DNA from: Clostridia bacterium
GTDB lineage: Bacteria > CBDUZB01 > JAGLHV01
Assembly: GCA_030595925.1 (NCBI GenBank)
Contig: JAUVLC010000003.1
Coordinates: 1 to 49,088 of the forward strand
DNA: 49,088 bases
Direction: 5' to 3'
The translations under genes were made by a program, and so were the position numbers. Positions 1 to 49,088 of the stretch are shown here, piece after piece (the stretch's first letter is position 1; each line of letters opens with the position of its first letter). The notes beneath the pieces were generated by a model that saw only the letters and a program-made list of their open reading frames with translations, ran no database searches and was not told where the DNA came from.

Positions 1-26
1 CTATACCAAGTTTTTGTTGGTAATCA

Positions 27-922
27 ATGCTTTTTTATTTACCTCTTAAATTTCCCTGCTTTTTTCTCTATTCTTCTTTATTTACAATGTGTTTTACTCT
101 TTCTTTATGCTATTATTCCACAATAAATACGAATGAAGCAAAAAAAATAACTTATTACGATTTGGAAGAAGATTCAAAAAGGAATTATTTTATTATTAAA
201 AGAATTATAAAAAAAAATCCTGATTTAATCATATCCTTTGGGACGAAAGCAAGCAAAATACTTAAGAAAAAGATAAAGGACATCCCGGTAGTTTTTACCA
301 TGGTCTTAAATCCAATAGAAACGGGGCTTGTAAGTAAAATAAGAAATTCGGATGACAATTTTACCGGAGCGTCCATGAACGTTTCTCCGGAACGACAGTT
401 AAATTATTAAAAGAAGTTCTACCAAAGGCTAAAAAGGTGGGGGTCCTTTATGATTCAAAAATGACGGGAGATACAATTACAAGGGTTATTCAGGCCGCTA
501 AGGAGTGTGACCTGAAATTAATTAAAAAGGATGTTTTTTCTCCAAAGGAAGTACCGTTAGCAATTAAGCGCTTGATAAAAAAAATAGATGTACTATGGTT
601 AGTTGCAGATACGACTGTTATTAGCTATCAATCTCTACAGTACATTTTAGAAATTGCTTTAAAAGCGAAAGTCCCGGTTATTGCTCAGGCTAATTATGTG
701 GTAGAGATGGGAGTTTTAATAGGTTTAGAGTGTGATTATAAAGATATTGGGATGCAGTCAAGGGAATTAGTTTGTAAAATATTAGAAGGAGAAAAACCTG
801 TTAATTTGCAAACGACTGTTCCCAGGAAAACGGTATTAACAATAAATCGTAAAGTTGCCGGGGCGTTAGGGGTAAAGATTCCCTTTTATGTTTCAAGAAG
901 AGCTCATAAGATTTTTAAATAA
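27..922 (+). pseudogene. ABC-type solute-binding protein (ABC_sub_bind family), frameshifted
   Basis: Two reading frames together make a periplasmic binding protein of the ABC_sub_bind type (TTSUP/TrpX-like). The first (27-410) has a hydrophobic N-terminus and reads DLIISFGTKAS, PVVFTMVLNPIETGL and VSPERQLNY. The second continues LKEVLPKAKKVGVLYDSK, and later ALGVKIPF, to a stop at 920-922. The break is at about 404-410, where one missing base (a T in the run before AAAAG) puts a TAA after NY. Reading on in the -1 frame gives VSPERQLNYLKEVLPKAKKVG, which fits the family pattern well. The N-terminal third is shorter than usual, so the 5' part may also be damaged. It lies just upstream of a TonB receptor that carries a similar defect, which suggests one unused uptake locus. 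A sequencing indel is the alternative. Confidence 0.75.
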
Positions 923-992
923 ACCAAAAGAAAGGAGGGAGAAAAATCGTTTTAAGGGGGAGTAAAAAATTAATATAAAAAGGAGCGGATCA

Positions 993-2881
993 ATGATAAA
1001 AAATATTTTTAAAATGATCTGGCTATTGTGTTTGATGTGTTTTTTTACATCATCGGTATTTGCCCAGACGGATGAAATATCGCCGGAATTTTTGTTGTTT
1101 GGGAAGGAAATTTTAGTAGTAACAGCAGCCCGCCATGAACAGGAGATAGGGGAATCGCCGGCTACCATTAATGTTATTACAGCAGAGGATATTAAAAATT
1201 CGGGATGTTTAACAGTTGGTGACCTTTTAAGAACTCTGGCGGGAATGGATATTAGAACACTGCCGGAACAAAATTTTATTTAACGCCTCGGGGTTTAAGT
1301 AGTACAAATTCATGTGCTACAGAAAGGGTTCTTTGTTTCGTTGATGGCCGTCCAATCAATACTCCTAATCATGGAAGTTTTTTCCCTGATTTAACATTGC
1401 CTATAGTTAATATAGAGAGGATTGAGGTAATTAAAGGTCCTGCTTCAGCAATTTATGGGGCTAATGCTTTTTCCGGAATAATTAATATAATTACTAAGTC
1501 TGCGGAAAATGTTGATGGGTTTGAAATTTCGGCAGCCGGAGGAGAGTTTTCCACTCAACTTCACAAATTAAGTTTTGGTAAAAAAAGCGAAAAAATCGAT
1601 GGTTTGTTTACTTCCCGGTGGGATAAAACTGATGGGTCACAATTAATTGCGGATAACACTGATTTTGAAAACTACAATGTCTTTGGAAAAGTGAAGGTTT
1701 CTAAATTCACTTTGTCTTTGGGACATAGTGAATCAGACCGTGGATTATCGGGTAGTGCAGGAAGGCCGACTTCTACCTATACTGAGGAGATAAACGAAAG
1801 TTTTGTAGATGCCGTAAGTAATATAGAATTAAATTCTAATATGGATTTAATGGTCAAAGGATTCATAAACGATCGCGAAAACATACTGGATATGGGTGAT
1901 TTGACCACTGTTGATGAAGCTGTTCTGGGTGGAGAAGTACAGCATAACTGGCGGATAAATTCTAATAACCTGCTTATTTGCGGGGTAGATGTAGCTGAGT
2001 CAGAAATAGCATTAGCCGGAGACCATGAAACTACAAACGTTGCTGTTTACATACAAGACGAATGTAAGCTTATGGAAAAGTTAACCTTTACTCTGGGAGT
2101 AAGACATGATAAGCATTCTGTTTATGAAGAAGTAACTAGTCCGAGAGCAGGTGTAGTTTATAATCTTGGCAGAACGGTTATTAAATCTTTTTATGGTGAA
2201 GCATTCAGAGCTCCTACTTTTGCTGAGTCATATCCTGATTTGTGGCTTGGTCCAGTGGTGCATGTGATGGGGAATAACGAACTTGAACCTGAAAAGATGA
2301 AGTCATACGAAATAGGGATCGGGCATAAATTTACCAGGGAGATGGAAGGGGAAGTAAATGTTTTCTATAACAAAACAAGAAATTTAATTGTTTTGAGAAC
2401 CCAAAGGATTTCAGCTACCGGTTTTCCTCCTATACCTGTTATAAAATATGATAATGTAAATAAAAATGAAGCGGAGGTAAAAGGAGTAGAAGTTTGTTTG
2501 AAAAGTAAACTTTTTTTTGACAATCTGAAAGGGGTTATGAATTATTCGTATCAAAAAGCTAAAAACGAACAAACCAAGGAAGATTTGGAATATGTGCCTA
2601 ATCATAAATTTAATATAGGATTAAATTTTAAATTAGGACAATTTATGGCTAATACTGCCCTTCGCTATATAGGTGAAAGAATTTATCCGGATAGTCGTAC
2701 CGGGCTTGCAGGAGAATTGGACGCCTATACAGTTGTAGATGCTAAAATCATTGCCGGGATATTAAAAAATTTGGAAGTATCATTATCTGCGTATAATATA
2801 TTTGATGAGGAATACGAAGAAACGTATGACTATCCAATGCCTGGCACAAGCTGGTTAGCTGAGGTGGGGTATAAGTTTTAA
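993..2881 (+). pseudogene. TonB-dependent outer-membrane receptor with one -1 frameshift
   Basis: The N-terminal part (993-1283) has a signal peptide ending SSVFAQ and the start of a plug domain (EILVVTAARHEQEIGESPATINVITAEDI is recognisable in shorter blocks). A TAA at 1281-1283 ends this frame. The -1 frame continues at once with YLTPRGLSS, FVDGRPIN, IERIEVIKGPASAIYG and GIINIITK. A beta-barrel follows and ends in Phe (AEVGYKF), the usual outer-membrane C-terminus. Apart from the frameshift the gene is complete, about 630 codons. The shift lies on A_AAT_TTT (1271-1277), which is both an indel-prone run and a canonical slippery heptamer. The substrate is unknown; cobalamin, siderophores or other metal chelates are typical for the family. 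RBS AAAGGAG precedes the ATG at 993. Confidence 0.85.
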
Positions 2882-2941
2882 AAGCGATGAAAAAGAAGAA
2901 TATGCCTTTTGTAACAAAAAGAGAGAGATTATAAAAAATTC

Positions 2942-2971
2942 TTGACAAATAAAGATTTTTTATGATATATT
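2942..2971 (+). promoter_or_regulatory. sigma70-type promoter of the ilvB leader
   Basis: TTGACA at 2942-2947 and TATATT at 2966-2971 with an 18-bp spacer. Transcription would start near 2978, about 40 bases before the first leader-peptide ATG and about 390 bases before ilvB. The promoter follows the TonB receptor gene and is the only good match upstream of ilvB. Confidence 0.7.
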
Positions 2972-3017
2972 CTCCTTGTGAGCAAAGTCGGAAAAATAAA
3001 ATGTTACGGTGAAAACT

Positions 3018-3104
3018 ATGCAATCAGTTAAAATTCTTTTTTCAGTAGTAAAGGTAAATGTAGTAATTGTTGTGCATGGTATTTTCGCCGTGGGCATAAA
3101 GTAA
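3018..3104 (+). CDS. ilvB leader peptide 1 (28 aa, Val/Ile-rich)
   Basis: This short ORF starts at ATG 3018 and encodes 28 residues, nine of them Val and four Ile, including the run VVKVNVVIVVHGI. It is followed 20 bases later by a strong intrinsic terminator. This is the usual build of an amino-acid attenuator, as in enterobacterial ilvB and ilvGMEDA. Ribosome stalling at Val/Ile codons when charged tRNA is scarce would prevent terminator formation. The RBS is weak (GGTGA at 3008-3012). The call rests on codon content and position, and the peptide needs no function of its own. Confidence 0.75.
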   Translation: MQSVKILFSVVKVNVVIVVHGIFAVGIK

Positions 3105-3123
3105 TAGCTTAAGGCTAAACTTA

Positions 3124-3162
3124 AACGCCCCTGTCGGTGAAAAGCTGACAGGGGCGTTTTTT
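3124..3162 (+). terminator. Attenuator terminator 1 upstream of ilvB
   Basis: The stem ACGCCCCTGTC (3125-3135) pairs perfectly with GACAGGGGCGT (3147-3157) across an 11-base loop and is followed by six T (3157-3162). It sits between leader peptides 1 and 2, so it acts as an attenuator for everything downstream. Confidence 0.88.
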
Positions 3163-3196
3163 ATTTAAATAAATACAATTTTAGAGGAGTAAGGCT

Positions 3197-3277
3197 GTGA
3201 AAGAATTAGAAATAATAAAAAATAATATTGGTGCTGTTGTGGTAGTAATATATGTTGTAGGCAGGTCTCCGCCTTAA
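3197..3277 (+). CDS. ilvB leader peptide 2 (26 aa, Val/Ile-rich)
   Basis: A GTG start at 3197 is preceded by a good RBS (GAGGAG, 3184-3189) and opens a 26-codon ORF containing the run AVVVVIYVVG. In all it has six Val and four Ile. It ends 25 bases before a second intrinsic terminator and so repeats the leader-plus-terminator layout directly upstream. The Val run ends in GTAGGCAGG, which can pair weakly with CCTGTT in the terminator's left arm, a possible antiterminator. That pairing is inferred, not tested. Confidence 0.75.
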   Translation: MKELEIIKNNIGAVVVVIYVVGRSPP

Positions 3278-3302
3278 GGGTGAAGTGGTAGATTATACAC
3301 AC

Positions 3303-3339
3303 AACCCCTGTTGGCGTGAGGCCGACAGGGGTTTTTTTT
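3303..3339 (+). terminator. Attenuator terminator 2 upstream of ilvB
   Basis: The stem AACCCCTGTTGGC (3303-3315) pairs with GCCGACAGGGGTT (3321-3333) with one G-T wobble and a 5-base loop, followed by eight T. Its core CCCCTGTyGG...GACAGGGG nearly matches terminator 1, which suggests that the leader was duplicated. ilvB begins 33 bases later. Confidence 0.88.
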
Positions 3340-3371
3340 ATTTAATTAAAAAATTTTAAAAGGAGGAAAAA

Positions 3372-5045
3372 ATGAAGTATACAGGTGCAGAAATTATTAT
3401 TAAATTGTTAGAAAGAGAGGGAATTGATATAGTTTCCGGAATTCCGGGCGGAGCAAATCTTCCCTTGTATAATGCTCTTTATAAAAGCAAGATACAACAC
3501 ATTTTAGCCCGACATGAGCAAGGAGCCGGTTTTATCGCTCATGGAATAGCCAGAGCAACAGGAAAAACAGCTGTTTGCTTTGCCACTTCCGGTCCGGGAG
3601 CGACAAATTTATTAACTGTTATCGCTGATGCAAAATTAGACTCTATACCCATTATTGCTATTACCGGGCAGGTTCCGTCTTCTTTTATAGGTACTGATGC
3701 CTTTCAGGAAGTGGATACCTATGGTATGACTTTACCCATTACCAAACATAATTTTCTTGTTCGGGACGCAAGAGAATTGCTCTATATTATTCCCGAGGCG
3801 TTTAAAATCGCTGCATCCGGAAGACCCGGGCCGGTGGTAATTGATGTTCCCAAAGATGTTCAATGCCAGGCTATCGAATTTGATCAATGGCCGGATCGGC
3901 AAAAAGAAGAAGACCCTGAAGAAATTAATTTATCCGGGATTAAACACATTGCCGGAATGATTAATGAATCCAAAAGGCCTTTGCTTTATATCGGAGGGGG
4001 GATTGTTAATTCAAAGGCACATAAATTATTGTATAAGTTAGCTAAAAGGAATTCCATCCCTGTAACTTCAACCTTAATGGGTTTAGGGTGTTTCCCCTCG
4101 GGGGATTCTTTATCTCTGGGAATGCCGGGGATGCATGGAGCGTGTTATACCAACTTTATTCTTAATGACGTGGATTTGCTTTTGGCCTTTGGGGTGCGTT
4201 TTGATGACCGGGCTACCGGAAATGTTAAAAAGTTTTGTCCCCAGGCAAAAATTGTTCATATTGATATTGACCGTTCTGAAATTGATAAAATTAAAAAATC
4301 GAATTTTTCCGTTACAGGGGATATTGGTCTGGCATTGAAACAAATAATGCCCTTTATAAATTCTGATCGTCGGGGAGATTGGATTAGGAAAATTGAAAAA
4401 ATAAAAGAGGAGCATCCTTTTTTAAGGGAAAAGAATAGTGATTTTTTACACCCGATAAACCTTATTCGGACTATAAGTAATTTGGTTAAACCGGATACAA
4501 TTATTACCACGGATGTGGGTCAACACCAAATGTGGGTTGCTCAGGCGTATCCGTTTCAATATCCCCGGACGTTGCTAACGTCCGGTGGATTGGGAACTAT
4601 GGGGTTTGGATTACCTGCAGCTATTGGAGCGGCTCTGGTAAATCCTGATAAACGTATAGTGTGTATAAGTGGCGACGGGTCTTTTCTGATGAATATTCAG
4701 GAATTGGCAACATTAGCCGATTTAAATTTAAATATAACCACTATTATTATGAATAACGGGCATTTAGGGCTTATTCGACAACAGCAGGAATTATTTTATG
4801 AAAAAAATTATATAGCAGCGAAGTTTATCTCCAATCCTGATTTTGCAGCTATTGCCCGTAATTTCGGTATTAGGAGTTATGATTTAGAAGGAATGGAAAA
4901 TCCTATGGCTGTTCTGTCGGAATCTTTAACGAAACCAGGGTCTTGCGTTGTGAACGCACCAATACATTATGCGGAAAATGTTTGTCCCATAGTTCCGCCC
5001 GGTGCGGCAAATTATGAGATGATAGGAGGGGAGAAGAATGACTAA
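3372..5045 (+). CDS. ilvB: Acetolactate synthase large (catalytic) subunit
   Basis: This thiamine-diphosphate enzyme condenses two pyruvates to acetolactate (valine/leucine branch), or pyruvate with 2-oxobutyrate (isoleucine branch). At 557 aa it has the usual family length. The N-terminal PYR domain shows GIPGGANLPLYN and the cofactor-activating Glu in ARHEQGAGFIAHG. The central FAD-binding domain has FGVRFDDRATG. The C-terminal ThDP domain has GTMGFGLPAAIGA and the metal/diphosphate motif GDGSFLMNIQEL near residue 434, ending in the MNNGHLG stretch. The ATG at 3372 follows a strong AAAGGAGG (3358-3366). It overlaps ilvN by 8 bases, as expected for subunits made together. Tandem Val/Ile attenuators lie upstream. 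Confidence 0.97.
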   Translation: MKYTGAEIIIKLLEREGIDIVSGIPGGANLPLYNALYKSKIQHILARHEQGAGFIAHGIARATGKTAVCFATSGPGATNLLTVIADAKLDSIPIIAITGQVPSSFIGTDAFQEVDTYGMTLPITKHNFLVRDARELLYIIPEAFKIAASGRPGPVVIDVPKDVQCQAIEFDQWPDRQKEEDPEEINLSGIKHIAGMINESKRPLLYIGGGIVNSKAHKLLYKLAKRNSIPVTSTLMGLGCFPSGDSLSLGMPGMHGACYTNFILNDVDLLLAFGVRFDDRATGNVKKFCPQAKIVHIDIDRSEIDKIKKSNFSVTGDIGLALKQIMPFINSDRRGDWIRKIEKIKEEHPFLREKNSDFLHPINLIRTISNLVKPDTIITTDVGQHQMWVAQAYPFQYPRTLLTSGGLGTMGFGLPAAIGAALVNPDKRIVCISGDGSFLMNIQELATLADLNLNITTIIMNNGHLGLIRQQQELFYEKNYIAAKFISNPDFAAIARNFGIRSYDLEGMENPMAVLSESLTKPGSCVVNAPIHYAENVCPIVPPGAANYEMIGGEKND

Positions 5046-5325
5046 AATAGCAAGTACTATTATTGAATTGACGGTTCAAAATCATCCGGGTGTGATGTCT
5101 CATATTACCGGTCTTTTTTCCAGACGGGCATTCAATTTAGAGGGAATTTTATGTGGATGTATCGGCAAGGGAACACAAAGCCGGATGTTTTTATTGGTCG
5201 AAAATAATGGACGCATTCAACAAATAATAAAACAATTGGAGAAACTTTATGACGTAATAGACGTTACTTTACGCGAAGATTACGATCATACGCTATTTAA
5301 ACGATTGCATGAATTTATTAAATAA
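5038..5325 (+). CDS. ilvN: Acetolactate synthase small regulatory subunit
   Basis: A 95-aa single-ACT-domain protein that binds valine and controls the IlvB catalytic subunit. It shows the family signature ELTVQNHPGVMSHITGLFSRRAFNLEGI, recognisable in its two halves, and then CIGKGTQSRMFLLVE and IKQLEKLYDVIDV. It is short, like enterobacterial IlvN (about 96 aa), and lacks the C-terminal extension of IlvH-type subunits. The ATG overlaps the end of ilvB, with RBS GGAGGGGAG inside ilvB. No other ilv or leu genes follow, so the rest of the pathway must lie elsewhere. Confidence 0.93.
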   Translation: MTKIASTIIELTVQNHPGVMSHITGLFSRRAFNLEGILCGCIGKGTQSRMFLLVENNGRIQQIIKQLEKLYDVIDVTLREDYDHTLFKRLHEFIK

Positions 5326-5560
5326 TTCCCTGGTGTTATTCATAAAAGATAACAAAAGAAATAGGGGAAGAGTTTCTTCTTGCTTTTAAACATTAAATTG
5401 GATAAAATTATAAACACGGTTTGTATTTTTATGACATCTAAAAAATGTTCTTTCTAATAGCGTAAGTAGATGATTTAAAAAGTAATGACTTTGTGGTTAA
5501 AAATAAAACCTTATCGGGAATAGAAGATAATTATTACAATAGCTTTTTTGCAGCAGAGAA

Positions 5561-6169
5561 ATGAGTTTTTACAACGGAAGAATATTGCGTATGGATAATA
5601 GAATTTCAGCATTTGTATTTAAAAATCGCCGGTTTTTTAGTATCATTTCTCTTATAGTAGTAATGGTTTTAAAGCTTTATTTAAAGGGCACTACCTCTTT
5701 GTTTTTGTTCGGGACAGGCTTAATAATTGTAGCGATAGGAATAGTCTTCAGAATGTATTGTGCCAGTTATCTTTTGGGGAGGCATATTGTTACTAAAGTA
5801 GAAGCAGATTTTCTTTGCGTTTCCGGGCCTTTTGCTTATTTTCGCAATCCTCTTTATCTGGGTAACTTTATTATCTGTATAGGTTGCTGTATCTCTTTCA
5901 ATGAATGGTATGCTTATTTAATCGGGATTGGAAATTTTATTTTTTTATATTCATTTATAGTTCCTCATGAAGAAAGATTTTTGCAGGAAAAATTCGGAGA
6001 TAATTATCTTGAATATAAAGCTTATACGAAGAGATTTATACCCAGGCTAACAGGGTATAAAAGTCATACGGAAATATTTCCTAAATATAAACTCGGCATT
6101 TTGAAAGAAATTAGTCATTTAATTATCCTTGTAGTATTTTTTGTAATCCTTGCGGTCTGTTTTGTTTGA
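5561..6169 (+). CDS. Isoprenylcysteine/phospholipid methyltransferase-like membrane protein
   Basis: A 202-aa membrane protein with about five hydrophobic segments and the signature of the ICMT/PEMT-type membrane methyltransferases: GPFAYFRNPLYLGNF, then PHEERFLQEKFGDNYLEY and a YTKRFIPRL tail. In bacteria such proteins methylate unknown lipid or isoprenoid substrates using SAM. The start may be ATG 5561 or ATG 5591 (MDNRIS), and neither has a strong RBS. The 235 bases upstream hold no other recognisable gene. It seems to stand alone between ilvN and the next secreted protein. Confidence 0.82.
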   Translation: MSFYNGRILRMDNRISAFVFKNRRFFSIISLIVVMVLKLYLKGTTSLFLFGTGLIIVAIGIVFRMYCASYLLGRHIVTKVEADFLCVSGPFAYFRNPLYLGNFIICIGCCISFNEWYAYLIGIGNFIFLYSFIVPHEERFLQEKFGDNYLEYKAYTKRFIPRLTGYKSHTEIFPKYKLGILKEISHLIILVVFFVILAVCFV

Positions 6170-6224
6170 TAAAGAGGATTTTTTTGCAGAAGTCTATAAA
6201 TAATAAAAAAAGGAGGTATTAAAA

Positions 6225-6959
6225 ATGCGGGAAAAAAGGACAGCTATTTTTTTGAGGTTAATGATGATTTTATTTTTATTTGGTTTAATGAATTTGGTTG
6301 GTGCTCAAGCAAAACCTAAAGCTAAAAGTGGTGAAGGGGAAGAGAAAGCTTGGACCAAAGAGAAAAGGGAAGGACAAAAGAGTGAAACACCCCCCGGATG
6401 GGAAAAAGGGTTAAAGAAAGGTTGGGAAAAATTAACTCCCCCGGGATGGAATAAAAAGGATAAAAAAGAAAGAAAAGAATGGCAAAAAAAGTTAGCCAGA
6501 GTTAAAAAACAAATTAAGACGAAAGCAAAAAAGAAAAAGTGGAACGCAGAAAACTGTGAGAGAGCATCTATTGCTCTGGAATTTGCAGTAAGAAGAGGGA
6601 TGCCGGCAAGTCAGGCTGGAAATGTCATAGGAGAGTGTATAGGTAAGGGTTTAACAGGAGAAGAAACTTTACTTGTAGGAATAGTTTTATCTGAAGGGGT
6701 TGAGAAAGGAACGAATTTTGAAACTATGGGTAGCCGGGTTGTAGAAAAAATCAGAGCAGGCTATAAAGGGAAAAAATTAGCCAGGGAAATTCGTTTTATG
6801 ATTGATACTGACTACAAAACCAGGAAGGAAGTAAAAGAAAAGAAAATGGAAAAGCTTTTAAACAAAGAAGAATTTAAACAAGAGAAAAAAGAGGAGAAAT
6901 TAGAGAGGCCGGTAAGCAAAGGTTCCGGTGGCGGAGGACGTGGTCGAGGTAAAAAATAG
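6225..6959 (+). CDS. Secreted Lys-rich protein with PPGW repeats
   Basis: I do not recognise this family. The 244-aa product has a signal peptide (MMILFLFGLMNLVGAQA) and then a very basic region with two PPGW units (PPGWEKGLKKGWEK and PPGWNKKDKKERKEW). A calmer middle part (about residues 105-200) contains two Cys (NCERAS, GECIGKG). The tail is charged and ends in a glycine/arginine stretch, GGGGRGRGKK. It is probably periplasmic or exported and may bind a polyanion, but that is inferred from charge alone. RBS AAAGGAGG precedes the ATG. The next gene starts 13 bases downstream with its own GAGGAG site. Confidence 0.7.
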   Translation: MREKRTAIFLRLMMILFLFGLMNLVGAQAKPKAKSGEGEEKAWTKEKREGQKSETPPGWEKGLKKGWEKLTPPGWNKKDKKERKEWQKKLARVKKQIKTKAKKKKWNAENCERASIALEFAVRRGMPASQAGNVIGECIGKGLTGEETLLVGIVLSEGVEKGTNFETMGSRVVEKIRAGYKGKKLAREIRFMIDTDYKTRKEVKEKKMEKLLNKEEFKQEKKEEKLERPVSKGSGGGGRGRGKK

Positions 6960-6972
6960 AAAGAGGAGAAGT

Positions 6973-7304
6973 ATGGATTGGAAACTATTTATAGCAACCT
7001 TTGGAGTAATATTTTTGGCAGAACTTGCCGATAAGACCCAGCTGGTAGGAATAAGAATGTCTGCAAACAGACTGTGTCACAATCTGGGCTTGTGAATACT
7101 TTTTTCGATGGGCGTCATACATTCGACAGGCTCAGTACAAGTTCATGTCGCCACTACAATTGTTTTGAAAATCAGAGTTATGACACAGTCTGAAAGAGAG
7201 GAAAACCATTAACAGTATGGTTGGGGTCTATATCAGCATACATAATTGTGACGGTCATTTCCGTGTTAATTGGTGCCATTTGGAAAATATATAAGCCGGA
7301 ATAA
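6973..7304 (+). pseudogene. Small GDT1/UPF0016-like membrane gene interrupted by a 125-bp element
   Basis: The 5' part reads MDWKLFIATFGVIFLAELADKTQL, matching the E-x-x-D-K-[TS] helix of the UPF0016/GDT1 cation-transporter family. This frame stops at 7093-7095 inside an inserted inverted-repeat element. After the element, 7193-7304 continues with GKPLTVWLGSISAYIIV and VLIGAIWKIYKPE. Removing 7068-7192 plus one copy of a 3-bp AAA duplication restores one frame of 204 bases (67 aa) through SAKRGKPLTVWLG. Even restored, it is shorter than a usual single UPF0016 domain (about 90 aa). RBS GAGGAG sits at 6963-6968. The family relates to Mn/Ca transport. As it stands the gene is disrupted. Confidence 0.75.
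7068..7192 (+). mobile_element. 125-bp MITE-like inverted-repeat element inside the GDT1-like gene
   Basis: CAGACTGTGTCA (7068-7079) and TGACACAGTCTG (7181-7192) are perfect 12-bp terminal inverted repeats, and similarity continues inward. AAA flanks both sides as a probable 3-bp target duplication. The element has no ORF. Its inside, read on the - strand, resembles 11930-11955 in the repeat mosaic downstream of pfk (TTGTACTGAGCYTGTCRAA). Confidence 0.78.
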
Positions 7305-7336
7305 TGATTAAAGGTTAAGAGTGTTAGAGGGAAAAG

Positions 7337-8296
7337 GTGCAAAATAAAATAAAATTCGTTTCGAATAGAACTAAAATAGCTAAAGATGTAACTGAATTGG
7401 TGGGAAATACCCCTTTAGTAGAATTGAACAGAATAGCCGGAAAAATGAAAGCAACGATTCTGGGAAAACTGGAATTTTTTAATCCCTGCGGGAGTGTAAA
7501 AGACCGTATTGGGGTAAGTATGATTGCTGCGGCAGAAAAGAAAGGCTTACTTAGTGCAGATTCTGTCGTGGTGGAACCAACCAGTGGAAATACGGGTATT
7601 GCCTTAGCTTTTGTCTGTGCTGTTAAGGGATATAAATTAATTCTCACAATGCCTGATACAATGAGCAGTGAACGAAAGAAAATGCTTGCGGTGCTTGGTG
7701 CGAAAATAGTTTTAACCCCGGGGGATAAAGGGATGCGGGGTGCGATTAGTAAAGCAGAAGAAATTACCAAAGAAAATAATAAAGCGTTTATGTTACAACA
7801 ATTTAAAAACCCTGCTAATCCCCAAATACATCGGGAAACTACTGCTTTGGAAATATGGAGGGATACTGGAGGGAAGGTAGATATTTTGGTTTCAGGGGTA
7901 GGTACCGGAGGGACTATTACCGGGATAGCTGAGGTATTGAAAGAAAAAAATCCTCAATTTAAGGCAATAGCGGTGGAGCCGGCGGATTCTCCTGTTCTTT
8001 CCGGTGGAAGACCGGGAGCACATAAAATTCAGGGGATTGGGGCCGGATTTATACCGGATGTTTTAAATGAAGATATTGTCGATGAAGTAATCAAAGTAAC
8101 CAATGATGAGGCAATAGAGTGTGCAAGAAAATTGGCTAAAGAAGAAGGATTATTTGTCGGTATTTCTTCCGGAGCAGCAATGTTTGCAGCATTAGAAATT
8201 GGTAAACGCGAAGAAAATAAAGAAAAAGTTATTGTAGTTATTTTTCCTGATTCAGGAGAACGTTATCTTTCTACGGAACTTTTCAAAGAAGAATAA
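7337..8296 (+). CDS. cysK: Cysteine synthase (O-acetylserine sulfhydrylase)
   Basis: A PLP enzyme that makes cysteine from O-acetylserine and sulfide. The 319-aa length is typical. Visible motifs: [12 protein letters not shown], the PLP-Lys site GSVKDRIG near residue 54, the substrate loop [11 protein letters not shown], the phosphate-binding loop [10 protein letters not shown] near residue 188, and the C-terminal FVGISSGAA and [12 protein letters not shown]. The start is GTG 7337 with a purine-rich AGAGGGAAAA before it. It is the first gene of a tight run cysK-nifS-nifU (gaps of 15 and 2 bases), which links cysteine supply to sulfur release for Fe-S clusters. Confidence 0.95.
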
Positions 8297-8311
8297 AAAC
8301 AGAGGAATGTA

Positions 8312-9502
8312 ATGAAAAAAATATATTTAGATCACAATGCTACTACTCCGGTGCATTCGGAAGTAATTAAGGAAATGTTGCCTTATTACAGGGACATTTA
8401 TGGTAATGCCTCCAGTTTTCATCAGTTTGGTCAACAGGCACGAAAAGCGGTGGAAGAGGCAAGGGAAAAAGTGGTCGATTTTATTGGCGCTAAGTCCGGG
8501 GAAATAATTTTTACCAGTGGTGGAACCGAGGCGGATAATTTTGCAATTAAGGGAGTTGCTTATGCTAATCAGACTAAAGGAAAACATATCATAACTTCGT
8601 CAATAGAACATCATGCGGTTTTAAATTCTTGTAAATATTTAGAAAAACAAGGGTTTCGGATTACCTATCTTCCGGTAGATAAATATGGTTTAATTAATCC
8701 GGAAGAGGTAAAAAAAGCAATTGAGGATGAAACAATTCTTATTAGCATTATGCATGCGAATAATGAAATGGGGACAATAGAGCCTATTGCCGAAGTTGGA
8801 AAAATAGCCAAAGAAAAAGGGGTTTATTTTCATATCGATGCAGTTCAATCAGCAGGTAAAATCCCGGTAGAGGTAAAGGAATTAAATGTAGATTTACTTT
8901 CTTTATCGGGGCATAAAGTTTATGGGCCTAAAGGTATCGGGGTCCTTTATATTCGTAAAGGAACAAAAATTCAGCCATTAATTCATGGAGGACACCATGA
9001 GAAAAATAAACGGGCCGGGACAGAAAATGTTCCGGGGATTATTGGATTAGCTAAAGCAATAGAAATTGCCCGTATTACGGTGAAGGAAGAAGCAATACGG
9101 TTGACTAATTTACGCAATAGGTTATGGACCAGTATCAATGAAAAAATAGAAGATGTTTTTTTGCACGGACATCCACAAGAAAGATTACCTAATACGTTAA
9201 ATTTAAGTTTCGAAGGGGTAGAAGGGGAAGCGATAATTCTTGACTTGGATATGAAAGGCATAGCTGTTTCAACCGGCTCAGCCTGTACTTCGGGAACGTT
9301 AGAACCGTCACATGTTTTAAAAGCAATGGGAGTAAATCCTCGGCTTGCTCAAGGGGCAATAAGGTTTAGTCTCGGTGAAGATAATACTCAAGAGGAGATT
9401 GATTATGTTGCGGATATGTTATCCGGAATTGTAAGCCGGTTGAGAGGAATATCTCCCTTTTATCAGAAGAAAGAAAGCAAAGATTTATATAAAGGAGCGT
9501 AA
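8312..9502 (+). CDS. nifS: Cysteine desulfurase (NifS/IscS type)
   Basis: A PLP enzyme that takes sulfur from cysteine and passes it as persulfide to an Fe-S scaffold. At 396 aa it matches group I desulfurases. It opens with IYLDHNATTPVH, has the PLP lysine in SLSGHKVYGPKGIG (about residue 202), and carries the active-site loop STGSACTSGTLEPSHVL with its Cys near residue 325. The long loop and its neighbour nifU fit the NifS/IscS group rather than SufS. It lies between cysK and nifU, and nifU starts 2 bases after its stop. Confidence 0.95.
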   Translation: MKKIYLDHNATTPVHSEVIKEMLPYYRDIYGNASSFHQFGQQARKAVEEAREKVVDFIGAKSGEIIFTSGGTEADNFAIKGVAYANQTKGKHIITSSIEHHAVLNSCKYLEKQGFRITYLPVDKYGLINPEEVKKAIEDETILISIMHANNEMGTIEPIAEVGKIAKEKGVYFHIDAVQSAGKIPVEVKELNVDLLSLSGHKVYGPKGIGVLYIRKGTKIQPLIHGGHHEKNKRAGTENVPGIIGLAKAIEIARITVKEEAIRLTNLRNRLWTSINEKIEDVFLHGHPQERLPNTLNLSFEGVEGEAIILDLDMKGIAVSTGSACTSGTLEPSHVLKAMGVNPRLAQGAIRFSLGEDNTQEEIDYVADMLSGIVSRLRGISPFYQKKESKDLYKGA

Positions 9503-9504
9503 AG

Positions 9505-9882
9505 ATGCAATATACTGAAAAAGTAATAGAACATTTTCAGCATCCCAGAAATGTCGGAGAAATAGAAAATCCCGATGGTATTGGCCATGTGGGGAATCCT
9601 ATTTGCGGGGATGTTATGGAATTGTATATTAAAATAAAAGATAATATAATTGTTGATGTAAAATTTAAAACATTTGGTTGTGGTGCAGCTATTGCCAGTG
9701 GTTCAATGCTTACCGAACTTATTAAAGGGAAGAGCATAGATGAGGCATTGGAGATATCTAATAAAATAGTTGTTGAAGCGTTGGGTGGGTTACCGCCTAA
9801 AAAGACACATTGTTCTGTGCTGGCTGAAGATGCCTTAAAATTCGCCATTGATGATTATTTTAAGAAACAAGGAAAAAAATAA
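9505..9882 (+). CDS. nifU: Fe-S cluster scaffold protein (NifU N-domain/IscU)
   Basis: A 125-aa scaffold on which Fe-S clusters are assembled. The three conserved ligands are present: Cys34 followed by Asp36 in NPICGDVMELY, Cys59 in FKTFGCGAAIASGS, and Cys103 in KKTHCSVLAEDAL. It has only the U-type domain, without the central ferredoxin or C-terminal Nfu domain of full NifU. RBS AAAGGAG is inside the end of nifS. No nif nitrogenase genes are visible, so it is most likely the general Fe-S machinery. Confidence 0.94.
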   Translation: MQYTEKVIEHFQHPRNVGEIENPDGIGHVGNPICGDVMELYIKIKDNIIVDVKFKTFGCGAAIASGSMLTELIKGKSIDEALEISNKIVVEALGGLPPKKTHCSVLAEDALKFAIDDYFKKQGKK

Positions 9883-9887
9883 AACAT

Positions 9888-10308
9888 TTTTGACATTACT
9901 TAAAAAATTGTAGTCGCCTCATTTATGATGCATCATTATTATCTGTTCCGTCTAATAAAGAGATTGTTGAAAAATGGTAGCCGACGGCTTTAGCCGGCGA
10001 TTTTTTTTGCTAATTATTACCAAATAGTACCACTTTTTCACGCAAACTAAAGTTTGCGACTACCAAATTCGTATTTTTCAACAATCTCTAAATTGGGCAA
10101 CTACATTGATTTGGGAGAAGGGCAATTGTAGTTGAGGCATTTAGACACTGTCTATTGTGTTGTATTAAATACCTGGTTTTAGGTAGCCGCAGACTTTCCT
10201 CCTTACAGACTGGCGGACAAGTAGTCTGCGTAATTTTTTTGTCAAGGCGTAATCTAAAGCTTTCGACTAGCAAAATTTTTTGACAGCACTTAATCTATAA
10301 AAAAAGGA
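9888..10308 (+). repeat. Repeat mosaic, copy A (upstream of pfk)
   Basis: This is a gene-free stretch of about 420 bases. It shares long blocks, in the same order and strand, with 11650-12112 on the other side of pfk. Shared blocks include ATTTTTGACATTACT, a GTAGTYGC block, GGGCAACTACATTGATTTGG, CAATTGTAGTTG and GGTAGCCGCAGACTTT. Several blocks are palindromic (for example CAACTACATTG/CAATTGTAGTTG), so transcripts would fold strongly. A 131-bp MITE is inserted at 9959-10089. The opening block ATAAAACATTTTTGACATT recurs at the far end of copy B. Confidence 0.75.
9959..10089 (+). mobile_element. 131-bp MITE, copy A
   Basis: Perfect 16-bp terminal inverted repeats (AGAGATTGTTGAAAAA and its reverse complement) bound a 131-bp element with no ORF. 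Inside are two palindromes, GCCGACGGCTTTAGCCGGCG and CGCAAACTAAAGTTTGCG. It is flanked by AA on both sides. The sequence around 11875-11890 in copy B has the same flanks joined without the element, an apparent empty site. Confidence 0.85.
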
Positions 10309-10315
10309 GTTAGTT

Positions 10316-11626
10316 ATGGAATTAAATATTCCCGGAGATGAAGAGTTAAAAAATTTAGATATACATTCTTTAGGAGAGGCTAAAATAAAATCTCCTTTAA
10401 AACTAGATAATTCCTTGTTTGTCGATGATGATGACAAAATTTTAGTTCATTCTGATTTAAAAAAAATTAAAGAGTATTTTGCCTGTCGGGAAATTCCCCC
10501 GGCTTTTCAACCTGCCGGTCCCCGGAGAAAGATTTTTTTCAATCCGGAGGAAATAACTTGCGGGGTTGTTACTTGCGGAGGAATTTGTCCGGGATTAAAT
10601 GATGTGATTAGGACAATAGTTTTAACCTTGCAATGGCAATATGGGGTTAAGAAAGTACTAGGTTTTAGATACGGATATGAAGGAATGACTTCAAAAGCAA
10701 GGAAAGAACCAGTAGAATTAAATCCTTCTATTGTTAAAGAGATTCAACATAAAGGAGGAACTATATTAGGAAGCAGCCGGGGACATCAGAATCTTGAGGA
10801 TATGATAAAGACCCTCGTCAAGTATAAAATAAAGATTCTTTTCACTATTGGCGGGGATGGAACGCTTAATGGAGCACATAATCTTTGTAAAGAGATAAAA
10901 AAGCAGGGAGAACTTATTTCCGTAATTGGAATTCCGAAAACGATTGATAATGATATTTACTGTTCGGAGACAACATTCGGGTTTGCTACTGCTGTGGAAG
11001 AAGCACGTAATTCCATTGCTGCGGCCAATGAGGAAGCTAATGCCGCTTTTAACGGAATCGGGTTAGTCAAGTTGATGGGAAGGGATTCCGGATTTATAGC
11101 AACAGAGGCATCCCTTGCTAATAGTGATGTAAATTTTTGTCTGGTTCCTGAAGTGCCTTTTACTCTTGACGGGGATAAAGGATTTTTACGACGGTTAGAG
11201 AAAAGATTGGAGCGAAAACATCATGCAGTCATCGTTGTTGCTGAAGGGGCAGGACAATATCTTATGGGGCAAAAGAAAGAAACAGTAAAAGATGCTTCCG
11301 GAAATGTTAGACATAAAGACATAGGATTTTTTTTGAAACAATCGATTAAAGAATACTTTAAAAAGAAAAATATTCCCATTACGGTAAAATATATCGATCC
11401 CAGTTATACTATTCGCAGTTGTCCTGCTAATGCGTTTGATTCTGTGGTGTGTTTGTTTTTCGGACAGAACGCCGTTCATGCCGGTATGGCAGGAAAAACC
11501 GATATGTTTATTAGTTCCTGGAGTCAGTGTTTTACCCATGTTCCACTGACTATGGCCATAAATAAAAGAAAGAAAATTAATCCTAAAAATATTTTTTGGC
11601 AAACGATATTGGCTATAACTGACTAA
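10316..11626 (+). CDS. 6-phosphofructokinase (PfkA family, plant/TP0108-like clade)
   Basis: Phosphorylates fructose 6-phosphate in glycolysis. The 436-aa length and the motifs VVTCGGICPGLNDVIR, GGDGTLNGAHNL (about 179-190), GIPKTIDNDI, GIGLVKLMGRDSGFIA, DVNFCLVPE and VAEGAGQ mark the longer PfkA-family group related to plant ATP-PFKs and spirochaete enzymes. The Gly after GGD points to ATP, while the Lys in PKTIDND is the residue usually seen in PPi-dependent enzymes. This combination occurs in plant-type ATP-PFK, so ATP is likelier, but the donor is not settled. RBS AAAGGAG precedes the ATG. The gene stands alone between two copies of a repeat mosaic. Confidence 0.9.
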   Translation: MELNIPGDEELKNLDIHSLGEAKIKSPLKLDNSLFVDDDDKILVHSDLKKIKEYFACREIPPAFQPAGPRRKIFFNPEEITCGVVTCGGICPGLNDVIRTIVLTLQWQYGVKKVLGFRYGYEGMTSKARKEPVELNPSIVKEIQHKGGTILGSSRGHQNLEDMIKTLVKYKIKILFTIGGDGTLNGAHNLCKEIKKQGELISVIGIPKTIDNDIYCSETTFGFATAVEEARNSIAAANEEANAAFNGIGLVKLMGRDSGFIATEASLANSDVNFCLVPEVPFTLDGDKGFLRRLEKRLERKHHAVIVVAEGAGQYLMGQKKETVKDASGNVRHKDIGFFLKQSIKEYFKKKNIPITVKYIDPSYTIRSCPANAFDSVVCLFFGQNAVHAGMAGKTDMFISSWSQCFTHVPLTMAINKRKKINPKNIFWQTILAITD

Positions 11627-11649
11627 AATCTTAGGGACAGGCTTACATT

Positions 11650-12112
11650 TCTGATATCACTTAACAATCTGTAGTTGCGGCATTTAGAGATTGTTGAAAA
11701 ACGGTAGCCGACGGCTTCAGCCGGCGAATTTTTTTGCTGATTATTACCAAATGTTACCATGTTTTCACGCAAACTAAAGTTTGCGACTACAAAATTTGTA
11801 TTTTTCAACAATCTCTTTATGACGTATTATTATTGTCTGTTCTGTCCAATCATCCAAACTAACGGCGGACAAGTAAATTGGGCAACTACATTGATTTGGG
11901 AGAAAGGCAATTGTAGTTGCGGCATTAATTTGTACTGAGCTTGTCAAATGTATGATGCTGTTTATTGTGTTTTAATTTTTGCATCAACAGATTTGGTTAT
12001 AATTCTGTTTTAGGTAGCCGCAGACTTTAGTCTGCGTAATTTCTTCGTCGAGACTGTAACCTAAAGACTTCAACTACCAAAAGATAAAACATTTTTGACA
12101 TTACTAAAAGAA
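11650..12112 (+). repeat. Repeat mosaic, copy B (downstream of pfk)
   Basis: This second copy of the mosaic at 9888-10308 lies in the same orientation, is gene-free and carries its own MITE (11686-11816). It has a fuller form of the last palindrome, GTAGCCGCAGACTTTAGTCT, which copy A has interrupted by CCTCCTTACAGACTGGCGGA. It also holds TTGTACTGAGCTTGTCAAAT, related to the element inside the GDT1-like gene. The closing block ATAAAACATTTTTGACATTACT (12089 onward) equals the opening block of copy A. Confidence 0.75.
11686..11816 (+). mobile_element. 131-bp MITE, copy B
   Basis: Same length and same perfect 16-bp terminal inverted repeats as the element at 9959-10089, with a few internal differences. 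TT lies on both sides. Copy A has the corresponding uninterrupted sequence GCCTCATTTATGATG at 9916-9930, which shows a precise insertion with a 2-bp duplication. Confidence 0.85.
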
Positions 12113-12126
12113 GTAAGGGGGGCAAA

Positions 12127-12303
12127 ATGGGAACAGAAGCGCTTTTTTACCAAAGTAAAAAACAGGTAATAAAGTCCGGGATTAGTTTTGGCTCAGCTCT
12201 GGCCATGGTTATTTCCTGGTCGGTTAATAAGTCGATTATCTGGGCAATAATTCACGGATTATTATCCTGGATTTATGTAATTTATTATGCTGTTACCAGA
12301 TAG
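12127..12303 (+). CDS. Small two-helix membrane protein (58 aa)
   Basis: Reads MGTEALFYQSKKQVIKSGI followed by two hydrophobic segments (SFGSALAMVISW and IIWAIIHGLLSWIYVIYYA) and a short TR end. The ATG has a good RBS (AAGGGGGG, 12114-12121). Small proteins of this pattern are widespread, but I know of no firm function. It follows the repeat mosaic and may be read from its own promoter; I see no clear one. Confidence 0.65.
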   Translation: MGTEALFYQSKKQVIKSGISFGSALAMVISWSVNKSIIWAIIHGLLSWIYVIYYAVTR

Positions 12304-12397
12304 CAAGTATTATTATTAGCAATAGATATATTTAAGCAACAAGTTTTTATATTAATTTATTTGATAATTTTGGTTCAGAGGATATAGGGTCATAACC

Positions 12398-13432
12398 GTG
12401 AAGTGTTTGTGCTTAATGTTTGTTTTTTTATTAACGGGATGGAATGTACAGGCAAAGGAAGTTAAATTTTGCGCTGTAGGTGATATTTTACTGGATAGAG
12501 GGGTAAAGAACCGTATCAGAAAAAATGGAGTTAATTATCCTTTCCAAAAAGTTTTTTCTCTTATCAAAAAGAATGATTTAGCATTTTGCAATTTAGAATG
12601 TCCGGTGTCTTTATCCGGAACACCTTCAAAGAAAACGTTTTGTTTTCATGCAAAACCAACTTATCTTAACGGAGTAAAAAATGCCGGGTTTAATGTTATA
12701 TCTATTGCTAATAATCATATACTTGATTGGGGGAGAGATGCCTTTTTGGAAACAAAAACTCTCCTTGAAAAAAATGGCCTATACCCTGTAGGAGGGGGGA
12801 AAACCCAGATTAAGGCTCGAGGCCCGACCATTATCGAATGTAAAGGATTAAAGTTTGCTTTTTTCGGTTATGTATTGCTGAGAGGAATGACTTATCGTGC
12901 GGACAGACCGGCTCCTGCCTGGGCGGGAACAGATGAAATTATTAAAGAAATAAAAAAAATAAGAAATAAAGTTGATTTTGTTATAGTATCACTGCATTGG
13001 GGAATTGAGTTTAAACAAATACCTACCGGCACGCAGGTAAAAAGAGCACATAGACTTATTGATGCCGGAGCGGATCTTATTTTGGGGCATCATTCTCATG
13101 TTTTACAGAGCATAGAGTATTATAAAGGGAAATATATTGTTTATAGTCTGGGGAATTTTGTTTTTGACCAGCATAAATTATACCGGAAACAAAGTATGAT
13201 TTTTGGGTGTACTTTTAAAAAAGAAGAAATTACTTCGGCATATTTTATTCCCATATTACTTAAAGATTTCAGGCCTCATCCGGCAAAAGGAGAAAATGCA
13301 AAAAAAATTATTAAAAAAGTAAAATTGCTTTCTAATAAATACAATATAAAATTAATCGAAACTTCGGATAAAGTTTTTCTTATGGAAAGCTATTCAAATT
13401 TATTTTTTGGGAGAAGTGGGTTTTTTAAATAG
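12398..13432 (+). CDS. CapA/PgsA-type metallophosphatase family protein, secreted
   Basis: A 344-aa protein of the CapA family (calcineurin-like phosphoesterase fold), named for poly-gamma-glutamate synthesis but of varied or unknown role in most bacteria. A signal peptide (LMFVFLLTGWNVQA) precedes the domain. Metal-site motifs are VGDILLDRG, CNLECPVS, SIANNHILDWG, VSLHWGIEF, ILGHHSHVLQ and YSLGNFVFDQ, all in the expected order. The start is GTG 12398, 8 bases after AGGG. No capBC-type partners are visible, so a capsule role is not supported by context. Confidence 0.88.
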   Translation: MKCLCLMFVFLLTGWNVQAKEVKFCAVGDILLDRGVKNRIRKNGVNYPFQKVFSLIKKNDLAFCNLECPVSLSGTPSKKTFCFHAKPTYLNGVKNAGFNVISIANNHILDWGRDAFLETKTLLEKNGLYPVGGGKTQIKARGPTIIECKGLKFAFFGYVLLRGMTYRADRPAPAWAGTDEIIKEIKKIRNKVDFVIVSLHWGIEFKQIPTGTQVKRAHRLIDAGADLILGHHSHVLQSIEYYKGKYIVYSLGNFVFDQHKLYRKQSMIFGCTFKKEEITSAYFIPILLKDFRPHPAKGENAKKIIKKVKLLSNKYNIKLIETSDKVFLMESYSNLFFGRSGFFK

Positions 13433-13565
13433 GCTGACAGATTTATTTTAGGGAAACATTTGTTTGCAAAATCATGGGTGGGGGTAGACAGGAAGGACGT
13501 ATTTTACAGACTATTTGGTAGAGAATAATTTAAATTTAACACAAATAATGAAGGGGATAATTTTT

Positions 13566-14174
13566 ATGAAATTGAAATTGCCGCATTTTTTACTGCTTAC
13601 CTATGTAATATTTTTTATTGCCCTGGCAATAAAGCCCTATGATAGAGACGTATGGGTTGCTGAAAATCTGCCTATAGTAGGGCTCGTTTTATTCTTGGCT
13701 GTAACCCATAGAAAATTTCAATTTTCAAATTTATCGTATATTATGATGAGTGTTTTAATATTTTTACATACGGTGGGAGGATATTTTACTTTTGAGAGAG
13801 TGCCCTTTGATTTTATAACTGATTTTTTTGGATTTGAAAGAAATCATTACGATAGAATTGCACATTTTAGCGTGGGATTTTATGCCTTTCCTGTGGCGGA
13901 GTATCTAAACAGAAAAAATCTGGTAAATTCTAAATTACTTATGGCGTTATTCGGGATATTATCTATTTTTACAGTTGCAGCAATTTATGAGATTATTGAA
14001 TGGATTTATGCTGTAACCGCTAATCCTACTGCAGGAATAGCTTTTTTAGGAAGTCAGGGCGATATATGGGATGCCCAAAAAGATATGCTTGCCGACGGTT
14101 TAGGAGCAATTCTCTCCGGTATAATTTTTTTAAAGGTTAATAAAAGAACGAAAAACAGAATAGGGAATGGTTGA
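13566..14174 (+). CDS. YjdF-like (DUF2238) inner-membrane protein
   Basis: About 200 aa with roughly six hydrophobic helices. The family signature is clear: HTVGGYFTFERVPF, ERNHYDRIAHFSVGF, EIIEWIYAV and FLGSQGDIWDAQKDMLADGLGA. The function of the family is unknown. I chose ATG 13566 (MKLKLPHFLL) because AAGGGG lies 10 bases upstream. An in-frame TTG at 13515 or ATG at 13548 would add a few residues. A transcriptional break follows, since the next gene has its own promoter. Confidence 0.85.
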   Translation: MKLKLPHFLLLTYVIFFIALAIKPYDRDVWVAENLPIVGLVLFLAVTHRKFQFSNLSYIMMSVLIFLHTVGGYFTFERVPFDFITDFFGFERNHYDRIAHFSVGFYAFPVAEYLNRKNLVNSKLLMALFGILSIFTVAAIYEIIEWIYAVTANPTAGIAFLGSQGDIWDAQKDMLADGLGAILSGIIFLKVNKRTKNRIGNG

Positions 14175-14209
14175 GATTGCAATAAACTCGTAGTGTTTGT
14201 TTTTTTATC

Positions 14210-14255
14210 TTGACAATCACCATAAAATATGGTTATATAAACATAGAATATGGTT
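14210..14255 (+). promoter_or_regulatory. Promoter with a doubled operator for the HTH/nucleotidyltransferase pair
   Basis: TTGACA (14210-14215) and TATATA (14234-14239) are 18 bp apart. CATAAAATATGGTT (14221-14234) and CATAGAATATGGTT (14242-14255) are direct repeats 21 bp apart, two helical turns, on either side of the -10. The first copy is also a palindrome, CCATA-AAA-TATGG. This is a likely binding site for the winged-helix product just downstream. Confidence 0.72.
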
Positions 14256-14274
14256 GTAAGAATCGGAGGCAATT

Positions 14275-14601
14275 ATGCTTGAACCTATTTTAGGAAATGG
14301 GACTGTAGAAAAAATCCTTCTTTTTCTGTCTGTTTACGGAGAAGGGTATGGGACAAAAATGTCAGATACATTTAATATTCCATTAAATGGAATTCAGCAA
14401 CAGTTAAAGCGATTGGAAGACGGGGGTGTTTTAGTAAGTCAATTAAAGGGAAAAACAAGAATTTATAAGTTTAATCCCCGATATTTTTTTCTGAAGGAAC
14501 TAAAAAGCCTTCTGGAAAAAACTTTGAGCGTGTTACCTGAAAAAGAATTAAAGAAATATTATTGCCAAAGAACAAGACCAAGGAGAAAAGGAAAACCTTG
14601 A
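14275..14601 (+). CDS. Winged-helix transcription regulator (putative antitoxin/autoregulator)
   Basis: A 108-aa protein with an ArsR/MarR-like winged helix: NGTVEKILLFLSVYGEGYGT, SDTFNIPLNGIQQQLKRLEDGG as the recognition helix region, and GKTRIYKFNPRYFF as the wing. A charged C-terminal tail (KKYYCQRTRPRRKGKP) follows. RBS GGAGG precedes the ATG. Its stop overlaps the likely start of the nucleotidyltransferase (TTGA), so the two are translationally coupled. The doubled operator at the promoter suggests autoregulation. HTH plus nucleotidyltransferase pairs are common in toxin-antitoxin loci; the role here is inferred. Confidence 0.75.
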   Translation: MLEPILGNGTVEKILLFLSVYGEGYGTKMSDTFNIPLNGIQQQLKRLEDGGVLVSQLKGKTRIYKFNPRYFFLKELKSLLEKTLSVLPEKELKKYYCQRTRPRRKGKP

Positions 14602-15146
14602 AAAGAAAAATAAATTGGGACGGTATAAATATAAAAGATTTAGCGTGTTTAATATCTGAGCATTTGAGTAAACATAATATTGAAACTGTTCTTGTGGGAG
14701 GAGCTTGTGTTTCAATTTATTCCCATAATGAGTATCTTTCATATGATCTTGATTTTGTAATATATAATACAATCAAGGAGATTAAACCTTTTTTAGAAGA
14801 GTTAGGGTTCAAACAAAAAAGCACTCGTCATTTTGTGCGGAAAGATTGTTCATATTATATTGAATTTGTTACTTCTCCTGTATCTATAGGAAACGAGGCA
14901 GTAATAACAAAGTTTAAAAAACTAAAAACAAAGAAAGGGACATTATTATTATTATCGGCAACTGATTGTGTTAAAGATAGGCTTGCAGCGTATTATCATT
15001 GGAATGATCCTCAGTCCTTAGATCAGGCAGTAATGGTAACTAAAAAACAAAAGGTTGATTTGAAGGATATTAAAAAGTGGTCAATAAAAGAAAATGCAAA
15101 AGAAAAATTCAATAAATTCAAAAAGATTTTGGATAATGAAAAATAA
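14598..15146 (+). CDS. MNT/AbiEii-like nucleotidyltransferase
   Basis: About 182 aa with the nucleotidyltransferase fold: VLVGGACVSIYSHNEYLSYDLDFVI gives the GG...DxD catalytic pattern, recognisable in its halves. It is followed by FLEELGF, YIEFVTSP and the helical part SATDCVKDRLAAYYHWNDPQSLDQA, often seen in AbiEii-like or DUF6036-like proteins. I place the start at TTG 14598, which overlaps the TGA of the HTH gene. An upstream TTG (14562) is possible. It pairs with the winged-helix gene as a probable toxin-antitoxin or defence module. Confidence 0.75.
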   Translation: MKRKINWDGINIKDLACLISEHLSKHNIETVLVGGACVSIYSHNEYLSYDLDFVIYNTIKEIKPFLEELGFKQKSTRHFVRKDCSYYIEFVTSPVSIGNEAVITKFKKLKTKKGTLLLLSATDCVKDRLAAYYHWNDPQSLDQAVMVTKKQKVDLKDIKKWSIKENAKEKFNKFKKILDNEK

Positions 15147-15241
15147 ATAAAATTTGAACTTGGGTTTTTACAAGGAAATATCTTCCGAAAATTCAATAAA
15201 AGTATAAAAAAGTAATAAAAAACATTGATTTTAAAAAAATT

Positions 15242-15445
15242 ATGAATGATAAAAAAATTTGCCGATGGTTTGAAGTGTGTCCTCTTAAAAATTTTTACCA
15301 ACAAAAGAAAATAAATAAACAGTGGATTGAAGACTACTGTTGGGGAGATTATTCAAAGTGTGTCAGGAAAAAAATGGAAGAAGACAACTTATATCATCCG
15401 GACAATATGATGCCGGACGGAACAATTGACGAAAGTTTAAAATAA
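15242..15445 (+). CDS. Small Cys-containing protein (67 aa)
   Basis: Reads CRWFEVCPLKNFY, then IEDYCWGDYSKCVRKKMEE, then HPDNMMPDG. The four Cys spaced as C-x6-C and C-x7-C suggest a metal or Fe-S site. Short proteins with the CPL..FY and HPDNMLPDG patterns occur in many anaerobes, but I know of no function. The gene is 30 bases ahead of an FmdB-family gene. The RBS is poor (AAAAAAATT before the ATG). Confidence 0.6.
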   Translation: MNDKKICRWFEVCPLKNFYQQKKINKQWIEDYCWGDYSKCVRKKMEEDNLYHPDNMMPDGTIDESLK

Positions 15446-15475
15446 AAGAGATTTATTTAAAGGAGGAAGAACAAA

Positions 15476-15742
15476 ATGCCTACATACGGGTATAAATGTG
15501 AAAAATGCGGTTATGAATTTGAAGAATTTCAGAATATTACAGCTCCACCGATTGAAAAATGTTCCCAATGTGATGGAGAAGTAAAACGCGTGATTGGAAC
15601 GGGAATGCAGGTGATTTTTAAAGGTTCGGGATTTTACGCAACGGATAACAAAAAGAGTGCTCCCACAGGCGGAACATGTTGTGGCAGGACCGAACGGTGT
15701 GATAAACCACCTTGCTCCGATACTGAAAGTTGTAAGAGATAA
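15476..15742 (+). CDS. FmdB-family zinc-ribbon protein
   Basis: An 88-aa protein beginning MPTYGYKCEKCGYEFEE with a second knuckle KCSQCDGEVKRVIG, the typical CxxC...CxxC zinc ribbon of the FmdB regulatory-protein family. The C-terminal tail is Cys-rich (TCCGRTERCDKPPCSDTESC) and not part of the core. RBS AAAGGAGG precedes the ATG. The family is widespread and its role is still poorly defined. Confidence 0.88.
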   Translation: MPTYGYKCEKCGYEFEEFQNITAPPIEKCSQCDGEVKRVIGTGMQVIFKGSGFYATDNKKSAPTGGTCCGRTERCDKPPCSDTESCKR

Positions 15743-15820
15743 TGGGGAGAGGGATAGGGTGAGGGGAAAAATGGTTTGTTGTGAGGTCGTTTGTTTTTCA
15801 AATATTCAAAAAAAATCGAC
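15743..15820 (+). repeat. Partial copy of the island-flanking repeat
   Basis: GAGAGGGATAGGGTGAGGGG, a TTTGTTGTGAGGT block and a TTCAAAAAAAATCGACA block resemble the right part of the repeats at 19755-19835 and 28975-29047. It is the most diverged of the three copies and lacks the ISL3-type end. It lies between fmdB and the convergent brnTA genes. Confidence 0.6.
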
Positions 15821-15895
15821 AGGACAGAAAGATTTATGTAATGATTGTATGTAAAAATAAGATATATTTATTAGAAAAACATAATATCAAAAATT

Positions 15896-16135
15896 CTATG
15901 ATGCCTTGGAATGTAATTTAGCATACCTATCTACTAATTGACGAATCATTTTTTGATATTTTATGTGGTGTTGTCTGGCATAGTGTTTAAAAAATTCTAC
16001 GCTTGATTTACTTAAAGACAGTGTGATTTTTACAGTTTCCTGTGGAATGACCAATTCCTCCGGTGGTGGAAGAAAATCTTTAATTCTAACCATTTTTCCA
16101 ATGGGTTTATTCGAGTCAGTCATCTTTTTTTTCAT
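15896..16135 (-). CDS. brnA: BrnA-like antitoxin
   Basis: About 79 aa from the ATG at 16135. The C-terminal half KITLSLSKSSVEFFKHYARQ and HIKYQKMIRQLVDRYA has the ribbon-helix-helix layout of BrnA antitoxins (DNA-binding, autorepressing, neutralising BrnT). The start overlaps the end of brnT by about 20 bases, the usual brnT-brnA order. It is the only gene pair on the - strand between the left edge and the IS, and converges on fmdB. Confidence 0.8.
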   Translation of the reverse strand: MKKKMTDSNKPIGKMVRIKDFLPPPEELVIPQETVKITLSLSKSSVEFFKHYARQHHIKYQKMIRQLVDRYAKLHSKAS

Positions 16136-16403
16136 AGTATTGTTTCCCCTTTCTCCAATAGCCAGCACCGATTATCCTGATTTTTTCTTTACGATAAGTG
16201 AATCTGACCGTTAGAATTTTGCCTTTTACTTTTCCGACACAGAAAAATCTTTCTTCTTTTTTACTATGTTTTGAGTCATTATAAATTTTTCTTTTAATAT
16301 CTTTAAATGCTTTTGCAGCAGTGATGAAGTCAACGCCATGTTTATTAATATTGACGAATTCTTTTTCTAAATCCCAGATGAAATTACTAATATTAGCTAC
16401 CAT
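16116..16403 (-). CDS. brnT: BrnT-like toxin (RelE-fold RNase)
   Basis: A 95-aa protein with the BrnT pattern: FIWDLEKEFVNINKHGVDF, AAKAFKDIKR, RFFCVGKVKGKILTVRFTYR and IRIIGAGYWRKGKQYYE. BrnT toxins are ribosome-independent RNases of the RelE superfamily that block translation and are held by BrnA. A - strand promoter-like TTGACA lies at 16433-16438 (written TGTCAA on +), about 30 bases before the start. Confidence 0.85.
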   Translation of the reverse strand: MVANISNFIWDLEKEFVNINKHGVDFITAAKAFKDIKRKIYNDSKHSKKEERFFCVGKVKGKILTVRFTYRKEKIRIIGAGYWRKGKQYYEKKDD

Positions 16404-16761
16404 AATAAAAGAATAACATAAGTATTGCCATTTGTCAATACAATTATATGTATAAATTTACAGAAAAAGAAATATCGATAGTAAAACAAAAATCCGGTAT
16501 TTTTTTCAATTGGATTAGCGAAAGCCGGCATTTAAAAAATAAATCGATAAAATGAGAAAAAGTATGTTATATTACGCATACTAACTGGTGTTTGTATATA
16601 ATAATTTAGAGCAAGTATTAATTATAACGACAGTTTATCATTAATTTCAGAAAAAACAGAAAAACATTAACTTATTATCTTAAGTCCTTCCCTTATTACT
16701 TACAAAACGCTGCATGTTTTTGACAGTATAGAGTATGGCGAAATTATGCTCGAGGAAATTT
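16404..16761. other. Gene-free region between brnT and the SIR2-like gene
   Basis: AT-rich, with no credible ORF. It contains the - strand promoter of brnTA near 16433, an inverted repeat AGTATG...CATACT around 16562-16583, and near 16669-16706 a stretch resembling 20120-20155 (AACTTATTAYCTTA, then TCCCTTATT). I see no RNA gene. Confidence 0.5.
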
Positions 16762-17727
16762 ATGGATAGTCCAATTTTCTTAATAGGTGCCGGATTTAAC
16801 GTAGATGCCAATTCACAAATACGTAGTCGCGAATATCGATATCCGCTCACCGGTGATTTGCTTGAACCATGCTTTGAGATCACGGAACTACCGGTTGGAA
16901 AGTCGATCGAAGACCTATTCCAAAACTCTATAGAGCAACGAGAAATATCTCCTTTACAGCGACTTTGCGATTTGGTGATGGGAGCTGATTACTATTTTGG
17001 CGGACAATTCACCAATGAGAATGAAAATATAGAGAACCCTTATAACCAATTTTTACAAAAATTCCGGGATTCTCACTTTATAACATTCAACTATGATTCA
17101 TTATTGGAAATACTGTTGTTCCATAAAAAAAGGTGGAAACCTGATGACGGATATGGCATTAATGTACACACGGAAATACGACCATTTGAACTTCCTAAAC
17201 ATTCAAATAATCTGGTACTACATCTACATGGTTCGTTTTGTGTAAATTCTGTAGAAGTCTATTTCGAAAAAGATAGAACAAGTTTGATAGAGTGGATGAA
17301 GCCTTTAGAAAAACCACAATATGTCTTTGATCCTCATTCAATAACTCATAGATTTTCTCCTTATGAGCGTATTCATTCTCGGTCATACAGGGATCCCTTT
17401 AAACGTGTTATTGCACCTATTCCGGATAAGGCAAAAAATATCAATTGTTCTTCTTTTGTGGTTGCTGTATATAAGAAGGCTATTTTCTTGATAAAACAAT
17501 GTGATACTATAGTTTCCATAGGTTACAGATTTGGCGAACAGGATGTTTCCTCGTATGAGTCTATCCTGAAAGCATTATCAGGATCAAACAAATCAAAAAG
17601 ATTAATCGTCATTTCACCCGATGCAAAGGAAATCGTCTCAAGAATTAAAAAAGATTACCATTTTGAGATCATACCATTAGAACTTACATTCGGTGGGTGG
17701 GCTTCTAAAGGATTTAGACTACCATAG
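16762..17727 (+). CDS. SIR2-like protein (probable NADase-type defence effector)
   Basis: About 321 aa. It shows the SIR2 Rossmann start IFLIGAGFNVDA, the NAD-site block HFITFNYDSLLE near residue 108 with its conserved Asn-Asp, the catalytic-His motif LHLHGSF near residue 152, and TIVSIGYRFGEQD near residue 254. Standalone SIR2-like proteins of this layout are commonly NAD-depleting effectors in phage defence, and the zinc-binding Cys of true deacetylases are not evident. I chose ATG 16762 because GAGGAA lies just before it; ATG 16735 is the alternative. Neighbours are toxin-antitoxin modules. The role is inferred; the fold call is good. Confidence 0.78.
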   Translation: MDSPIFLIGAGFNVDANSQIRSREYRYPLTGDLLEPCFEITELPVGKSIEDLFQNSIEQREISPLQRLCDLVMGADYYFGGQFTNENENIENPYNQFLQKFRDSHFITFNYDSLLEILLFHKKRWKPDDGYGINVHTEIRPFELPKHSNNLVLHLHGSFCVNSVEVYFEKDRTSLIEWMKPLEKPQYVFDPHSITHRFSPYERIHSRSYRDPFKRVIAPIPDKAKNINCSSFVVAVYKKAIFLIKQCDTIVSIGYRFGEQDVSSYESILKALSGSNKSKRLIVISPDAKEIVSRIKKDYHFEIIPLELTFGGWASKGFRLP

Positions 17728-17969
17728 TTAGAAAATGAAAAGAGTGAAAAATGGTCGTTGCTAAAAAAGTTAAATAACTATTGAGAAATAGAAGATAGGT
17801 TTAAGATAATGAAATAATGGGTAGCCTTTTGGGGAAAACCTTGAAATGTGAAAATAGGGTTGGAAAAATTTTTAGAAAAAACTTTTGACTTTTTTTACTT
17901 ATTGAGTTATATTAGTCAATATCAGAAAAATAGAGGATCATTCTCTAATTTTAGGTTTTCTTTCTGGAA
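17728..17969. other. Gene-free region
   Basis: No ORF of note. A promoter-like TTGACT with TTATAT 17 bp downstream occurs around 17884-17912 but serves no visible gene, so an untranslated RNA cannot be excluded. A short AAGTTAAATAACTATT here also occurs at about 27204-27219 in an inverted-repeat element. Confidence 0.4.
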
Positions 17970-17997
17970 TTGACAATTTTATATGTCTATGTAAATA
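17970..17997 (+). promoter_or_regulatory. Promoter of the 53-aa ORF
   Basis: TTGACA at 17970-17975 and TAAATA at 17992-17997 with 16 bp between, about 33 bases before the ATG at 18030. The RBS AAAAAGGAGGAG (18013-18024) is unusually strong. Confidence 0.6.
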
Positions 17998-18029
17998 TGT
18001 CTTAACAAAATAAAAAGGAGGAGTAAATT

Positions 18030-18191
18030 ATGTCTATCGTATCGGAGTCGGAATTCAAAGGAAATCCCATGTTGGTCATTAAGAATGATGAAGAGGATAA
18101 ATACCCTTTTCAATTCGGATTAAGGAAGGCCAAGCTGATACTGGAGAATGTTGAAGAGATTAAGAAATTCGTGGAAAAAAACGATAAGTAG
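18030..18191 (+). CDS. Small conserved-looking protein (53 aa)
   Basis: Starts MSIVSESEFKGNPMLVIKND and continues EEDKYPFQFGLRKAKLILENVEEIKKFVEKNDK in shorter blocks. The PFQFGLRKAKLIL stretch recalls small PC4/PUR-alpha-like single-strand-binding proteins, but I cannot assign it firmly. The strong RBS, dedicated promoter and normal amino-acid make-up argue that it is expressed. It lies between the SIR2-like gene and the AbiEii locus and may be an accessory or an unrelated housekeeping gene. Confidence 0.7.
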   Translation: MSIVSESEFKGNPMLVIKNDEEDKYPFQFGLRKAKLILENVEEIKKFVEKNDK

Positions 18192-18266
18192 CCTTTAGAG
18201 ATTGTCAAAAGTATAATGGACACAGCTGAATGGGTGTAAGATGTTACTACTGGAGATTTTTATGGT

Positions 18267-18304
18267 GGCGAAGGCATACTACTTATAAGTAGTATGCCTT
18301 CGCC
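18267..18304 (+). promoter_or_regulatory. 38-bp perfect palindrome with embedded operator
   Basis: A perfect 38-bp palindrome runs from GGCGAAGGC to GCCTTCGCC. Its core, 18276-18295, is ATACTACTTATAAGTAGTAT, identical to the palindrome in the AbiEii-locus promoter 98 bp downstream. No T-tract follows, so a terminator role is weak. A second repressor site that allows looping is likelier. Confidence 0.75.
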
Positions 18305-18366
18305 AGAGATAAAATGAAAAAGGAATTTTTTTATACAGGGATAAAAAAGAAAATATTTTTTTTTGC

Positions 18367-18396
18367 TTGACAAATACTACTTATAAGTAGTATAAT
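18367..18396 (+). promoter_or_regulatory. Promoter-operator of the AbiEii-type module
   Basis: TTGACA (18367-18372) and a consensus TATAAT (18391-18396) are 18 bp apart. The 20-bp palindrome ATACTACTTATAAGTAGTAT (18374-18393) fills the spacer and overlaps the -10, so a bound dimer would block RNA polymerase. The XRE protein of the pair is the likely repressor. The start codon is only 8 bases after the -10. Confidence 0.85.
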
Positions 18397-18404
18397 TACG
18401 CAAG

Positions 18405-19103
18405 ATGAAGAATAAAATCTCTTATATTAAAAATGAACAGAAGAAAATAGCGGAGCTGGTAAAACGGAAATTTAAAAATTATTATTTAACAGGGGGTACC
18501 GCTTTATCTTTCTATTTTGAGCATGGGTTTTCCGAAGACCTGGATTTTTTTACTCAAGAGTATAAAAAAGAAGATGCAGACCAAATAATAAAGTTTGTTT
18601 CGAAAAATACCGGTTTTAAATTTAAGTTAGAGGGTGAACAGGACGATCCTAAGTTGATACCCATGAAAGTATATTTTTTAGAATTTAAGAGAGATTGTGT
18701 TTTAAAAGTAGACTTTGTTCAGGATTTTGCGAAGAATATCAAGAAAATAAAAAACGGACTGCATTCTATAGAAGATATCTATTTCAGAAAAATTATTGCG
18801 GCTATTGGAACAAAGAGAAAAGAGAGTACGACAGGGATGGTAATAGCTGGTGGACGTCAGACAGTGAAAGATCTTTTTGATATTTATTACTTATCAAAAA
18901 ATTACAAGACTATCTCGGACTTCTTTTTAAAATATTTTACTATCGATAAAGTGGAAAGATTTATTGCGTGGTATAGAGGGTTTAATAGGATAGATTTAAA
19001 ACTGGAATTGTTGGATTTGGTTGATGGAGTGGATTCAGGCAAGGTACTTAGATATCTTGATGATGAAATTTTAAAGAAACTGCCGGATAAGTTGATTGTG
19101 TGA
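18405..19103 (+). CDS. AbiEii/AbiGii-type nucleotidyltransferase toxin
   Basis: A 232-aa protein with the nucleotidyltransferase motifs YYLTGGTALSFYF (about residues 26-38) and FSEDLDFF, then CVLKVDFVQD, SIEDIYFRKI and TVKDLFDIYYLSK, the PF08843 pattern. Such toxins modify tRNA or other nucleic acid and act in abortive infection. The ATG is 8 bases after the -10 hexamer, so the mRNA would have almost no leader and no RBS, implying leaderless translation. It is followed after 11 bases by an XRE-family partner. A 55-base piece of this gene (18699-18753) recurs at 23475-23529. Confidence 0.85.
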   Translation: MKNKISYIKNEQKKIAELVKRKFKNYYLTGGTALSFYFEHGFSEDLDFFTQEYKKEDADQIIKFVSKNTGFKFKLEGEQDDPKLIPMKVYFLEFKRDCVLKVDFVQDFAKNIKKIKNGLHSIEDIYFRKIIAAIGTKRKESTTGMVIAGGRQTVKDLFDIYYLSKNYKTISDFFLKYFTIDKVERFIAWYRGFNRIDLKLELLDLVDGVDSGKVLRYLDDEILKKLPDKLIV

Positions 19104-19114
19104 GGTGATAAAAA

Positions 19115-19630
19115 ATGAAGATAAATTGGTTATGGGATACTCGACTGAACGAAAAAGATGTGAGGAGTATTTTGAAAAATGAGAAACATCCGAAGTTTGA
19201 TATTTATGCAGAGAAACTTCTTTCTCGCGTTTCCGACCCTGCGGTAGTTTTTGATATTATTAATCAAACAGCTTTTTGCAGGAGATGGCCGACTATAAAA
19301 AAAAGGATTAAAAAAAATCGCTGGCTTAAAGACAGAGTTCTTTTCTGGCAGACAATATACGAACGGGTTCACGAAAAATTAAAAGGACTTGGAATTAAAA
19401 TAAGGAAATCTCGGGAAGTAAAGATTCCTCCGGAAAGAATGAATTTAGCCCAACAGATAAGAGATATAAGAATGAATTTAGGATATACACAGAAGGAGAT
19501 AGCAAAAAAATTAGGGGTAATTCAGCAATATGTTTCTAAAATTGAGAGTGGTCGTGAAAATGTTTCAATAGATACTTTGAAGAGAATAGCGGAGGTGTTT
19601 AACAAAAAATTAATTGTTAAATTAAGGTAA
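19115..19630 (+). CDS. XRE-family HTH partner (putative antitoxin) of the AbiEii-type toxin
   Basis: A 171-aa protein. The N-terminal part (NWLWDTRLNEKDVRSIL, HPKFDIYAEKLLSRV) resembles the domain found in many proteins next to AbiEii-type toxins. The C-terminal HTH (about residues 112-168) reads IRDIRMNLGYTQKEIAKKL, QQYVSKIESGRENVSIDTL and KRIAEVFNKKLIV, a classical Cro/CI fold. RBS GAGGTGA precedes the ATG. It is the obvious candidate to bind the two identical 20-bp palindromes upstream. Confidence 0.85.
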   Translation: MKINWLWDTRLNEKDVRSILKNEKHPKFDIYAEKLLSRVSDPAVVFDIINQTAFCRRWPTIKKRIKKNRWLKDRVLFWQTIYERVHEKLKGLGIKIRKSREVKIPPERMNLAQQIRDIRMNLGYTQKEIAKKLGVIQQYVSKIESGRENVSIDTLKRIAEVFNKKLIVKLR

Positions 19631-19677
19631 ATGAATTAAAAGTATAAATTATTGGAGTCAGACTTGAAGAATGAAAT

Positions 19678-19884
19678 TGGATTTTAAAAATTTTATTTGC
19701 GCAAGGCGGCTTTGGAAAAAATATGCCTGGGTATTTTGAAGTTCCCTCTTCCTGAGTGGAAGAGGGATAGGGTGAGGGAAAAAAAGGGCTTGTTATGAGG
19801 TAGTTCATTTATTTAAAAATAATTCGACAAAATAATAAAAATTATGTTATATTAAAAAAGGTGTTACAAACTTGAGCAAGTCTC
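19678..19884 (+). repeat. Island-flanking direct repeat, left copy
   Basis: TTGGATTTTAAAAA, a TTTATTTGCGCAAGGCG block, ATATGCCTGGGTATTTT, a TCCTGAGTGGAAGAGGGATA block, CTTGTTATGAGGTAGTTCAT and AATTCGACAAAATAATAAAA recur in the same order and strand at 28795-29100. The right copy has about 100 extra bases in its middle. Both end with an ISL3-type terminal sequence. Together they bracket about 9.1 kb. Confidence 0.85.
19852..19884 (+). repeat. Solo ISL3-type inverted-repeat end (left copy)
   Basis: ACAAACTTGAGCAAGTCTC preceded by TTAAAAAAGGTGTT matches the right terminal repeat of the complete IS at 37231-38653 with a few changes. No transposase or opposite end is present within reach, so it is a solo end or remnant. 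Confidence 0.7.
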
Positions 19885-20165
19885 AAAAATTTAATATATT
19901 TATTATGAAGGCTTCTTGTCCGTAATTTTAAGAAAAGCTAAAAAATTTGCTTAAAAGGTACTAAACAAATATAGAAAAAGAAGCAAAAGCAGTTTTAGTT
20001 TTCATTGCGAATAAAGAGTTGAAGATAACGGCAAAGTTTATGGTTGAAAGACTCAAATGTGCGCGGTTGGCAATAAGTATGCTGATAAAAGAGAGAATAC
20101 TTAAACAAAAGCACAGTAACTTATTACCTTAGGACCATTCCCTATTGCCTACCTCCCAAAAAAAC
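19885..20165. other. Gene-poor stretch with a possible decayed ORF
   Basis: No intact gene. Around 19976-20131 a + strand frame reads EKEAKAVLVFIANKELKI and VERLKCARLAISMLIKERIL to a stop. It looks like a helix-turn-helix C-terminus without a start, so it is probably a remnant. 20120-20155 resembles 16669-16706. Confidence 0.35.
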
Positions 20166-20195
20166 TTGACACTACCCCCCCTTTTTTTCTACAAT
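20166..20195 (+). promoter_or_regulatory. Promoter ahead of the cassette array (Pc-like)
   Basis: TTGACA (20166-20171) and TACAAT (20190-20195) with an 18-bp spacer that includes a C7 and a T7 run. It points into the cassette array and lies 85 bases before the first ORF. In an integron the cassette promoter sits in this position, but no integrase gene or attI is visible. Confidence 0.6.
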
Positions 20196-20280
20196 ACTGT
20201 AGTGTAGTTTTCTGAAAATAGAGTAACCAGATAATATAATATAATATATAATGTTATGAGAAAAAAATAAAAGGATAAAA

Positions 20281-20661
20281 ATGAATATTATTATACCAAT
20301 ACTAATTGCTCTATTCGGATTAATTCTTGGTCATCAGTTGACTCTTAGGCGAGATTTTAAAAACAAAAAAAAGGAAATTCGCATAAATTATCTTATAGAA
20401 GCCTATAGGAAACTCGAAAGAGGAGCTATTCCAAACGCTAAAAAATTTGATAAAGGAGATTTTGAAAGTGCAATCGCAGATATACAAATGCTTGGTAACC
20501 CTGAGCAAGTTAACATAGCTTATGAGTTTGCTATTGAAGCGAGTCAAGACAATGGCTCGAAATTACAAAAATTACTGGAAAATATCCGGATGGAATTAAG
20601 AAACGAATTATTAATCAAAAATAATAAATTACCAAAGATAAGACCGTTTAGGATAAACTAA
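20281..20661 (+). CDS. Membrane-anchored cassette protein (126 aa)
   Basis: One N-terminal membrane helix (IIIPILIALFGLILGHQLTL) is followed by a cytosolic helical region with INYLIEAYRKLERGA, DFESAIADIQMLGNPEQV and NIRMELRNELLI. Proteins of this build are recurrent in mobile integron cassettes. I know of no function. The RBS AAAGGA is modest. An attC-like site begins 13 bases after the stop, so this is the first recognisable cassette. Confidence 0.75.
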   Translation: MNIIIPILIALFGLILGHQLTLRRDFKNKKKEIRINYLIEAYRKLERGAIPNAKKFDKGDFESAIADIQMLGNPEQVNIAYEFAIEASQDNGSKLQKLLENIRMELRNELLIKNNKLPKIRPFRIN

Positions 20662-20673
20662 TGAATGAAATCA

Positions 20674-20743
20674 TAATAACTCAATCGAGCGAATTTTTCC
20701 GTAGCTTCGCTGCTTCAAAAACCGCTCATTTCAGGCGTTATTT
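20674..20743 (+). repeat. attC-like recombination site 1
   Basis: AATAAC (20675-20680) and the right core GTTATTT (20737-20743) bound a foldable stretch. GAGCGAATTTTT pairs with AAAAACCGCTC, leaving one unpaired base, and a TAGCTTCGCTGCTTC loop lies between. The right core is degenerate (GTTATTT instead of GTTRRRY). Same design as site 4. Confidence 0.7.
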
Positions 20744-20810
20744 GTAAGAAATCAAGCTGGTAAATTGATTGATAAATGGTATATTTAACTACATATCAAA
20801 TTAATGTAGT

Positions 20811-21113
20811 ATGTCCTCTACTCTGTCCCCAGTTCCGGATGAATGGGACAGATTATATAATGTTGATTTTTTTATAATGATTAAAGATAAATATATTGGT
20901 CTTCAAATAAAGCCTGTAAATCAAGGAATTCAACTTTCTCAAATTTTTAAAGAAAGACGAATTCAAGAAAAAACACATCATAAATTTGAAGAAGAATTTG
21001 GTGGAAAAGTTTTTTATGCCTTTTCTTCAAAATCAAATGGTAAGAAAGTGATAGTAAACTTAGAAGTAATTGAAGAAATAAAAAAAGAAATCGAAAAATT
21101 GAAAAACACATAA
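20811..21113 (+). CDS. Restriction-endonuclease-like cassette ORF (MjaI-like C-terminal part)
   Basis: A 100-aa product: PVPDEWDRLYNVDFFIMI, KYIGLQIKPVNQG, THHKFEEEFGGKVFYAFS and VIEEIKKEIEKL. VDFFI...GLQIKP fits the D...(E/Q)xK core of PD-(D/E)xK nucleases, and the layout recalls the C-terminal half of MjaI-type restriction enzymes. It is about half the usual length and no methyltransferase is near, so it is probably a truncated gene. The stop TAA lies inside the left box of attC site 2. A short ACTACAT...ATGTAGT inverted repeat lies directly before the ATG. Confidence 0.55.
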   Translation: MSSTLSPVPDEWDRLYNVDFFIMIKDKYIGLQIKPVNQGIQLSQIFKERRIQEKTHHKFEEEFGGKVFYAFSSKSNGKKVIVNLEVIEEIKKEIEKLKNT

Positions 21114-21179
21114 TAAATCACTGCACTGGATTTTTATTCCGTTACGCTTCGTAAAAAATAGTGAGTTTCAGCGTTAGGT
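21108..21179 (+). repeat. attC-like recombination site 2
   Basis: Left box ACATAAT (21108-21114) and right core GTTAGGT (21173-21179, a full GTTRRRY match). CACTGGATTTTTA pairs with GTAAAAAATAGTG (three changes relative to site 3), with CGTTACGCTTC in the loop. Predicted crossover lies between G21173 and T21174. The upstream ORF stop is inside the left box. Confidence 0.82.
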
Positions 21180-21211
21180 GGAGGAAAAACAATTAAATAA
21201 ATGGAGAAAAA

Positions 21212-22150
21212 ATGGATGATAAATTACAAAAAAGTATCGATCGTGCAATTGCTTTATTAAAAACTCCAAAAAAATACGAAAATTATATTTCAATAAAAAT
21301 AGTCCCTTTAGGTATAGATTGTTGTTGCTCTCATTGCCTGCCAGAAACATGGCGAAAAATTAATCAATACATAGCCCCTTGTGGTCCCGTAGGACATGAA
21401 GGGGATGCTTTGATTAAAAAGAATAAGAATGAATTTGTTTTTGAATCTCACGAGACTGGATTAGAATTTATAGTTTTGATAGATATCATTAAAAAATCGG
21501 CAGATTGTTTGAAATCAATAATTGAACTTATAACTGTATCCATAAAAGCTCTTTCTCAAGAGAAACGCAAACAACCGTTCCGAATGAAAATAGCCAAAAG
21601 ACAAATTATTCGAGGGGTGGTCGATGAAGAAAACTTAATAGAAATCGATATTCCTCTAACAAAAGATATCGAGAAACAATTGCTAAAGAAGTTAAAGAAA
21701 TTAGTCAATAAAAAACATAACAGGAAAACAATGGAATCAAACAGTGAAATAGTAATTTATAAAAACCCAGATGGTAATATTAAGATTGATGTTCGGCTCG
21801 AAGATGAAACTGTATGGGTATCGCAGGCACATATGTGCGAATTGTTTGACAAGAACAAGCGTACTATTTCAGAACACATTCGCAATATTTTTGAGGAGGG
21901 AGAACTGCAAGAAGAATCAGTTGTCCGGAAATTCCGGACAACTGCAGTAGATAGTAAAAACTACGATGTTAAATACTATAATCTTGATGTTATCATATCA
22001 GTAGGTTATCGTGTAAAATCAATACAGGGAACACAGTTTCGCATTTGGGCAACCAAGAGGTTAAAAGAGTATATCATTAAAGGTTTTGCCCTTAATGACG
22101 ATCGTTTTAAAACTGGTAATTCCATGAATTATTTCAATGAGTTGAAATAA
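21212..22150 (+). CDS. Fused cassette ORF: unknown 5' domain joined to truncated RhuM
   Basis: The first 171 codons (21212-21724) encode an unrecognised protein with a Cys cluster (GIDCCCSHCLPETW, then APCGPVGHEGD) and a Lys-rich helical end. The frame runs straight into an ATG at 21731 and the N-terminal half of a RhuM-family protein (SEIVIYKNPDGNIKIDVRL). It then stops at a TAA (22148-22150) that is a nonsense codon relative to intact RhuM. The junction contains AAACATAACAGG, like the left box of an attC. The two parts were probably separate cassettes joined by loss of the attC between them. RBS GGAGAAAAA precedes 21212. Confidence 0.65.
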   Translation: MDDKLQKSIDRAIALLKTPKKYENYISIKIVPLGIDCCCSHCLPETWRKINQYIAPCGPVGHEGDALIKKNKNEFVFESHETGLEFIVLIDIIKKSADCLKSIIELITVSIKALSQEKRKQPFRMKIAKRQIIRGVVDEENLIEIDIPLTKDIEKQLLKKLKKLVNKKHNRKTMESNSEIVIYKNPDGNIKIDVRLEDETVWVSQAHMCELFDKNKRTISEHIRNIFEEGELQEESVVRKFRTTAVDSKNYDVKYYNLDVIISVGYRVKSIQGTQFRIWATKRLKEYIIKGFALNDDRFKTGNSMNYFNELK

Positions 22151-22735
22151 CGACTTCGGGAAATCCGCCTTTCTGAAAGGTTTTTCTATCAGAAAATAAA
22201 AGACATCTACTCAACCAGTATCGACTACGACCTAAAAGATGAAAAAACCATTGCTTTTTTTAAAGTTGTTCAAAATAAACTGCTCTGGGCTATCAGTACC
22301 CATACAGCCGCAGAACTTGTTTACAGGAGAGCAGACGCTTCTTTACCCTTATTGGGAATGCAGTCTTATGACAAGGATAGTGTTGGAAAAATCAGCAGAA
22401 ATGATGTCAGCATTGCCAAAAACTATTTAAATGAAGAGGAAATAAAACTTCTTGGTTTATTGGTCGAACAGTATCTTGCTTTTGCAGAAACAATGGCACA
22501 ACAGCATACACTAATGTACATGAAAGACTGGATTGGTAGGCTGGATAACATTTTGCAAATGAATGGCAGGAAATTACTCACTCATGCCGGAAAAATAAGT
22601 CATCAAATGGCTATTGAGAAATCAAATTAGGAATTAGAAAAATATAACGAAGAACAAAAAAGAATAACTCATGAACAAAATTTAAAAGAAATTGAAGAGG
22701 ATATAAAGAGATTAAAAAATGATACAGACACATAA
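21731..22735 (+). pseudogene. RhuM-family protein, decayed copy with two in-frame stops
   Basis: Full-length alignment by eye to the intact RhuM at 27649-28656: LEDETVWVSQAHMCELF, YYNLDVIISVGYRVKS, QGTQFRIWATKRLKEYIIKG, then after a TAA (22148-22150) RLREIRLSERFFYQKIKDIY, DVSIAKNYLNEEEIKLL and SHQMAIEK. A TAG (22628-22630) follows and the frame ends at the TAA (22733-22735) in attC site 3. The first stop sits where the intact copy has CAA (Gln). No frameshift is present, so decay is by point mutation only. RhuM proteins are named from a Salmonella pathogenicity island and have no established biochemical role. Confidence 0.85.
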
Positions 22736-22801
22736 CAAATCACTGCACTGGATTTTTACTCTACTGCGCTCCGTAAAAACCAGTGAGTTCAGTCGTTAGA
22801 T
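22730..22801 (+). repeat. attC-like recombination site 3
   Basis: Left box ACATAAC (22730-22736) and right core GTTAGAT (22795-22801). CACTGGATTTTTAC pairs with GTAAAAACCAGTG with one extrahelical A, a hallmark of attC folding, and TCTACTGCGCTCC forms the loop. Crossover is predicted after G22795. It is nearly identical in design to sites 2 and 5. Confidence 0.88.
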
Positions 22802-23072
22802 GAGAAAAATGAATAAAAAGAAAATAATCTATCAAGCAAATGAGACTATTTATGGATATGAAGTCAGATCAAAAATATGGTATGAATATAAAATAGATAT
22901 TAAAATAGATGAATCAAATAAAATACCAGTAATCATTACATTAAATTTTCAAGATCAACATGATTTTATTGAAATTCCTAAAATCAAAATTATTAAGGCA
23001 GAAACGATTTCAAAAGCTTTCGTCAAAACAATAAAATATTTGAAAAGCTATGGGATGGAATTAAGGGTGTAA
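22800..23072 (+). CDS. Cassette protein of unknown function (90 aa)
   Basis: I do not recognise it. The product reads KKIIYQANETIYGYEVRSKI, YKIDIKIDESNKIPVIITL and ETISKAFVKTIKYLKSYGM, with no signal or membrane helix, and looks like a small alpha/beta protein. The ATG at 22800 lies inside the right core of attC site 3 with no RBS. A second ATG at 22809 is equally possible. Site 4 begins 3 bases after the stop, making a compact 348-base cassette (22796-23143). Confidence 0.6.
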   Translation: MRKMNKKKIIYQANETIYGYEVRSKIWYEYKIDIKIDESNKIPVIITLNFQDQHDFIEIPKIKIIKAETISKAFVKTIKYLKSYGMELRV

Positions 23073-23074
23073 TG

Positions 23075-23149
23075 ATCTAACAACTCAATGGAGCGGATTT
23101 TGCTACGCCGCTTCGCGCCTCCGCAAAACCGCTGATTTTTGCGTTAAGC
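23075..23149 (+). repeat. attC-like recombination site 4
   Basis: Left box ATCTAAC (23075-23081, matching RYYYAAC) and right core GTTAAGC (23143-23149, matching GTTRRRY). AGCGGATTTTGC pairs with GCAAAACCGCT with one extrahelical A, and a palindromic GC-rich loop (CGCCGCTTCGCG) lies between. It is the best textbook match of the five. Confidence 0.9.
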
Positions 23150-23184
23150 AAATATAATATATAAATTGAAAGTATAAATAACCA

Positions 23185-23537
23185 ATGGAGGATAATGAAA
23201 AATACCTAAATGTTTTGATAAAACAGAAAGATTATTTTCAATATATATATGAACAGGAACAAAAAAGAGCAGTCAGTATAATTGCAGGAGCAAAAATATA
23301 TATTGGTTTTTTAATATTCATTGTTGGATCTATTTTTTTAAACTAATAACAGTAGATAAAATCATTAAATTATTCAATGATAGTTCTACATCTATATTGG
23401 GTAAAATAATGGGATTTACTATTATTCTATTATCAGGGGTTTTTTTAATAATAGCTTTTATCTTTACAATTTTAGTTTTAAAAGTAGATTTTGTTCAGGA
23501 TTTTGCGAAGAATATCAAGAAAATAAAAAGGGGATGA
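23185..23537 (+). pseudogene. Two-helix membrane cassette protein with -1 frameshift and foreign 3' end
   Basis: ATG 23185 (after TGG and AACC, with AATGGAGG context) opens MEDNEKYLNVLIKQKDYF with a first hydrophobic helix YIGFLIFIVGSIFL, then a TAA at 23344-23346. The -1 frame continues LITVDKIIKLFNDSSTSIL with a second helix (IMGFTIILLSGVFLIIAFIF). The last 20 codons (LKVDFVQDFAKNIKKIK) come from the AbiEii-type toxin gene, through a 55-base duplicate. The shift is exactly on T_TTA_AAC (23337-23343). No attC follows, so the normal cassette end was replaced. Confidence 0.65.
23475..23529 (+). repeat. 55-bp duplicate of an AbiEii-toxin gene segment
   Basis: Identical to 18699-18753 except one C/T change (18713 versus 23489). 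The match starts at GTTTTAAAAGTAGA and ends in the A-run after AAGAAAATA. It lies in the same strand and the same reading frame as the toxin gene, which marks a recombination joint. Confidence 0.9.
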
Positions 23538-23618
23538 AGTTTCTCTTAAAATAACCCGTATACAAAATAAAAATATGTTACTTCGTGTTATACAGGTTGG
23601 GAATGAGAAAAAGATAAA

Positions 23619-26285
23619 ATGTATAAAGAGTTAACTGCTATTTGTTTGCCGAATCAAAGGATAGAACTGGAATGGCAGGAAATAGAAGACCCGATAAATA
23701 AGAATCAGGAATTAATGCAAAACGAATTATACAAAAGATCCAGGGAAGACTTTAGGTTTTTTCTTCTGTTGTTAGGGTTTTGTAATCAATCTGTCCCATT
23801 ATCAGCAAGTTTAGATTATTTTAGAAAGTTAACGGGGTTGTACGTAAAAAAACTTACGCAAATACCTGATATTGAAGTTTTACGTGAACGGGTGGATATA
23901 ATTTTAACAGTCGATGAGATTGACGATTTTTTGTTCCGGCTTCCATTTATGGTTGGAGTAGAGTACATAAACTCATCTTTTCTTGAACGTATCTGGTTGA
24001 AGTTAAACATAACATTTAGAAATAAATTAAAAACCTATAAAGGTTCTGTTGATGAATTTATAAAAACTTTCAGTCCGGATGTTCATCTTGCAGGACGGGT
24101 TTATTTCCATTTGGTAGAAAGTAAAAAAGAGGATTTACCTTTTGCTTTTTTAGCAACATATTCTACAGGTTTAAACAATCAGGGGAAATCGAAACATGTT
24201 CCCTTAAAGTATGCCTTAACAGAATACAGTAAAAATAGCAAAAAACTACTGAAACTTTTATCTGCCGTTTATTTAGCCGCTAAAGAAAGCAGGATTGTTT
24301 CTATGCTGATTGAAAGTGGGGAGATATTTTACCCAATAGCATTATCGGTTAAAGATGCATACGATATTTTAAAGGAAATTCCTATTTATGAAAAATTCGG
24401 TATACTTTGCCGGATTCCTAATTGGTGGAAAAATAGAACAAGCACTCTAAAACTTGATATAAGTGTCGGCAATATCTCTCCCTCGTTTCTTAGCAAGAAC
24501 TCGATTCTTGATTTTAAAATGGACCTTTTATTTGGCGGCAGCGAATTATCGGAAGATGAAGTAAGAAAGCTGTTGAATGAATCAGAAGGGCTTGCCTTTA
24601 TCAAAGGGAAATGGGTGGAGGTTGACCCCAAAAAACTCGAAAAAACACTTGAAGCTTATGAAAAAGCACAACAATTGATGGAACAGGGTAATTTGAGTTT
24701 AAAGGATGCCATGCATTTGCAACTTAACTTACAGAAAGACCTTGGTATTAGTGACGATGATACAATCAATATTTCTAATGGGGAATGGCTTAAATCCGTT
24801 GTTGAAAAACTTCATAAACCTGAATTGATAGACTCAGTAATTCCTGCAAAAAATTTCCTGGCAAAACTTCGGCCATATCAGCAGAAAGGGTTGAACTGGC
24901 TTTATTTTCTGCATTCTTTGCAGTTTGGCGCTTGTTTGGCAGACGATATGGGACTGGGGAAAACTATACAACTGTTAGCTTTTCTAAGTACTCTTAAAGC
25001 AAATAAGCAAAATTCTACAAACCTTCTGATAATACCTGCTTCTCTGATTTCCAACTGGATTAACGAAATACACAGGTTTTCACCGGAAATAAAGTATTAC
25101 ATCGCCCATCCGTTATTTGAGAAAAAAAGGGACAATGTTTGCATGGACAAATATTTTATAGACAAATATGATATCGTAATAACAACTTATTCTTTATCCA
25201 AAAAGTATGACTGGCTTAAATTGTACAAATGGAACTATGTTATTTTAGATGAAGCTCAAATCATTAAAAATCCTGGTACAAAACAAACAAAAGCCGTTAA
25301 AAATCTGGATGCAAACAATAGAATAATAATGACTGGTACACCTATTGAAAACCGTTTAGGTGATATTTGGTCGTTATTTGATTTTTTAAACCCCGGGTTG
25401 CTTGGCAGTATCAAAGAATTTTCAGATTTTTCCAAAGGACTAAAAGACAATCTAAACGGATATGCAAAGCTGAAAAAAATTACGTCTCCATATATATTAA
25501 GAAGGTTGAAAACCGACAAGTCCGTTATTTCTGATTTGCCTGATAAAATTGAGATGAAAACGTATTCAGATTTAACTAAAAAACAAGTTATTCTTTACGG
25601 CAATCTTGTAGAAGAACTAAAAACAAAGCTTGAAGATGAAAGTGAGGGGATTAAGAGAAAAGGCTTAATTCTTGCTTCTCTTATGAAATTTAAACAGCTT
25701 TGTAATCATCCGGATCAATATTTGGGAAGAGATGAATATTCTGAACTTGACAGTGGCAAATTTTTTAGGCTTCGCGAAATATGTGAAACAATTTATGAAA
25801 AAAGAGAAAGAGTTTTAGTATTTACGCAATTCAAAGAAATTACTGAACCTCTCAAAAAATTTCTTGAAACAGTGTTTAAACATAAAGGGTTGGTTTTTCA
25901 TGGCAGTACGTCTGTTAAAAAACGTAAGGAAATTGTAGAAAAGTTTCAAAAACATGAATATGTTCCATTTATGGTATTATCTATTAAAGCAGGTGGAGTT
26001 GGTTTAAATCTGACATCTGCAAATCACGTTATTCATTTTGACAGATGGTGGAACCCGGCAGTTGAAAACCAGGCAACTGATCGAGCTTTTCGGATAGGGC
26101 AGAAAAAAAATGTGGTAGTTCATAAGTTTATTACCAGAGGTACACTGGAAGAAAAGATTGATGCCATGCTTCAGGAAAAAGCGAATTTGTCAAATGAGAT
26201 TATTCAAAGTACAAATGAGGCCTGGATAACCGAAATGAACAACGATAAACTAATAAACCTGTTTACACTGTCGCTGCAAAAATAA
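23619..26285 (+). CDS. SNF2-family helicase (YwqA-like)
   Basis: An 888-aa SWI2/SNF2 ATPase. The N-terminal half is the bacterial SNF2-associated region. The helicase starts with LRPYQQKGLNWLYFLHSLQ, Walker A ADDMGLGKT (about residue 441), motif II LDEAQ (about 543), TGTPIENRLGDIWSLFDFLNPG, and the C-terminal RecA domain with LVFHGSTSVKKR, SIKAGGVGLNLTSANHVIHF and the motif VI region QATDRAFRIGQ. It translocates on double-stranded DNA or remodels protein-DNA complexes. A SWIM zinc-finger protein follows after 26 bases, like ywqA-ywqB in Bacillus. It is intact although neighbouring genes are decayed. Confidence 0.93.
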   Translation: MYKELTAICLPNQRIELEWQEIEDPINKNQELMQNELYKRSREDFRFFLLLLGFCNQSVPLSASLDYFRKLTGLYVKKLTQIPDIEVLRERVDIILTVDEIDDFLFRLPFMVGVEYINSSFLERIWLKLNITFRNKLKTYKGSVDEFIKTFSPDVHLAGRVYFHLVESKKEDLPFAFLATYSTGLNNQGKSKHVPLKYALTEYSKNSKKLLKLLSAVYLAAKESRIVSMLIESGEIFYPIALSVKDAYDILKEIPIYEKFGILCRIPNWWKNRTSTLKLDISVGNISPSFLSKNSILDFKMDLLFGGSELSEDEVRKLLNESEGLAFIKGKWVEVDPKKLEKTLEAYEKAQQLMEQGNLSLKDAMHLQLNLQKDLGISDDDTINISNGEWLKSVVEKLHKPELIDSVIPAKNFLAKLRPYQQKGLNWLYFLHSLQFGACLADDMGLGKTIQLLAFLSTLKANKQNSTNLLIIPASLISNWINEIHRFSPEIKYYIAHPLFEKKRDNVCMDKYFIDKYDIVITTYSLSKKYDWLKLYKWNYVILDEAQIIKNPGTKQTKAVKNLDANNRIIMTGTPIENRLGDIWSLFDFLNPGLLGSIKEFSDFSKGLKDNLNGYAKLKKITSPYILRRLKTDKSVISDLPDKIEMKTYSDLTKKQVILYGNLVEELKTKLEDESEGIKRKGLILASLMKFKQLCNHPDQYLGRDEYSELDSGKFFRLREICETIYEKRERVLVFTQFKEITEPLKKFLETVFKHKGLVFHGSTSVKKRKEIVEKFQKHEYVPFMVLSIKAGGVGLNLTSANHVIHFDRWWNPAVENQATDRAFRIGQKKNVVVHKFITRGTLEEKIDAMLQEKANLSNEIIQSTNEAWITEMNNDKLINLFTLSLQK

Positions 26286-26311
26286 TTTTATGGCAGGAGG
26301 CTGATAAGATT

Positions 26312-27166
26312 ATGGGATACTATTATTATTCAGGATTTCCACGGTATGTTTCTGTCGGCGAAAAACGAGTAAAAGCGCAGAAAAAATTGAAACAATTGAA
26401 GAAAAAAAATTCTCACATTACACCTTTGATTTTACATGGAACCAAACTTGCCCATACCTGGTGGGGTAAAGCATGGAATAAAAATCTTGAAAAATATGCG
26501 GACTATTCAAATAGGATCGGCAGAGGCCGCAGTTACATTAGAAACGGTTTTGTTTTTGATTTCAAAATAAACCCGGGGGAAATAACATCGCTTGTGCAAG
26601 GCACAGGTTCGCGTCTTTATAAAATAGCAATAAAAATAAACCCATTGAGCAAAAAAACATGGAACGAAATAAAGAAAAAATGTGAAGGGAAAATTGAATC
26701 TTTAGAGGAACTTATTGAAGGTAAGTTTCCCAAAGATCTCATTGAAATATTTACTACAAAAGGGAAAGGGTTATTTCCGTCGCCGAAAGAGATTAAGTTT
26801 AGCTGCAGTTGCCCGGATTGGGCAAATATGTGCAAGCATATAGCAGCAACGCTTTATGGGGTTGGAGTAAAATTGGATGATGATCCCAAACTTTTTTTCC
26901 TATTACGCAAAGCTGAAATGGACGATTTGATAACGGAAACTTTGCGGGATAAATCAAAAAAGATGCTTAAAAAAGCGGAGAAAAAGACATCCCGTGTGAT
27001 TGATGATTTGGATGCAATCAAAATGTTTGGTATTAATATTGATGAAAAAATTAGTTCAGGCAAGATACCCATATTAACGAAAACAAAAAGAAAAAAAAGT
27101 ATTATTAAAACAAAGGCAACTAAAAAAAAAGCTGAAAATCAAACACAAAAAGAAAAGCGGGCATAA
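26312..27166 (+). CDS. SWIM zinc-finger protein (YwqB-like)
   Basis: A 284-aa protein. The start resembles the SNF2-partner family (YYYYSGFPRYVSVGEKR, HGTKLAHTWWGKAWNKNLE), and the SWIM motif is FSCSCPDWANMCKHIAATLYG near residue 164 (CxC...CxH, metal-binding). The C-terminal tail is very Lys-rich (KKKAENQTQKEKRA). SWIM domains bind DNA or protein partners. RBS GCAGGAGG lies before the ATG. Function with the SNF2 ATPase is expected from the conserved pairing; the cellular role is unknown. Confidence 0.9.
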   Translation: MGYYYYSGFPRYVSVGEKRVKAQKKLKQLKKKNSHITPLILHGTKLAHTWWGKAWNKNLEKYADYSNRIGRGRSYIRNGFVFDFKINPGEITSLVQGTGSRLYKIAIKINPLSKKTWNEIKKKCEGKIESLEELIEGKFPKDLIEIFTTKGKGLFPSPKEIKFSCSCPDWANMCKHIAATLYGVGVKLDDDPKLFFLLRKAEMDDLITETLRDKSKKMLKKAEKKTSRVIDDLDAIKMFGINIDEKISSGKIPILTKTKRKKSIIKTKATKKKAENQTQKEKRA

Positions 27167-27182
27167 TTTGAAAAAACATAAG

Positions 27183-27514
27183 AAAAAGGGGGACATTGTT
27201 AAGAAGTTAAATAACTATTAACAATAACTTTGCTTAAAGACTTAATCAATCTGATAACTAAAAAATTAGTGGTTGAGGTAGTAGAATTAAAAGGAAACAG
27301 AAGGGGTGGAAAAATAACTAAAGCCACAGCTTTGATATCATATACATCGGGCAAAGCTATTTGGAAGAGTAGGGTATTGCAATAAGCTTAGAATTAAATA
27401 ACAGCAGTGCCAGTATAAGCATAGCATGTAATTGAGGGAAAAAATAACAGAGAGGGATGCAGGGGCAAAAAGTATTCTTACCTATTTAACTATTTAAGAA
27501 CGTCCCCCTTATTT
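27183..27514 (+). mobile_element. MITE-like or remnant element with imperfect inverted ends
   Basis: The start (AAAAAGGGGGACATTGTTAA, then AGTTAAATAACT) and end (CCTATTTAACTATTTAAGAA, then CGTCCCCCTTATT) are imperfect inverted repeats of about 32 bases. The inside has no ORF of normal length, but a broken frame (VVEVVELKGNRRGGK) suggests a coding remnant. It explains most of the 480-base gap between the SWIM gene and RhuM. No clear target duplication. Confidence 0.55.
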
Positions 27515-27648
27515 TCCCTTATTTTCCATGAAATGAGAAAAGATTTGTGGAGATTGGAAGGCAAATTGAATGCAAGTGATATGTTTGGAGCGCGATAATT
27601 ATCGGGAAAATCATAGATATTTTAAAATCGATAATAGGAAGTAAATAA

Positions 27649-28656
27649 ATGGAACAAAACTCAGAAATAATAATTTATACAGCACCAGATGGCTCAACAA
27701 AATTGCAAGTACAATTAGAAGATGAAACCGTTTGGCTTACTCAGGAACAAATGGCAGTGCTTTTTGGGAAAGGAAGAACTACTATAACTGAACATATTGG
27801 CAACATCTTCAAAGAGGGCGAACTGAATGAAAAAGAGGTGTGTCGGCTTTTCCGACATACCACAAAACACGGTGCTATAGAAGGCAAAACTCAAAACAAG
27901 CAAGTCAAATATTATAATCTCGATGTCATAATTTCAATAGGTTATCGTGTAAAATCGCCTCAAGGTACAAAGTTTCGCCAATGGGCAACAAAAAGGATTC
28001 ACGAGTATATTGTAAAAGGTTTTACAATGGATGATGACCGTTTAAAGCAAGAAGGAGCACGATCACGGTATTTTGAAGAGCTTCTTCAAAGAATTCGGGA
28101 TATCAGAAGTAGCGAAAGAAACTTTTACCAGAAAGTAACCGACATTTATGCAACCAGCATTGATTACAAAAATGATAACGTTTTAACTAAAGAGTTTTTT
28201 GCTACAGTGCAAAATAAGATGCACTTTGCTATTCATGGACAAACTGCGGCTGAGATGATAAATGAAAGAATTGATGCAGATAAACCCTTTTTAGGGCTTA
28301 CGAATTTTAAAGGAAAGTATATAACAGCACGAGATATTAGTATTGCCAAAAATTATCTCTCAGAAGATGAACTCAAACAGTTAAATCTTATAGTCTCTAT
28401 GTATCTTGATTTTGCAGAGTTACAAGCAACAAACGGCAGGTTAATGAAAATGGAGGACTGGATTCAAAAGCTTGATGCTTTCTTAAAAATAAGTGAAAAA
28501 GAACTTTTAACAAACACAGGAAAAGTCAGTCACCAAAAAGCAATTGAGAAAGCAAAAATTGAATATGAAAAATATAGAAAGGCAGAAGATAAAAAATATA
28601 TTTCCGATTTTGATCGTGAAATTAAAAAACTAATTAAGAATGATAAAAACACATAA
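27649..28656 (+). CDS. RhuM-family protein (intact copy)
   Basis: A 335-aa protein matching the virulence RhuM family along its length: NSEIIIYTAPDGSTKLQV, LEDETVWLTQEQMAVLF, YYNLDVIISIGYRVKS, GTKFRQWATKRIHEYIVKG, SIAKNYLSEDELKQLN and SHQKAIEKAKIEYEKY. The N-terminal part resembles a helix-turn-helix (QEQMAVLFGKGRTTITEHIG). Its stop is inside the left box of attC site 5, so it is the last cassette of the array. It is paralogous to the decayed copy at 21731-22735, which sits before a nearly identical attC. The function is not established in any organism I know of. No strong RBS is seen. Confidence 0.9.
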   Translation: MEQNSEIIIYTAPDGSTKLQVQLEDETVWLTQEQMAVLFGKGRTTITEHIGNIFKEGELNEKEVCRLFRHTTKHGAIEGKTQNKQVKYYNLDVIISIGYRVKSPQGTKFRQWATKRIHEYIVKGFTMDDDRLKQEGARSRYFEELLQRIRDIRSSERNFYQKVTDIYATSIDYKNDNVLTKEFFATVQNKMHFAIHGQTAAEMINERIDADKPFLGLTNFKGKYITARDISIAKNYLSEDELKQLNLIVSMYLDFAELQATNGRLMKMEDWIQKLDAFLKISEKELLTNTGKVSHQKAIEKAKIEYEKYRKAEDKKYISDFDREIKKLIKNDKNT

Positions 28657-28722
28657 CAATTCACTGCACTGGATTTTTACTCCGCTGCGCTGCGTAAAAA
28701 CTAGAGGATTCAATCGTTATGC
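28651..28722 (+). repeat. attC-like recombination site 5
   Basis: Left box ACATAAC (28651-28657) and right core GTTATGC (28716-28722, as in many real attC). CACTGGATTTTTAC pairs imperfectly with GTAAAAACTAGAG and carries one extrahelical base, with TCCGCTGCGCTGC as loop. Same family as sites 2 and 3. The island-flanking repeat starts about 70 bases downstream. Confidence 0.85.
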
Positions 28723-28794
28723 AAAATAAATGGGAAATAAAAATGAAATATATTACACAAAGAACAGTGTCATTATCTTTCCTTTATATTGGGT

Positions 28795-29100
28795 TAGATT
28801 TTAAAATTTTTATTTGCGCAAGGCGACTTTGGAGAAAATATGCCTGGGTATTTTAACATTGAATTGAATAGAGTCAATGATAAATTCTGTGCCGGAACCT
28901 TTTTACAAACAACTTAATTTTGTAATTCCCTGGAGACTGCTACAGGGTTATCTTGAAGTTTCCTCTTCCTGAGTGGGAGAGGGATAGGGTGAGGGGGGAA
29001 ATGGCTTGTTATGAGGTAGTTCATTTATTCAAAAATAATTCGACAAAATAATAAAATTTATGTTATATTAAAAAAGTTGCTACAAACTTGAGCAAGTCTC
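28795..29100 (+). repeat. Island-flanking direct repeat, right copy
   Basis: Same blocks and strand as 19678-19884, with about 100 extra bases (28855-28950) in the middle. It ends in the ISL3-type terminal sequence at 29068-29100 (AAGTTGCTACAAACTTGAG). With the left copy it brackets the array. The only ORF between attC site 5 and this repeat (28743-28856, 37 aa) runs into the repeat and is probably not a gene. Confidence 0.85.
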
Positions 29101-29171
29101 TAAATAAAAGATATACTAAATGAGGTGGGTTTTGAAAATTTTTCGGAAGAATGTTTAAAAAGGGGGTAAAA

Positions 29172-29600
29172 ATGAGAAACGGTAAAAATAAAAAGGGCGT
29201 AGATCTAAAAGAGAATAGAAAATGTCAACGGCGAAATAAATATCTTTTTGCTTTTTGTCAATACCCTTCTGGAAGAAGGATGTTGGATGTACAAGGTAAT
29301 CCAGTCGAAATCGAAGAAAATATTGTGTGGGATGCTGGCGGAGGAGGAGTAATGATTGAAAGAGAAAAGTTTATTTCTACTCGAGAGAAAATATTAATGG
29401 AGATATATTTTCCTACGGATGAGGTAAACAACACTATCATTTCGGTTTTTGCTGAAGGAGAAGTGTCCTGGGTAAAGAAAATACAAAAAAATAATTGTTT
29501 TAAAGGGAGTAATAAATACCGGGTGGGAATAAAATTTAATGATATTATAGAAGAGGATAAGAAAAATATTATTAAATACGTTAAGAAAAAAATCATCTAA
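29172..29600 (+). CDS. PilZ-domain protein (putative c-di-GMP effector)
   Basis: About 142 aa. The RxxxR motif is in ENRKCQRRNKY, and the second motif DxGxxG is in NIVWDAGGGGVMIE, where the usual Ser of D/NxSxxG is Gly. This is followed by KILMEIYFP, AEGEVSWVKKI and KYRVGIKFNDI, a regular PilZ barrel. It probably senses c-di-GMP, though the Ser to Gly change may weaken binding. I chose ATG 29172 since AAAGGGGG (29159-29166) precedes it, not ATG 29151. It lies 50 bases ahead of a histidine kinase. Confidence 0.82.
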   Translation: MRNGKNKKGVDLKENRKCQRRNKYLFAFCQYPSGRRMLDVQGNPVEIEENIVWDAGGGGVMIEREKFISTREKILMEIYFPTDEVNNTIISVFAEGEVSWVKKIQKNNCFKGSNKYRVGIKFNDIIEEDKKNIIKYVKKKII

Positions 29601-29650
29601 GATGAAATTGAATTTTAGAGGTAATAATGTTTGTTTTTTAATAATTAATT

Positions 29651-31129
29651 ATGGGTAAACCAATAAAAGTTAATTTATTTTTTAAATTTGTTTTGATCAT
29701 TTTTTTGATAAATATTATTCCTTTTATTATTTTGATGTGGTTTTCAAAAGTTAAAGGAATTAAAATTATAAGAGAAGAATTAGAGGTGAGGGCTAATTCT
29801 TTAGCTACAAAGGTTGCCTTTGAAAGTAAGTATGGGGTATTAAATAATAACAAAGAATTTTTGGATGGGGTTATTCAACAAGTATTTCTAATAGAAAAAG
29901 ATATTATTTTAGTTAGAATTACAAATGAAGAAGATATGATTTTAGCTGAAAAACTCAGAAAACCAAAGAATCTTCCTTTAAAATTTAGTATTACGGTTCC
30001 TATTAGAATAAAAAATTTTTTTATATATAAAAAACATCTGAAATTTCCTTCTCAAAAACAAGTTCAAAGAGTGGTAGGAAAAAATATAGGGAAAGTCGAG
30101 TTAACTGTTTCTGTCACGGATATGTATATGCTTAAAGCAAAGAAAGCAAGAAAAGAATTCTTTTTCTTGTTTTTTTTAATTATTATGATAGATATGCTTG
30201 GAGGTGTTTTTTTAATAAAGATTACTGTTGATCCAATTAAACGTTTAGTGAAAGGAACAAAAATAATTGCTGGAGGCGATCTAAATTATCAGGTGGAAGT
30301 TTTTTCCTCGGATGAAATAGGGTTGCTAACTGGTTCCTTTAACGAGATGACAAAAAAATTAAAAAAGTCACAAAATAATTTGACCCAGAGAAGAAAGAAA
30401 CTGGAAGAAAAAACTTGGGAATTAGAGTTAAAAAACAAAGAAATGGAGATATTTATTTATAGTGTTTCTCATGACTTAAAAGCTCCCTTGGTTGTAGTAG
30501 ATGGATTTGCGGCAAATTTACATACTAATTGCAAAAACAGGTTAGGGAAAAAAAACATTTATTATTTGGAACGGATTCGTGCCAATATTGATCAAATGGA
30601 ATCTTTGATAGAAGATTTACTTGAACTTTCCCGTGTTGGGAGGGTTAAAGGAAATTTAGAATTTGTAAATATCGTAAAGATAATAAATTTATCCAGAGAG
30701 ATGTTTTCAACTGCGTTGGAAAAAAAAGAAATAAGATTTTATCTGAAGGGGCCTTTTCCTTTAGTCTGGGGAGATTGCAATGGGATTAAACAGGTATTTG
30801 ACAATTTGATTGGTAATGCTGTCAAATTTATTGGCGATAAAAAATATCCTGAAATTAAAATAGGTTATTACAATGATGATGAAAATTATTGGACATTTTA
30901 TATTAAAGATACGGGTATTGGAATTTCTTCCGGGTATCACGAAAAAATATTTGAAGCTTTTCATCGGTTAAAAGATATAGAAACAGAAGGAACCGGTGTG
31001 GGGCTATCTATTGTGAAGAAGATTATTGATAATTATGGTGGAAAAATATGGGTAGAGTCAGAAGAAGGAAAAGGAACTATTTTTTATTTTACCCTCCTAA
31101 AAAAATCAAAAGATGATTTACCGTCTTGA
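29651..31129 (+). CDS. Membrane sensor histidine kinase
   Basis: A 492-aa protein. A first membrane helix (about residues 8-28), a periplasmic sensor of roughly 140 residues and a second helix (FFFLFFLIIMIDMLGGVFLI) come first. Then come HAMP (VDPIKRLVKGTKIIAGGDL...), a coiled coil, and HisKA with the phospho-His at about 274 (YSVSHDLKAPLVVVDGF). HATPase_c shows NLIGNAVKF, DTGIGIS and GTGVGLSIVKKI. The SHDLKAPL box and a stand-alone receiver downstream (48 bases) recall phytochrome-type kinases paired with Rcp1-like regulators, but no photosensory domain is present. The signal sensed is unknown. Confidence 0.93.
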   Translation: MGKPIKVNLFFKFVLIIFLINIIPFIILMWFSKVKGIKIIREELEVRANSLATKVAFESKYGVLNNNKEFLDGVIQQVFLIEKDIILVRITNEEDMILAEKLRKPKNLPLKFSITVPIRIKNFFIYKKHLKFPSQKQVQRVVGKNIGKVELTVSVTDMYMLKAKKARKEFFFLFFLIIMIDMLGGVFLIKITVDPIKRLVKGTKIIAGGDLNYQVEVFSSDEIGLLTGSFNEMTKKLKKSQNNLTQRRKKLEEKTWELELKNKEMEIFIYSVSHDLKAPLVVVDGFAANLHTNCKNRLGKKNIYYLERIRANIDQMESLIEDLLELSRVGRVKGNLEFVNIVKIINLSREMFSTALEKKEIRFYLKGPFPLVWGDCNGIKQVFDNLIGNAVKFIGDKKYPEIKIGYYNDDENYWTFYIKDTGIGISSGYHEKIFEAFHRLKDIETEGTGVGLSIVKKIIDNYGGKIWVESEEGKGTIFYFTLLKKSKDDLPS

Positions 31130-31177
31130 TATATAAAAAATAATAAATGAAAATGTTTTTAGGAAAAGTGATTAAAT

Positions 31178-31624
31178 ATGAAATTTATCTCAAAAGATAT
31201 TTTGTTAATAGAAGATAATATTGATCACAGAGAATTAATTATAAATGAGATTAAAAAAACCAAAGAATTAGTTAATACGATTTATTCGGTGGAAGATGGG
31301 CAGGAAGCGTTAGATTTTTTATTCCGTAAAGGAAAAGATCAGACAGTGAATAAATATTTTGTACTTGGACTTATTATTTTGGATATTCATTTGCCTAAAG
31401 TGAACGGGCTTGAGATTTTAAAGAAGATTAAATTAGATGAGCAATTAAAGACTATTCCGGTACTTGTTTTTACCAGTTCTTCTCATCACCAGGATATGGT
31501 TCAGGCTTATGCTAATTATGCAAATAGTTATGTAATTAAACCGGTTAAAATTGAAGACTTCATTGATAAAATAAAAAAAATAATATTTTACTGGAATTCA
31601 ATTAATTTTTTACCCCTGAAGTAG
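31178..31624 (+). CDS. Single-domain response regulator (Rcp1-like receiver)
   Basis: A 148-aa receiver without an output domain: acidic pocket LLIEDNIDHRELI, phospho-Asp at about 69 in LIILDIHLPKVNGLEIL, switch Thr in VLVFTSSSH and the conserved Lys in SYVIKPVKIEDF. The long loop before the Asp is typical of the Rcp1/phytochrome group. It is the likely partner of the kinase directly upstream, passing phosphate on or acting through protein contact. Confidence 0.92.
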   Translation: MKFISKDILLIEDNIDHRELIINEIKKTKELVNTIYSVEDGQEALDFLFRKGKDQTVNKYFVLGLIILDIHLPKVNGLEILKKIKLDEQLKTIPVLVFTSSSHHQDMVQAYANYANSYVIKPVKIEDFIDKIKKIIFYWNSINFLPLK

Positions 31625-31757
31625 AAATCAAGTTTTCCTTCCTTTTTTCAGAGATACATAATCCGGAATTTACGATTTTTTAATCTTGTGAGTTTTCAGC
31701 CTAATTTTTTTTGTTATGGATAGATTATAGTGCAGATTTTAGTTTTATCCTTTTATC

Positions 31758-31787
31758 TTGACAAGTATTTTTTGTTTCTTGTATAAT
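31758..31787 (+). promoter_or_regulatory. Consensus promoter of the HEAT-repeat gene
   Basis: TTGACA (31758-31763) and TATAAT (31782-31787), both perfect, 18 bp apart. The start codon lies at 31829 behind an AAAAGGAG RBS. Confidence 0.82.
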
Positions 31788-31828
31788 AAAAAGCAATATA
31801 GAAAATAATAGTAAAAGGAGCGAAATTA

Positions 31829-32797
31829 ATGTCATTGAAAAGCAAATTAGGTCTAACGTTGATTTCTTTTTTGATGGTGATGAATGTTGTTTTTTACGGG
31901 TACACGATAGAAGAGGATGTGGAAAAGAATGTTATAACCGAACAAGATGAAGAAACTCAAGACATAGTGGATGTAGAAATAAAAAATAAATCCGAATATA
32001 GTGGATTGATTGAAAAATTACGGGATAAAAAGACTAAAATACGTTTGGCTGCGGTAAGGGAATTAAATAGAATTGGGAAAGAAGAAATAGTATGTTTTTT
32101 AGTTGATGCGCTCAGTGATAGAAAAGTTGGAATTCGGTTAGAGAGTATTGCTGCGTTGGGGAAAATAGGGGGAAAAGAAGCTATTGAAGGTATAATAAAA
32201 AAAGGTTTAACTGATAAAAATAAAAAAGTTCGTTTAATTGCTATTAATTCATTAGTGAAAATTGCCGGGAGATCTGCAATTTTTCCGCTGAAAGAACACT
32301 TGTTGATTGAGGAAGACAGCAAAATAAGGTTTAGAATAATTAATATATTTGCAGTAATAGGAAATGATGATGTTGTTCCTGTGCTGGTTGAATCTTTAAA
32401 TGATTCCAGCTTAAAAAATAGACTAATTGTTGTAAATACTCTTGCTATAATCGGAACTCCTTTGACTGTTTCCGCCTTAGCTAATTCCTTAGAAAATGAA
32501 GTAAACAGAGAAGAAGTTTCGCTTTCTATAATAAAAATTTTGGGGACGATACGCAGTAGAGATTCTGTGCCCGTTTTAATTAGAATGGCTGCTATCAGAG
32601 GAAAGTCGGAGATTAACACAGCGGCAGTTGAAAGTTTAGGAATTATCGGGGATAAAAGAGCGATATCTGTTTTAAACGAATTATTGGTTTATGGTGATAT
32701 AAGGTTGAGGGAGACAGTCAGGGAAGCGATAAATAAAATTTTAACAAAAAATGCTTTAATTAAGCTTAGAAAACGTAAAAGTTTACAAAAAAAATAA
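31829..32797 (+). CDS. HEAT-repeat protein with signal peptide
   Basis: A 322-aa protein. A signal peptide or anchor (LTLISFLMVMNVVFYGYTI) is followed by an acidic spacer and about eight HEAT/PBS-lyase-type repeats, for example IRLAAVRELNRIGKEEIVCF, IRLESIAALGKIGGKEAIE and VRLIAINSLVKIAGRSAIF. These repeats form protein-binding solenoids, so it is probably a periplasmic or envelope scaffold. The C-terminus is basic (LRKRKSLQKK). It has its own strong promoter. The next gene starts 26 bases later. Confidence 0.88.
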   Translation: MSLKSKLGLTLISFLMVMNVVFYGYTIEEDVEKNVITEQDEETQDIVDVEIKNKSEYSGLIEKLRDKKTKIRLAAVRELNRIGKEEIVCFLVDALSDRKVGIRLESIAALGKIGGKEAIEGIIKKGLTDKNKKVRLIAINSLVKIAGRSAIFPLKEHLLIEEDSKIRFRIINIFAVIGNDDVVPVLVESLNDSSLKNRLIVVNTLAIIGTPLTVSALANSLENEVNREEVSLSIIKILGTIRSRDSVPVLIRMAAIRGKSEINTAAVESLGIIGDKRAISVLNELLVYGDIRLRETVREAINKILTKNALIKLRKRKSLQKK

Positions 32798-32823
32798 AAA
32801 AAATAATTTTTCGGGAATAAAAA

Positions 32824-34155
32824 TTGAATAGATACCTTAGTAAAATTAAAGTTTTTCTTATAAAAGATTTATGGGAAATTGAAAATGTTGGAATTTTTAC
32901 CTTTAAATCTTTTTTATACAAACAAATACGCATAATTTTTATGGTTTGGAAGGGTTTTGTAGAAGACAATTGTCCCCTTCATGCTTCTGCATTAACTTTT
33001 ACTACTTTACTTTCTATAGTGCCTTTTTTAGCAGTGCTATTTTCTATTTCCAAAGGATTGGGATTAAAAGTTTTAGAACCACTATTATTAAATGAGACAA
33101 TTACAGGTATAGGTGGAGATGTTGTGAGGTTGCTTGTTTCTTCTGCAAAAAAGACCAATACTACTGCTCTGGGAGCTTTAGGAGGAGGAGTACTTATTAT
33201 AACAGTAGTTAAAATGTTATCTACGGTAGAGAATTCTTTCAATACTATTTGGGGAGTAAAAAGGTCTCGCAGTATACTTAGAAAAACAAGCGATTATCTT
33301 AGTGTGTTGATAGTCGTTCCTGTTTTAATCGCAGCGGCAATGACCGTAACGGCTTTTTTGGAGAATATATCTTTTGCTCAAAAAATTCTAACCCAGGGAA
33401 TGATTAAACAACTAATAATTAACTTTGTTCCTTTTGTTTCTTTGTGGATTGCTTTTATTTCTGTGTATATGTTTATGCCCAACACCAGAGTCAAGATTCA
33501 ACATGCATTGATAGGAGGGGTAATAGCGGGAACAATATGGCAACTTGTTCAGCGGATTTATATTAATTTTGGAATTGGTGTTGCTAAATATAATGCCATT
33601 TATGGAGGATTTGCCCAATTTCCTTTATTTCTTATCTGGTTGTACATTAGTTGGGTAATTGTTCTTCTTGGAGCTGAAATTTCCTTTGCCAATCAAAATG
33701 TAAAAACTTATACCCATGAAAAATGGGCACAATCAGCAAGTTATTCTTTTCGGGAAGAATTAGTTTTATATTTAGTAGCCTTAATCGCTAATAACTTTTA
33801 TTCAGGGTCTCCTCCCTGGACAGTGGAGAGGATTTCGCAAAAATTAAATGTTTCCAGCCGATTAGTTAAAGATATACTCTTTCAGTTGTGTAAAACGGAT
33901 ATTTTACACGAAGTAATTGGTGATATTACATATTATCAACCGGCGGCAGCTTTAGAAAAAATATCTATTGAAAGAGTTTTAAATGAGGTAAAGAATTACG
34001 GAGAAAATCCTTCACAAAAAATAAAAATAGAAAATAAAGATGCTAAATACGTAAAAGAAATAATAAACAATCTTAATCAGGCAAGAAAAAAAAGTTTAAA
34101 TAATATGACCCTTAGAGATTTGGTTTTAGAAGTACAGTTGGATAAAGAAAAATAA
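32824..34155 (+). CDS. YihY/BrkB-family membrane protein with C-terminal winged-helix region
   Basis: A 443-aa protein with the family core: DNCPLHASALTFTTLLSIVPFLAVLFS, recognisable in halves, then ALGGGVLIITVVKMLSTVE, FNTIWGVKRSR and FGIGVAKYNAIYGGFAQFPL and the end of the six-helix core at WVIVLLGAEISFA. The soluble C-terminal part after residue 300 (VERISQKLNVSSRLVKDILF) looks like a winged helix, as in longer BrkB homologues. The family was once called RNase BN but that is not supported; its function is unclear. The start is TTG 32824, with no strong RBS. Confidence 0.88.
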   Translation: MNRYLSKIKVFLIKDLWEIENVGIFTFKSFLYKQIRIIFMVWKGFVEDNCPLHASALTFTTLLSIVPFLAVLFSISKGLGLKVLEPLLLNETITGIGGDVVRLLVSSAKKTNTTALGALGGGVLIITVVKMLSTVENSFNTIWGVKRSRSILRKTSDYLSVLIVVPVLIAAAMTVTAFLENISFAQKILTQGMIKQLIINFVPFVSLWIAFISVYMFMPNTRVKIQHALIGGVIAGTIWQLVQRIYINFGIGVAKYNAIYGGFAQFPLFLIWLYISWVIVLLGAEISFANQNVKTYTHEKWAQSASYSFREELVLYLVALIANNFYSGSPPWTVERISQKLNVSSRLVKDILFQLCKTDILHEVIGDITYYQPAAALEKISIERVLNEVKNYGENPSQKIKIENKDAKYVKEIINNLNQARKKSLNNMTLRDLVLEVQLDKEK

Positions 34156-34283
34156 AGTATATTGGCAAAAGAAAATTTGTAACCTACCGAAAAGAAGATT
34201 TCTTTAATAATATTTTTATTAGAATGGAGGAAAGGGTATTTTGGGTTTATACACGGAGTAAAAAACAATAAAAGAGGAAATAA

Positions 34284-35906
34284 ATGCTAAAAAAAATAAA
34301 GATTTTTAAAACAATATTTTTATTGTTATTTTTGTTTGGTTGTAATCAGAGGGAGAAAGAAAAAAAAATAAATTTTGAGGATAAACCCTGTTACGGAGAT
34401 ATGATTGTTGATGCTTCTATTGGGGATGCCAGTTATTTAAATCCTGTTTTGGCTACTGATGCATCTTCCGGAACTATAAATGATCTCATTTATAATGGAT
34501 TAGTGAAATATGATAAAGATTTAAATTTAGTGGGGGATTTAGCAAAATCATGGAAAGTTTCCGAGGATAGGTTGATTATTACTTTTTACTTACACGAAAA
34601 TGTTATGTGGCATGATGGCGTTCCTTTTACTGCTAATGATGTTAAGTTTACTTACGAGCAGTTAATTAATCCGAAAGTGAAAACTCCTTATTCATCGAAG
34701 TTTGAAGAGGTATCCGAGGTTGAAATTATAGATAAATATACTTTACGGATAACCTATAGAGAACCCTTTTCTCCCGGGCTTTCTTCCTGGGGGATGGGGA
34801 TTATCCCCCGTCATATTTTTCAAAAAGGAGATTTTAATACCCATCCGGCTAATCAGTGTCCCATAGGTACAGGCCCTTATATTTTCAAAGAATGGAAAAG
34901 AGATGAAAAAATTGTTTTGGAGGCAAATCACGAATATTTTAAAGGAAAACCGTATATCAATAAATATGTTTATCGTATTATTCCTGACCAGGCAGTAGAA
35001 TTTTTGGAGTTAAAATCAGGAAATGTTGATATGATGAGCCTGACTCCTCACCAGTACCAAAATGAAACTAATTCCTCCCTGTTTCAAGAGAAATTTAATC
35101 GTTTTCGGTATCCTAATTTTGTATATACTTATCTTGGGTATAATCTCCTTAATCCTCTTTTTAAAGATAAACGGATTCGGCAGGCGATAGCTTATGCTAT
35201 AAATAAAGAAGAGATTATTCAGGGGGTACTTTTAGGTTTGGGAAAACCGGCAACCGGTCCTTTTCCTCCTCTTTCCTGGGCATATAACCCAGCGGTAAAA
35301 CAGTATCCGTATGATATTGATAAAGCAAAAAAGATTTTGAATGAAATAGGATGGAAAGATACAAATAACGATGGAATTTTGGATAAGAACGGGAAAAAGT
35401 TTGAATTTACTATTACCACTAATCAGGGTAATAAAATGAGGGCGCTTTGTGCTGAGATTATTCAGGCTAATTTAAGTAAAATAGGAATAAAAATAAAAAT
35501 TCATATTATAGAATGGAGTTCTTTTATTCATCAGTATATAGATAAGAAGAAATTTGAAGCAATTATTTTGGGCTGGTCATTATCCCTTGATCCTGATTGT
35601 TATAGTATTTGGCATTCCAGTCAAATGAAGGAAGATAAATACAATTTTATTTCTTATAAAAATGAAGAAGTTGATAAACTTTTAGTAAAGGGAAGAAGAG
35701 TTTTTGACCAGGAAAAAAGAAAAGAGATTTATTATCGTATTCATGCTATTCTTGCGGAGGAACAGCCCTATACTTTTTTATATGTAGGGGATGCCTTGCC
35801 GGTGGTACATAATAGATTTTATGGGATAAAGATTGCTCCTTCAGGTATTGGATATAATTTTATTAAGTGGTATGTGCCTAAAAGTTTGCAAAAATATACT
35901 CCATAG
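34284..35906 (+). CDS. Peptide/nickel ABC transporter substrate-binding lipoprotein (SBP family 5)
   Basis: A 540-aa protein with a lipobox, LLFLFGC, so it is anchored by a lipidated Cys. The family 5 pattern is clear: DASIGDASYLNPVLATDASS, VSEDRLIITFYLHENVMWHDG, PFTANDVKFTYE, GTGPYIFKEW, FKDKRIRQAIAYAINKEEI and YNFISYKNEEVDKLL. It captures oligopeptides or similar ligands in the periplasm for an ABC importer. The matching permeases and ATPases (43921-47613) are 8 kb downstream, separated by core genes and an IS, an unusual split. RBS AAGAGGAAAT precedes the ATG. Confidence 0.93.
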   Translation: MLKKIKIFKTIFLLLFLFGCNQREKEKKINFEDKPCYGDMIVDASIGDASYLNPVLATDASSGTINDLIYNGLVKYDKDLNLVGDLAKSWKVSEDRLIITFYLHENVMWHDGVPFTANDVKFTYEQLINPKVKTPYSSKFEEVSEVEIIDKYTLRITYREPFSPGLSSWGMGIIPRHIFQKGDFNTHPANQCPIGTGPYIFKEWKRDEKIVLEANHEYFKGKPYINKYVYRIIPDQAVEFLELKSGNVDMMSLTPHQYQNETNSSLFQEKFNRFRYPNFVYTYLGYNLLNPLFKDKRIRQAIAYAINKEEIIQGVLLGLGKPATGPFPPLSWAYNPAVKQYPYDIDKAKKILNEIGWKDTNNDGILDKNGKKFEFTITTNQGNKMRALCAEIIQANLSKIGIKIKIHIIEWSSFIHQYIDKKKFEAIILGWSLSLDPDCYSIWHSSQMKEDKYNFISYKNEEVDKLLVKGRRVFDQEKRKEIYYRIHAILAEEQPYTFLYVGDALPVVHNRFYGIKIAPSGIGYNFIKWYVPKSLQKYTP

Positions 35907-35972
35907 GCACAAAAAACAAATTTCATAAAAATTGATATTTTTTGGACAGTTTTAATATAATCTATATATTAA

Positions 35973-36053
35973 ATTATCTGATGAGGGAACAATTATCTAA
36001 TATATTGGATGATAGTTTAAAAAATTGGGATAAAATATGAAGAAGAATATTTT
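35973..36053 (+). repeat. Decayed copy of the MNT-gene leader (copy 1)
   Basis: ATTATCTGATGAGGGAACAA, then the operator ATCTAATATATTGGAT (35995-36010), then AAAAAATTGGGATAAAATAT and GAAGAAGAATATT. This resembles the real leader and first codons of the MNT gene 98 bases downstream, but the ORF is lost. The same block recurs past the IS at 38680-38770. Confidence 0.75.
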
Positions 36054-36075
36054 TTATAAAATCTGATTAAATTAC

Positions 36076-36108
36076 TTGACAATAAAACGATTATCTAATA
36101 TATTGGAT
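36076..36108 (+). promoter_or_regulatory. Promoter and operator of the MNT-HEPN module
   Basis: TTGACA (36076-36081) and TATATT (36099-36104) with 17 bp between. The near-palindrome ATCTAATATATTGGAT (36093-36108) covers the -10. Identical sequences lie at 35995-36010 and 38702-38717. The winged-helix part of the MNT protein is the likely repressor. Confidence 0.75.
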
Positions 36109-36133
36109 GATAGTTCAAAAAATTGGGAGAAAC

Positions 36134-36676
36134 ATGAAAAAGAAAGATATTCTTGTTGCTACGAATGCACAAAAGATATTATATTTTCTTATAGGTCATC
36201 CGATTCGAAATTTCCTCGAGACTGAAATTCAAAAAGCAGTAAAAATTAGCAAATCCGGTGTTAATTATGCACTTCGTGATCTTATTACTACAGATTTTAT
36301 TTTTCGAATTAAACGAGGAAAAACTTTTTTTTATACGCTCAATCATAAAAACCTTATTGTTAAACAACTCAAAATAATAGGAACAATAAACCAGTTAAAT
36401 GGCTTTCTGCAGAAATTAAGATCATTATCGTCAAGAATAATTATTTTTGGCAGTTCGAGCAGAGGAGAAGATACTCCCGATAGTGATATAGATTTATTGA
36501 TTATTAGCCGCAGCAAAGATTTGGTAATGGAACAAATTAAGCGTTATAGAAATAAAAGAAAAATCCAGGGTATAATTTATTCCAATTTGAATTTCATTGA
36601 AAAGAAAAAAACAGATCCTATTTTTTATGAACAGGTAAATAAAGGAATTGTCTTATGGGAAGGGGAAGAGCTATGA
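36134..36676 (+). CDS. MNT nucleotidyltransferase with N-terminal winged helix (antitoxin)
   Basis: About 180 aa from ATG 36134, chosen because GGGAG lies at 36125-36129; an upstream in-frame ATG lies inside the operator. The N-terminal winged helix is NAQKILYFLIGHPIRNFLET, VKISKSGVNYALRDLITT and RIKRGKTFFYTLNHK. The catalytic motif follows near residue 105: IIFGSSSRGEDTPDSDIDLLII (GSxxRG...DxD). MNT proteins counter HEPN toxins by adding AMP residues. The gene overlaps the HEPN start (ATGA), the usual coupled layout. Confidence 0.88.
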   Translation: MKKKDILVATNAQKILYFLIGHPIRNFLETEIQKAVKISKSGVNYALRDLITTDFIFRIKRGKTFFYTLNHKNLIVKQLKIIGTINQLNGFLQKLRSLSSRIIIFGSSSRGEDTPDSDIDLLIISRSKDLVMEQIKRYRNKRKIQGIIYSNLNFIEKKKTDPIFYEQVNKGIVLWEGEEL

Positions 36677-37104
36677 CCTTTGAAGAATGTTTGAAAAAAA
36701 GTAGGATAAAAGAATTTTCTCAGGGGAAAGCCCTGGTTCTAAAAGAACTGAAAACTGCCGAACAAGACCTCATAGATGGAAAAGAAGGATTCAAACGGGA
36801 AAAATACAAATGGACAACTATCCAGAGTTATTATGCCATGTTTCATTCTGCACGAGCTCTTTTATATAATAATAATTATCGTGAAAAAAGCCACCACTGT
36901 CTGATTGTTGCTTTGAGAAAGCTCTATGTTGATAGCGGGAAACTATCGGCATATTTTATTGAGGCCTTACAAAAAGGTAAAGCACTGCGGGAAGATGCAG
37001 ACTATTATGGTGACTGGTCAAAGGTTGGCTCTAATGAAATGTTGAAACTTGCCGAAGAATTTTTAGACAAAGCAAAAGAGCTTGTGCACATAGAACATGA
37101 ATAA
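36673..37104 (+). CDS. HEPN-domain toxin (RNase)
   Basis: About 143 aa from ATG 36673, overlapping the MNT stop as ATGA, with AAGGGGAAG before it. It is all-helical and HEPN-like: [34 protein letters not shown] and [16 protein letters not shown] (about residue 68) gives the Rx4-6H active-site motif of HEPN RNases. Together with the MNT gene it forms a type VII-like toxin-antitoxin pair. A radC fragment starts 8 bases before its stop. Confidence 0.87.
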
Positions 37105-37276
37105 CAAAAAGATATACCCAAAAGCTATTCGTAATTGGCCGGAAGACGATAGACCCAGAGAAAAGTTGTTGAAATATGGGGAACATAGTTTGAGTAATGC
37201 AGAATTATTGGCTATTCTTATCAGAATAGGGAAACTTGCTCAAGTTTGTAGCAACTTTTTAAGGAATCTAATGTAA
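37097..37276 (+). pseudogene. radC: radC 5' fragment cut by an IS
   Basis: The frame overlaps the end of the HEPN gene by 8 bases and reads [20 protein letters not shown] and [15 protein letters not shown], the unmistakable RadC N-terminus. It is truncated at 37230 by the IS and ends as a short chimera at 37274-37276. The JAMM-domain part (about 170 aa) is not found on the far side of the IS, where a copy of the MNT leader lies instead. So more than simple insertion took place. Confidence 0.88.
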
Positions 37277-38653
37277 TTATAAAGAGATTTATAAGAAATT
37301 CGTGTTTTAAATTAAAATTGACTTAAATATTTCGTTCTTTGGTATAATTTCAAGTGATCTTGTAAGCCTTTAATAGTTCTAAAACCATATCTTGATTTCT
37401 CCCAAGATCGCACTATTTTAATTAAATTTTCAGCATTACCAGATCTTAAAACATCTGGTTCTTTCAAGAAAGTAAACATATAATGACAGGTTGCTGTATT
37501 CATAAACAAGCGAATAATTTTTTTGAAATAAATATTCTTTTTGTGCCATTTTTCATAGTAAAGTTGGTTTTTTTTGTCATAAGCTTCTTGTTGAGTTTTT
37601 GATTTTTCACATATATTACGGATTCGATCTTTGAAAATTAGAACATCTTCAATAATTGTGCCTTTGTGAATCTTCCGAAGTTCTTGGATTTTCTCTGTTC
37701 TTTTTTCCGTCATCTTTTTATGATTGTTAAAATTTGTAAGGAGAATTTTTCGGTGATTCCAAAGATCAATAGCCAGGACATTAAATTCGTTCTCTTTTAA
37801 TGATTTACAGTACTCTTTTATTGTTTTCTCAAGATGACGGTTAATGTCCTGCCAAATGTGGAAGTAATCATATTGAATTTTGGCCTTAGGATAAACTTCT
37901 TTAATAGCAATAGGGAAAGACTTCCACATATCAACAATAAAACACTTAACTTCTTCTATACCAAGTTCTTTGAGTTTCTTAAGGTATTTTACTACCTCGT
38001 TTTTATCTTGGCTTTTAACACTGTCTATATAAAGAATATGTCCTTTAATTCTATCTGAAATTATCAAAGCCTTATTCTTTGACCGTTTAGGATTAAGATC
38101 GTCTAAACAAAGCACTTTAGAAGGAGATAGTTGATGAATCAGATCTTTGAAATTCAAGCTATCTGCTTCCCGATGTTTCCAGCGATCTATTGTTTGTCGA
38201 GAGCCAGTAGTATTCAAAGAACGAGAAAAACGGTTTTTTATCTTCTGAGAAGGAATATTATCAATTATATTTGAAGCTATGGCTTCACGGATAATTCTAT
38301 CCGTAGCTTTTTGATATTTAGTTATTCCTTTTATTGGAAGAGAAAAACTTTTAATGCTACAATCAGAATTTAAACATTTAGCCATTACAACTTGCACCTT
38401 AAGTAAAACTGGTTTATTAAGATTAAAATCTTTTACTGTCTTCCAGTGTTCTTTCTCTTTTTTGAAAGGTTGTTTTATACCACAAGAAGGACAATAACAG
38501 TGTTTTGGAATTCGGGTCTTTACAATTTTAATTTTTGACATTGGTAGATCCTCTTTTTAAAAAAAAGTCTACCAATTTATATTTCAAAGAGCAAAATTAA
38601 TCTTATAATTTTTCAGTATTTTTAAAAAGTTGCTACAAACTTGAGTAAGTTTC
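37231..38653 (-). mobile_element. ISL3-family insertion sequence (1,423 bp)
   Basis: The terminal inverted repeats are 32 bases with one mismatch: 37231-37262 begins GAAACTTGCTCAAGTTTGTA, and 38622-38653 is its complement. One transposase gene lies on the - strand. The flanks GAATAGG and TAGTTTTA show no 8-bp target duplication, unusual for ISL3, so recombination or deletion has removed one original flank. Two solo ends of the same kind are at 19852-19884 and 29068-29100. Confidence 0.92.
37312..38541 (-). CDS. ISL3-family transposase
   Basis: A 409-aa intact protein. The N-terminal zinc finger of ISL3 transposases shows HCYCPSCGIKQPF and a second pair, KCLNSDCSI. A helix-turn-helix region (SLNTTGSRQTIDRWKHRE) follows. 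The DDE catalytic residues lie in LCLDDLNPKRSKNKALI, CFIVDMWKSFPIAI and SGNAENLIKIVRSWEKSRYGFRT. The RYGFRTIKGLQDHLKLY end is typical. It fills the IS almost wholly. A weak AGGATC-type site precedes the ATG (38541). Confidence 0.95.
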   Translation of the reverse strand: MSKIKIVKTRIPKHCYCPSCGIKQPFKKEKEHWKTVKDFNLNKPVLLKVQVVMAKCLNSDCSIKSFSLPIKGITKYQKATDRIIREAIASNIIDNIPSQKIKNRFSRSLNTTGSRQTIDRWKHREADSLNFKDLIHQLSPSKVLCLDDLNPKRSKNKALIISDRIKGHILYIDSVKSQDKNEVVKYLKKLKELGIEEVKCFIVDMWKSFPIAIKEVYPKAKIQYDYFHIWQDINRHLEKTIKEYCKSLKENEFNVLAIDLWNHRKILLTNFNNHKKMTEKRTEKIQELRKIHKGTIIEDVLIFKDRIRNICEKSKTQQEAYDKKNQLYYEKWHKKNIYFKKIIRLFMNTATCHYMFTFLKEPDVLRSGNAENLIKIVRSWEKSRYGFRTIKGLQDHLKLYQRTKYLSQF

Positions 38654-38655
38654 TA

Positions 38656-38770
38656 GTTTTAATATATAGATTATACTAAATTATCTGATGAGGGAACAAT
38701 TATCTAATATATTGGATGATAGTTAAAAAAATTGGGAGAAAACAGGAAGAAGAAAAATATTCTTATTTAT
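38656..38770 (+). repeat. Displaced copy of the MNT-gene leader (copy 3)
   Basis: About 110 bases directly right of the IS resemble 35950-36055: TTATCTGATGAGGGAACAAT, the operator ATCTAATATATTGGAT (38702-38717), then AATTGGGAGAAAACAGGAAG with the start codon ATG changed to AGG. It contains no gene. This places leader copies on both sides of the MNT-HEPN-radC'-IS block. Confidence 0.78.
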
Positions 38771-38850
38771 AGAGATATTCAAGTATAGATTATTCAATCC
38801 GGGATTTTCTTTTTCGATACTAAATCTACTCTCATAAAAAAGGTTTTTGA

Positions 38851-38879
38851 TTGACAAGGAATGATATTTTTTGTATTAT
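38851..38879 (+). promoter_or_regulatory. Promoter of glmU
   Basis: TTGACA (38851-38856) and TATTAT (38874-38879), 17 bp apart, about 45 bases before the ATG at 38924. It is probably the promoter for the glmU-prs-rplY-pth run. The IS ends about 200 bases upstream and leaves it intact. Confidence 0.75.
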
Positions 38880-38923
38880 AACACCGCTAAAAAGGGTGAT
38901 TTTGAATTTGAAGTAGGGATAAA

Positions 38924-39952
38924 ATGGAAAAAGATTTAGCTGTTATTGTTCTTGCCGCCGGAAAAGGTACACGGATGAAATCAGATTTGCCCAAGGTTTT
39001 ACATCGATTGTGCGGCAGATTGATGATTGGGTATGTTTTGCAAACGATTCACAAATTAGGAAGCGGGAAATTTTTTTTAATCGTGGGGCATAAAAAAGAA
39101 CAGGTTGAAAGAAAAATTAAAGAGGAGTTTCCCTATCTTTATAATGAATTTAGTTTTGTATTTCAAAAAGAACTTTTAGGTTCAGGGCACGCAGTACTTC
39201 AAACAGAAAAAAACCTTAAAAATTTTAAAGGTTGTGTTTTAATAATAAGTGGGGATGTCCCGTTAATTGAGAAAGAAACTTTGGTAAAGTTAGTTAAACA
39301 GCATAAAAAGGAAAAAAATGTTGCGACTATTCTTACTACTCAGATAGAAAACCCATTTTCTTATGGGAGAATAATTCGTAGTAGAAATAATAAAGTGGAA
39401 GGAATTGTAGAAGAAAAAGACGCGTCTTTCAGCCAAAAAACGATAAAAGAAATAAATAGTGGAATTTATTGTTTTTCGGCCAGGCTTCTCTTTGAGTCTT
39501 TGCCTTTAGTGCGTTGTGCTAATAAAAAAGGGGAATATTATCTTACGGATGTAATAAGAATATTAAAAGAAAAAGGAAATAAAATCGGGGCTTGTAAAAT
39601 AGAGGATGGAGGACAGGTTATAGGTATTAACGATAGAATAAATTTAGCTTGTGCCGAACAGATGATACAACAAAAAATCCTGAAAAAATTAATGTTAAAA
39701 GGTGTAACTATTATTAATCCGCAGGAAACTTATATTGATGATTCGGTAAAGATTGGAAAAGATACGATTGTTTTTCCTGGTGTAAATATTCAGGGAAATA
39801 CACGAATCGGGGAAAATTGTTATATAGGACCTTGTACAATAATAAAAGATTCTTGTTTGGGAAATGGGGTTAAGGTTCAAATTAGTGTTTTAGAGAAAAC
39901 TAAAATTTCTTCTAAAACCAGCGTAGTCCCTTTTTCTTACATACAAGGTTAA
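38924..39952 (+). CDS. glmU: GlmU-type UDP-GlcNAc pyrophosphorylase, C-terminally short
   Basis: The uridylyltransferase domain is complete: VIVLAAGKGTRMKSDLPKVLH, LLGSGHAVLQTE, ISGDVPLIEKETL, ILTTQIENPFSYGRIIR, EINSGIYCF and YLTDVIRIL. Only about 90 residues of the left-handed beta-helix follow (VTIINPQETYIDDSVKIGKDT and similar hexapeptides), ending KTSVVPFSYIQG. At 342 aa it is some 110 aa shorter than standard GlmU and lacks the C-terminal acetyltransferase active site. It should make UDP-GlcNAc from GlcNAc-1-P, with acetylation done elsewhere. The RBS is weak (TAGGGA). Confidence 0.88.
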   Translation: MEKDLAVIVLAAGKGTRMKSDLPKVLHRLCGRLMIGYVLQTIHKLGSGKFFLIVGHKKEQVERKIKEEFPYLYNEFSFVFQKELLGSGHAVLQTEKNLKNFKGCVLIISGDVPLIEKETLVKLVKQHKKEKNVATILTTQIENPFSYGRIIRSRNNKVEGIVEEKDASFSQKTIKEINSGIYCFSARLLFESLPLVRCANKKGEYYLTDVIRILKEKGNKIGACKIEDGGQVIGINDRINLACAEQMIQQKILKKLMLKGVTIINPQETYIDDSVKIGKDTIVFPGVNIQGNTRIGENCYIGPCTIIKDSCLGNGVKVQISVLEKTKISSKTSVVPFSYIQG

Positions 39953-40075
39953 TTTTAAACAATAATAATCAATAGGTATTGAGTGAGATGAGAAGGCCGG
40001 TAGGAGCAGTGAAGAATAAAAGAAAAAGCTATTCATAGTTATTATAAATGAAAATGAGTTTTTTGAGGAGGATAA

Positions 40076-41011
40076 ATGAACGAATTAAAAGTTTTTAGCG
40101 GTAATGCTAATCTTAAACTTGCCCAGGATATATGTGATTATTTGTCTATTCCTTTAGGACAGGCACAAGTGACTAAATTTGCCGATGGTGAGATTAATGT
40201 TCAGATAAATGAGAATATCAGAGGGACGGATTGTTTTCTTATTCAACCTACGTGTCCTCCGGTAAATGACAATTTGATGGAACTTTTGATTATGATTGAT
40301 GCTCTTTCCCGTGCTTCGGCACGGAGAATTACAGCTGTATTACCTTATTATGGATATGGACGGCAGGATAGAAAAGTAGAGCCTCGTGTACCCATTACTG
40401 CAAAATTAGTAGCTAATTTAATTACTTCTTCAGGGGTAAGCCGTTTGCTGATGTTGGATTTACATGCAGGACAAATTCAGGGATTTTTTGATATTCCTGT
40501 GGATCATTTGTATTCTACACCTGTTCTGGTTAAGTATTTTAAGAAAAAAAATATTTCTGATGTAGTTGTTGTGTCTCCTGATGCGGGTGGAGTGGAGAGA
40601 GCACGGGCTTTTGCTAAAAGATTAAATGCGGATTTGGCTGTTGGAGATAAAAGGAGGTCAGGTCCCAATCGAGTTGATACAATGAATATTATAGGAAATG
40701 TTGAAGGCAAAAATGCTATTATTTTTGATGATATGATAGATACTGCCGGTAGTTTGATTAAAGTTGTTGAAGCTTTGAAAAGAGAAAAGGTTTTAAATGT
40801 TTATGCAGCAGCAACCCATGCTGTTTTATCAGGACCGGCAATTGAAAGAATAAATGATTCGGCAATAAAAAAATTAATTGTTACCGATTCTATCGTTTTG
40901 GGTGAGGAAAAGAAAATAAGTAAAATAAAAGTTCTTTCTATTGCGGAATTATTAGGGGAGGCAATATCGCGTATTAATAAAGAAGAATCAGTAAGTACCT
41001 TGTTTATATGA
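40076..41011 (+). CDS. prs: Ribose-phosphate pyrophosphokinase (PRPP synthetase)
   Basis: Makes PRPP from ribose 5-phosphate and ATP for nucleotide, His and Trp synthesis. It is 311 aa, a normal length. Motifs: [90 protein letters not shown] and the PRPP-binding loop [23 protein letters not shown] precedes the ATG. It lies in the order glmU-prs-rplY-pth known from many bacteria. Confidence 0.97.
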
Positions 41012-41050
41012 GCTAAATAAAATAATTGTATAATTGATTAAGGAGGATAC

Positions 41051-41731
41051 ATGGATAAGAAAGTGTTTTTAGATGCAGAAAAAAGGCCGGAAATGACCAG
41101 AGGAGAAATAAAAGGGTTACGTTTACAGGGGAAATTACCGGCAGTGTTATATGGCAGTGGAGAAGAAACGATTTCTCTTATAATAAACGAGAAGGAATTC
41201 AGGAAAATTATGCATACGGAATTAGGGGAAAATATTGTTATTACTTTAAAAGTAAAGGGAGAGAATAATAAAACCCATTCGGTTATTGTGAAGGAATGGC
41301 AAATAGATTCGATAAAAAGGAATTTATTACATATTGATTTTTGTCAAATTTCTTTAAAAGAGGAAATTGTAGTAAATGTTATTATAGAAACAGAGGGTGA
41401 AGCCCCGGGGGTGAAGGAAAAAGGCGGAGTTCTGGAACATATCTTAAGAGAGTTGGAAATTAAGTGTTTACCTGCCCGGATTCCTCATTCTATTATGGTT
41501 GATATCTCTAATCTTCAGATAGGTGAAAATATTTCAGTAAAAGATATAGTTGTTCCTGAAGGGCTAAAAATATTAAATGATTCGGAACAAATTGTTATAA
41601 ATATAGTAGCCCCGAGTATCCTTGAAGAGAAACCGGAAGAAGCTATAGCCGGGGAAACTGCAGAGCCGGAAGTGATCAGTAAGGGTAAGAAAGAAGAAGA
41701 AGATGGTGAGAGTGTTAAAAAAAAGGAGTAA
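41051..41731 (+). CDS. rplY: 50S ribosomal protein bL25 (CTC form)
   Basis: A 226-aa long form of L25 that binds 5S rRNA. N-terminal domain: RPEMTRGEIKGLRLQGKLPAVLYG and HSVIVKEWQIDSIKRNLLHIDF in shorter blocks. TL5/CTC-type C-terminal domain: GEAPGVKEKGGVLEHILREL and PEGLKILNDSEQIVINI. An acidic/Lys-rich tail ends it (GKKEEEDGESVKKKE). RBS AAGGAGG precedes the ATG; pth begins 7 bases after the stop. Confidence 0.95.
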   Translation: MDKKVFLDAEKRPEMTRGEIKGLRLQGKLPAVLYGSGEETISLIINEKEFRKIMHTELGENIVITLKVKGENNKTHSVIVKEWQIDSIKRNLLHIDFCQISLKEEIVVNVIIETEGEAPGVKEKGGVLEHILRELEIKCLPARIPHSIMVDISNLQIGENISVKDIVVPEGLKILNDSEQIVINIVAPSILEEKPEEAIAGETAEPEVISKGKKEEEDGESVKKKE

Positions 41732-41738
41732 TGTTTAG

Positions 41739-42317
41739 GTGAAATTAGTTGTGGGGTTAGGAAATCCGGGACGAAAATACCAAAGAACGAGACATAATCT
41801 TGGGTTTTTAGTTGTAGAGACTTTAGCTGAAAAATTTGAAATAAAATTAAAAAAAATTAAATGTGATTCATTGTGTGGAGAAGGATGGATAGATGAAGCT
41901 GTTATTTTAGTTGAGCCAATGACTTTTATGAATTTAAGCGGTAAATCAGTAAGTAAGTTGATAAGAAAATATAAAGTTAATTTGAGAGATATGATAGTCA
42001 TTTATGATGATTTAAATTTGGATTTAGGGGTTTTGAAAATAAAAAAAAATGGTTCAAGCGGTGGACATAACGGATTAAAATCAATCATTGAGCAATTGCA
42101 GTCTAATTGTTTTCCTAGAATACGTTTGGGAATAGGAAGGCCGGATGAAATGGTAGATTTGACACGATATGTCCTTTCTACTTTTAAAAGGGAAGAGCAT
42201 GAAAAAGTAGAAGAAATGGTTTCAAAAAGTGTCGAAGCCGTTAAACTGATTTTTAAGGATGGAATAGATATGGCAATGACTGTTTATAATAAGAAAAATA
42301 ATCAGAGAAAAAGTTAA
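41739..42317 (+). CDS. pth: Peptidyl-tRNA hydrolase
   Basis: A 192-aa enzyme that frees tRNA from stalled peptidyl-tRNA. The motifs are in order: VGLGNPGRKYQRTRHNLGF with the catalytic His, VEPMTFMNLSGKSV with the key Asn, VIYDDLNLDLGVLKI with the Asp, and NGSSGGHNGLKSII. The start is GTG 41739, with AAGGAG inside the end of rplY. It is translationally close to rplY as in many genomes. Confidence 0.96.
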   Translation: MKLVVGLGNPGRKYQRTRHNLGFLVVETLAEKFEIKLKKIKCDSLCGEGWIDEAVILVEPMTFMNLSGKSVSKLIRKYKVNLRDMIVIYDDLNLDLGVLKIKKNGSSGGHNGLKSIIEQLQSNCFPRIRLGIGRPDEMVDLTRYVLSTFKREEHEKVEEMVSKSVEAVKLIFKDGIDMAMTVYNKKNNQRKS

Positions 42318-42328
42318 GAAACTATAGA

Positions 42329-43801
42329 ATGAGGAAAAAATATTTAATAATATTATTATCTATAATATGTATAGGAAGTTTTTTAAGAATTTATAAATTA
42401 GGGAATCAAAGTTTTTGGATTGATGAAGCAACAGCAATTCAAAAGTCAAGAGAACTTCCTTCTTTAGATAATCTTGAATCCTGGGCAATACACTGGATGT
42501 CTCCCCCTTTTTATAATTTACAACTTCATTTTTGGATGCTTTTGTTCGGAGAAAATGAATTTGCTGTAAGGTCTTTGTCAGTTGTTTTTGGAATATTAAC
42601 AATTCTGCTTGTTTACATTGTAGGAGTGGATTTGTTTAATAAAAAAACAGCTTTGTTTAGTGCATTGGTTATGGCTATTTCTCCGTTTCATATTGGTTTT
42701 TGCCAGGATGTAAAAATGTATTCTTTGTTATCTTTTTTAGGCTTGCTTTCTGTTTATCTTTGTTACAAAACGCTTTTTAGTAAAAAAAGATTTTACTGGT
42801 TAGTTTATTTTTTTGTTACTGTGTTAATACTTTATACTCACAATTGGGGGCTTTTTTTGCTTGTTTCCGAGATTGTGTTTTTCTTTTTGGTGAGGAAGCA
42901 TACAACTAATAGTAAGAAATACTTATTAAGCCAGTTATTTATTGGTTTATGTTATTTACCATGGTTACCGATTCTATTTAAACAAATTATGAATTCAAAA
43001 TCTTATGTTTTCCTTCCCCTGAGTGGAATTTACGATATTTTGGTGTTATTAGCGGTATATTGTGGAAGAGTTATTCAGTTGGGAGAAAGTCTTTATGATG
43101 TAGGGTCGTTTCCGTCTGTTATGGGGGTTAGTTTATACGGGTTGCTATTTTTTTTAGGATTGTCAGTAGGCGGACAAAAACAAATTAGTAAGTATTATTT
43201 TTGGAAACAAAAAGAAACTTTGTTGCTGGTGAGTTGTTTTCTTTTAACCTTGAGTGTTCCTTTTTTAATCAGCTTTAAATTTCCTCTGTTTTGTATAAGA
43301 TATACCATTATAGTTTTTCCATTGTTCTGTCTTCTTGTTGGAAAAGGTTTATATAGAATTAATTTTTTTAAAGGACAGATTTTAGTAATTTTAATATTAT
43401 TATTTATTTCGTCGTTTACTTTACATAAATATTATTGCTGCTTTAATAAATCTTATGATAGACAGTTGACTAATTATGTCGTGCAAAATTTAGATGAAAA
43501 TGATTTCATAGTAATTGCACCAAATTGGATTGGCGGAACTTTTGAGCATTATTATTATAAAAATTGTGTTGGGGACGAAGTCAAAATAGAAAAAATAATA
43601 AATCCATCCCGTTTAAAAGCAATAGTTCTTGTTGAAAAAATAAAAAACACTAAAAGGCTTAACAAAATAGTCCTTTTGTATTCAGATAAAATTCCTAAGA
43701 CCGAACTTAAAGAATTCAAAAAATATTTAGATAATAACCTTTGTTTATTTAGTGAAATAGATTTCAGAAATAAGAAAGTGATTTTTTATAAAGTTAAATA
43801 A
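42329..43801 (+). CDS. GT39-like membrane glycosyltransferase
   Basis: A 490-aa protein with about ten membrane helices and the PMT_2/ArnT-type loop motifs FWIDEATAIQKSRELPSLDN (WIDEA with the catalytic acid pair), SPPFYNLQLHFWMLLFGENE and FAVRSLSVVFGILTI, followed by AISPFHIGFCQDVKMYSL. Such enzymes use lipid-linked sugars to glycosylate proteins or envelope lipids in the periplasm. Acceptor and sugar are not predictable. It starts 11 bases after pth with a poor RBS and is likely co-transcribed. Confidence 0.85.
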   Translation: MRKKYLIILLSIICIGSFLRIYKLGNQSFWIDEATAIQKSRELPSLDNLESWAIHWMSPPFYNLQLHFWMLLFGENEFAVRSLSVVFGILTILLVYIVGVDLFNKKTALFSALVMAISPFHIGFCQDVKMYSLLSFLGLLSVYLCYKTLFSKKRFYWLVYFFVTVLILYTHNWGLFLLVSEIVFFFLVRKHTTNSKKYLLSQLFIGLCYLPWLPILFKQIMNSKSYVFLPLSGIYDILVLLAVYCGRVIQLGESLYDVGSFPSVMGVSLYGLLFFLGLSVGGQKQISKYYFWKQKETLLLVSCFLLTLSVPFLISFKFPLFCIRYTIIVFPLFCLLVGKGLYRINFFKGQILVILILLFISSFTLHKYYCCFNKSYDRQLTNYVVQNLDENDFIVIAPNWIGGTFEHYYYKNCVGDEVKIEKIINPSRLKAIVLVEKIKNTKRLNKIVLLYSDKIPKTELKEFKKYLDNNLCLFSEIDFRNKKVIFYKVK

Positions 43802-43920
43802 AAAAAAGGGAAATTCTTTTTGAGAACAATTAGAATAAAAACATTATAATTTTGCAGGCAGAAAAATAGATTTTTCAGGTAAATAGAATGTATATTTAAT
43901 GCAGGTAGTGGGGATAATTT

Positions 43921-44892
43921 ATGTTTTCTTATTTTATTCGCAGGATGTTCTTAATGATACCTTTAATAATAGGAATTAGTTTGATAAGTTTTATTATTTT
44001 GCATCTTGCCCCGGGTAGTCCGGTTGATTCGGTAGCTGGTATGAATATTGAGGTTTCTGCGGATAGCAAGTCGCGGTTGTGTAGTTTATATGGGTTAGAT
44101 AAACCATGGTATATTCAATATTATAATTGGCTAAAGAGGATAATTTTTTTGGATTTTGGAGATTCCTTTAAGGATGGTAGAAAAGTAAGGACAAAGATAT
44201 TAGAACGTTTGCCGGCTACGTTGTTGTTAAATGTTCTTTCCTTGTTTCTTATATTTCTTATTGCCTTACCCATCGGTATTAAATCAGCAGTAAAGCAAGG
44301 TTCTTTTTTTGATAAAGGGATGACTGTTTTTACTTTTGTAGGCTTTTCAATTCCTACTTTTTGGCTGGCATTATTACTTATGATATTGTTTGGAGTAAAG
44401 TTGGGATGGCTGCCTATTTCAGGGATGCATTCTTTAAACTATGAAAATTTTTCTTTTTTAGGAAAACTATGGGATTTAGTTAAACATTTAATATTGCCTG
44501 TTTTTTGTTCGGCTTTTGGTGGATTGGCTTATTTGTCCCGTTATTCCCGTTATACAATGTTAGAAGTAATCAGGCAAAATTATATAAGGACAGCAAGAGC
44601 TAAAGGATTGCCGGAAAAGGATGTTATTTATAGGCATGCTCTTCGTAATGCCCTTATTCCCATAGTTACTTTGTTAGGATTGTCCCTGCCGGGGTTGATT
44701 AGCGGTGGGTTCATTTTTGAGACTATTTTTGCCTGGCCGGGCATGGGTAGATTGGGATATTTAGCAATTATGTCTTATGATTATCCTTTGATTATGGGGG
44801 TAGGGATTATTGCGGCTTTTTTAACACTGGCAGGTAATTTAATTGCGGATTTTATTTATCTTTGTATTGATCCGAGAGTGAAGTATAAATAA
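43921..44892 (+). CDS. dppB: Peptide ABC transporter permease (DppB/OppB-like)
   Basis: A 323-aa permease: [20 protein letters not shown] start, [34 protein letters not shown] and the EAA loop [29 protein letters not shown], shown here in its family pattern, ending [20 protein letters not shown]. About six membrane helices. First of four genes forming the inner-membrane importer; the binding protein at 34284 is the likely ligand-delivering partner. Confidence 0.95.
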
Positions 44893-44917
44893 TGTGTAGA
44901 GCTAAAAATGTTGGGAG

Positions 44918-45766
44918 ATGAAAATGTTCAAAGTTTTTTGGGAAAGATTTAAACACAATAAATTGGCTCTTTCAGGTTTGATAGTTATTTTGGTTTTAAC
45001 TATTCAGGCCTGTTTTGCTCCTTTTATTGCTCCTTATAATCCGACTGAGCAAAATATTGCCAATCGCTTATCTCCTCCTTCGGGGAAACATTTCCTGGGT
45101 ACAGATGAATTAGGAAGAGATGTTTTTTCCCGTATTGTTTATGGCACTAGAATTTCTTTATCCGTAGGGTTTGTTGCTGTGGGGGTAGCTGTTTTGATTG
45201 GAACGTTATTGGGGCTCTGGGCGGGATTTTTCGGGGGTTGGGTTGATAATTTAATTATGCGTTTAGTAGATATAATGCTTTGTTTCCCTACATTTTTTTT
45301 AATTTTAATGGTAATTGCATTTTTATCGCCTAATATATTTAATATAATGTTAGTTATAGGTTTAACTTCCTGGTCGGGATTAACGAGGCTGATAAGGGGG
45401 GAATGTTTATCTATGAGAGAGAGGGAATTTATTCAGGCAGCAAGATTAGCGGGGCTGAAAAATAACCGTATTATTTTTGTTCATCTTCTTCCCAATGTGT
45501 TTACGCCCATACTTGTTTTTGCAACTTTAGGGATAGGCAGTGCTATACTTACCGAATCTGCTTTATCTTTTTTAGGATTGGGAGTACAACCGCCCACCCC
45601 TAGCTGGGGGAATATATTAACTGCCGGAAAAGATTATATTCATACCGCCTGGTGGCTTTCTTTTTTTCCGGGATTGGCTATTTTGATAACAGTCCTGGCG
45701 TATAATCTTTTAGGAGAAGGATTGCGGGACATATTAGATCCTAAAATGGGTGATAAAAATGGCTGA
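44918..45766 (+). CDS. dppC: Peptide ABC transporter permease (DppC/OppC-like)
   Basis: A 282-aa permease: NKLALSGLIVILVLTIQACF, the hallmark GTDELGRDVFSRIVYGTRISL, the EAA loop REREFIQAARLAGLKNNRII and SALSFLGLGVQPPTPSWGNIL. It pairs with DppB to form the channel. RBS GGGAGAT precedes the ATG, and the end overlaps dppD by 8 bases. Confidence 0.95.
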   Translation: MKMFKVFWERFKHNKLALSGLIVILVLTIQACFAPFIAPYNPTEQNIANRLSPPSGKHFLGTDELGRDVFSRIVYGTRISLSVGFVAVGVAVLIGTLLGLWAGFFGGWVDNLIMRLVDIMLCFPTFFLILMVIAFLSPNIFNIMLVIGLTSWSGLTRLIRGECLSMREREFIQAARLAGLKNNRIIFVHLLPNVFTPILVFATLGIGSAILTESALSFLGLGVQPPTPSWGNILTAGKDYIHTAWWLSFFPGLAILITVLAYNLLGEGLRDILDPKMGDKNG

Positions 45767-46787
45767 TATATTAGAAATAAAACACCTTTTTGTAGAATAT
45801 TATAAGAGAAAAAAAGTTGTTTCTGCGCTAAGAGATGTTTGTTTAAATTTAAAGCAACAGGAAATACTGGGTGTTGTGGGAGAATCCGGGTGTGGAAAAA
45901 GTACTCTTGCTTTATCAATATTAAAACTTATTTTACCCACGGAAGGAAAGATAACGAAAGGCGAAATAATTTTTAAAGGGTATGAATTATGGGAGGAAGA
46001 TTATTTAGGAGATAAAAATATCATTAGTATGGGGGATGATTCTCTTCGGAAAATTAGAGGAGGGGAAATCGGGATGATTTTTCAAGACCCATTTACCTCA
46101 TTTAATCCTGTTTTTACTATTGGAGAGCAAATTTATGAATCTCTCGTGCTTCATCGGGTAGGGAAAGATTTAAATACTTATTCAGCAATACACAAAGAAG
46201 CAATAAACTCTCTTAAACGGGTAATGATTGCTTCTCCCCAACAGGTAATGAATTCGTATCCACATCAGTTAAGCGGAGGAATGCTGCAAAGGGCAATGAT
46301 TGCTATGGCTATATCCTGCCGGCCTAAGGTTTTGATTGCTGATGAGCCTACTACTGCTTTAGATGTAACCCTGCAAAAAGAAATATTGGATTTATTAAAA
46401 AAGTTACAGCAGGAATTATCAATGTCTTTAATTTTAATTACCCATAATCTGGCTATTGTCGCAGAAATTTGTACGCGGATAGTAGTAATATATGCCGGAG
46501 AAATTATTGAAGAAGCCGGTTCAGAAGAAATTTTTTGCAGGCCCCGGCACCCATATACGATAAGATTATTAGGATCATTACCTTATTTAAAACCGGAAGG
46601 AAAGAGATTAGTTGTTATCCCGGGCACTATTCCGGATTTAATTGATTTGCCTGTTGGATGTAAATTTTATCCCCGTTGTGATGAAGCATCGGATACTTGT
46701 TTACAGAAAATAAATATGAAAGAAGTAAATAAAGGACACTTTGTAAGATGTTGTCGGGTTAAGGAAGAAATTGATGGGTTGTACTGA
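45759..46787 (+). CDS. dppD: Peptide ABC transporter ATP-binding protein (DppD/OppD-like)
   Basis: About 342 aa. Walker A GESGCGKST, Q-loop MIFQDPFTSFNPVFTIG, signature LSGGMLQRAMIAMAI, Walker B VLIADEPTTALDVT and switch His LITHNLAIVAE. The C-terminal oligopeptide extension is present (VIPGTIPDLIDLPVGCKFYPRC, recognisable in blocks, and CRVKEEIDG). Start ATG 45759 overlaps dppC as ATGGCTGA; an upstream GTG at 45750 is less likely. Confidence 0.95.
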   Translation: MADILEIKHLFVEYYKRKKVVSALRDVCLNLKQQEILGVVGESGCGKSTLALSILKLILPTEGKITKGEIIFKGYELWEEDYLGDKNIISMGDDSLRKIRGGEIGMIFQDPFTSFNPVFTIGEQIYESLVLHRVGKDLNTYSAIHKEAINSLKRVMIASPQQVMNSYPHQLSGGMLQRAMIAMAISCRPKVLIADEPTTALDVTLQKEILDLLKKLQQELSMSLILITHNLAIVAEICTRIVVIYAGEIIEEAGSEEIFCRPRHPYTIRLLGSLPYLKPEGKRLVVIPGTIPDLIDLPVGCKFYPRCDEASDTCLQKINMKEVNKGHFVRCCRVKEEIDGLY

Positions 46788-46809
46788 AAAATAAAAAGGG
46801 AAAATAATT

Positions 46810-47613
46810 ATGGAAGATTTATTAGAAATCAAGGATTTAAAAAAATATTTTTTTTTAAAGAAAGGATTGTTCAGTTTTAATAAAGAAACAATTAAGGCAG
46901 TGGACAATATTTCTTTTAGTATTAAAAAAGGGGAAATTTTAGGTCTGGTAGGAGAATCCGGTTCCGGGAAAAGCACAATTGCTAAATTAATTGTTAGATT
47001 GATTTATCCCCAGGAGGGAAAAATTTTTTTTAAAAAAGAAGAAATCGGAAAATTTTCCAGAGAAAAATTGTCTAAAAATGTACAAATGATTTTTCAGGAT
47101 CCATTTGCTTCTTTAAATCCAAAACTTTCAATAGGAACAATTATAGGAGAAGTCGTTAGAGTAAGAAATAAAATTTCAGGTGAAATTTGTTCGAAGGGGG
47201 AAGTTCGTGAAGAAATAAAAAGGATTTTGGCTACCGTAGGGTTACCGATAAACATTCTAAGTGATTACCCCCATCAATTTAGTGGAGGACAGCGACAAAG
47301 AATTGGTATTGCCAGAGCTTTGGCTATGCGTCCAAGATTAATTATTGCTGATGAACCGGTATCTTCTCTGGATATTTCCATTCAGGCTCAAATTATAAAT
47401 TTACTGCTGGATTTGAAAGAAGAATTTAACCTTTCTTTTCTTTTTATTGCTCATGATTTAAACTTGGTAAAATATCTATCTCAGCGAATGTTAGTAATGT
47501 ATAAAGGAAAGATTGTAGAAGAAGGTTTAAGTGAAGAAATTTATCGAAATCCCCAAAATTTGTATACCCAACAACTTATAGAATCTATTCCAAAAATTAA
47601 ATATTGGTTGTAG
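46810..47613 (+). CDS. dppF: Peptide ABC transporter ATP-binding protein (DppF/OppF-like), short form
   Basis: A 267-aa protein. Walker A GESGSGKST, Q-loop MIFQDPFASLNPKLSIG, signature FSGGQRQRIGIARAL, Walker B IIADEPVSSLDISIQ and switch FIAHDLNLVKYL. It ends at YTQQLIESIPKIKYWL without the usual C-terminal oligo_HPY extension and its Cys motif, so it is about 50 aa shorter than typical DppF. With DppD it forms the heterodimeric motor. RBS AAGGGAAAAT precedes the ATG. Confidence 0.93.
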   Translation: MEDLLEIKDLKKYFFLKKGLFSFNKETIKAVDNISFSIKKGEILGLVGESGSGKSTIAKLIVRLIYPQEGKIFFKKEEIGKFSREKLSKNVQMIFQDPFASLNPKLSIGTIIGEVVRVRNKISGEICSKGEVREEIKRILATVGLPINILSDYPHQFSGGQRQRIGIARALAMRPRLIIADEPVSSLDISIQAQIINLLLDLKEEFNLSFLFIAHDLNLVKYLSQRMLVMYKGKIVEEGLSEEIYRNPQNLYTQQLIESIPKIKYWL

Positions 47614-47645
47614 GTTAGAGAAAAGGAAATTTAAAGGAGAAAAAA

Positions 47646-49088
47646 ATGGATCTTTACCAATTGTTAGAAGAAAAAGCTTTGTTATATCCTCGGCGCAAGG
47701 CTATTATTTTTAACCGGGAAAAGATTAGTTATAGGGAGTTAAAAGAGAAAATAGATTCTTTTGCCCGATTTCTTTTCTGGGAAAAAGAAATAAAGCGGGG
47801 AGACAAAGTAGCGTTACTTTTGAAAAATTCTTCTTCGTTTATAATTGTTTATTTTGCTATTTTGAAAATAGGGGCAGTGGTTGTTCCGTTAAATATTTTT
47901 TTGCGTGCAGAAGAATTGGTTTATATCCTTAATGATTCCAGAGCAATATTTTTAATCAGTGAAAGGGAAGGGTTTGGCCCGTTACTGGAAAAAATCAAAT
48001 CCCAGGCTATTAATTTAAGAGGGTCATCTTTTATTGAAGATATTACACCGGGAGAAAATAAAACTTTACCGAAAGAGGGGATTTATTCGGAAGAAGCAGC
48101 AGCAATTCTTTATACTTCAGGGACTACCGGGCATCCTAAAGGGGTAGTATTAACCCATAATAATTTCATTGCTAATATTAATTCCTGTGTAAAAGCGGTG
48201 CCGGTCCAATGTAAAGATAATTTTTTATGTTTTCTGCCTATGTTTCATTCTTTTGCCTGGATGGTATGTGTTTTGGTCCCTTTTTCTGTAGGGGCAAGTA
48301 TAATCGTACTTTCCAGTGTTAGGCCAATAAAAAAGTTTTTCATTACAATTTTTAAAAAGAGAGTTACTGTTTTTGTTGGTATCCCGGCTTTATATAATCT
48401 TTTGGTGAAAATTCCTTTTTTTTCAATATTATCTTTTCTTATTCCGGTGCGGATATGTATTTCAGGGGCAGATTCTTTGTCCGATGAGGTATTAGCTAAA
48501 TTTGAAAAAAAATTCCGTCGTCCGTTATTAGAAGGATACGGACTTACTGAGGCGTCTCCCGTAGTTTCCTTTAATCCTTTGGAAAAACGTAAAACAGGTA
48601 CAGTGGGGCTGCCTTTACCGGGGATAAAAGTGAAAATAATTGATGATCAAGGGAATAATCTTCCTCCGGGAGAAAGCGGAGAACTTTTAGTGCAGGGGGG
48701 GAATGTAATGAAAGGGTATTATGATTTACCTACAGCCACAGAGGAAGTTATTGTTGACGGATGGTTATATACCGGCGATATGGCTTATAAGGATACGGAA
48801 GGATATATAAAGATAGTGGGGCGTAGGAAGGATTTAATTATTAACAAAGGATTAAATATTTATCCTCGCGAAATAGAATTAATCTTAGAATCTCATCCGG
48901 ATATTTTAGAAGCAGCAGTAGTGGGGGTGCGTATTAAAGCAAAAGGGGAGGTTCCTAAGGCATATATTGTTTTGAATAAGGGGACTGTTGTTAAAAAGAG
49001 TGAAATAATTAGGTATTGCCGCAAACGGTTGGCTAAATATAAAATACCTCATAAAATTGAATTTAGAGAGGGATTTTCTAAAACATCA
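47646..49088 (+). CDS. Long-chain fatty-acid/acyl-CoA ligase (AMP-forming), cut by window edge
   Basis: At least 481 codons, open at the right edge. ANL-superfamily motifs: LYTSGTTGHPKGVVLTHNN (P-loop), EGYGLTEASPVVSFNP, WLYTGDMAYKDTEGYIKIVG, GRRKDLIINKGLNIYPREIE (the hinge) and KRLAKYKIPHKIEF. The final catalytic Lys motif would lie just past the edge. It activates a fatty or other carboxylic acid to the acyl-CoA through an acyl-AMP. RBS AAAGGAG (47633-47640) precedes the ATG. It lies 32 bases after dppF and may share its transcript. Confidence 0.93.
   Translation, partial: MDLYQLLEEKALLYPRRKAIIFNREKISYRELKEKIDSFARFLFWEKEIKRGDKVALLLKNSSSFIIVYFAILKIGAVVVPLNIFLRAEELVYILNDSRAIFLISEREGFGPLLEKIKSQAINLRGSSFIEDITPGENKTLPKEGIYSEEAAAILYTSGTTGHPKGVVLTHNNFIANINSCVKAVPVQCKDNFLCFLPMFHSFAWMVCVLVPFSVGASIIVLSSVRPIKKFFITIFKKRVTVFVGIPALYNLLVKIPFFSILSFLIPVRICISGADSLSDEVLAKFEKKFRRPLLEGYGLTEASPVVSFNPLEKRKTGTVGLPLPGIKVKIIDDQGNNLPPGESGELLVQGGNVMKGYYDLPTATEEVIVDGWLYTGDMAYKDTEGYIKIVGRRKDLIINKGLNIYPREIELILESHPDILEAAVVGVRIKAKGEVPKAYIVLNKGTVVKKSEIIRYCRKRLAKYKIPHKIEFREGFSKTS

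Follow-up and report, generated by a model that had tools for sequence, protein, structure and literature searches.

In the window (the whole stretch of 49,088 nucleotides of DNA that was analysed), the gene pfk, encoding an ATP-dependent 6-phosphofructokinase of the PRK06830 type, is flanked on either side by a repeat mosaic, and the two mosaics (A before the gene, B after it) lie on the same strand and have a common block order (Table 1), as the sequence-only reading of this DNA had described. Judged by their sequence, the mosaics are clusters of GTAG-headed REP hairpins, of types called alpha and beta here, and each mosaic contains one copy of a miniature element, MITE-1. Searches of the window for Rfam families and for tRNAs found neither.

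Table 1. Features of the pfk locus and of mosaics A and B (positions in the window).
Feature	Position	Strand	Remark
Resident 5' motif ACATTTTTGACATTACTTAA, left flank of mosaic A	9884..9903	+	Single copy at the mosaic-free orthologous spacer of the sister species (G001)
Beta-type REP hairpin of mosaic A, loop empty (GTAGTCGCCTCA-TTTA-TGATGC)	9910..9931	+	Uninterrupted state of the site occupied in B
Second, inverted beta REP of mosaic A, 3' arm (GTCTAA on +)	9950..9955	-	Split by MITE
Left target duplication of MITE copy A, TAAA	9956..9959		
MITE-1 copy A, 129 bp, class I core, 15-bp ends GAGATTGTTGAAAAA	9960..10088	+	
Alpha-type REP within MITE A (GTAGCCGACGGC-TTTA-GCCGGCG)	9977..9999	+	
Inverted alpha-type REP within MITE A (GTAGTCGCAAAC-TTTA-GTTTGCG)	10041..10063	-	
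Right target duplication of MITE copy A, TAAA	10089..10092		
Inverted beta REP invaded by MITE A, 5' part (GTAGTTGCCCAA on -)	10093..10104	-	
Alpha-type REP of mosaic A	10183..10231	+	Loop (10195-10223) filled by TTTCCTCCTTACAGACTGGCGGACAAGTA insert
5' motif, decayed copy, right flank of mosaic A	10274..10293	+	
pfk, ATP-dependent 6-phosphofructokinase (PRK06830 type)	10316..11626	+	G001 orthologue 93% identical
5' motif, decayed copy, left flank of mosaic B	11645..11664	+	
Beta REP invaded by MITE B, 5' part (GTAGTTGCGGCA)	11671..11682	+	
Left target duplication of MITE copy B, TTTA	11683..11686		
MITE-1 copy B, 129 bp, class I core	11687..11815	+	
Right target duplication of MITE copy B, TTTA	11816..11819		
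Second beta REP of mosaic B, different 24-bp insert in loop	11850..11873	+	Supposed empty site for copy A
Third REP of mosaic B, loop filled by TTTGTACTGAGCTTGTCAAATG-type insert	11913..11958	+	Read from sequence and alignment
Alpha-type REP of mosaic B, loop empty (GTAGCCGCAGAC-TTTA-GTCTGCG)	12014..12036	+	
Resident 5' motif, right flank of mosaic B	12089..12108	+	Upstream of next gene

The two MITE copies are 92% identical (119 of 129 positions within the ends) and, as had been noticed, occupy different points of the common block order: the MITE sits in the second beta loop of mosaic A, the first being empty, but in the first beta loop of mosaic B, where the second contains the 24-bp insert. 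A shorter relative of this insert sits in the same kind of loop at C8:16206-16242. The sequence-only reading gave the element 131 bp and perfect 16-bp inverted ends. That repeat is present (9959-10089 in A and 11686-11816 in B, arms included), but the element itself spans 129 bp and has 15-bp ends, the sixteenth pair being a base of the target duplication, because the full set of genomic copies fixes the duplication at four bases (TAAA on both sides in A, TTTA on both sides in B) rather than the two, AA or TT, that had been proposed. The proposal that each mosaic carries the empty site of the other's insertion holds in one direction: the first loop of A is the uninserted form of the site filled in B, but B cannot serve as the empty site for A, where the TAAATTGGGC half is intact but the 24-bp insert occupies the same loop. 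Removal of the element with one TTTA or TAAA restores a 62-bp inverted REP doublet in both mosaics, which argues that the MITE inserted twice, independently; the same doublet is found empty and free-standing at C19:5600, C19:7364, C75:7916 and C135:10551. Because this block exists without the MITE, and the MITE in many other contexts, the MITE is mobile and separate from the mosaic, as first thought. Mosaics A and B also have in common a 53-bp stretch (96% identical), the full length of which does not recur elsewhere in the search output. Given this stretch and the restored doublets, the order originally suggested, duplication of the mosaic followed by two later MITE insertions, is the simplest history. 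In the predicted fold of single-stranded DNA, the element tops the REP stem as a longer hairpin (z of -6.2 and -5.4 for the two copies in the window).

The sister species (G001; MAG RS_13_36, JAGLYT01) has the same gene order, with DNA 91-92% identical, and neither of its pfk spacers contains a mosaic; one copy of the motif ACATTTTTGACATTACTWAA is found in each. In the present genome each mosaic is bordered by this motif on both sides, one copy being intact and the other decayed. The motif is genus-wide, occurring at 45, 12 and 10 places in three species (at most 3 for a reversed control), and in nearly all places read it is closely followed by a ribosome-binding site and start codon, which identifies it as a resident 5' element, with the look of a promoter or 5'-UTR element restricted to the lineage. 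This accounts for the equality of the closing block of B and the opening block of A, which had been counted as part of the mosaic: the block is the resident motif, present also in the mosaic-free spacers of G001. In the form AACATTTTTGACATTACT(A/T)A the motif precedes ilvB, carA, a ParA-like gene, pfk and others (window copies; L150-L169), and REP arrays often abut it. The best explanation is that the mosaics were inserted into both pfk spacers after the split from the sister species, and recombination through the motif is one possibility for the two motif copies that bound each mosaic. Recombination of the pfk segment as a unit, also proposed earlier, would be allowed by the direct repeats, but no sign of it was found: pfk of this sequence is single in the genome, with one paralogue that is 33% identical.

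The genome is a 2.6-Mb draft MAG of 193 contigs, 97% complete, of which the missing part may contain an autonomous copy. Pattern and BLAST searches confirmed across it the MITE recognised in the window, detecting its ends dozens of times, mostly as pairs 131-145 bp apart, and defining 23 paired copies of 129-145 bp with the 15-bp ends GAGATTGTTGAAAAA, besides several single ends. Two unrelated cores occur, in both orientations: class I (131 bp including the arms) has two inverted REP hairpins inside, and in three longer copies these internal REPs have received short inserts; class II (144-145 bp), also in both orientations, has a different repeat pair. An identical TTTA or TAAA is present on both sides of 21 of the 23 copies. 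The exceptions (L002, 1351-1481, and L009, 656-805) combine a TAAA flank with a TTTA flank, and the halves of L009 derive from two different REPs, as expected of deletion or recombination between two direct MITE copies.

Each of the 23 copies has half of a hairpin on either side, with GTAG or a near variant at the hairpin's head, examples being GTAGTTGCCTCA-TTTA-TGAGGC, GTAGTTGCCCAA-TTTA-TTGGGC, GTAGTGGCGACA-TTTA-TGACGC, GTAGTTGCTCCA-TTTA-TGGAGC and GTAGTTGCCTGA-TTTA-TCAGGC; the stem varies among copies and the loop is constant. Against a background of 1498 TTTA/TAAA sites, which are the other such sites of the window only, GTAG occurs at a distance of exactly 8 nt beyond the duplication in 22 of 23 copies (background, 4), and at least five of six flanking pairs are complementary in 13 of 23 (background, 11). 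Among 14 intact hairpin types, stem pairing extends to 94% of cells, compared with 76% after shuffling (none of 500 shuffles was as high), with 17 two-sided changes and three stem pairs changed on both sides. When copies that differ in stem type, or in the class or orientation of the core, are counted apart, the table of copies reads as at least 16 separate insertions. Intact beta hairpins number 59 in this genome and 8 and 2 in the sister genomes (none for a reversed control pattern). That the TTTA loop of a REP hairpin is always the target had escaped the sequence-only reading, as had the second insert of B and the resident nature of the outer block; its observations are partly confirmed, and its interpretation is partly supported.

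The REP hairpins of this genome have a GTAG head, an imperfect palindrome, inverted doublets and a high copy number, as GTAG REPs and REPINs do. On contig C71 (L389, 921-1370), a Y1 gene has beta REP doublets on both sides and a beta REP hairpin in frame within its own coding sequence; its product matches Pfam Y1_Tnp, and NCBIfam REP_Tyr_transpos with 56 bits, below the cut-off of 80. The other Y1 loci examined have no beta REP flank of this kind. Mobilisation of the beta REPs is probably the work of the RAYT-like transposase encoded between them on C71.

A search for interrupted hairpins revealed a second MITE family, with ends GAGCCTGTGCCAAAA, in alpha-type REP loops (GTAGCCGCAGGC-TTTA-GCCTGCG), with copies at C19:6072, C19:10617, C94:7800 and C17:25180 and a single end at C135:4683; in a loop of TTCA type it lies between TTCT and TTCA. 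MITE-2 was seen only in alpha REPs, whereas all 23 MITE-1 copies are in beta hairpins and none in alpha loops, so the target is not simply any TTTA hairpin; since the alpha type is at least as common (25 alpha and 19 beta hairpins, by a hand count among the places listed), each family appears to prefer one REP type. The fully read MITE-2 copies (L025, L036 and L038) contain an internal beta REP doublet, and class I MITE-1, itself within beta loops, has alpha REPs inside, so that each family has copies bearing the REP type invaded by the other. Other short inserts in REP loops are CCTCCTTACAGACTGGCGGACAAG, TTTGTACTGAGCTTGTCAAATG and the 24-bp insert of mosaic B. An alpha-loop insert, TTTCCTCC(T/A)(T/A)ACAGACTGGCG(G/A)ACAAGTA, which has no obvious ends, recurs at five places (window 10195-10223; L011, 1648; L033, 1042; L034, 1032; L035, 1072).

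A transposase between such ends, which the sequence-only reading had envisaged, was not found in the genome itself, where no pair of ends lies 1-3 kb apart and the four DDE_Tnp_1 genes are not between these ends. Autonomous copies with these ends were likewise not found in the genus and phylum sample (three genomes), in 12 genomes from which other hits came, or in viral contigs, in which three end patterns and a search with transposase proteins gave no match. An ISL3-family transposase gene lies in the window (37312-38541, minus strand); ISL3 elements generate 8-bp target duplications, and this candidate was set aside for that reason. The RAYT was set aside as mobiliser of the MITEs since HUH enzymes are not known to leave a target duplication.

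Most of the 76 end-pattern matches in genome contigs were in coding sequence, such as dnaA, and are due to chance; beyond these, the scan yielded two related elements. One (L077), in a distant bacterium, measures 127 bp, has GAGACTGTTGAAAAA ends around a core of another kind, and lies in the TTTA loop of a hairpin without GTAG, GATTCCGGC-TTTA-GCCGGAATG (also written GGATTCCGGC-TTTA-GCCGGAATGACGG); the other (L104), in an Omnitrophica MAG, is 212 bp long and has REPs inside. The one near match to an autonomous element (L123), in an Anaerolineae MAG, is a broken transposase gene between GAGACTGTTGAAAAA and TATTTCAACAGCCTC, 1475 bp, with its reading frame in two pieces. Its protein has DUF772 and DDE_Tnp_1 and is IS1182/IS5-like, the best NCBIfam match being IS1182 (E 4.6e-35, 121 bits against a cut-off of 270); the site has no clear hairpin, and the flanks differ (TTTA/TATA). 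Four annotated IS1182 elements of plasmids (L170-L173) are at hairpins of unrelated sequence, L171 within a long inverted repeat and L173 between two different hairpins. L170 and L172 have a whole terminator-like stem-loop on both sides, the hairpin having been duplicated in full, as in the other outcome sketched in PMC5678879.

As far as sequences can document it, the copies establish insertion inside the loop with exact duplication of its four bases, at least 16 times, with empty hairpins elsewhere and a second family behaving alike in alpha REPs. MITE-1 is very probably a non-autonomous DNA transposon that targets the TTTA loop of beta REPs, themselves probably moved by a RAYT, and that depends on a DDE transposase acting in trans and duplicating the loop only. 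On an extruded hairpin or cruciform, such a transposase, probably IS1182-like and bound to the 15-bp ends, would join these ends to each strand at the loop's 5' side; repair would then copy the loop, leaving the stem split around the element. Since the element is palindromic, its insertion would lengthen the hairpin rather than destroy it. IS1272, an IS1182-family element, inserts at hairpins unrelated in sequence, with loss of the stem-loop (PMC5678879, PMC4923244); in the hypothetical pathway c of PMC5678879, only the loop would be duplicated if the ends were joined at its 5' side. The match between that outcome and the duplications seen here points to a transposase of the IS1182/IS1272 kind. 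We put the chance that the mobiliser is IS1182-like at about even; counting against it, the link to IS1182 comes from a single element, L123.

What the transposase recognises may be a conserved sequence (GTAGTNGC...ATTTAT) rather than a structure. That it reads the REP sequence (GTAGTNGCNNNATTTAT) and not the hairpin, the palindrome being incidental, is a serious alternative, if rather an unlikely one: the invaded REPs all have GTAGT, GC and the A/T adjoining the loop, and MITE-1 avoids alpha REPs while MITE-2 was seen only in them, but three stem positions vary with compensation, the L077 element uses a hairpin without GTAG, and the IS1182-family relatives L170-L173 are at hairpins unrelated in sequence. 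It is improbable that the loops are fragile extruded cruciforms which capture any short palindromic DNA during replication or repair, with no dedicated transposase; the other short inserts in the same loops (CCTCCTTACAGACTGGCGGACAAG, TTTGTACTGAGCTTGTCAAATG and the 24-bp insert of B) would suit such capture, but MITE-1 has conserved ends and, in nearly all copies, a precise 4-bp duplication, as cutting and joining by a transposase gives.

More doubtful still is a composite repeat of MITE and REP amplified as a unit by way of the RAYT, in which the MITE would not be separately mobile. The REPs are repeats of the RAYT type, and long flanks are common to some copies (the ACAACTCTGATTTT...GTAGTGGCGACA context of L001, L004, L011 and L017); against this stand the 16 or more combinations of stem type, core and orientation, the 59 empty beta hairpins, exact 4-bp duplications of a sort that HUH transposases are not known to make, and the mutual empty sites of A and B (that in B with the 24-bp insert in its loop). 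The two window copies by themselves permit reading the element as an ordinary MITE that made a 2-bp AA/TT duplication on entering unremarkable AT-rich positions in a duplicated mosaic. As to target and duplication length, this reading is refuted by the 4-bp TTTA/TAAA duplication within a hairpin loop throughout the genome, which leaves the order of events standing.

The proposed targeting of a hairpin loop by DDE transposition has partial precedents. IS1272 and TnSha1 likewise have DDE-type inverted ends of about 16 bp and hairpin targets of differing sequence, entered in both orientations, but they delete or replace the stem-loop without duplication (PMC5678879, PMC4923244), whereas here the stem persists, the duplication covers just the four loop bases, and the elements are gene-less MITEs. 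REP sequences are also the preferred target of IS1397, ISKpn1, IS621, ISPpu9/10 and ISRm22 (PMC1525189); those are full-length elements of the IS3, IS110, IS4 and other families, whereas here the TTTA loop is the sole target, and the two REP types are shared out between two MITE families that contain REPs in turn. With GTAG REPs, REPINs and RAYTs (PMC3733652, PMC3116915) the present repeats have in common the GTAG head, imperfect palindrome, inverted doublets, high copy number, intergenic location and a Y1 transposase flanked by REPs; they differ in that MITEs interrupt the REP loops with loop duplication, the converse of the REP dimers inside other palindromes described in PMC3733652. Like the bacterial MITEs RUP, Correia/NEMIS and ERIC, these elements are short, non-coding and intergenic, with inverted ends and a short duplication, but their target is confined to the loop of another repeat family. 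Duplication of the loop alone had been drawn as a possibility, but not observed, for IS1182-type elements. A broader reading, tentative and held with less than even confidence, is that two MITE families move by DDE transposition directed by structure, with no more than the hairpin loop duplicated, and that each invades one REP type and has copies that carry the other, so that MITEs and REPs nest and spread each other's targets.

To the question of how some transposases read the shape of DNA instead of its sequence, this genome contributes a natural set of more than 20 insertions together with empty controls, in which the stem is variable, the loop constant and the loop alone duplicated, and from which follows a specific prediction of where a hairpin-targeting transposase cuts. 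For the organism, the tip of a dispensable repeat hairpin, which is still a hairpin after insertion, would be a harmless landing site for mobile DNA.
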